This document shows, one piece after another, positions 1 to 34,373 of a DNA stretch of 34,373 nt. The DNA is taken from contig JALQZP010000005.1 of NCBI GenBank assembly GCA_023258235.1, positions 1-34,373 of the forward strand, given 5' to 3'. The notes beneath the pieces were generated by a model that ran no database searches, was not told the DNA's origin, and was given only the letters and a program-made list of their open reading frames with translations. A program made the position numbers and the translations under genes. The stretch is from Terrimicrobiaceae bacterium. Its GTDB lineage: Bacteria; Verrucomicrobiota; Verrucomicrobiia; Chthoniobacterales; Terrimicrobiaceae. The first letter of the stretch is position 1. Every line of letters starts with the position of its first letter.

Positions 1-1179
1 GTCGTGAGCAATCAAAGCATCAACGGGAACGTGGTCTCTCAACCACGCGATCAACTCACGCCGATCGTCAAAGCTGAAGGCAATGTAGTTGGTTGCAAGC
101 ATAGGAATATGAAATATCACAGCGGACACGGCCAAAAGAGAAGCCAAGATGCGTGTTTTTGAAAGGCCCTGACGATGAAGCTCCGAAATACCGAGTGACC
201 CGAGAACGCAGAATAGTGCGAGAGAGGGGAGTAGATATCTCTCCTTTTCCACCGGAGCTAGACCGAGGGCCACTATGAAGACGGGAGGAAAAAGCACTAG
301 AATCCATGTAAAAAGAGATGCAGAGCGCCGGTTGATCCAACATTTCCAACCCCAGATTGCGGATCCGATCAAGATGGGGACGGAGATAAGATTTCCGAAC
401 GCATTGATGTATTTGACTTTAAATTGACCGCGCGTTTCTTCCGCGCGCAGTGAAAAGCGCTTGAACTCGTTGTCAAGGCCACTGCGGGCCCCTGTGAGAT
501 TGAGGAGCAATTCCCAGTTGATGGCACTAAATATAAATATTCCTGCGGAAAGAAAGACGAGGGCATGAAACCAACGCTCCTTCCCGCGCGCGGTGCACAA
601 GATCTGTAATAAAGCCAATCCCGCGACTGCGAGGCCGATGTATTTTCCTGAAACGGCAAGACCTGCGGACAATCCAATAAAAAAGGCAGAAAGAGCCGAT
701 CTGTTTCTTGCATAAAAGCTCATAGTGTAAAAAGTTGCAGCGACACCAACCAGCAAGGCGCAATCCTCTTTCATATAATGAGCCAATTCGAAAAGCACGG
801 GATGAGACAAAAGTAGGGTCCCGCAAAGAATCCCCGCAAAGGCCCCGCCAAGCCGCCACGCCAAGAGAAGGAGTGTGCCGACGGAGAGAGCAGCAAAAAA
901 TCCCGAAAGGGCGCGACCGGCTTCTACCACAGCTTGGGGAGTCGGAGGAATGTGGGCTACGCCCACGAGCAAGTCGGTTGAGCGAAGCATCATCAGCGGA
1001 TGATGAAAATTCAACTGACCTGTGAGAATTTGTTTGGCTTTGCTTGGTTCGTCGGTGTGGTAATAAAAAGGGAAGTCGTTGTTTCGAGTGAAAAGAAGGA
1101 AGGCGGCCAGGGTGAAGAAAAGAAAGGCGAAGGCCTGATTTTTAAAATGACGGCTGTAGGGATGATGATTAACTGGCAT
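1..1179 (-). CDS. Glycosyltransferase family 39 / PMT-like multi-spanning membrane protein (3' end outside window)
   Basis: Manual translation of the minus strand from ATG at 1179 stays open to base 1 (393 codons): MPVNHHPYSRHFKNQAFAFLFFTLAAFLLFTRNNDFPFYYHTDEPSKAKQILTGQLNFHHPLM... with many hydrophobic helices and an early acidic D-E motif typical of GT39/ArnT-like proteins. Missing from the supplied ORF track because it has no stop in the window. Confidence 0.72.
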   Translation of the reverse strand, partial: MPVNHHPYSRHFKNQAFAFLFFTLAAFLLFTRNNDFPFYYHTDEPSKAKQILTGQLNFHHPLMMLRSTDLLVGVAHIPPTPQAVVEAGRALSGFFAALSVGTLLLLAWRLGGAFAGILCGTLLLSHPVLFELAHYMKEDCALLVGVAATFYTMSFYARNRSALSAFFIGLSAGLAVSGKYIGLAVAGLALLQILCTARGKERWFHALVFLSAGIFIFSAINWELLLNLTGARSGLDNEFKRFSLRAEETRGQFKVKYINAFGNLISVPILIGSAIWGWKCWINRRSASLFTWILVLFPPVFIVALGLAPVEKERYLLPSLALFCVLGSLGISELHRQGLSKTRILASLLAVSAVIFHIPMLATNYIAFSFDDRRELIAWLRDHVPVDALIAHD

Positions 1180-1260
1180 GGCGGTTATTTTAAGCCCTTG
1201 CTGGATTTGAAATATTCCCACTCATCCAACCAGCGAAGGGGAATTTTTTGAAAAAAGAAA

Positions 1261-1334
1261 TCGGGCCGGAGAGATTTGAACTCTCGACCTCTTGAACCCC
1301 ATTCAAGCGCTCTACCAAGCTGAGCCACGGCCCG
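1261..1334 (-). tRNA. tRNA-Pro (anticodon GGG)
   Basis: Reverse complement folds as a cloverleaf: acceptor CGGGCCG/CGGCCCG, D-arm GCTC AGCTTGGTA GAGC, anticodon arm CTTGA ATGGGGT TCAAG, T-arm GAGAG TTCAAAT CTCTC. Confidence 0.93.
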
Positions 1335-1505
1335 ACATCGGAACTCAATGTGATTCCGACGCCGGGGATTTTCAAGAACGAAATAGGGGGGGAACGCGGG
1401 GATGGCGAGTTGTCGTAACGGAAAGGTTCTTGCGGAAGCGAGGGCGTCTTCCTTGACCGGTAGAGGTCTTGTGGCAAAGGGGGATTTCGGATTCAATGCA
1501 GCGGC

Positions 1506-3566
1506 TTGAATTTATACACCGACAATTCCAGAGGGACGTCACACCAACGCCTCGACTTTCGCGTGGAGGCTCGTGCGACGGGCTCGAATGCGCGCGCAGC
1601 GACATTTCGCACACTGCACAACGAGGTGCGAACCCCTCTTTTTATGCCGGTGGGCACGCATGCCACGGTTAAGGCTCAATCGACGGCCTTTCTTGAGGAA
1701 TCGGGATCACAGATCCTTCTGGCAAATACCTACCATCTTCTCTTGAGGCCGGGGCCCGAGGTTTTCCGAAATGTGGGAGGGATTCACCGATTCATGAGTT
1801 GGGGAAAATCGGTGTTGACGGATTCCGGCGGCTTCCAAATTTTTTCGCTTCCCCATTCGCGATCGATGAGCGAGGAGGGCGCGGTTTTTCAAAGCTATCT
1901 CGACGGGCGCACGATTTTATTGAGCCCCGAATGCAGCATCGAAACCCAGAAGGCCATAGGAAGTGACATCATGATGGTTCTCGATCAATGTGTGCCATCC
2001 ACCGTGGATGAAAGCACGGCGCGAACGGCGATGGAGTTGACGCATCGCTGGGCCGCGCGGAGTCTTGCGGCGCGCGCCGATTCACCGCAGTCCCTCTTTG
2101 CGATCGTGCAGGGCGCGCTTTTTCCAGACCTTCGTCGAACGAGCGCGCATGCGCTTTGTGAAATGCCTTTCGATGGCTTTGCGATTGGTGGTCTTGCTGT
2201 TGGAGAGGGGAAGAGCGAGCGCGAGGACACGTGTGAATTCACCGCCGGCCTGCTGCCTCAGGATCGCCCGCGCTACCTTATGGGGGTCGGCACGCCGCTC
2301 GATATTCTCGAGGCCGTTCATCGCGGGGTGGATATGTTCGACTGCATTATCCCCACCCAAATGGCGCAGCGTGGTGGTTGCTTTACATCGCGAGGCCTCC
2401 TTCAAATGAGGCGGGGAATTTACAAGAACGCCCAAGAAGCTCTGGACCCCGATTGCGCCTGCCCGACTTGCGTTCGCTACAACAGGGCCTACTTGCACCA
2501 CCTCACGAAATGCAAGGAGACGCTGGGTTGGCAACTCCTCGGTCAACACAACATTTTCTTCTATCATCGCCTCATGCGTGAGATGCGGCAAAGCATCCTT
2601 GAGGACCGCTTTCTGGCCTTCTACAACGAAAAACGCGAGGTTCTCCAAATCGACGACATCGATAATCCCGTGACGCCGATGCGGCGCCGCCCGATCAAAA
2701 AACTCACGCTCGGCGAATACAAAATCCATACGGCTATCGAGGGTTTTTCCAGCATTTTGCATGTTTCCTCCGGAGAGATAATGCATTCGCGCACTCCGCC
2801 GATGGACGAGGCGAGGGGTCTCTATATTGAACAATCCGACCTCGCGCAGCACTTGGCTACACCGACCCCCGAGCCTCTGGTGATCTGGGATGTGGGGCTG
2901 GGAGCCGCCGCGAACGCCATGGCGGCTATTCTCATGTATGAATCCATGGCAGCGAAAGGGCCATTGCGACCGCTCCGCGTGGTGAGCTTCGAGAACGATT
3001 TGGATTCTCTCCGGCTTGCTTTCAAGCATCACGACCGCTTTCCCTATCTGCGCCATGGCGGGCCGCCAGCGATCCTCCAGCATGCGACCTGGAAGTCCAA
3101 GCAACACGCGGGCCTGGAGTGGAATCTCATCGAAGGCGACTTCCTCGCAACGATGCATCTGGCCGAGTCTCCGGATCTCATCTTTTACGATATGTTCTCG
3201 GGAAAAACCTGTGCGCCGGCGTGGACGACCGAGGCCTTCCGTGCAGTGCATGCCGCCTGCGCGGGTCGCGATGTCGAGTTGTTCACCTACACATGCTCTA
3301 CGGCCTCCCGAGTGGCCATGCTGGCGGCGGGCTTGAATGTGGCCCGTGGCCGCAATGCGGGTGACAAGGAGGAAACGACCATTGCCTTCACTCATTTGGA
3401 TAAAGGCCGCGAGAGGCAGCGGGACATACTCGGAGCCGAGTGGCTTAAAAAATGGGCGCGGTCATCGGCGAAGTTTCCTGCATCGATAGAAGCATCCGGG
3501 CATGATGCCTTCGAACAAATGATCCGCAACCACCCGCAATTTCAAGTGCGGGTGGGTAGGGAGTAG
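1506..3566 (+). CDS. tgt: tRNA-guanine(34) transglycosylase fused to a C-terminal MnmC/DUF752-like methyltransferase domain
   Basis: N-terminal half has TGT signatures (FRVEARATGSNARA, DSGGFQIFSL, GVGTPLDILEAVHRGVDMFDC, zinc site CACPTC...H). C-terminal ~270 aa has an SAM-MTase glycine motif (IWDVGLGAAANAMAA) and MnmC-type motifs (DLIFYDMFSGKTCAPAWTTEAFRAV, LFTYTCSTASRVAMLAAG). TTG start assumed. Confidence 0.88.
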   Translation: MNLYTDNSRGTSHQRLDFRVEARATGSNARAATFRTLHNEVRTPLFMPVGTHATVKAQSTAFLEESGSQILLANTYHLLLRPGPEVFRNVGGIHRFMSWGKSVLTDSGGFQIFSLPHSRSMSEEGAVFQSYLDGRTILLSPECSIETQKAIGSDIMMVLDQCVPSTVDESTARTAMELTHRWAARSLAARADSPQSLFAIVQGALFPDLRRTSAHALCEMPFDGFAIGGLAVGEGKSEREDTCEFTAGLLPQDRPRYLMGVGTPLDILEAVHRGVDMFDCIIPTQMAQRGGCFTSRGLLQMRRGIYKNAQEALDPDCACPTCVRYNRAYLHHLTKCKETLGWQLLGQHNIFFYHRLMREMRQSILEDRFLAFYNEKREVLQIDDIDNPVTPMRRRPIKKLTLGEYKIHTAIEGFSSILHVSSGEIMHSRTPPMDEARGLYIEQSDLAQHLATPTPEPLVIWDVGLGAAANAMAAILMYESMAAKGPLRPLRVVSFENDLDSLRLAFKHHDRFPYLRHGGPPAILQHATWKSKQHAGLEWNLIEGDFLATMHLAESPDLIFYDMFSGKTCAPAWTTEAFRAVHAACAGRDVELFTYTCSTASRVAMLAAGLNVARGRNAGDKEETTIAFTHLDKGRERQRDILGAEWLKKWARSSAKFPASIEASGHDAFEQMIRNHPQFQVRVGRE

Positions 3567-3572
3567 GGAGAC

Positions 3573-5258
3573 TCACCTCTCCCGTTTCGCCTTCTTGGGG
3601 AATTTTCCCTTGCCTGTGTCTTCTCCGGATTTGCCTTTGGCATTATAGGGAACGAGGGAAACCATGACCGGACCGGAGTTTGTATCGATCTCTCGCGCGC
3701 CTGTGCGAAGGATGTCGAGGAACTGCTTTGGCACTTGGGCCAAGGATTCACCGGGCAAAATGTCGATGAGTCCCACCGTGCGCCTCGGAAGCCCGAGTCC
3801 TTCTTCAAGGAGGCTCATGATATCGCGCGGAGTGATTCCGGTTTCGCGGCCGGCATTCAGGCGAACCCAAAGCATGCCTCTGGCCGGTTGGCGGATATTT
3901 CCTGCTGGGAGATCGGGTTGGGAGCGAACCGTTGGCTTGGGGGAATGGTCTTTTTCCTTCTCCGGCGCCACTTCGGGTCCAGCGAGCATTTCGATCACAG
4001 CCGAAGCGATATCCGTGGAGTTGAAGCCCTCCTCAAGCAAACGGTCGGTAACGCGAGTCGAAAGGTTGCCGCGATTGAGGACCTCGCGAATACGATCGAG
4101 GAGGCCTTCCACACGACGCTCTTCGACTTCGCCTGCCGTGGGAAGAGTTCCTCGACGTATTTTCATCCGGGTGAAGCGCTCGATGAATTGGAGCTTGTAG
4201 ATGTCGCGCCCCGAAACAAAGGTCACAGACATTCCCTTGCGCCCAGCTCGGCCCGTGCGGCCAATACGGTGGACGTAGTCCTCCGCGTCATAGGGAAGGT
4301 CGTAATTCACCACAAGCTCGAGTTCGTCCACGTCGATCCCCCGTGCGGCGACATCGGTGGCCACAAGGAATTCGAATTCGGCTTTTTTAAACTTGTTCAT
4401 CACGCGGGTGCGTTGCGCTTGTGCGATGCCGCCGTGAAGCCGGTCGGCGGAGAAACCTTGCGCGATGAGATCATCGGCAAGCTCATCGACCATCCGCTGG
4501 GTGTTGCAAAAAATAATCCCGAGCTTGAAGCCGTGGAAATCCACGAGTCGAAGGAGTGCTTCAAATTTCATGCGCTGGGGAACTTCGTAATACCATTGCT
4601 CCACTGTGGGAACGGTGAGTTCGCGTTGTTCGATTTTGACGGATTTGGGGGTGTTGGAATGGCGCTCGATCAGTTCGCGGATTTGCTTCGAAACGGTGGC
4701 CGAGAAAAAGACGGTTTGGCGTTCATCGGGAGTTGAGAGGAGAATTTTCTCGATGTCTTCGCGGAAGCCCATGTCCAACATGCGGTCGGCCTCGTCAAGG
4801 ATCACCATTTTGACATGACTCAGGTCGAGCGTGCCGCGATCCATGTGATCCATCAGCCGCCCGGGGGTGCCAATGACGATTTGGACACCCTTTTTGAGTT
4901 CAAAAAACTGACGCTCATACGAGGCCCCGCCATAGATTGGAACGGCGTGAATCCCGCGTTTGTGGGCAGTGAGTTTGTGGACCTCATCGGCAACCTGTGT
5001 GGCCAGCTCGCGCGTCGGGCAGAGGATAAGGACCTGAACCGAGCGGTCGGCGGCCTGGCAAATTTCTATGGCGGGAATCGCAAAGGCAGCGGTTTTACCG
5101 GAGCCGGTTTGGGATTGTCCCACGACATCGTGACCTTCAAGGAGGACGGGGATGGCGGATGCTTGGATCGGCGAGGGTTCCTCGAATCCGAGATCACTGA
5201 TGGCCTTTAAAATCTCAGGTGAGAGGCCTAACTCCTCAAAAGTTTTCTTGTTCATCAC
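3573..5258 (-). CDS. DEAD-box ATP-dependent RNA helicase with C-terminal DbpA-type RNA-binding domain
   Basis: Q-motif, SQTGSGKTAAF, PTRELA, DEAD, SAT, and HRIGRTGRAGRKG motifs; C-terminal MLWVRLNAGRETGITPRDIMSLLEE...LPRRTVGLIDI resembles DbpA RNA-binding domain. Confidence 0.95.
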   Translation of the reverse strand: MMNKKTFEELGLSPEILKAISDLGFEEPSPIQASAIPVLLEGHDVVGQSQTGSGKTAAFAIPAIEICQAADRSVQVLILCPTRELATQVADEVHKLTAHKRGIHAVPIYGGASYERQFFELKKGVQIVIGTPGRLMDHMDRGTLDLSHVKMVILDEADRMLDMGFREDIEKILLSTPDERQTVFFSATVSKQIRELIERHSNTPKSVKIEQRELTVPTVEQWYYEVPQRMKFEALLRLVDFHGFKLGIIFCNTQRMVDELADDLIAQGFSADRLHGGIAQAQRTRVMNKFKKAEFEFLVATDVAARGIDVDELELVVNYDLPYDAEDYVHRIGRTGRAGRKGMSVTFVSGRDIYKLQFIERFTRMKIRRGTLPTAGEVEERRVEGLLDRIREVLNRGNLSTRVTDRLLEEGFNSTDIASAVIEMLAGPEVAPEKEKDHSPKPTVRSQPDLPAGNIRQPARGMLWVRLNAGRETGITPRDIMSLLEEGLGLPRRTVGLIDILPGESLAQVPKQFLDILRTGAREIDTNSGPVMVSLVPYNAKGKSGEDTGKGKFPKKAKRER

Positions 5259-5305
5259 CCATGACTACACGCACAAACAGTCTTCGTCACGGGTTGATTG
5301 CGTCT

Positions 5306-6826
5306 TTAGTAGGACTTCGCCCAAACGACGCGTTGGCGGCTGGGTTCTCCCGTGAAAGGGCAGACTCCGGCTTCAGGCGCATCGACAAACGGAATGCAGC
5401 GGATTGTAACCTTGAGATCATTTTTGATCTGTTCCTCGACGTTCGGGCTTCCGTTCCAGTGCGTGAGAGCGAATCCCCCGTGGATCTCGGGCTTGGCGGT
5501 GTTCGATGGAGTGAAGAATTGATAAAATTCCTCCTTGGTGTCGATCTGGCGCGTGTTCGCATTGCGGAAGGCAGTTGCGCGCTCAAGGAGCGCGGATTGA
5601 ATCTCATCGAGGATTTGTGGGGCCGTGGCGGGAATCTCGGCAAGCGGCAAGAAGGCTTTTTCCTTGGGTCCGCGATCACGGCGCGCAACGGCAGCGGTTC
5701 CCTGAGCGAGATCCCGGGGACCGATCTCGATGCGAATGGGAACGCCTTTTTTGATCCATTCCCAATTTTTGACTCCGCCTCCAAGATCGCGGCTATCGAC
5801 TTCCACTCCCAGCGGGGAACCGTGGTAGCTCTGTGCGCGGAGCGAAGCTGCAAGCGCCTCAGACGCTTCCAGGATGGCGGCCTTGCTATCCTCCTTCGGA
5901 GTGATCGGAACAATCACTACGTGTGTATCGGCGATGCGCGGAGGAACGACCAACCCATCATCGTCGGAATGCATCATAATGAGCGTGCCGATGAGTCGTG
6001 TGCTCACGCCCCAGCTGGTTGTCCAAGCGTGCTCGAGTTGACCGGCGCGGGATTGAAACTGGATGCCCGAAGCCTTGGAAAAATTTTGCCCCAGAAAGTG
6101 GGATGTTCCCGCTTGAATGGCCTTGCGGTCCTGAACCATGGCCTCGATGCAGTAGGTCTGTACCGCTCCAGGGAATCGCTCGCTCTCGCTTTTTTCACCG
6201 CAGAGCACGGGGAGCGCAAGAAAGTCGCGCGCAAACGTCTCATAGACACGCAGCATTTTCATGGTCTCCACTTCGGCCTCCTCGCGTGTTTCGTGGGCGG
6301 TGTGGCCTTCTTGCCAGAGAAACTCGGCCGTGCGCAGGAAAAGACGCGGACGCATCTCCCAGCGCACCACGTTGGCCCATTGGTTGAGAAGGATGGGGAG
6401 ATCGCGCCAGGATTTCACCCATCGCGCGTAGGCGGCACCAATAATGGTTTCCGACGTGGGGCGAACGACGAGTGGTTCGGAAAGCTGTCCCGCAGGCAAA
6501 AGTTTTCCATCCTTCGCCTCCAAGCGGTGATGAGTCACAACCGCGCACTCCTTGGCGAATCCCTCCACGTGGGCCGCCTCTTTTTCGAGATAGCTGAGCG
6601 GAATGAATAAAGGGAAATACGCGTTGCGGTGGCCCGTGGATTTGAACATGCCATCCAGGACTCTTTGCATCCGCTCCCAGAGCGCGTAGCCCCAAGGCTT
6701 GATGACCATGCACCCGCGGACCTCCGAGTTTTCTGCCAAATCCGAGGCCTTGATCACCTGCTGATACCATTCCGGAAAATCCTCGTCCCTTCGGGGAGTC
6801 ACTGCGGTCTGAATTTTGTCGCTCAT
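5306..6826 (-). CDS. proS: Proline--tRNA ligase, archaeal/eukaryal-type
   Basis: MSDKIQTAVTPRRDEDFPEWYQQVIKASDLAENSEVRGCMVIKPWGYALWERMQRVLD; class II motifs (VVRPTSETIIG, RWEMRPRLFLRTAEFLWQEGHTAH); C-terminus ends ...RQRVVWAKSY. The ORF-track start at 6874 is probably too long. Confidence 0.93.
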   Translation of the reverse strand: MSDKIQTAVTPRRDEDFPEWYQQVIKASDLAENSEVRGCMVIKPWGYALWERMQRVLDGMFKSTGHRNAYFPLFIPLSYLEKEAAHVEGFAKECAVVTHHRLEAKDGKLLPAGQLSEPLVVRPTSETIIGAAYARWVKSWRDLPILLNQWANVVRWEMRPRLFLRTAEFLWQEGHTAHETREEAEVETMKMLRVYETFARDFLALPVLCGEKSESERFPGAVQTYCIEAMVQDRKAIQAGTSHFLGQNFSKASGIQFQSRAGQLEHAWTTSWGVSTRLIGTLIMMHSDDDGLVVPPRIADTHVVIVPITPKEDSKAAILEASEALAASLRAQSYHGSPLGVEVDSRDLGGGVKNWEWIKKGVPIRIEIGPRDLAQGTAAVARRDRGPKEKAFLPLAEIPATAPQILDEIQSALLERATAFRNANTRQIDTKEEFYQFFTPSNTAKPEIHGGFALTHWNGSPNVEEQIKNDLKVTIRCIPFVDAPEAGVCPFTGEPSRQRVVWAKSY

Positions 6827-7255
6827 GGCGGGAAATGATTGCGAGCCCCGCCGGATCGTAAAGACCTTTTTCACGGGAAGGACGTGGTTTTTGAGATTAG
6901 CAGAGGCACCGGCACGCTGAAATCAAACAGTGGATCTGCACTTGGAGGAGATCCATTCATTGTGGCCGAAGGAGAATTCGATTTCCATGCGGCGTATTTT
7001 TAAAAACTGCAAAAGGTCTCGCTCCACGCTGGAAGCGCTTTGCAACGGACCCTCATTTATGTTGGCGCGGAAGCCCCCCAATAGTGACATTGAACATTGA
7101 TCCCAGTTGGCAAAACGCCCTCAGTTTCATTTCGGATGTGAGTAGTATGAAAAGTAGGTGGCGCAAGCATTTCGGCCCTTTCTCTCCAAAGGAAGAAACT
7201 GAATGGAGACAATTCTGGGTTGACCCCATTGGATCACTTGTTAAAAAATGAAAAA

Positions 7256-8464
7256 ATGAATCGGCCTGTTTTTATAAATTCTAAAGTCGGCAAAAAAAAT
7301 AGGTTGTCAGTCTTTTTCGGACTAATGTTGGCAGGTAGCGCTGTGGCAGCATCGCCGTCGACAATAGGAGGGCGGCTGGAAGCCGTATTTAGCGACCTTT
7401 TCTATGAAAAACCTGCGGATGCCTCCAGTGAAGCACAAGCCAAGGATGCAACGAACCAAGGGTCACTTATTCCTGAGCAGAAGGCTGGACAAGCTCTCGT
7501 TATTGCCAGGGTTTCGGACCGCTCCATCCCCCCAAATTTTGCAACCAAGCTCGTGCAGCAGTTCCTTGCCAAGACCGCCAATCCCGGCATCAAGTTTGTT
7601 ACCGTCGAGGATTTGACCGGCACAGCTAAAGAGGCACTTCAGTCCAAGGCCGGAGACGGTGGAATGCAGGCATTTTCTTCAAACCAGCAGGCACTTCAGT
7701 TCGCCGCTTCTCAAGGTATTCCTGCCGTGCTCACACTGAGTGTTGAAAATTTAAATGTGCGTCCCGCTCAGACGGCATCGGGCATGCTTCTCGGTTCGGC
7801 TCGGGGGACGGTATCCCTAGTTTCAAATACAGACGGTGCACGCAGTCACTCTGGAGACTATTCTGCGGGCGCGAGGAGTTTTAACGAGCAACAGATCAAT
7901 GAAAAACTAATCCAAGACCTGGCGGCAGGACTCGCAGCCCAGGTATCGTCATGGCAACCACCTGCTGCCGCAGAGGGGATCGGTACGACATGTGAGGTTC
8001 ACGCCAAAATCGACGGGTTAAGCATGCCATCATTTGATATGGCGAACGGGGTTCCGACTTTCAGCAACCAGAGCATTCCGGTTTTTGCTTCCGGAGCCAC
8101 TGTTGAACTGGATGGCATTCTTGTAGGCCATACCCCATGCGTTATCCGAGCCGGCAGGGGAATGCATGAGCTTAAAGTCACGCGCGATGGACTCAAGCCC
8201 TACACGGCAACCATCAACCTCACTGGTCAGAATCGCTACGACGTTGTGCTTGTACCCTCGGACGAGACGCTCGAAAAATTCAATCAACAGTTAGTCTATA
8301 TTAGGAAGCTCGACATGGCACAAAAGGTCAATGACGCGGATGTAAAGGTTCTGGAGGGGTATGCAAAAATGCTACGCCAGAGTGGCTTCAGGGTTGATCA
8401 GCGCTCAGTCAGTGATTGGGGACATCTTTCGGTCGATCGCGAAGACCCAGCAAATAATAAATAA
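7256..8464 (+). CDS. Exported protein with C-terminal PEGA-like domain and possible CsgG/TolB-N-like N-terminal domain
   Basis: Signal peptide (MNRPVFINSKVGKKNRLSVFFGLMLAGSAVAAS); PEGA-like segment ASGATVELDGILVGHTPCVIRAGRGMHELKVTRDGLKPYTATINL; first gene of a same-strand cluster. Confidence 0.7.
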   Translation: MNRPVFINSKVGKKNRLSVFFGLMLAGSAVAASPSTIGGRLEAVFSDLFYEKPADASSEAQAKDATNQGSLIPEQKAGQALVIARVSDRSIPPNFATKLVQQFLAKTANPGIKFVTVEDLTGTAKEALQSKAGDGGMQAFSSNQQALQFAASQGIPAVLTLSVENLNVRPAQTASGMLLGSARGTVSLVSNTDGARSHSGDYSAGARSFNEQQINEKLIQDLAAGLAAQVSSWQPPAAAEGIGTTCEVHAKIDGLSMPSFDMANGVPTFSNQSIPVFASGATVELDGILVGHTPCVIRAGRGMHELKVTRDGLKPYTATINLTGQNRYDVVLVPSDETLEKFNQQLVYIRKLDMAQKVNDADVKVLEGYAKMLRQSGFRVDQRSVSDWGHLSVDREDPANNK

Positions 8465-8469
8465 ATTCC

Positions 8470-9537
8470 ATGAAATACAAACTCCCTAACCGACTCATTG
8501 TTCATACAGCCGTGCTTGTTGCGCTACTGTTAACAGGCCATGCCAGTGGTCAAAACACCCAAGCCCCCAAAATACAAGTTATACAATTGGAAAAACTGGA
8601 GATCAACGAGGGGTTGATCACGGATGAAATTGCCAAGCGCTTCAATTCAAAAGTTAAAAAGCCCAAGGTTACAGGCGAGGTTTCAGCAAAGGACACCATC
8701 CAAATAAATGACAACGAGATCAGCCGGGAGGTCAAAGTCAAGGTTGATACCAAGACCGATTCCACGGACATAGACAACTTGAGGGCGAGCGTTGAAGACC
8801 GCATCAAAGGTGCCTTTGCGGCAACTTTGGCTCAAGAGATGAGTTCCACAAAACTGATGCAGTTGGCCGTTCGCGACAAGTCACTGGATGCTTTGAAAAA
8901 AGAATGGCAGGTCAGCGAGGAGCTCGGTAAACCGTCCGATGCAGCGCCTGAAATGAGTGTTCAGCAGGCGGACTATATTGCAACCGCGAAGATTACGGAT
9001 TTTGTAACGGATCGTAAAGTCATGGGCAATGAGGAGGCTGCGATTTGGTCCAACTCCATTTCCGCAACACTGGAAATCACCAAGGTCAATGGCGGCACCA
9101 AGAAGGTTATTACCGAGTCCGTGGCCGAGGGTGGAAAGGGACGCAGGGGTGTTGGAGGAGAAGCGGCCAATTTCAATGCCCAGCAGATACAAAACATAAC
9201 GCAAAAGCTTTCAAAGCGATTAGCGGAGAGGATTCTCGACAATTACTCGCCGCCCAAGGTCGTTGCCCGTCGTGGTGCCATGATCATTGTCGATCGTGGC
9301 GAGGCTGCCGGAGTCAAAGTGGGGGACAGCTACAAGCTTATCGAGCGAGTCGATAGTTCATTTGGGACAGACGCCGGATTTCCGCTGGGAAATGCAACAG
9401 TGGAAATGGTGAACGAGGATACCTCGAATCTTCGTCTCGATCCAAATGTTCCCGAGTTTGGCGATGCCAGTAAAATAACCGTTCAGAAAAACACCCCCCC
9501 GCCTCAACCCACAAAACCACAAACTAAAAAACCATGA
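8470..9537 (+). CDS. Exported CsgG/LpoB-fold-like protein
   Basis: Signal peptide; alpha/beta layout with QIQNITQKLSKRLAERILDNYSPPKVVARRGAMIIVDRGEAAGVKVGDSYKLIE, reminiscent of CsgG-like proteins and their C-terminal regions; 5 nt after the previous stop. Confidence 0.55.
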   Translation: MKYKLPNRLIVHTAVLVALLLTGHASGQNTQAPKIQVIQLEKLEINEGLITDEIAKRFNSKVKKPKVTGEVSAKDTIQINDNEISREVKVKVDTKTDSTDIDNLRASVEDRIKGAFAATLAQEMSSTKLMQLAVRDKSLDALKKEWQVSEELGKPSDAAPEMSVQQADYIATAKITDFVTDRKVMGNEEAAIWSNSISATLEITKVNGGTKKVITESVAEGGKGRRGVGGEAANFNAQQIQNITQKLSKRLAERILDNYSPPKVVARRGAMIIVDRGEAAGVKVGDSYKLIERVDSSFGTDAGFPLGNATVEMVNEDTSNLRLDPNVPEFGDASKITVQKNTPPPQPTKPQTKKP

Positions 9538-10907
9538 ATAAATATCTAATCAGCAGAATCGCGCTTGTGGCGCTTCTTGGAAGCCCACTGCTTCTCACTT
9601 CCTGCGCCAGCCGTGGTTTGCGTGGAGCGCAAGGAGCTTATCGGGCAGGTTCTATTTCAACCGCTGTCAGTACCATCAATTCTTTGGCCTCAAAAGAAAA
9701 AGAGGGAGCGAGGGATAGTGAATTGGTATTCGTGGAAAAGGGAAACATCAATGCCGTTGCGGGCAATGCCGAATTGGCCAAACAGGGGTATATTCAAGCC
9801 GACCATTCGATCGAGAAGCATCTTATGGCTTCCAAGATTCAGCTCGGAAATGAAGCCGGGGCTTTGCTGGTGAACCTGAATGCGATGCCCTATCACACCA
9901 GTCCTGCTGAGAGGCTCATGGCCGCATCCTATTTAGCGACGTCACTGCTTCAAACCGGAGACCTCACGGGAGCCAGATCGGCTATAAAACTCGCCAAGAA
10001 TCGCCAACTCCAGATTAATGAGGAGTTCAAGCGGCAGATTGAGAAGGAACAGGCTTCGCTTCGTCAGGCTGTGCAGAGCGACCCCAAGATGCAGATCAGG
10101 CTTGACGAGGGAAAGATCGCCCAACAGACAACCAACCTTCAGGCAGCGGTTGCTCAATATCACCCGTACAACGATGGTTTGAGTGTTCCGTACGCCGAGG
10201 CCATTGCCGGCGTCATTCTCGGTAGCGGGCAGAACGCCGAAAAACAGCGGGCGAATGAATCGTTTAACAATGCACTCAAGGCAAATCCAAGCTGCAGCAG
10301 CCTCATTAAGGCGATTAACTCGTCCCCGACTAGTACCACTCACATTTTCATCGAGGATGGGCTCGCTCCGCAGTTGGGATCAACCCGCTTCGATATCCCC
10401 ATCTACATAAATGGAGCCCTGACGACACTTTCCGCCGCGTTTCCTGTTTTTGAGCCTACTCCACTCACGAGTGCGCTGGCTTCGCTCAAAATAGGAGGGG
10501 GCGAGGTAAATGCGAATGTGATCTGTGATTTTGATCGCATTGCAGGCGCCGAGTACCACCGCAAGATCCCTGGTACAATTGCCCGCACGATGGCTTCTTC
10601 CACGCTCAAGGCGGCAGCCGGGATTGCTAGTCAACTTGTTGCAAAAGAAGCTGGTGGCGATTACGGCGGGCTCCTTGCCGGCGGAATAGGAGCCGCATCC
10701 GTTATTTACAACGTGGCAAGCGCACAAGCCGATCAGCGAATCTGGTCGACCCTTCCAAAACAAGTCCGTTATGCATGCGTTTCAACGCCTTCTGGTGGAG
10801 CGATTGAGGTAGGTGGAAAGAGCATAAAGCTTCCTTCCGGCGGGAGCAACATTGTGATAGCTAGGGTCATCAATGGCCAAGTATTCGCCAGAGCCGCCGC
10901 TCTTTAA
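9534..10907 (+). CDS. COG3014-like lipoprotein
   Basis: Lipobox LLLTSCAS; repeat-like N-terminal helices; C-terminal IFIEDGLAPQLGSTRFDIPIYINGALTTLSAAFPVFEPTP...CDFDRIAGAEYHRKIPGTIARTMASSTLKAAA and WSTLPKQVRYACVSTPSG recalls COG3014. Overlaps the upstream stop by 4 nt. Confidence 0.68.
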   Translation: MNKYLISRIALVALLGSPLLLTSCASRGLRGAQGAYRAGSISTAVSTINSLASKEKEGARDSELVFVEKGNINAVAGNAELAKQGYIQADHSIEKHLMASKIQLGNEAGALLVNLNAMPYHTSPAERLMAASYLATSLLQTGDLTGARSAIKLAKNRQLQINEEFKRQIEKEQASLRQAVQSDPKMQIRLDEGKIAQQTTNLQAAVAQYHPYNDGLSVPYAEAIAGVILGSGQNAEKQRANESFNNALKANPSCSSLIKAINSSPTSTTHIFIEDGLAPQLGSTRFDIPIYINGALTTLSAAFPVFEPTPLTSALASLKIGGGEVNANVICDFDRIAGAEYHRKIPGTIARTMASSTLKAAAGIASQLVAKEAGGDYGGLLAGGIGAASVIYNVASAQADQRIWSTLPKQVRYACVSTPSGGAIEVGGKSIKLPSGGSNIVIARVINGQVFARAAAL

Positions 10908-10917
10908 TATTTCGATC

Positions 10918-11367
10918 GTGATTGATTTGAAGCGCGTTATAACTTTTTTTCTCTCGTTCGGCTTGTTTTATTACGGAATCGTGGGTGCCAACGCCTCGAT
11001 TACCGAGGTAAAAAGTTGGAACTCATCCAAGGGATTGCGAGAGTTCACATTCTATATCAACTGCTGCTCAGGAGCCCCGTTCCGATACAATCAGAAAAAT
11101 CCATTCCTTACAGATATTGTCATGGCCAAGAACGCGGGAGGATTTGTCACCATTCAAGGCAAGATTGCAAATAACGCCCCTTGGAGAAAGACGTTCAGGA
11201 TACGTTGGGAGTGGAAATCACAAAATGGTTTGATGTCCACAGCTCCATCCGATGCGGCGCTGACCATGGTGACGCTGGCGGGAAAAGAGCAAGCATTCAT
11301 TCAGGGAACTTCAACGGTTCCGAACCCGATGGGAGCCGTTTTGACATTATTTCCACACGCAAAATAA
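10918..11367 (+). CDS. YcfL-like (DUF1425) exported protein
   Basis: Probable GTG start at 10918 after the upstream stop; hydrophobic leader RVITFFLSFGLFYYGIVGANA; position between COG3014-like and LpoB-like genes matches the known COG3014-YcfL-LpoB arrangement. Start could instead be 10873. Confidence 0.6.
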   Translation: MIDLKRVITFFLSFGLFYYGIVGANASITEVKSWNSSKGLREFTFYINCCSGAPFRYNQKNPFLTDIVMAKNAGGFVTIQGKIANNAPWRKTFRIRWEWKSQNGLMSTAPSDAALTMVTLAGKEQAFIQGTSTVPNPMGAVLTLFPHAK

Positions 11368-11409
11368 CCAAAAAGACCGAATATTAACAGATCAATACCA
11401 TTATAAACT

Positions 11410-12006
11410 ATGAAAATCAGAATCCAATTACTTCTGCCTTTGGCATTAACAATCCTGCTAGGAGCTTGCTCCTCTGTGACCAAGGTTAGCAGTTCACAGT
11501 TCCGCACCACGATGGGGCTTGATCCCCAAGATATCGAGGAGACTTCTTCTCAGATGGCTCAGTCCATGCTTGCCGCCAATGTTTTAACAGCCAAGGGCTC
11601 AGAGGGACGCTCAATTATTGCGATTTCCACTTTCAGAAATAATACAGCGCTCTACGACTTTGATCCGAACCTCATCTTCAATCCCATCCGTGTGACTCTC
11701 AACAAATCCGGAGTGGCCTACTGCTATGTCACAAACGATGTCTACGTTTCGCGCAATCGTGCCGCAGTTTATCATGAAAACCAAGTCCGCGACTTCCTTG
11801 GTGAAGAGGGGCATCTCTCTTCCGGTCCAAAACCACAATACTCTGTGACTTTGGAACTCATCGAGAATGCGGGGTATTCCGGAAACACAACCCAGAAACA
11901 GTATCAAATCCATATGACTCTTAATAAAATCGGTAGTGGACTTGCAATCTGGGAAGATATTAAGCCCGTGAACAAGTTGGGCCGGAGAGCCGCTATTGGA
12001 TTTTAA
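11410..12006 (+). CDS. LpoB-like penicillin-binding-protein activator lipoprotein
   Basis: Lipobox ILLGACSS; LDPQDIEETSSQMAQSMLAANVLTAKGSEGRSIIAISTFRNNT and YQIHMTLNKIGSGLAIWEDIKPVNK resemble LpoB core motifs. Confidence 0.72.
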   Translation: MKIRIQLLLPLALTILLGACSSVTKVSSSQFRTTMGLDPQDIEETSSQMAQSMLAANVLTAKGSEGRSIIAISTFRNNTALYDFDPNLIFNPIRVTLNKSGVAYCYVTNDVYVSRNRAAVYHENQVRDFLGEEGHLSSGPKPQYSVTLELIENAGYSGNTTQKQYQIHMTLNKIGSGLAIWEDIKPVNKLGRRAAIGF

Positions 12007-12023
12007 AAAAAATTAGAGGGCTT

Positions 12024-12986
12024 ATGTTAGAGAAAAGGGCTTCTGAAAAAAGAATCAGCGGCCACTTCGAAAAAACAAAAAAATCGCCAAGGATAGAACT
12101 TCACTTGGTGATCCTTTGTCTCATGTTTTCTTTCAGAAGCGTATCCGCAAACGAGTTGTCTTCGTATGCAGATGGACATCGTGGAACGGGCGACCTTGAA
12201 AAACTCGAGAGCGAGGAGATAAGCGTTCGGTCAGACCCGAGTGTCAGCAGGGAGAAAAAAATGCAGCGCCTGCGAGAGATCTGGCAAAAACAAAGGGAAT
12301 TAGGAGCCAAACAATTAACGCTTGGGGTGAACGGGCCCACAAAAACCAGCGAAATTCAAAAAAAGCAAACACCGCTGACAACCAGATCCGTAAAATATTC
12401 CCAAGAGGGTCATACAGCAAAGAAATCCGTGAAGGCCGACAACACTGTATCCAATGACAGCCTCATTGCGCTTTCAAAAGCCATCATCAGCGTTCTTCAT
12501 CAACGAATGTATGTTTTTTCGACGGACAAGCATTTTAGTGAATACCCCATATCCACGTCAAAATTCGGTATAGGTGACGAGTTCAATTCCTACAAAACCC
12601 CAACGGGGCTTTTTAGGATTCATAGCAAATTCGGAGATGGTTTGAAGCTCGGAACGGTTTTTAAAGGCAGACAACCCACGGGTGAAGTCGTAGTTCCAAA
12701 TGCCAAAGATCGAGATCCAATAGTAACGCGAATTATTTGGTTGGAAGGGTTGGAGCCATCAAACTGTCATGCGTTGGAAAGATGCATTTATATACACGGA
12801 ACCCCACAAGAGGGCGATCTTGGCCGTCCATCCAGTTTCGGTTGCGTTCGCATGGCGTCCAAAGATGTGGCGAAGGTTTACGAAATGCTTCCGGAACACT
12901 CCCGGGTGGCCATTTTGGATGAGCTCGACAAAGGCTCTCTCAAAAAACTGCACTATGTCGAAGAGGAGAGAAGGATCGCAGAGTAG
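12024..12986 (+). CDS. L,D-transpeptidase (YkuD domain)
   Basis: Catalytic signature IYIHGTPQEGDLGRPSSFGCVRMASKDVAKVYEML; upstream FGIGDEFNSYKTPTGLFRI is typical of YkuD domains; N-terminal hydrophobic leader. Confidence 0.9.
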   Translation: MLEKRASEKRISGHFEKTKKSPRIELHLVILCLMFSFRSVSANELSSYADGHRGTGDLEKLESEEISVRSDPSVSREKKMQRLREIWQKQRELGAKQLTLGVNGPTKTSEIQKKQTPLTTRSVKYSQEGHTAKKSVKADNTVSNDSLIALSKAIISVLHQRMYVFSTDKHFSEYPISTSKFGIGDEFNSYKTPTGLFRIHSKFGDGLKLGTVFKGRQPTGEVVVPNAKDRDPIVTRIIWLEGLEPSNCHALERCIYIHGTPQEGDLGRPSSFGCVRMASKDVAKVYEMLPEHSRVAILDELDKGSLKKLHYVEEERRIAE

Positions 12987-13084
12987 TGACGAGTGACAGG
13001 GTTAAGTAACAGGAGAAAAAATGCAGAGATGCTGTGAAGGTTCCAAAACAATTGCCGCTCAACATTGGAAAATGGTTCTTTCAT

Positions 13085-13295
13085 CCCGAATCCGGCTTTT
13101 GAAGTGAAATTTCGGGGCTGCAATCCGGCTCAAATCGCGCGCCCGCCGATAGCCAACCCTCTCCATTTCTCTTCTGAGGTTGGTGGACGGGCCAAAAGCG
13201 GCGCGATTGGATTCCTTGTTTTCGGCCTTAAACCAAAAGCAAGAGGAGATGCTTTTGGTCTAGATAAAAAACTTCTTCAAAAAGCCGGATTCGGG
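13085..13295. repeat. Nested inverted-repeat element (candidate structured RNA or MITE-like element)
   Basis: Outer arms cccgaatccggcttttgaag (13085-13104) and cttcaaaaagccggattcggg (13275-13295) are complementary with one bulge. Ordered inner arms: 13122-13126/13209-13213, 13133-13140/13201-13208, 13141-13145/13188-13192, 13153-13158/13178-13183. Side hairpin accaaaagc/gcttttggt at 13232-13240/13251-13259. Confidence 0.75.
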
Positions 13296-13373
13296 TTAAA
13301 AACGATTGCCGAGGTTGTGTTTCTGCCCTGTATCACTTGATCGGAAGAGGTGCGCGGGCTTGGCGGGCGGGTG

Positions 13374-15233
13374 CTATTTTTCGATGACTTGAAAATCATC
13401 GATGGAAAAGTCGCCGGCGCCCGGTTCCAATGTGACAGCAATCACGGTTGCACCGCGAACGGGGTCCGTGTTCATAAGAACTTCGGGAACTTTACCGGTG
13501 TAAACTGCCTCTTTCGTGGTGATTTTCTTCCACTTGTCAGTAACAGTAAAAACTTCATTTAAATTTAACCCTAAGACCTCCCTGCCAACAACATGTTGGG
13601 TTTCCTGTACACCTCTCTTTGTTTGAACATTTGATGTCTCTACGCGGCCACCGCCCGCAAAAACCGCTTGAACATTGATTCGAGCGCTTTTCACGCGATT
13701 GCCTCGGGCACTGAATGAGAAGGAATACTTTTTACCTGCCTTAAAGGGAATTGGGCCAAAAATGACGGATGTGCCAGGGCTAAAAGACTGACCCTCAGTA
13801 TCCTTGGCTTTAGAAGCCCTAAAGGCGGGCGGATCCATCACTGCATTTTTTTTATTTGTGAATCCCAAATGTAGGAATGAGGATCCCTCGACGGGTTGGA
13901 TGCCAGGGATCGCGTCAGCTTTGACCACCCCACCGAAGGCTCCGAAGTTTCCAGAGGCTTCGCCTAAATGCAAGTTCCAACCGACAGGTTTGGCAATATC
14001 GACAGAGGTGGTCTCGAGTTTGAGATCGTTGAGTGCTGCAAACTTTGGTTCGGTGGCTGTGCCGGTGTTGAGGGCAATGGCAACGCGTCCGTTGGGTTTT
14101 CCTACCACGATGTCAAACAACTTGTCTCCGTTGAAATCTCCTGTGCCGATCGTGGAGATGCCCCCCGTATTGAGGAGGTTTGTCGCTTTGTAGATATCAA
14201 AAGGATCACGGGGCTTTTTGTCATCGATGGGCGGAACCCCCTGCGGCGGGGCGCCATCTTTGGTCAGAAAAGTGTGGAAGGGGATCGTGTCCCCCGGCTT
14301 CCAAGGGGTGGCTGGGCTTAAATAAACGGCGATCCGCCCCCCCCTCTCCGTGACGAGAAGGTCCAGGTGGCCGTCCCCATTGTAGTCCACCACGCAGGGC
14401 GAGAGTTGCTCCATGCCCATCCCGCTGGCGAGAAGATGGCGGTCATTATCTTCAAATTTTGAAATGGTGGCTGACTTGTTAAGAAGGATAAAAATGCTGT
14501 TTGCCGAGTAGGAGCCTTCTCCGAAAATGACATCGATTTTACGATCCCCATTCCAATCTGCGACAAATGGGGAGAGTGCTTGGGCCAAGAAAGGGAATGA
14601 ACCGGTTTTCACAGGTGTTTCCTCGATTTTATCAGGAGCTTTAAAGTCGGGTTTTTTTTCCGTGCCCGTGTTTGGAAAGTAGAACATTCTACCCTGAGCG
14701 GTGGTGACAAGGAGGTTAGACTTACTGCCGAAACTACCATCATTGAACAGAGAAATACGCTGGCCGGTTTTAAAAAAGATGGCCCTCATGTAATCGGCAT
14801 ACCCTTTGTCCTGATGCGTAACATATGTTGTATATAGAGGTGCCGGATACAGGTTGTAGCTTGTGGTCTCAGCATGGGTGAATTTGGGCTCGGTCTTAGA
14901 ACCGCTATTGAAATATATGCGCAAAACACCAAATCCATCCATCGCGGCGATATCGGGGAGACCATCAGCATTCAAATCCGCCACACTCACCGAGAACGCC
15001 AAATTCTCATTGGCAAAGCCGCCATTGGCGCCTGGGACCGTCCCAGTCGCAGTATTAATGCTAGCGAAGCCTGTGCTATCCACCCCCGCACTGAGATCAC
15101 GAGCAGGTGTGGATTCCTCAAAACCGCCGTTTGGGCAAATGCCGCCAAAAACGATCGAATCGGTGAGGGTAAAAAACAGGGCAATAATGATGGCGCGTGC
15201 GACGCCTATTTTTGGAAAAAGGAGTGTATTCAT
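13374..15233 (-). CDS. Exported FG-GAP/VCBS repeat protein
   Basis: Signal peptide; repeated motifs ADLNADGLPDIAAMDG, ADWNGDRKIDVIFG, VDYNGDGHLDLLVTE, GDFNGDKLFDIVVGKPNG; C-terminal beta-rich SIDDFQV region. Confidence 0.88.
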   Translation of the reverse strand: MNTLLFPKIGVARAIIIALFFTLTDSIVFGGICPNGGFEESTPARDLSAGVDSTGFASINTATGTVPGANGGFANENLAFSVSVADLNADGLPDIAAMDGFGVLRIYFNSGSKTEPKFTHAETTSYNLYPAPLYTTYVTHQDKGYADYMRAIFFKTGQRISLFNDGSFGSKSNLLVTTAQGRMFYFPNTGTEKKPDFKAPDKIEETPVKTGSFPFLAQALSPFVADWNGDRKIDVIFGEGSYSANSIFILLNKSATISKFEDNDRHLLASGMGMEQLSPCVVDYNGDGHLDLLVTERGGRIAVYLSPATPWKPGDTIPFHTFLTKDGAPPQGVPPIDDKKPRDPFDIYKATNLLNTGGISTIGTGDFNGDKLFDIVVGKPNGRVAIALNTGTATEPKFAALNDLKLETTSVDIAKPVGWNLHLGEASGNFGAFGGVVKADAIPGIQPVEGSSFLHLGFTNKKNAVMDPPAFRASKAKDTEGQSFSPGTSVIFGPIPFKAGKKYSFSFSARGNRVKSARINVQAVFAGGGRVETSNVQTKRGVQETQHVVGREVLGLNLNEVFTVTDKWKKITTKEAVYTGKVPEVLMNTDPVRGATVIAVTLEPGAGDFSIDDFQVIEK

Positions 15234-16567
15234 CAGAGGGACGTGGCGGATTTGACCTTGGATTCCCAGCGGGTCAGTAAATGGATAATCATGTTAACAC
15301 CAAACTTAAAGCTCATATCCAGCGCAGGAGGCTCGACATTGAAAATAAGACGCTCACGCAAATCAAGAAGTTGCTGGTTCTGAGCTAGATAGGTTGCGTG
15401 CGGAGGCGCATAACCAGGTCTATCCGTCTCTAAGTAAAGCTTTTTGCGATCGGTATCCAAGGCAAATTGCCACATATCTCCGTAGTCGTTGGCGGTGTAG
15501 ATGACGGCGATCTCACCATAGATTTTCAGGCAATAGACAGGTTCCTTGTAGAAATTGATGCCAGGAGGCACTTCTTTCACTTCGGGGTAGTAGGCATGGC
15601 CAGTGAAAACCGGGTGGTTGGGGGGCAACTCCTCCCATTCTTTGTCCTTGTCGGGGAGGACGCGTTTCATCTCGCGGCGGAAGGCGATATCGAAGCGGGA
15701 ATTCCGCCCGGGTCTGGAGCTGTCCCCCCAGATCGCGCCGCCCAAGCTCACATACTTGCGGAGATTTTCCACCTCGGGCTCGGTGAGGACAAAATCTTTA
15801 CTGCCCGTGAGGAAAATGAAGGGCGGCTTGAGGGAGAAAAAGTCAGGGGAATCGAGCTTAATGGTTTTGACGTTTTTGTAGTTCGTCTTGATTTTTCCAC
15901 CGGAGAATTCGGATATGTAGCCAAGCAGGTTGGGGAGACTTCCGTTGTCGATATTGTCGGGTTCGACGCCTCTGCCGGGCTTGGTTCGCTTGACTGTACT
16001 GATGGTGGAGTCCCAATCGCCGCCGGCGTATTGGCCGATGTAGGCGGTGAATTCAAACTCTCTCGAACGCGTGCCTGTTCCGCTGCCGGAGCCCTTGCCC
16101 CAGCCGCCGGTGAATCCCTTGATGCCAGCGGCGGCCGCAGCCGTCATGCCGGTTCCCTTCACTCCGCCGACAGGCGCGGAGGGCTTTGGCGCGGACATGG
16201 TGGTCGCCGCGGGAGCCGCTGTGGGAACGGGAGCCATGACCATCTGCGCCATGCTGAAACTCGTTGGTGAGGTCGCCGTGGTGGTGATGGCATTGACGGC
16301 CGAGTTGTTCACCGGTGTGGGGGTGACGGTGACATCCTGCGTTTGGGGCATCTCCTGCTGGGTTTGCTGTGGCGGTGGAGCGGTCTCCTCGGTGCTGCCC
16401 ACGAAGCCCTCGCTTCCGCCTTCAAAATCGGGTGGTTCCTGCACGGCTTTGAAAAGAACCGTGGTACCGAAAATCGCCACAAAAATCACGTGGATGAGAA
16501 ACGAAATCGTGAAATCCCGGGAGTTTCGGAGCTTGTCTATAAAATTGGCAACGAAGTTGTTTTCCAT
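15233..16567 (-). CDS. DUF4159 domain protein with N-terminal TonB-like anchor and Pro/Ala/Thr linker
   Basis: N-terminal TM segment (FTISFLIHVIFVAIFGTTVLFKAV), low-complexity linker, then EFEFTAYIGQYAGGDWDST...FIFLTGSKDFVLTEPEVENLRKYVSLGGAIWGDSS, typical of DUF4159. Stop overlaps the start of the downstream FG-GAP gene by 1 nt. Confidence 0.8.
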   Translation of the reverse strand: MENNFVANFIDKLRNSRDFTISFLIHVIFVAIFGTTVLFKAVQEPPDFEGGSEGFVGSTEETAPPPQQTQQEMPQTQDVTVTPTPVNNSAVNAITTTATSPTSFSMAQMVMAPVPTAAPAATTMSAPKPSAPVGGVKGTGMTAAAAAGIKGFTGGWGKGSGSGTGTRSREFEFTAYIGQYAGGDWDSTISTVKRTKPGRGVEPDNIDNGSLPNLLGYISEFSGGKIKTNYKNVKTIKLDSPDFFSLKPPFIFLTGSKDFVLTEPEVENLRKYVSLGGAIWGDSSRPGRNSRFDIAFRREMKRVLPDKDKEWEELPPNHPVFTGHAYYPEVKEVPPGINFYKEPVYCLKIYGEIAVIYTANDYGDMWQFALDTDRKKLYLETDRPGYAPPHATYLAQNQQLLDLRERLIFNVEPPALDMSFKFGVNMIIHLLTRWESKVKSATSL

Positions 16568-16862
16568 AAGGGCTGCTTTTTAATGCGATCTCATTCGATT
16601 ACCCAACTGCGTGGAGGCGTGCATTTCCATGTCGATTTTCGGGACCGGCTTGCATGAGATGATTTTGACGTTTGAATATTACCAAAAATGGGGGTTTGCA
16701 TAAGGTTCCGGTGTCGCTTGAGTCCATGTGGGACGGATGCGTTAGTGGATGACCTACCTCTCTGAATCATGTATCAAAGCCTTCCTATCTTCAACTAAAA
16801 TAATCCTTTTTTCCGTGCTAAAACCGCCAAGTTTTGAGTTTCTTTGATTTAGGGGTGGGTTT

Positions 16863-17786
16863 TTATCTCTTGGATTGGTGGCCTTCCTGTGCGGCCCAAG
16901 CGATGCGGAACCCGATGGATGTACCGCGTCCGTTCGGATCGTTGGCGTTGCGGGCCGAGGACATCAGTCCGGTGCCGCAGAAATCCCAAGCGCCGCCGCG
17001 CAAGGTGTGGTAGGTGCGAGAAGCGTTGTAGTTGTCCATCACCCATTCCCAGACATTGCCGCTGAGATCGTAGATCCCGAGATCGTTTGGCTGAAAGGCG
17101 TCAACGGGAGAGGTGAATTCGAAATCATCTTTTTTGAGCGACTGGTGGTAGTTGCCAAAGTCCTTGCGGGGCGGGTAGCCCGGCCCCCAAGGGTAGCCCT
17201 GCTTTTGTTTGCTTCGCTCGGCGGGCGTGTCTTCGCCTTCGTTGGGCAGGCCAATGGCGGCGCTCCACTCGAGGTCGCTGAGCAGGCGATAAAACTGGTC
17301 TTGCGGCATGATCCCCTCATCACGCTCCTTGGAAGTGAGCCAGAGGCAATAGTCGATCGCTTCGTGCCAAGAGACGTTGACAACGGGGTGCGTCAAATCG
17401 GTGGGGTTTTTCTGATCCGGAAAAGCGATGTTCTTCGCGGTGCAGTAGAGTTGATAGTCCTGCACCCGTATGGGATGGGTTCCGACGAGGGTTTTGAAGC
17501 GAGGAATCGGAACAAAGGAGAGGCCCAAGCTGTTCACATGCGGCTGCGAGGCGCTCGCGCGCGGCATTGGCGAGGCCACGGCATGGGCCATGTTGGAACT
17601 CACCTGCGCAAATGCCGCAAGCAAACGCCTGCGATCGCCGATGCGGGCGATCCCGAGCTCGATCAGGTCTTTATCGGTGAGATATCCGAGAACAGCATCG
17701 TCTACACCTTCCCTGAAAAAATTTTCAAGGAGGTTCTCGCGCCTTTCCGCTTTGAGAATGGCCTCAAGCTGTAATGTTATTTCAAT
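16863..17786 (-). CDS. SUMF1/FGE-sulfatase-family protein with N-terminal SAM (sterile alpha motif) domain; unusual start
   Basis: SUMF1 part: HPVVNVSWHEAIDYCLWLT, LLSDLEWSAAIG, DLGIYDLSGNVWEWVMDNY, LRGGAWDF, GFRIAW. Upstream in-frame translation gives ITLQLEAILKAERRENLLENFFREGVDDAVLGYLTDKDLIELGIARIGDRRRLLAAFAQ, matching the SAM consensus. In-frame TGA at 17790-17792; first start-like codon ATT at 17786-17784. Confidence 0.75.
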   Translation of the reverse strand: MEITLQLEAILKAERRENLLENFFREGVDDAVLGYLTDKDLIELGIARIGDRRRLLAAFAQVSSNMAHAVASPMPRASASQPHVNSLGLSFVPIPRFKTLVGTHPIRVQDYQLYCTAKNIAFPDQKNPTDLTHPVVNVSWHEAIDYCLWLTSKERDEGIMPQDQFYRLLSDLEWSAAIGLPNEGEDTPAERSKQKQGYPWGPGYPPRKDFGNYHQSLKKDDFEFTSPVDAFQPNDLGIYDLSGNVWEWVMDNYNASRTYHTLRGGAWDFCGTGLMSSARNANDPNGRGTSIGFRIAWAAQEGHQSKR

Positions 17787-17982
17787 AAATCATCCCCCTG
17801 CGTTGTCAGCCACTTAACGCTTTAGCCTATTTGGGGGGCATCATCAAATGGGTTAAAGCTTATTTCTAAATTTAGTAGTTCTATGAAACTAGGAAAAAGC
17901 GCGATTGTCATCAAGCTTTAAACATCCTTCCTTGATTACAATGGAGAGATGGGGCCTTTATTCCCCTCGAAAAAACGATCTA

Positions 17983-19155
17983 TCAGCCCAGAGTGGCCTT
18001 GAGGAGTTCCCTTGCGGCACGGACGCTGGCTCCTTCCGCTTGCAGCAGGGAAAGGATGCCTGCCATCCCGGAGGATAATTTTTCGCGTGCGGCGGTGTCG
18101 TTCAAGAGTCTGAGCGCTTCCTCGGCCAGGGCGTCCGGGGTTGCGTCGCTCTGGATGAATTCGCGGATGATGTGCGGAGCGGGTAGTGCGGGCTGCCGAG
18201 GGTCGGCCGGGGGATGGATGCGGTAGTTGTTCAGAATATTAATAATCCCGAGGGCGTTCACGTCCACCAACCGCTTGCCAACCTCAAACGTGAGCCAAGC
18301 GACCCGGTAAACAAGGGCATGGGGAAGGCCGAAAAAAGCCGCCTCGAGCGTGGCTGTGCCCGAGCAGACAAGTCCCGCGGAGGCCCGTTGCATAAGGTCG
18401 TGGGCGTTGCCGACACGAATGGTGATGGGAAAATCGCCCGCCATCGTCCTCATCGTTGCCGCTCGCGCCTCGCTGGCCGCCGCCGCTTCGAAGCGAAGCC
18501 CCGGCATTTTCGCGGATACAAGACGTGCCGCATCGAGCATGACAGGAAAAATGCGGCGAACCTCGCGATCGCGGCTTCCGGGGAAGAGGCTGAGCAAATC
18601 CGTTTCGCGGGGAAGCGTCGATTTTTTGGCCGCCAGGGCTTCAAGGAGCGGGTGGCCGGTGAAAATCGTTCGCAGGCCACTCGCCTCGTAGAGCGGAGCC
18701 TCAAAAGGAAAGACGCAGATCACCAGATCCAGCCAGCGGGCCATCTTGGGGATGCGGCCTTTGTTCCACGCCCAAACCTGCGGACTGATGTAATACAGGA
18801 TGCGGCCGGTGTAGCCCTGGGCGCGGAGCGCTTTCGCAAGGCGGAGATTGAATCCCGGGTAGTCCACCAGCACAACGGCATCGGGATTTTCCTTCCGGAT
18901 CGCGTCGCGCATCGTGTGGAATTTTTGTCGAAAATACCCGTAATGCCGAAGCACGTCCCAGAGGCCCACGACGGCCGCGCGCTGCACCCAGTTATCAAAT
19001 CCCGCGTCGCTCAGCGCGGCCATTCCCGCCCCCCCTGCACCACCGAAGCGGATATCCGGCCGAAGCGCCCGCATGGCTTTCATCACCTCGACCGCCCGTG
19101 CATCGCCGCTCTCCTCGCCCGCCACAAACCAAAAATAAGGCGTCCTCATCGACAT
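17983..19155 (-). CDS. lpxB: Lipid-A-disaccharide synthase
   Basis: MSMRTPYFWFVAGEESGDARA, GGAGMAALSDAGF, VVLVDYPGFNLRLAKALRAQG, YYISPQVWAWNKGRIPKMARWLD, FTGHPLLE, LFPGSRDREVRRIFPVML. Confidence 0.95.
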   Translation of the reverse strand: MSMRTPYFWFVAGEESGDARAVEVMKAMRALRPDIRFGGAGGAGMAALSDAGFDNWVQRAAVVGLWDVLRHYGYFRQKFHTMRDAIRKENPDAVVLVDYPGFNLRLAKALRAQGYTGRILYYISPQVWAWNKGRIPKMARWLDLVICVFPFEAPLYEASGLRTIFTGHPLLEALAAKKSTLPRETDLLSLFPGSRDREVRRIFPVMLDAARLVSAKMPGLRFEAAAASEARAATMRTMAGDFPITIRVGNAHDLMQRASAGLVCSGTATLEAAFFGLPHALVYRVAWLTFEVGKRLVDVNALGIINILNNYRIHPPADPRQPALPAPHIIREFIQSDATPDALAEEALRLLNDTAAREKLSSGMAGILSLLQAEGASVRAARELLKATLG

Positions 19156-19405
19156 GGTGCGCAAGGGTGATCCGGGCGGTTGAATATCAAAGAAAAAATA
19201 GCGGAAAGCGTGGGCATGGATGGACGCCTTCCATATCACGACCACCCTGCCGGAAAATCGAGTCTTTGTTTTTGACGAAAAAGATTGCCCCGGGAAGAAG
19301 GACGGCTAGGATGGCCGACTCGCATGCGGTCGTCGTGTCCGCAGGCCGCTCTTTCATTCCTTACCAAGAAGCGGTTGCGATAAACCAACAGGAACAATCA
19401 ACCAT

Positions 19406-21085
19406 ATGTCAGCATTGAAAGAATTGATCGCCAGCTCGATCAAAAATTATCGGGAAGGCAGCATCGTCAAAGGCACCATCCTGGAAATCAGAAACCGCGA
19501 ATTTCTCGTGGACATCGGATACAAGAGCGAGGGAGTGATTCCCGCCTCGGAGTTCGACGAACCAGATCAAGTCGAAGTCGGGGACGAAGTGGAAGTCCTG
19601 CTCGAACGTCTTGAAAACGATGAGGGCATGGTCGTCCTCTCGAAAGAAAAAGCATCCCAACGTCAGAACTGGGAAAAAATCGTCGGCGTCTTCAAGGGCG
19701 ACGGGCTCATCAAGGGCAAGGTTCGCAGCGTCGTCAAAGGCGGCCTCATGGTCAACGTCGGTGTGGAAGCCTTCCTCCCCGCGTCCCAGATCGACATCGT
19801 CCCGCCGAAGGATCTCCAGCAGTTCGTCAACAACACCTACGATTTCAAAATCGTCAAAATCAACGAGGATCGCAAAAACGTCGTTCTCAGCCGCCGCGAA
19901 ATCATCGAGCAGGAACGCTCGGACAAACGCCAGACCTTCCTCAGCGGGGTCAACATCGGCGACAAAATCGTCGGCACGGTCAAAAACATCACCGACTTCG
20001 GTGCGTTCGTGGACCTCGACGGCATCGACGGCCTCCTGCATGTCACCGACATGTCCTGGGCCCGCCTCAACCATCCCGCCGAAATCCTCAAAGTCGGCCA
20101 ACAACTCACCGTTCAGGTGCTCGATATCAACAAGGACAAGGAGCGCGTTTCGCTTGGTCTCAAGCAAATGCAATCGAATCCATGGGACAAGATCGAAGAG
20201 CGCTTCCCTGTCGGACAGAAGGTCTCCGGAAAAGTCACCAACCTCATGCCCTACGGCGCCTTCGTGCAGATCGAAGACGGCGTGGAAGGCCTCATCCACG
20301 TCTCCGAACTCTCCTGGACGAAGCGCATCGCACGTCCATCCGACGTTCTCACGCTCGGCCAAGAGGTCGAAGCCGTGGTCTTGGGTGTGAACAAGGACGA
20401 GCAGAAAATCTCTCTCGGCGTTCGCCAACTCGAGCCGAATCCATGGGATGAGATCGAGCTTCGCTACATGATCGGCAAACAGGTCAAGGGCAAGGTTCGC
20501 AACATGACCGCCTATGGCGCGTTCGTGGAACTCGAAGAAGGCATCGACGGTATGATCCACGTCTCGGATCTTTCCTGGACACGCAAAATCAATCACCCGA
20601 GCGAAATGCTCAAAAAGGGCGACGATCTCGAAGCCGTGGTTCTCGACATCGACAAGGCCAACCAACGCATCAGCCTTGGTGTCAAGCAGCTCGATAACGA
20701 CCCTTGGAAAGAAATCGACAGCCGCTTCCGCATCGGCGATCTCGTCAAGGGCACGGTCAGCAAGCTCACCAACTTCGGCGCCTTCATCCAACTCCAGGAC
20801 GACATCGACGGCCTCGTGCACATCTCGCAAATCAGCGAAGACCGTGTCGAGAAAGTCAAAGACGTTCTCAAAGTTGGTCAGGAAGTGGAAGCCCGCGTCA
20901 TCAAGGTGGACAAAGCCGAGCGCCGCATCGGTCTCTCGGTCAAGGCCGCCAACTACAGCGAGGAAGCCATTCGCAAGGAGGCCGAGGCCTTCGACACGCT
21001 GCGTCCGGGCGAGGACATGGTCGGTCTCGACCAAGCCTTCCAGTTCGCGGAGGACGAATACCGTCCCGGCCAACCGAAAAAATAA
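19406..21085 (+). CDS. rpsA: 30S ribosomal protein S1
   Basis: Multiple S1 domains with repeated GAFVxLxxGIDGLxHVSxxSW motifs; six S1 repeats typical of bacterial S1. Confidence 0.97.
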   Translation: MSALKELIASSIKNYREGSIVKGTILEIRNREFLVDIGYKSEGVIPASEFDEPDQVEVGDEVEVLLERLENDEGMVVLSKEKASQRQNWEKIVGVFKGDGLIKGKVRSVVKGGLMVNVGVEAFLPASQIDIVPPKDLQQFVNNTYDFKIVKINEDRKNVVLSRREIIEQERSDKRQTFLSGVNIGDKIVGTVKNITDFGAFVDLDGIDGLLHVTDMSWARLNHPAEILKVGQQLTVQVLDINKDKERVSLGLKQMQSNPWDKIEERFPVGQKVSGKVTNLMPYGAFVQIEDGVEGLIHVSELSWTKRIARPSDVLTLGQEVEAVVLGVNKDEQKISLGVRQLEPNPWDEIELRYMIGKQVKGKVRNMTAYGAFVELEEGIDGMIHVSDLSWTRKINHPSEMLKKGDDLEAVVLDIDKANQRISLGVKQLDNDPWKEIDSRFRIGDLVKGTVSKLTNFGAFIQLQDDIDGLVHISQISEDRVEKVKDVLKVGQEVEARVIKVDKAERRIGLSVKAANYSEEAIRKEAEAFDTLRPGEDMVGLDQAFQFAEDEYRPGQPKK

Positions 21086-21124
21086 TTGCGATTCTTTCGC
21101 AATCGACGTTCGTAATTCAACACG

Positions 21125-21460
21125 ATGAACAAACCAGAAATCACAGCCTACTTGAAAACCCATTGCGGGTGGAGCCGCGGCGTTCGCGCCGTGTTTGAGA
21201 AATACGCGCTCCCCTTCACGGAGAAGGACATCATCCTGAACCCGAGTTATCGGTTCGAGATGGAGCAACTTAGCGGACAACCGCTATCACCCTGTGTGGT
21301 CATCAACGGGACCATGCTTGCCGACATCAGTGGAGAGGAAGTGGAAGCCTACATGCTCGCCAACGGGCTCGTGGGAGAAACATCCCGCGCCACCAGCGTG
21401 CCGCTCAATGCTCCCTGTTCCGACGAGGAACATGCCGCGATGGTGAATGTGAGATCCTGA
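21125..21460 (+). CDS. Glutaredoxin-like protein with CGWS motif
   Basis: MNKPEITAYLKTHCGWSRGVRAVFEKYALPFTEKDIILNPSYRFEMEQLSGQPLSPCVVINGTMLADISGEEVEAYM; thioredoxin-fold layout with cis-Pro region SPCVVING. Confidence 0.82.
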   Translation: MNKPEITAYLKTHCGWSRGVRAVFEKYALPFTEKDIILNPSYRFEMEQLSGQPLSPCVVINGTMLADISGEEVEAYMLANGLVGETSRATSVPLNAPCSDEEHAAMVNVRS

Positions 21461-21504
21461 TTCATCGACAAGCCGGAGACACGATCTCCGGGAAACAATC
21501 AGCG

Positions 21505-21540
21505 AAGACCGCTGCGATCAATGATCGCAGCGGTCTTTTT
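21505..21540 (+). terminator. Rho-independent terminator
   Basis: aagaccgctgcgatcaatgatcgcagcggtctttttctttg: perfect GC-rich inverted repeat followed by a T-run; downstream of the glutaredoxin gene. Confidence 0.92.
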
Positions 21541-21586
21541 CTTTGATTTTTCAGCCCTTCGCCTATGGTGGCATTGTCATTTTCGC

Positions 21587-22681
21587 GTGAAAAAAAAGAT
21601 CAAAAAAACCGCACCTGTCCGCCGAGCCGAGGGGCCTCATTCGCGCGACCGGCGGTTGGTTTTGATCGATCAAATCCCGCTGCGGCGCGAGGCCGAAAAA
21701 AAAGCGCTCAAAGGTCTGCGTGAAACGGTCCGCTTGCGCGAAACCGTTGTCGAATACGAGCGCCAGATCCTGCCGGAGTATGTGCGTTGGGAGAACGAAA
21801 CGGTGGGAACACTCCTCGCCGAAGAGCGCGTCTTGGAGGCCAAGCTCCGGGAATTGACGCGCATCCTCGAGGCTGTGGACTACGAGACGCTTTTCTACGA
21901 CACCAGTCCGCAGCAGGCCTACAAAGAAGTCATGAGGGAAATGAAGCGGGCCGAAGACAATCAGCGCCGGGCCGAGGCGAGAGGATTCGAGGATGAGCCT
22001 AGAGACCCCGAGGAAGAGTGGGACGAGGAGGCTGGCTACTCGGACAACGAGCGCGCCTTTCGAAGTTTCCTACGGAGGGCCGTCGGCATCGACCCCGACT
22101 TCCTGACCAAAAGGGAATACAAAAAACGCCTTGCGGAATTTTTGGAAAAAATGGGCGCGGTTGGGTCTTCCTGGCGTCCCAATCCGGACGAGTCTGATAT
22201 CGATTCGCGCGTGAAGGAACTCTACCGCGTGCTCGTCCGCCGCCTGCATCCCGATACCGGGGCGTCGGTGCGGCGCGATCCCCTGATGGCCCAACTCTGG
22301 CACGATCTTCAGGACGCCTACGCAAAAAGGGACGCCGAGCAATTGGAGCTTCTTCTTGCCATGACCGATCTGCACGAGGGACATGGGGGCATGAAAAGCA
22401 CGCTCTTCCACATGCGTCGTGCGGCGAGCGAGTTCATGCGCCGTTCCCGCGAGTTGAAAGGCCGCCTGCGCGAGATCCGCACAACGGAGGCATGGGTCTT
22501 TTGGCACACACCCGACCGCGGCAAACTCGCCGTCAAACTCAAGGCCGAAGTCGAAGCCCGGGTGAAAATCGCCCGCAAAAAAATCGCCGAATGCGAGGCG
22601 GAAATCGAAATTCTCAAATCCCCTGCTCGCAAAAGAAAAACCAAATACAATCCCCTCGGGCAGGATTACTTTGATTTCTAG
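21587..22681 (+). CDS. Charged coiled-coil protein with J-domain-like HPD segment
   Basis: Likely GTG start at 21587 (after the terminator) rather than 21521. Segment VKELYRVLVRRLHPDTGASVRRDPLMAQLWHDLQDAYAKRDAEQLELLLAM looks like J-domain helices II-III with HPD. Confidence 0.65.
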   Translation: MKKKIKKTAPVRRAEGPHSRDRRLVLIDQIPLRREAEKKALKGLRETVRLRETVVEYERQILPEYVRWENETVGTLLAEERVLEAKLRELTRILEAVDYETLFYDTSPQQAYKEVMREMKRAEDNQRRAEARGFEDEPRDPEEEWDEEAGYSDNERAFRSFLRRAVGIDPDFLTKREYKKRLAEFLEKMGAVGSSWRPNPDESDIDSRVKELYRVLVRRLHPDTGASVRRDPLMAQLWHDLQDAYAKRDAEQLELLLAMTDLHEGHGGMKSTLFHMRRAASEFMRRSRELKGRLREIRTTEAWVFWHTPDRGKLAVKLKAEVEARVKIARKKIAECEAEIEILKSPARKRKTKYNPLGQDYFDF

Positions 22682-22683
22682 CT

Positions 22684-23382
22684 ATGAATGCCAATCAAAC
22701 CAACGCGGGACTGATTGTGGCCGCCGGAGCCAGTACCCGGATGGGATTCGACAAAATGACCGCGTCACTCCATGGCATGCCCGTTGTGGAATGGTCGCTG
22801 CGGGCTTTTCAGGAATGCTCGGAGATCACGCACGGCGTTCTTGTTTGCGCGCCTGATCGGATTGCGGAATTTCAGAAGCTCGCCGCGCCCTACCCGAAAT
22901 TCCAGCACATCGTTGCCGGTGGTTCGGAACGCAGCGCCTCCGTCCTCAACGGGCTTCGCGTCCTCGCGCGGTCCGGTGCCGATTATGTGGCCGTCCATGA
23001 TGCCGCCCGGCCATTGGTCACTCCGATTCTCATCTCTCGAATTTTGGAAGGAGCCCGCATTCATCAAGCCGCCGCCGCAGCCCAACCGGTGACGGACACA
23101 CTCCATCGTGGCGATGGCCAAGGGGTGCTTCTGGAAACAGTGTCCCGGCAAGGAATTTACGCCATGCAAACGCCGCAGGGGGCCCGTTTCAAAATCCTTC
23201 TTGCCGCGCTGGAGGCCCACCAAGCGGGATCCACCGATGAGGTCTCGGCACTCCTCGCGCACGGCATCCGGCCTGTCGCTATTTTAAACGATAAGCCCAA
23301 TTTCAAAATCACCTACCCTCGCGATCTCGCGATGGCAGAGGCCCTGATGGCCAAGGGCGCGCCGCTTTCAAACCAAATCTAG
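22684..23382 (+). CDS. ispD: 2-C-methyl-D-erythritol 4-phosphate cytidylyltransferase
   Basis: LIVAAGASTRMGFDKMTASLHGMPVVEWSLRAF, DYVAVHDAARPLVTP, MQTPQGARFKILLAAL, TDEVSALLAHGIRPVAILND. Confidence 0.95.
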   Translation: MNANQTNAGLIVAAGASTRMGFDKMTASLHGMPVVEWSLRAFQECSEITHGVLVCAPDRIAEFQKLAAPYPKFQHIVAGGSERSASVLNGLRVLARSGADYVAVHDAARPLVTPILISRILEGARIHQAAAAAQPVTDTLHRGDGQGVLLETVSRQGIYAMQTPQGARFKILLAALEAHQAGSTDEVSALLAHGIRPVAILNDKPNFKITYPRDLAMAEALMAKGAPLSNQI

Positions 23383-23401
23383 TCAACACCACCACCCATT
23401 T

Positions 23402-24469
23402 ATGAAAACCAAAAACCTCCTCGAAATCCTTTCCATCCCCAGCCCATCCGGTTGGGAAAAGGAAGGCCAAAAACTGTGGATCAAAAACATCGCGCCTTTT
23501 GCCGACAGGGTGGAGTCAGACCCCTACGGCAACGCCTGGGCCGTTTTGGATGGATCCGTTGAGCAGGCTCCACGAGTGATGCTCGAGGCCCATGCGGACG
23601 AAATCGGCTTCATTGTTCGCCACATTGACGACAAAGGTTTTCTGGCTGTCGGGCCCATCGGGGGCTCGGATCGCACACTGGCTCCCGCACGCCGCATCCG
23701 CCTCTTCGGGTCGAAGGGCGTCGTACCCGGCGTCATCGGAAACACCGCCATTCACCTTCGCGATAAAGCCAACGAGAAGCCGGCGGACTGGAAGGATCTC
23801 TTCATCGATGTCGGAGCCTCCTCGGCAAAGGGCGTTGAAAAACTAGGCATCCGCGTTGGAACCCCGGCCATCTTTGTGGATGACGCCATCGAGTTCGCGG
23901 GCGATCGCATCGTCGGCCGGGCCCTAGACAACCGCATCGGCGGATTCATTCTCACCCTCGTCCTCGAGGAGCTTCACGCCTCAAAGAAACGCCCTGCCGC
24001 AACGACCTTCGCGGCAAATGCCGTGCAAGAGGAAGTCGGCTGCCGGGGCGCCCAAATGGTCGCGCACCGCATCCAGCCCTCGGTCGCGATCATCTTCGAT
24101 GTCACCCACGCCACGGACACCCCCGGCATCAGCGTGAAGGAAAACGGCCTCGTCGAACTTGGCAAAGGCCCCACCATATCCCATGGTGCCGCGAACCATC
24201 CGCTTGTCATGCAGCGCCTCATCGAGGTCGCTGCCAAACACAAAATCCCGGTCCAGCATGAAGCCGTCTCCCGCAGCACCAGCACCGATGCGGATGTGAT
24301 CTACACGACCCGCGACGGCATCCCGTGCGGTCTCATTTCGATCCCGCTTCGCTATATGCATTCACCTGTCGAAACCATCTCGCTGGCCGACGTCCGCCAC
24401 GCCGCTTCCCTCGCCGCCGGCTTCATCCGCAGCCTCCAAAAATCCGACACCTTCCACGTGCTCGGCTGA
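23402..24469 (+). CDS. M42-family aminopeptidase
   Basis: LLEILSIPSPSGWE, MLEAHADEIGFIVRHIDDKGFL, RALDNRIGGFILTLVLEELH, FAANAVQEEVGCRGAQ, IPCGLISIPLRYMHSPVETISLADV. Confidence 0.95.
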   Translation: MKTKNLLEILSIPSPSGWEKEGQKLWIKNIAPFADRVESDPYGNAWAVLDGSVEQAPRVMLEAHADEIGFIVRHIDDKGFLAVGPIGGSDRTLAPARRIRLFGSKGVVPGVIGNTAIHLRDKANEKPADWKDLFIDVGASSAKGVEKLGIRVGTPAIFVDDAIEFAGDRIVGRALDNRIGGFILTLVLEELHASKKRPAATTFAANAVQEEVGCRGAQMVAHRIQPSVAIIFDVTHATDTPGISVKENGLVELGKGPTISHGAANHPLVMQRLIEVAAKHKIPVQHEAVSRSTSTDADVIYTTRDGIPCGLISIPLRYMHSPVETISLADVRHAASLAAGFIRSLQKSDTFHVLG

Positions 24470-24488
24470 CAACCCGTCAACGGGGACA

Positions 24489-24893
24489 TCAATTTTCGGT
24501 GTATTCGTTGCAAACAATCACGCCCTCGGAATCCAGGCGAACCTTGAGCGTGATTTGTTGATCCTTTTGAATGCTTTTTTTCTTCCGGCTGTCTTTTTCG
24601 AGCTTCACCGGCAGGAAGGCGTCGGATCCCTCCGGCTTGATGCAGACGAGGATGTTTTTCCCGTCGCCGGACCGAAGCAAAACATTGTTTACCTTCCCGT
24701 CCAACTTGTAATCCTCATCGCTCCAAAGGCTGTTTCCATCTAAATATCTTGCGATAGGGAACTCCGGGAGATGCGAAATCGTGTCCGGACTGCGTGTCAG
24801 CAAAAAAACGGCGGCACCTGACAGCAACAAAAAGGCCCCGCAAAAAATCGATATTTTGACTGTCTTCGTCATGTTGTCCGTGTTTCTGGCCAT
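24489..24893 (-). CDS. Small membrane-anchored protein, function unknown
   Basis: MARNTDNMTKTVKISIFCGAFLLLSGAAVFLLTRSPDTISHLPEFPIARYLDGNS...; single N-terminal TM; 7 nt after the upstream gene's stop. The longer ORF-track start overlaps the upstream gene. Confidence 0.65.
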   Translation of the reverse strand: MARNTDNMTKTVKISIFCGAFLLLSGAAVFLLTRSPDTISHLPEFPIARYLDGNSLWSDEDYKLDGKVNNVLLRSGDGKNILVCIKPEGSDAFLPVKLEKDSRKKKSIQKDQQITLKVRLDSEGVIVCNEYTEN

Positions 24894-24900
24894 CGTTTTA

Positions 24901-26877
24901 TTATTTGAGAATGGTTTTGCCGAGTTCGGTGACTTTGGCGACGAGGATCTCGCTTCCCGGGGATGCATCCAGCGCGGATAGATAAAGCGCCAAGGCTTGG
25001 CCCCGTTTTCCCTTTCGCTCCTGTTCGATAGCGCTGTTGTAATCCGATATGAACCGGGGACACTTGCCCGTAACCTTGGCTTTTCTGTCCGCGACGCGAG
25101 AATCCGCCGCAGAGGCCGAATCAAGATCGTACAATACCATCCAAACCTCAGGGTAGGCGGAGCGCCTCTCAAGGGCGTCGCATTTTTCGAGGCTGGCGCG
25201 GAGGTTTTTTTCCCGCTCCACAAGGACTTCATACTTGGCTTTGAGTTCGGGATCCGAACCCTGCCCGACAAGAGCCGCAAATTCACTCATTCTTTCGAAG
25301 GCGGCTTTGTGGTCCTGAGCTTTCACAACAAGCTTGAGCGCGTCGAGGGTCTCGTTTTTCGCTTCAAGCGTCTTGATTTCTTCGAGCGTGGAATTCTGGA
25401 TATCTTCAATTTTCTTCTTCAAATCCGGATTGAGAGGGTCGCGCCCGATCGCAGCCGCAACGAGGGTATCTGCGGATTTTTTGTCGCGCATCTTCATGGC
25501 AACATGAGCTTGTTGAGCCCAGTGCAGCGCCTTGCGGGGATGCTCGGCAGCAAACGTTTTGAGATCGGCCATGCCTGAATCCACGCTCGTTTTCTCGATT
25601 TCGTCAGCCAGTTCCGCTATTTTAGGATAGTCCTTGGAATTAACCGCATCGGAAATCATTTTGATGTTTTGTCCAAACAGCCGGATGCGCTGCCTGTCAC
25701 TGTAGGGGATGGTCTGAAGCTCGGGTTGGTATTTGGCCGTCAGCACCATTTTTCTGAGCGTGCTTTCTGCCGCTCCAAGCTGATTTTCGCGAAGCATATT
25801 GTCGATGGATTGACGGTCTTTGGTGGCGTCACGAATGCGGTTGAGCAGGAATGCTTCGAGGCCTGTGATAGTCGAAATATAGGGGATCTTTGGCGTAGCA
25901 CCCGCTCCTTCGGAGCCTTTACCTGTGTCTTTTTGGGAACCTCCCGAAGAACCTGCGGGGTAAGCCTGCTGGCTCAGGGCCAGATCGCCACCTTTGAAGG
26001 AATTGCGGTAAAAACCACATGCAATCAGGGCGTGGATGTAGCGTTGTTGAGCGGCCAACTCGACAATGAGTTGTTGAAACTGAAGTTTTCTGGCCTCGGC
26101 AGTAACAAGATGGGAAAGCGATTTTTTTTCATTTTCAAGGGCGGCGATGCGGCCCTTCACCTCCTCGAGTTGTTCTTCGATGAAGCGGCGCTCGTCCTCG
26201 GTTCCGAGTTGCTTGCCGGTAAGAGGGTTGACATCATAGGTCATTTTCAAATTCCACTCGAGGCGCTTGCGTTCTTTATCCAAAGTATCGAGTTCTTTCC
26301 CGATCGCGATGGTGCGCTGCCTGTCATCAACCCGTCCTCCGGTCAGCGACGAAAGGTGTCCACGGATTGTGCGGCACAGATCGTCGTCCTCCGCATATCC
26401 AGAAAGTTCCATAAGTTTTTGTGAGGCACGCTCTGGGTTCGATGTGTCTCCGATGGAGCGTGTCCGATAGGGGCTCTCCGGCGTGAGATCATTAAGCACA
26501 CCCTTGAGGAGAGCATAATAGGCGTCGCTCTTTTGAATGTCCCCCGCATTGGCGCTAATGAAGGTTCGATAGTCCGAAGGCAGGCTGGCTGGGGTCATGC
26601 CTGCGATGGAAGTTTCCGCGAGCTTGAGCTGGAGTTTGGCCGTCTGTTCCCGGAAATCTCTTTCCTCGCTTGTAAGCTTGGCTGTCTCGTCGGCGAGACG
26701 AAGGCGCTCCAATTCCACATTCTCAAACGTGTTTAATACCACGGGCTGATTCATGATCGGGCCTGCGCCAGGTACACCCGGTGGAAGATTGCCAGAGGGA
26801 TTTTGAGCCGAGGAAAGACCAGTACCGAGAAGGAATACCACCGCAATGAAGACGGGCGCTTTTTTGTTTTCTCTCAT
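24901..26877 (-). CDS. Exported helical/coiled-coil protein, function unknown
   Basis: Signal peptide (APVFIAVVFLLGTGLSSAQ), long charged helical segments, TPR-like C-terminal region (DYNSAIEQERKGKRGQALALYLSALDASPGSE). Confidence 0.75.
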   Translation of the reverse strand: MRENKKAPVFIAVVFLLGTGLSSAQNPSGNLPPGVPGAGPIMNQPVVLNTFENVELERLRLADETAKLTSEERDFREQTAKLQLKLAETSIAGMTPASLPSDYRTFISANAGDIQKSDAYYALLKGVLNDLTPESPYRTRSIGDTSNPERASQKLMELSGYAEDDDLCRTIRGHLSSLTGGRVDDRQRTIAIGKELDTLDKERKRLEWNLKMTYDVNPLTGKQLGTEDERRFIEEQLEEVKGRIAALENEKKSLSHLVTAEARKLQFQQLIVELAAQQRYIHALIACGFYRNSFKGGDLALSQQAYPAGSSGGSQKDTGKGSEGAGATPKIPYISTITGLEAFLLNRIRDATKDRQSIDNMLRENQLGAAESTLRKMVLTAKYQPELQTIPYSDRQRIRLFGQNIKMISDAVNSKDYPKIAELADEIEKTSVDSGMADLKTFAAEHPRKALHWAQQAHVAMKMRDKKSADTLVAAAIGRDPLNPDLKKKIEDIQNSTLEEIKTLEAKNETLDALKLVVKAQDHKAAFERMSEFAALVGQGSDPELKAKYEVLVEREKNLRASLEKCDALERRSAYPEVWMVLYDLDSASAADSRVADRKAKVTGKCPRFISDYNSAIEQERKGKRGQALALYLSALDASPGSEILVAKVTELGKTILK

Positions 26878-27017
26878 GAGGGTGCGATGTTGCCGAAGGT
26901 GGTATTCTATAGGTGGAAAGATACAGAAAGAAGGAAAAATCTCGGATTTGAATATAAAAGCGGCCTATCCGGTGTTCCATTCTTTCAAAAATCCAATTCC
27001 GAGTTTAAACGGAAAGC

Positions 27018-28040
27018 ATGAGCGACCCCGGATGTAAAACGATCTCCCAGTTGCGAGTGGAATGCCGTGGCATTTCGCTTGCCGCACGTGTTCTCGGGCA
27101 GGTGGATGAGTTGAACAAAAAAGATTCCTCCGCAGGCAAGCCGTTCTGGGAACTCAAGCTTCGCGATGCCGGCGATGTGCTGACTTTTCGAGCTTGGTCG
27201 GACACCGATGCGTTCCGTTCCTGCGGGGAAATCCAACGCGGTGAGTGTGTCGAGATCGAGGGTGAGTTCGGCATAAACGGAGCCTTCGGGCTGGACGCCA
27301 AACGCTGGAGGTTGCGTGTCCTCAACCATGAGGAAACACAGGCCCTCTTCGTCGGAGGAGAGGCCGAGATGGCCGCTGTAGAGAAGGATTACACGGACGT
27401 TGTCCAGTTTGTTGACGGGATTGCTGACCCCCGTCTTTCGAGTCTCTGTCGGTTGTTTCTCGAGGATTTCGGGCCCCGCTTCAAGCGCGCCGCTGCCGCA
27501 CGGCATAACCACCATGCCCATCGCGGAGGGCTCCTGCGTCATACTGGCCAGATGATGCGAACGGCCGCAGCCCTCTGCTCGGCCTATCCCTCCCTGAATT
27601 GCGATCTGCTTCTCACGGGTGTGCTATTTCATGATTGCGGAAAGCTTTGGGAGGTTTGCCCGCCGGAAGCAGGGTTTGAAATCCCACGGGAGTTGCGGGG
27701 GGAATTGCTGGGGCATATCAGCATCGGCATCGAGTTGGTGAATGCCCTCTGGCGCAGGCTGCCATTGGAGGAATGGAGGGATGTTGTTCCAGCGTCCGAA
27801 GACGCCCGCCTCCATCTGCTCCACCTTATCGCGGCCCACCATGGCGAGCTTCAATTTGGTTCACCCGTGGAACCCAAAACGCCGGAGGCCATTGCCCTCA
27901 ACATGATTGACAATCTCGACGCCCGGCTGGAAATGATCACATTCGCTTATATCAAACAGCCCGAAATCGCTCCCGGCATTCATGAGCGTGTGCGCCCGCT
28001 CAATACCTCGCCCGTGAAGCCTCTCCAAGTCTGGGGTTGA
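27018..28040 (+). CDS. YhaM-like 3'-5' exoribonuclease (OB-fold + HD domain)
   Basis: OB-like N-terminus (FWELKLRDAGDVLTFRAW); HD motifs HRGGLLRHTGQMMRTAAAL, LLTGVLFHDCGKLWEV, LHLLHLIAAHHGELQFGSPVEPKTPEAIALNMIDNLDARLE. Confidence 0.9.
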   Translation: MSDPGCKTISQLRVECRGISLAARVLGQVDELNKKDSSAGKPFWELKLRDAGDVLTFRAWSDTDAFRSCGEIQRGECVEIEGEFGINGAFGLDAKRWRLRVLNHEETQALFVGGEAEMAAVEKDYTDVVQFVDGIADPRLSSLCRLFLEDFGPRFKRAAAARHNHHAHRGGLLRHTGQMMRTAAALCSAYPSLNCDLLLTGVLFHDCGKLWEVCPPEAGFEIPRELRGELLGHISIGIELVNALWRRLPLEEWRDVVPASEDARLHLLHLIAAHHGELQFGSPVEPKTPEAIALNMIDNLDARLEMITFAYIKQPEIAPGIHERVRPLNTSPVKPLQVWG

Positions 28041-28124
28041 AGCCGAAACGGCACAAAATAAACCCGGATCCGCGTTGCTTTCCCTTGCATTAGCGCGGTC
28101 TTCCACTAAATTTCTACCTCTCAC

Positions 28125-28199
28125 GGCGCATTCGTCTAGGGGTTAGGACACAGCCCTCTCAAGGCTGGTGCACGGGTTCGAATCCCGTATGCGCTGCCA
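28125..28199 (+). tRNA. tRNA-Glu (anticodon CTC), CCA encoded
   Basis: GGCGCAT/ATGCGCT acceptor, anticodon arm CAGCC CTCTCAA GGCTG, T-arm ACGGG TTCGAAT CCCGT, then GCCA. Confidence 0.95.
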
Positions 28200-28360
28200 G
28201 TTTTCAATCCTCTCAATCCCTCCGTAAACAAAGGCTAGGTTGCTTCGACTTTTCAAAAAAACCGCCTGTGTGTTTTAATTTGATTCAACGCGATCTCCGA
28301 ATGGGAAAAATTGAGTATGAAACTTCAGTCAGAAGCTGGTTGCCTTGCTCCAATAAGCAC

Positions 28361-29137
28361 ATGAAGTACCCTTTTGTTGCGACGCTTGTTGCCGCCCACT
28401 TTTTTACTCTCTTGCTGACGACAGGATCCCGTTTGTTTGCGTGCACTGGCGATTTTGCGCATCAGAACGCGACCGATGCCCCGCAGGCCTCTCCCGATGG
28501 CATTGGCAAGTTCCACATGGGGCGTGAAATTGCAAAGGTCATGGGACATGAGGGAATCGATTGGCTGGAACGGGATAGCCGGGAGGACGAGGAGGCCTCG
28601 AGTCGGGGAACGGCCGCTCTCGAGTTGAAGCCAAATGATGTCGTTGCGGACATCGGAGCCGGATCCGGTTACCACACGTTTCGGATTGCGCCGTTGGTTC
28701 GCCAGGGTCGCGTGATGGCCGTCGATATCCAGCCCGAGATGCTGGCATTTCTCGAAGCCCGCGCGAAAGAACTCGGCTACTCGAATGTGGAGCCTCACCT
28801 TGGTGCCATCGACGGGGTTCGCCTACCCGCAGAGTCGATCGACTTGGCCTTGATGGTGGACGCCTACCACGAGTTTTCGCATCCGGCAGAAATGCTGCAA
28901 TCCTTGATGGAGGCGCTGCGTCCCGGCGGAAGGATCGTTCTTTTGGAATACCGCGCCGAGGATCCCAAGGTGCCGATCAAACGGCTCCATAAAATGAGTG
29001 AAATTCAAATCCGCAAAGAACTCGAAGCCGCAGGCTTCGTTTGGAAAAAGACCTGCGATTTTCTTCCATGGCAACACTTGGTGGTATTTGAAAAGCCCCG
29101 GAACCACCCGTCCCGCGATTCCGTTTTGCCTCATTGA
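28361..29137 (+). CDS. Class I SAM-dependent methyltransferase with N-terminal signal-peptide-like segment
   Basis: MKYPFVATLVAAHFFTLLLTTGSRLFAC leader; VVADIGAGSGYHTFRIAPLV, VMAVDIQPEMLAFLEARAKELG, DLALMVDAYHEFSHPAEMLQSLMEALRPGGRIVLLEY. Confidence 0.87.
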   Translation: MKYPFVATLVAAHFFTLLLTTGSRLFACTGDFAHQNATDAPQASPDGIGKFHMGREIAKVMGHEGIDWLERDSREDEEASSRGTAALELKPNDVVADIGAGSGYHTFRIAPLVRQGRVMAVDIQPEMLAFLEARAKELGYSNVEPHLGAIDGVRLPAESIDLALMVDAYHEFSHPAEMLQSLMEALRPGGRIVLLEYRAEDPKVPIKRLHKMSEIQIRKELEAAGFVWKKTCDFLPWQHLVVFEKPRNHPSRDSVLPH

Positions 29138-29148
29138 AGTCACGTCCC

Positions 29149-30480
29149 TCATGCCCGGAGGTGGCGGATTTTTCTTTGGAGCCTCGCTCCCATCGCGGCG
29201 GCGGCGAAGGCTAGGCCGAGAACGAATCCAAACCAGATTCCGCGCGCGCCGTAGCCCCATTGAAAAGCGGCCATCCACGAGGCCGGCAAAGCCATAGCCC
29301 AATACGAGACCATGCCGATGAGGAAGGGCACCTTGGTGTCTGCGAATCCGCGCAGGGCCCCGGAAGACACGATTTGAAGACCGTCGAAAATCTGAAATAT
29401 ACCGGCTAGGGCGAGGAGCTGAACGGTCAAGGCGCGGACGGCGGCATCCTCAACGAAACAATCGGCGATCCAGCGGCCCATGGTGAGATAAATTGCGGCG
29501 AAAACCGTCATGACCACGACGGTCATGCGCAGAGCACCGCCGATGATGGGGCGAATGCGTTCCGTATCGCCCGAGCCACGCGCCTGGCTGACCCGAACGC
29601 TGACGGCCTGGCCGATCCCGAGCGGAACCATGAATGTGGTCGAGGCACAAGAGAGAGCGATTTGGTGCGCAGCTAAGGGGATCATTCCGAGCCAACCCAT
29701 CATTACCGAACCCATCGAAAATCCGGTGACCTCGGCGAGGTTCAAGCCTGCGGAATGGATTCCGATGCGGAAGAGGCGGAAAGATTCTCCCGCCAAGCCC
29801 GGAGCCAACCAACGCTCGGGCCATACCCCGGTAAGGGAACGGGAGCAATAAACGAGCACACCGAGCATCGCCGCGATGCGGCTGAGAAGTGTCGCCAAAC
29901 CCGCGCCCGCAAGCCCCATCACGGGCGAACCGAGGTTTCCAAAAATAAAAACCCAGTTTAAAACCACATTCAGCAGGACAGCCCCGATCATAATCCAAAA
30001 GGGAGGCCAGGGCTTTCCCAACGACTCGCAGACGTTCTTGGCGGATCCCGTGATGAAAATCGGAATGAACGACCATGCGCAAAGAAGAAAATATCCTCCC
30101 ACGGCATCGTTCACCTCCGCAGGTTGGCCGAGCAGATGAAGGGCGGGCCGGGCTACGTGAGCCATCACGGCAAGACTCACACCCATGACTAGGGAAATCA
30201 AAACGCCTCCGCGCAGGCTTTCCCCGGCGAGGCGCGGATTCCCGCTGCCAAACGCATGCGAGGCACGAACACTCACGGAGGAGAGAAGCCCGAATCCGAA
30301 GACCAGCGGAACGGAGAGGACTGTATTCGCAAAGGCACAGGCGGCGAGAGGCAGAACACCGACCCGGCCGACCATCACGGAATCCACCAAACCCATCAGC
30401 ATCTGGCCGAGGAATCCCGCCACGATCGGGCAGGCGAGAGCCAGCGTTTCCCGGTTTTCTCCGCCTCGTTTCAAGATCAA
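29149..30480 (-). CDS. MATE-family efflux transporter
   Basis: 12-TM pattern; GQMLMGLVDSVMVGRVGVLPLAA, NVVLNWVFIFG, AHQIALSCASTTFMVPLGIGQAVSVRVSQARG. Confidence 0.94.
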   Translation of the reverse strand: MILKRGGENRETLALACPIVAGFLGQMLMGLVDSVMVGRVGVLPLAACAFANTVLSVPLVFGFGLLSSVSVRASHAFGSGNPRLAGESLRGGVLISLVMGVSLAVMAHVARPALHLLGQPAEVNDAVGGYFLLCAWSFIPIFITGSAKNVCESLGKPWPPFWIMIGAVLLNVVLNWVFIFGNLGSPVMGLAGAGLATLLSRIAAMLGVLVYCSRSLTGVWPERWLAPGLAGESFRLFRIGIHSAGLNLAEVTGFSMGSVMMGWLGMIPLAAHQIALSCASTTFMVPLGIGQAVSVRVSQARGSGDTERIRPIIGGALRMTVVVMTVFAAIYLTMGRWIADCFVEDAAVRALTVQLLALAGIFQIFDGLQIVSSGALRGFADTKVPFLIGMVSYWAMALPASWMAAFQWGYGARGIWFGFVLGLAFAAAAMGARLQRKIRHLRA

Positions 30481-31268
30481 GATTCCTCCACAATGCGCTG
30501 GAAGCGCTCAATGGATGCGGCCTGTCCGGTGACGGGATCGATGACCACCAATGCTCCGCAAACCTTCGCCTGTCCACGCCCCACGGGGAATTTCGAAGGC
30601 ATGCAATCGAGGAATTTTTGAATCACGGCGCCATGTTCGCGCCCGAGAATCGAATCCACCGGTCCGCACATGCCCGCATCGCACAAGAAAGCGGTTCCTC
30701 CGGGGAGGATTTGCTCGTCGGCGGTCTGCACATGGGTATGTGTGCCGACCACGGCTGAAACCTTGCCGTCGAGATAGCGGCCGACAGCGATCTTCTCGCT
30801 TGTCGTCTCGCCGTGCACATCCACAAAAATCACGGGCGTTTCCGCACGAAGGCGCTGGACCTCGGCCAACGCGGTCGTGAAGGGATTTTCCAGGATCGGT
30901 TGCATGAATGTGCGGCATTGCACATTGAGCACCGCGATTTTCCCTTTGGCGGTGTCAAGGACGACACTGCCGCTTCCGGGGGTTCCGGCGGGGTAATTCA
31001 CCGGACGCAATAGGCGAGGTTCGGTCGCGATGTAGGCGGGTGTTTCCTTTTGGTCCCACACGTGGTCGCCGGTGGTGATGACCGCGACACCGGTGCGCAG
31101 GAGATCAATTGCTATTTTGGCGGAAATCCCGCGGCCGTTGGCGGAGTTCTCGCCATTGACCACCACAAAGTCGGCAAAACCCTCCTTCAAGACTTGCGCC
31201 ACCACATGTTTTGCCGCCGTTCGGCCGCATTCACCCACGATATCACCGAGAAAAAGAAGACGAATCAT
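30477..31268 (-). CDS. YmdB-like metallophosphoesterase (TIGR00282 type)
   Basis: MIRLLFLGDIVGECGRTAAKHV, VVNGENSANGRGIS, VITTGDHVWDQKE, IFVDVHGETTSEKIAVGRYLDGKVSAVVGTHTHVQTADEQILPGGTAFLCDAGMCG. Overlaps the MATE gene by 4 nt. Confidence 0.94.
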   Translation of the reverse strand: MIRLLFLGDIVGECGRTAAKHVVAQVLKEGFADFVVVNGENSANGRGISAKIAIDLLRTGVAVITTGDHVWDQKETPAYIATEPRLLRPVNYPAGTPGSGSVVLDTAKGKIAVLNVQCRTFMQPILENPFTTALAEVQRLRAETPVIFVDVHGETTSEKIAVGRYLDGKVSAVVGTHTHVQTADEQILPGGTAFLCDAGMCGPVDSILGREHGAVIQKFLDCMPSKFPVGRGQAKVCGALVVIDPVTGQAASIERFQRIVEES

Positions 31269-31315
31269 GAATCCTTTTTATAGCAACCGGGCGCGAACGC
31301 ATTTAAAAAATCCCT

Positions 31316-32524
31316 GTGCGATCGTATCATTTTCTTCCACTCCTCTTTTTCGGTTCCCTTTCGTTGGCCATGGGGAAGCTCACACCCCTTGCTCCAAAGC
31401 CCGACTGGCAGGAACTCGACCAATATCAACAAACCATCACCCGGAGCGAGTTCACAGACCTCCTCAACCGCATCTACGCTCCCGGCGGAGCCGCCAAGGG
31501 CCTGATTGATATCACTTCCGGAAGCGCCAAAATCCGAACCTCGGAGGGTCGGCCCCCCTATATTCTCAAATTCGCGGCATCCCGAGCCTCCGCCCGCCCC
31601 GTACCCAAGTATTGGCGTGCACGCAGTGAAATAAAACCATCGACCCCTCAACCGCTGAGCGGATTGAAAATCGCCATTGATCCCGGACACATCGGAGGCA
31701 AGTGGGCCAAAATCGAGGAGCGCTGGTTCCAAATCGGAAATTCCAAACCTGTTGCCGAAGGGGACATGACGCTCCAGGTTGCCAAACTCCTCGTTCCGCG
31801 CCTCAAAGCCATGGGAGCCGAGGCCTGGCTCACGCGATCGACATCATCCCCGCTCACAGGTCTCCGACCCGCACGGCTTCGCTCGCTCGCCGCCGCATCA
31901 CTGCGCGAAAAAGGGGAAAAGACCACACCGGTTTCGATTCAAAGAGAGAGCGAACGTCTTTTCTACCGTGGGAGTGAAATTCGCAAGAGAGCCGAGTTGG
32001 TGAATGGAAAAATAAGGCCCGATCTGGTCCTCTGCCTGCATTTCAACGCCGAGGAATGGGGAAACCCCTCGAAGCCATCCCTTGTGGATAAAAACCACCT
32101 CCACTTTCTGATCACCGGCGCCTCGAGCCGGAAGGAGTTGGAATACGAAGACCAGCGTTTTGAAATGCTGGTCAAACTTCTCAATCGCACCTTCCCGGAG
32201 GAAAAATCCGCAACGCAAGCGCTGGCGAAGAGCATGGCGGAGGCAACGAAACTTCCGCCTTTCGTCTACCACGGCCCCACTGCCGTGCGGGTCGGAGACA
32301 GCGACTACATCTGGGCCCGGAATCTTCTCGCGAACCGCTTGTTCCGCTGTCCGGTCGTTTACGTCGAGCCGTATGTCATGAATAGCCGCAGCGTTTTCAA
32401 ACGCATCCAAGCGGGGGACTACGCTGGACGTAGACCGGTCGGCGGCCAGTCGCAGCCAAGTCTCTTTCGCGAATATGCGGATTCCGTCGCGGCGGGTTTG
32501 GCGAAGTATTACTCGGGGCGATAG
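31316..32524 (+). CDS. N-acetylmuramoyl-L-alanine amidase (Amidase_3-like)
   Basis: Signal peptide; LKIAIDPGHIGGKWA, GDMTLQVAKLLVPRLKAMGAEAWLTRS, DLVLCLHFNAEEWG, VVYVEPYVMNS. Confidence 0.85.
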   Translation: MRSYHFLPLLFFGSLSLAMGKLTPLAPKPDWQELDQYQQTITRSEFTDLLNRIYAPGGAAKGLIDITSGSAKIRTSEGRPPYILKFAASRASARPVPKYWRARSEIKPSTPQPLSGLKIAIDPGHIGGKWAKIEERWFQIGNSKPVAEGDMTLQVAKLLVPRLKAMGAEAWLTRSTSSPLTGLRPARLRSLAAASLREKGEKTTPVSIQRESERLFYRGSEIRKRAELVNGKIRPDLVLCLHFNAEEWGNPSKPSLVDKNHLHFLITGASSRKELEYEDQRFEMLVKLLNRTFPEEKSATQALAKSMAEATKLPPFVYHGPTAVRVGDSDYIWARNLLANRLFRCPVVYVEPYVMNSRSVFKRIQAGDYAGRRPVGGQSQPSLFREYADSVAAGLAKYYSGR

Positions 32525-32537
32525 GATTTCCGAGTTT

Positions 32538-34373
32538 CTACGAGATTCGCATTCGGATCTGGCTCCGCAGGATCAGGTAAAGAGTCCCGAAAAGGGCTGT
32601 GCTTGAGACGAGGAGAACGCCGACATTGAACCAAAGGATGCCCGCGCGGAAGCCAAGGTATTCTTTCACCGGGCCGAAGAAGACGTTCAAATGGCGGTTC
32701 TCGCGGTAGTCGCTTTGCTCCATCTCTGCCTTCGAGATGAGGTCGGTGACTTTCTGGTTCACATACAACTGCTCGGCGGTGAATCCGTTTCCGAGTTTTT
32801 TGAATTTCGACCGATCGAACGAGGCACCATCGATAACTTGGTCGATCAACACAAAGGCGCGGTTCATTTTGGCCGGTGTCGAGGCCTCCAGACCGGAGAG
32901 CAGCGCGAGGGTATCCTTGAGATCCTCCAGGCGTTCCTCCTGGCTTGCGGTTGGATTTTTTTTCCGGACGATTTCGTAGATCATCGATTGGATCTTTTCC
33001 TGGCGGCGTGTGAGAGGATTCAGTTTCGCCTGTGCAAAAACGAGCGCTTCATAGGACCATCGGGTCGGCATGACTTCGCAAATGAGCGGAACGTGGAGAT
33101 TGCTGCGCGCGGGCATGGCTGTCGCGGGATGCCTGCTTGCCCACTGCTGGATCGTGTAGATGAAATCAAGATTGCGATTCATCTCCTCGTATTTGATGAG
33201 AGCGCCGCTGAGGATGATCTGCGGAATCAGGACGACGGGGATGATAAGAATGCCGGTCTTGCTCTCGGACACAAGCGCCGAGATCAGCAGACCAATGGCC
33301 GCGCCGCTCGCGGCGGTCAGGAACATGGCGATAAAAACAATCCAAAATCCGTCCCGAAGGGAAAGAAAAGCATTGCCGATCCAAGTGAAAAGCGCGCACT
33401 GGATAAGCGCAAAGAAACCCAGCGTGAGAACTTTTGCGAAAACATAGAAGCCGAGGTTCACGTTCAGATTTCTCTCCCTCATGAGCACCGGCCGGTCGTG
33501 AATGATGTCGTCCACGCTATTCGTGAGACCCAGAAACATCGCCACAACCAAGGTGAGAAAAAGATAGGTCGGGATGTGGAAAGCGGACGCGAAATCATAA
33601 ACGTCCGTCTCCGAATATCTCAACACCATGCCTGTAAGAACCGCCAGCAGCGGGGCTTCGAGAATGGTCGTGAGAAGATTGGCCTTGTTGCGGAGTTTGC
33701 TGAGAAAAGCGCGCTTGAGAAGGATGACGAACTGGCGCGCCTGTTCTTTTGGCCTCAGTCGGTCGCTTCCCGCCCTCGGTTGGGGAACGGGTGGCGATGG
33801 CTCGCGGGGCGGCGCGGGATGCTGGACATCCTTCAACAGGCGGTGCGACTCGTATTTGTCGCGCCAGTAGTCGGGAGAAAACCGGCGGGCGGGAACGAGT
33901 TGTCCGCGATTGTTTTCTTCCAGAATGATGTCACCCCCGAGATCGCGAAGAGGTGTCTCCAGAACATCAAAGATGAACTCGGGGCGTGTGGTGCCGCAGG
34001 ACTCGCAGCCGCCGATGGATTTCGCTTCGGTCTGGCGGCTTTCAGCTTCGGCGAAGTATTTCAGTGTTTCGTGAGGCGTTCCGAAGAAGACGAGCTTGCC
34101 ACCACGGTCGAGGACGATGGCCTTGTGGAACATCTGGAAAATCCGGGATGTGGGCTGGTGAATCGTGACGAGGACGATCTTGTTGTGGGCCATGTCACGG
34201 ATGATTTCCATGATGTGCTCGGAATCCTTTGAGCTGAGCCCGCTGGTGGGCTCGTCGAAAAGAAAGATATCGGCGGAGCTGACCATATCGAGACCGATAT
34301 TGAGGCGTTTGCGCTCGCCTCCGCTGAGGGTTTTGAGGCCCGTGTGTCCGACCACAAAATTGCGGCGTTCATT
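32538..34373 (-). CDS. ABCG/White-like ABC transporter, ATPase fused to ABC-2 permease (5' end outside window)
   Basis: LSGGERKRLNIGLDMVSSADIFLFDEPTSGLSSKDSEHIMEIIRD...VLVTIHQPTSRIFQMFHKAIVLDRGGKLVFFGTP followed by a multi-TM permease; frame is open to the window edge. Confidence 0.92.
   Translation of the reverse strand, partial: NERRNFVVGHTGLKTLSGGERKRLNIGLDMVSSADIFLFDEPTSGLSSKDSEHIMEIIRDMAHNKIVLVTIHQPTSRIFQMFHKAIVLDRGGKLVFFGTPHETLKYFAEAESRQTEAKSIGGCESCGTTRPEFIFDVLETPLRDLGGDIILEENNRGQLVPARRFSPDYWRDKYESHRLLKDVQHPAPPREPSPPVPQPRAGSDRLRPKEQARQFVILLKRAFLSKLRNKANLLTTILEAPLLAVLTGMVLRYSETDVYDFASAFHIPTYLFLTLVVAMFLGLTNSVDDIIHDRPVLMRERNLNVNLGFYVFAKVLTLGFFALIQCALFTWIGNAFLSLRDGFWIVFIAMFLTAASGAAIGLLISALVSESKTGILIIPVVLIPQIILSGALIKYEEMNRNLDFIYTIQQWASRHPATAMPARSNLHVPLICEVMPTRWSYEALVFAQAKLNPLTRRQEKIQSMIYEIVRKKNPTASQEERLEDLKDTLALLSGLEASTPAKMNRAFVLIDQVIDGASFDRSKFKKLGNGFTAEQLYVNQKVTDLISKAEMEQSDYRENRHLNVFFGPVKEYLGFRAGILWFNVGVLLVSSTALFGTLYLILRSQIRMRIS

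Follow-up and report, generated by a model that had tools for sequence, protein, structure and literature searches.

The window, the whole 34,373-nucleotide stretch of DNA analysed here, carries a gene that joins a tRNA-guanine transglycosylase (hereafter TGT2) to a SAM methyltransferase (MTase) related to MnmC2 (Table 1). An earlier note on this DNA had described a TGT fused to an MnmC/DUF752-like methyltransferase in one continuous 686-aa frame, with the FAD oxidoreductase half of MnmC absent, and this description is borne out. Translation of ORF 1506-3566 (+) yields 686 codons with no internal stop. Pfam TGT (PF01702) matches residues 28-377 at 461 bits (E=3.1e-138), Pfam Methyltransf_30 (PF05430) matches residues 537-627 at 37.2 bits (E=3.1e-9; gathering cut-off 22), and Pfam and NCBIfam scans of the ORF detect no FAD-oxidase half. 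The NCBIfam Tgt model (TIGR00430) scores the fusion protein at 443 bits, above its cut-off of 306.75, and the NCBIfam MnmC2 model (NF033855) matches residues 422-628 at 58 bits, under its equivalog cut-off of 136.

Table 1. Features of the fusion gene, in window coordinates.
Feature	Position	Strand	Basis or remark
TGT2-MTase fusion gene	1506..3566	+	686 aa; TTG start uncertain
TGT (PF01702) domain, residues 28-377	1587..2636	+	Pfam match and structural match
D106 = Z. mobilis D102 (catalytic Asp)	1821..1823	+	invariant in 87 fused TGTs
DCIIPTQMAQRG: D279 = nucleophile D280, kept; Q285 = R286, Q288 = R289	2340..2375	+	alignment
Zinc ligands C317, C319, C322, H348 = Z. mobilis C318, C320, C323, H349	2454..2549	+	alignment
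Inter-domain linker	2637..2708	+	domain spacing nearly constant across the family
MnmC2-like (Methyltransf_30) SAM methyltransferase, residues 422-628	2769..3389	+	Pfam, NCBIfam, profile, fold
SAM-binding motif WDVGLGAAANA	2886..2918	+	alignment
Motif D562-M-F-S-G-K-T, aligned to MnmC D-G/A-F-A/S-P	3189..3209	+	alignment
Conserved C-terminal tail W..RW.RS..KFP...HPQF	3423..3545	+	missing from MnmL-fused MnmC2 proteins

Homologues begin near MS.SRL.F, and the first 13 residues of the fusion protein fall below a pLDDT of 50 in the predicted model. The full-length model (pLDDT 89.7) is confident for each domain, and at a pTM of 0.63 it places TGT2 relative to the MTase with low confidence. The distance between the DMFD and GE.MH motifs is 146-151 aa across fused proteins from independently assembled genomes. 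An assembly chimera is ruled out because the same domain order and near-constant spacing recur in many independent assemblies, including that of Chthoniobacter flavus Ellin428. This gene, which joins a second TGT to a methyltransferase related to MnmC2, is a real and conserved fusion.

A tRNA-Pro(GGG) gene (1260-1335) and a prolyl-tRNA synthetase gene (5306-6874) flank the fusion gene. This pair was considered as a hint to the target tRNA and dropped, as this tRNA is not a conserved neighbour of the fusion gene in relatives. No conserved gene neighbourhood was found around the fusion gene, which is solitary. Elsewhere in the window, the ORFs at 19409-21280, 21521-22681 and 24901-26877 (623, 386 and 658 aa) have no Pfam match.

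Distribution and the companion canonical TGT

The TGT-MTase architecture occurs in 15 of the 289 searched genomes of the window's phylum, with an intact MTase in 12 and a shortened one in three, all of one genus. A pattern-based search of GTDB genomes using the MTase profile returned 519 encoding stretches; the best 80 of these are mostly single frames with both domains, apart from hits at contig ends, a single broken frame and three unfused MTases. Within Verrucomicrobiota, across which the fusion is conserved, record names place it in Chthoniobacterales/Spartobacteria, Opitutae and Verrucomicrobiales. Scattered copies are labelled Kofleriaceae (Myxococcota), Oligoflexia (Bdellovibrionota) and Acidobacteriota; these nest inside the TGT2 tree and therefore represent transfers or binning errors. 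The earlier note had allowed that the architecture might prove both common and already characterised. Genome surveys establish the former. As for the latter, no paper describing a TGT2-MTase architecture was found in the literature searched, whose scope lay mostly outside subscription journals.

The TGT in the fusion is usually the second in its genome. A canonical TGT is also present in 39 of the 42 fusion genomes examined: all 15 from the phylum survey, which encode QueA and QueF as well, and 24 of 27 further genomes, the remaining three being draft MAGs. In the window's own genome the canonical gene lies on a separate contig (C222). No relative lacking the fusion has more than one TGT. The fused proteins group as a single clade (100/100) in a tree of 56 TGTs, and a long branch sets this clade apart from the canonical Verrucomicrobiota TGTs and from Zymomonas mobilis (Z. 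mobilis) TGT. Because the scored fused proteins pass the TIGR00430 cut-off, automated annotation is expected to report plain 'Tgt', a label that would hide both the MTase and the two-TGT state of the genome.

The transglycosylase half

In fold, the TGT-domain model matches the Z. mobilis enzyme (TM-score 0.94, normalised by target length), to which TGT2 is 46% identical. Residues were tallied in 87 fused and 29 canonical TGTs, with Z. mobilis numbering. D102, S103, D156, C158, Q203, G230, L231, A232, V233, E235, Y258, M260 and D280 are kept in 100% of the fused sequences, and the CCCH zinc ligands in 87/87. Swaps at C158 and V233 are determinants of preQ1 versus queuine use (PMC3660597). The catalytic, zinc and preQ1-pocket residues of bacterial Tgt (TIGR00430) are thus all common to TGT2, which, judging from the alignment, apparently has an intact active site for transglycosylation, with a pocket of the preQ1 type. 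The dN/dS of TGT2 is 0.01-0.05 (four pairs scored, three within one genus).

Unlike the bacterial Tgt of Z. mobilis and E. coli, TGT2 is a second paralogue, is fused to an MTase and has lost three otherwise constant residues. R286 is Arg in 29/29 canonical TGTs and is replaced in 87/87 fused ones by Q or K, rarely by S or A. R289, likewise Arg in 29/29 canonical sequences, is Q or K in about 99% of the fused set, and E157, invariant in the canonical set, gives way to Q or H and rarely to R. In the Z. mobilis TGT-RNA structure work (1Q2R/1Q2S), R286 and R289 reportedly contact U33/U35 of the anticodon loop.

The methyltransferase half

For the METHYLTRANSFERASE, a profile search that hits Aquifex MnmC2 (3VYW) at E=9e-15 also finds E. 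coli MnmC, and the model of the domain (pLDDT 92.7, pTM 0.91) has 3VYW and E. coli MnmC as its top fold matches. Membership in some other MTase family, which the earlier note had named as a way in which its assignment could fail, is excluded, as the nearest relatives by both sequence and fold are MnmC2 and MnmC. On its sequence, the MTase half is an MnmC2-fold SAM methyltransferase that keeps the active-site aspartate. It shares the SAM MTase fold and the D-x-F-S and core motifs with MnmC2/DUF752, as represented by Aquifex 3VYW and the MTase half of E. coli MnmC. The Asp of the D-x-F motif is kept throughout the intact fusion family, and the Phe varies in two members.

The fused MTases nonetheless depart from MnmC2 in several respects. 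Motif I reads GLGAA rather than GFGLG, the NPELW (N-P-E/D-L/M-W) motif after the catalytic Asp is lost, and a new C-terminal tail is present. All fused-family MTases that were scored reach 58-85 bits, under the MnmC2 equivalog cut-off of 136. The fusion partner differs as well, being TGT2 in place of the FAD oxidase of E. coli MnmC. In an MTase tree for which every second fused sequence was used and 21 loci were left out, the TGT-fused set forms one clade (100/100), far from the MnmL-fused MnmC2 of the phylum.

The two halves also occur apart. Three genomes (L092/L120 and L116) encode the MTase without TGT2 and have only a canonical TGT. These free MTases nest within the fused clade, modestly supported in the case of L116 (83/63), so two losses of TGT2 apparently left the MTase in place; because two apparently independent lineages keep it alone, the MTase is not strictly dependent on TGT2. 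On its own, the MTase could act either on preQ1-tRNA supplied by the canonical TGT or on nm5U34. In the genus with the shortened MTase (L015-L017), TGT2 is conserved and the MTase lacks its C-terminal part and catalytic motif, with some constraint still seen in what remains (dN/dS). The halves are therefore separable in both directions, and a strict assembly line is not required.

Companion U34 enzymes

MnmM (YtqB, PF06962) methylates the 5-aminomethyl group of nm5(s2)U34, a reaction like that of MnmC2 carried out by a different MTase family. Its gene is distinct from the fusion and occurs alongside it in 10 of the 39 genomes with an intact fusion; two copies were scored, at 188 and 206 bits, both over the equivalog cut-off of 135. 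In G302, G303 and G304 the neighbour of MnmM encodes an MnmC1-like FAD protein, which likewise speaks against a plain mnm5U role for the fused MTase. No MnmM was found in the window's own genome, and most fusion genomes also lack it. The genus with the decayed MTase has MnmM. Mutual exclusion between the fusion and MnmM, which would have supported an mnm5U role, was not seen: MnmM is no rarer in fusion genomes than in non-fusion relatives (Fisher p = 0.60 and 1.0, indicative only, as the genomes are related).

MnmL scores over its cut-off in none of the 15 fusion genomes and in 8/8 sampled genomes whose MnmC2 is free or fused to MnmL. MnmC1 scores over its cut-off in none of 40 genomes, including that of the window (G000), and every genome sampled for MnmG has it. 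The standalone MnmC2 of Aquifex can act on nm5U. With ammonium, E. coli MnmEG can form nm5U in the absence of an oxidase, and MnmC(m) by itself accepts nm5U as substrate (PMC3936742). Given this ammonium route and the standalone MnmC2 activity, missing MnmL and MnmC1 would still permit mnm5U. An nm5U methyltransferase role for the fused MTase should, though, make a coexisting MnmM redundant. A substrate other than nm5U34 is favoured because MnmM coexists with the fusion and MnmL is absent.

Other classes of the phylum encode a radical-SAM MnmL fused to an MnmC2 domain (L018-L032, e.g. L019:568-2331), a one-chain form of the last two mnm5U34 steps. Here, too, an MnmC2-type MTase is joined to a wobble-modification enzyme, but the partner is MnmL of the U34 pathway and the MTase belongs to a distant clade.

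Proposed reaction

MnmC2 converts an aminomethyl to a methylaminomethyl group at a wobble base (nm5U34). The TGT product preQ1 fits as an MTase substrate because it bears a matching aminomethyl group. In the reading preferred here, to which we assign a probability of roughly 0.4, TGT2 is a second, ancient, neofunctionalised TGT paralogue in a bifunctional tRNA-modifying enzyme that inserts preQ1 and then N-methylates its aminomethyl group. TGT2 would exchange a target guanine, probably G34, for preQ1; the tRNAs concerned may be only some of the GUN tRNAs or a different set. The C-terminal MTase would then methylate the nitrogen of the exposed 7-aminomethyl group. The predicted product is 7-(methylaminomethyl)-7-deazaguanosine (N-methyl-preQ1), and its methylation would bar the tRNA from the QueA/queuosine branch, which the canonical TGT feeds. 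The MnmL-MnmC2 fusions offer an analogy, in which the MTase family appears joined to the preceding pathway step much as proposed here. A broader version is more tentative: the tRNAs selected by the second TGT might carry N-methyl-preQ1 at position 34, forming a branch that draws preQ1-tRNA away from queuosine, possibly across hundreds of bacterial species.

The main alternative is that a single chain carries two wobble activities, TGT2 placing preQ1 on G34 tRNAs and an ordinary MnmC2 converting nm5U34, made by MnmEG with ammonium, to mnm5U34. The family and fold of the MTase fit such an arrangement, as do the ubiquitous MnmG, the survival of the MTase alone in two lineages, the MnmM of the decayed-MTase genus, which is present as if it had relieved the MTase, and the ammonium route to nm5U in E. 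coli (PMC3936742). Yet every scored MTase falls short of the MnmC2 cut-off, a long branch separates the fused MTases from the MnmL-fused MnmC2, MnmL never accompanies the fusion in the phylum survey, and MnmM is no rarer among genomes with intact fusions than in relatives without them. Such a fusion would also gain little, because G34 and U34 never occur on the same tRNA, and we consider this alternative rather unlikely. The earlier note had proposed either two wobble activities or a new MTase target; the second TGT, the replaced Arg and the frequent separate MnmM favour the new target. That note had missed the second-TGT status, the replaced anticodon-loop arginines and the frequency of a separate nm5U methyltransferase.

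A new target need not be the preQ1 amine. The MTase might methylate another anticodon-loop position, in base or backbone, of the tRNA held by TGT2, and altered substrate geometry is suggested by the replaced residues presumed to contact the anticodon and by the lost N-P-E/D-L/M-W motif. We hold this to be unlikely, since the fused MTases retain the active-site Asp motif, by which MnmC holds the amine, and the MTase family is specialised in amine N-methylation. More improbable still is that TGT2 exchanges no base and acts as a tRNA-docking module, or as a partner subunit of the canonical TGT in the manner of QTRT2 for QTRT1. The loss of Arg residues invariant in canonical TGTs and the presence of a canonical TGT in nearly all fusion genomes are consistent with a docking or partner role, but all 87 sequences conserve the nucleophile, the general acid/base, the zinc site and the preQ1 pocket without exception, the dN/dS of TGT2 is low in the few pairs scored, and the three draft MAGs show no TGT other than the fused one.

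On the preferred reading, preQ1 insertion followed by N-methylation, the fusion probably makes a tRNA building block absent from the papers found; the predicted N-methyl-preQ1 tRNA nucleoside was not found in the papers searched. N-methylated 7-aminomethyl-7-deazaguanine has reportedly been found in phage DNA. This is the same predicted chemical product, although in DNA and not in tRNA. A search for phage relatives of the fused MTase found none, and a phage relative linking the MTase to N-methyl-preQ1 in DNA was dropped as a candidate. If the proposal is true, preQ1 in tRNA would have a new fate apart from queuosine, and an nm5U-type N-methyltransferase would have been recruited to a deazapurine.

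MnmM gene pairs in Verrucomicrobiota

MnmM lies beside an MnmC1-like FAD oxidoreductase at five Verrucomicrobiota loci (L174:5208-6871, L175:383-2219, L176:2930-4498, L177:2649-4401 and L178:2767-4442). The gene pair is likely a two-gene counterpart of MnmC. At L174, a canonical tgt lies near the pair on the same strand.
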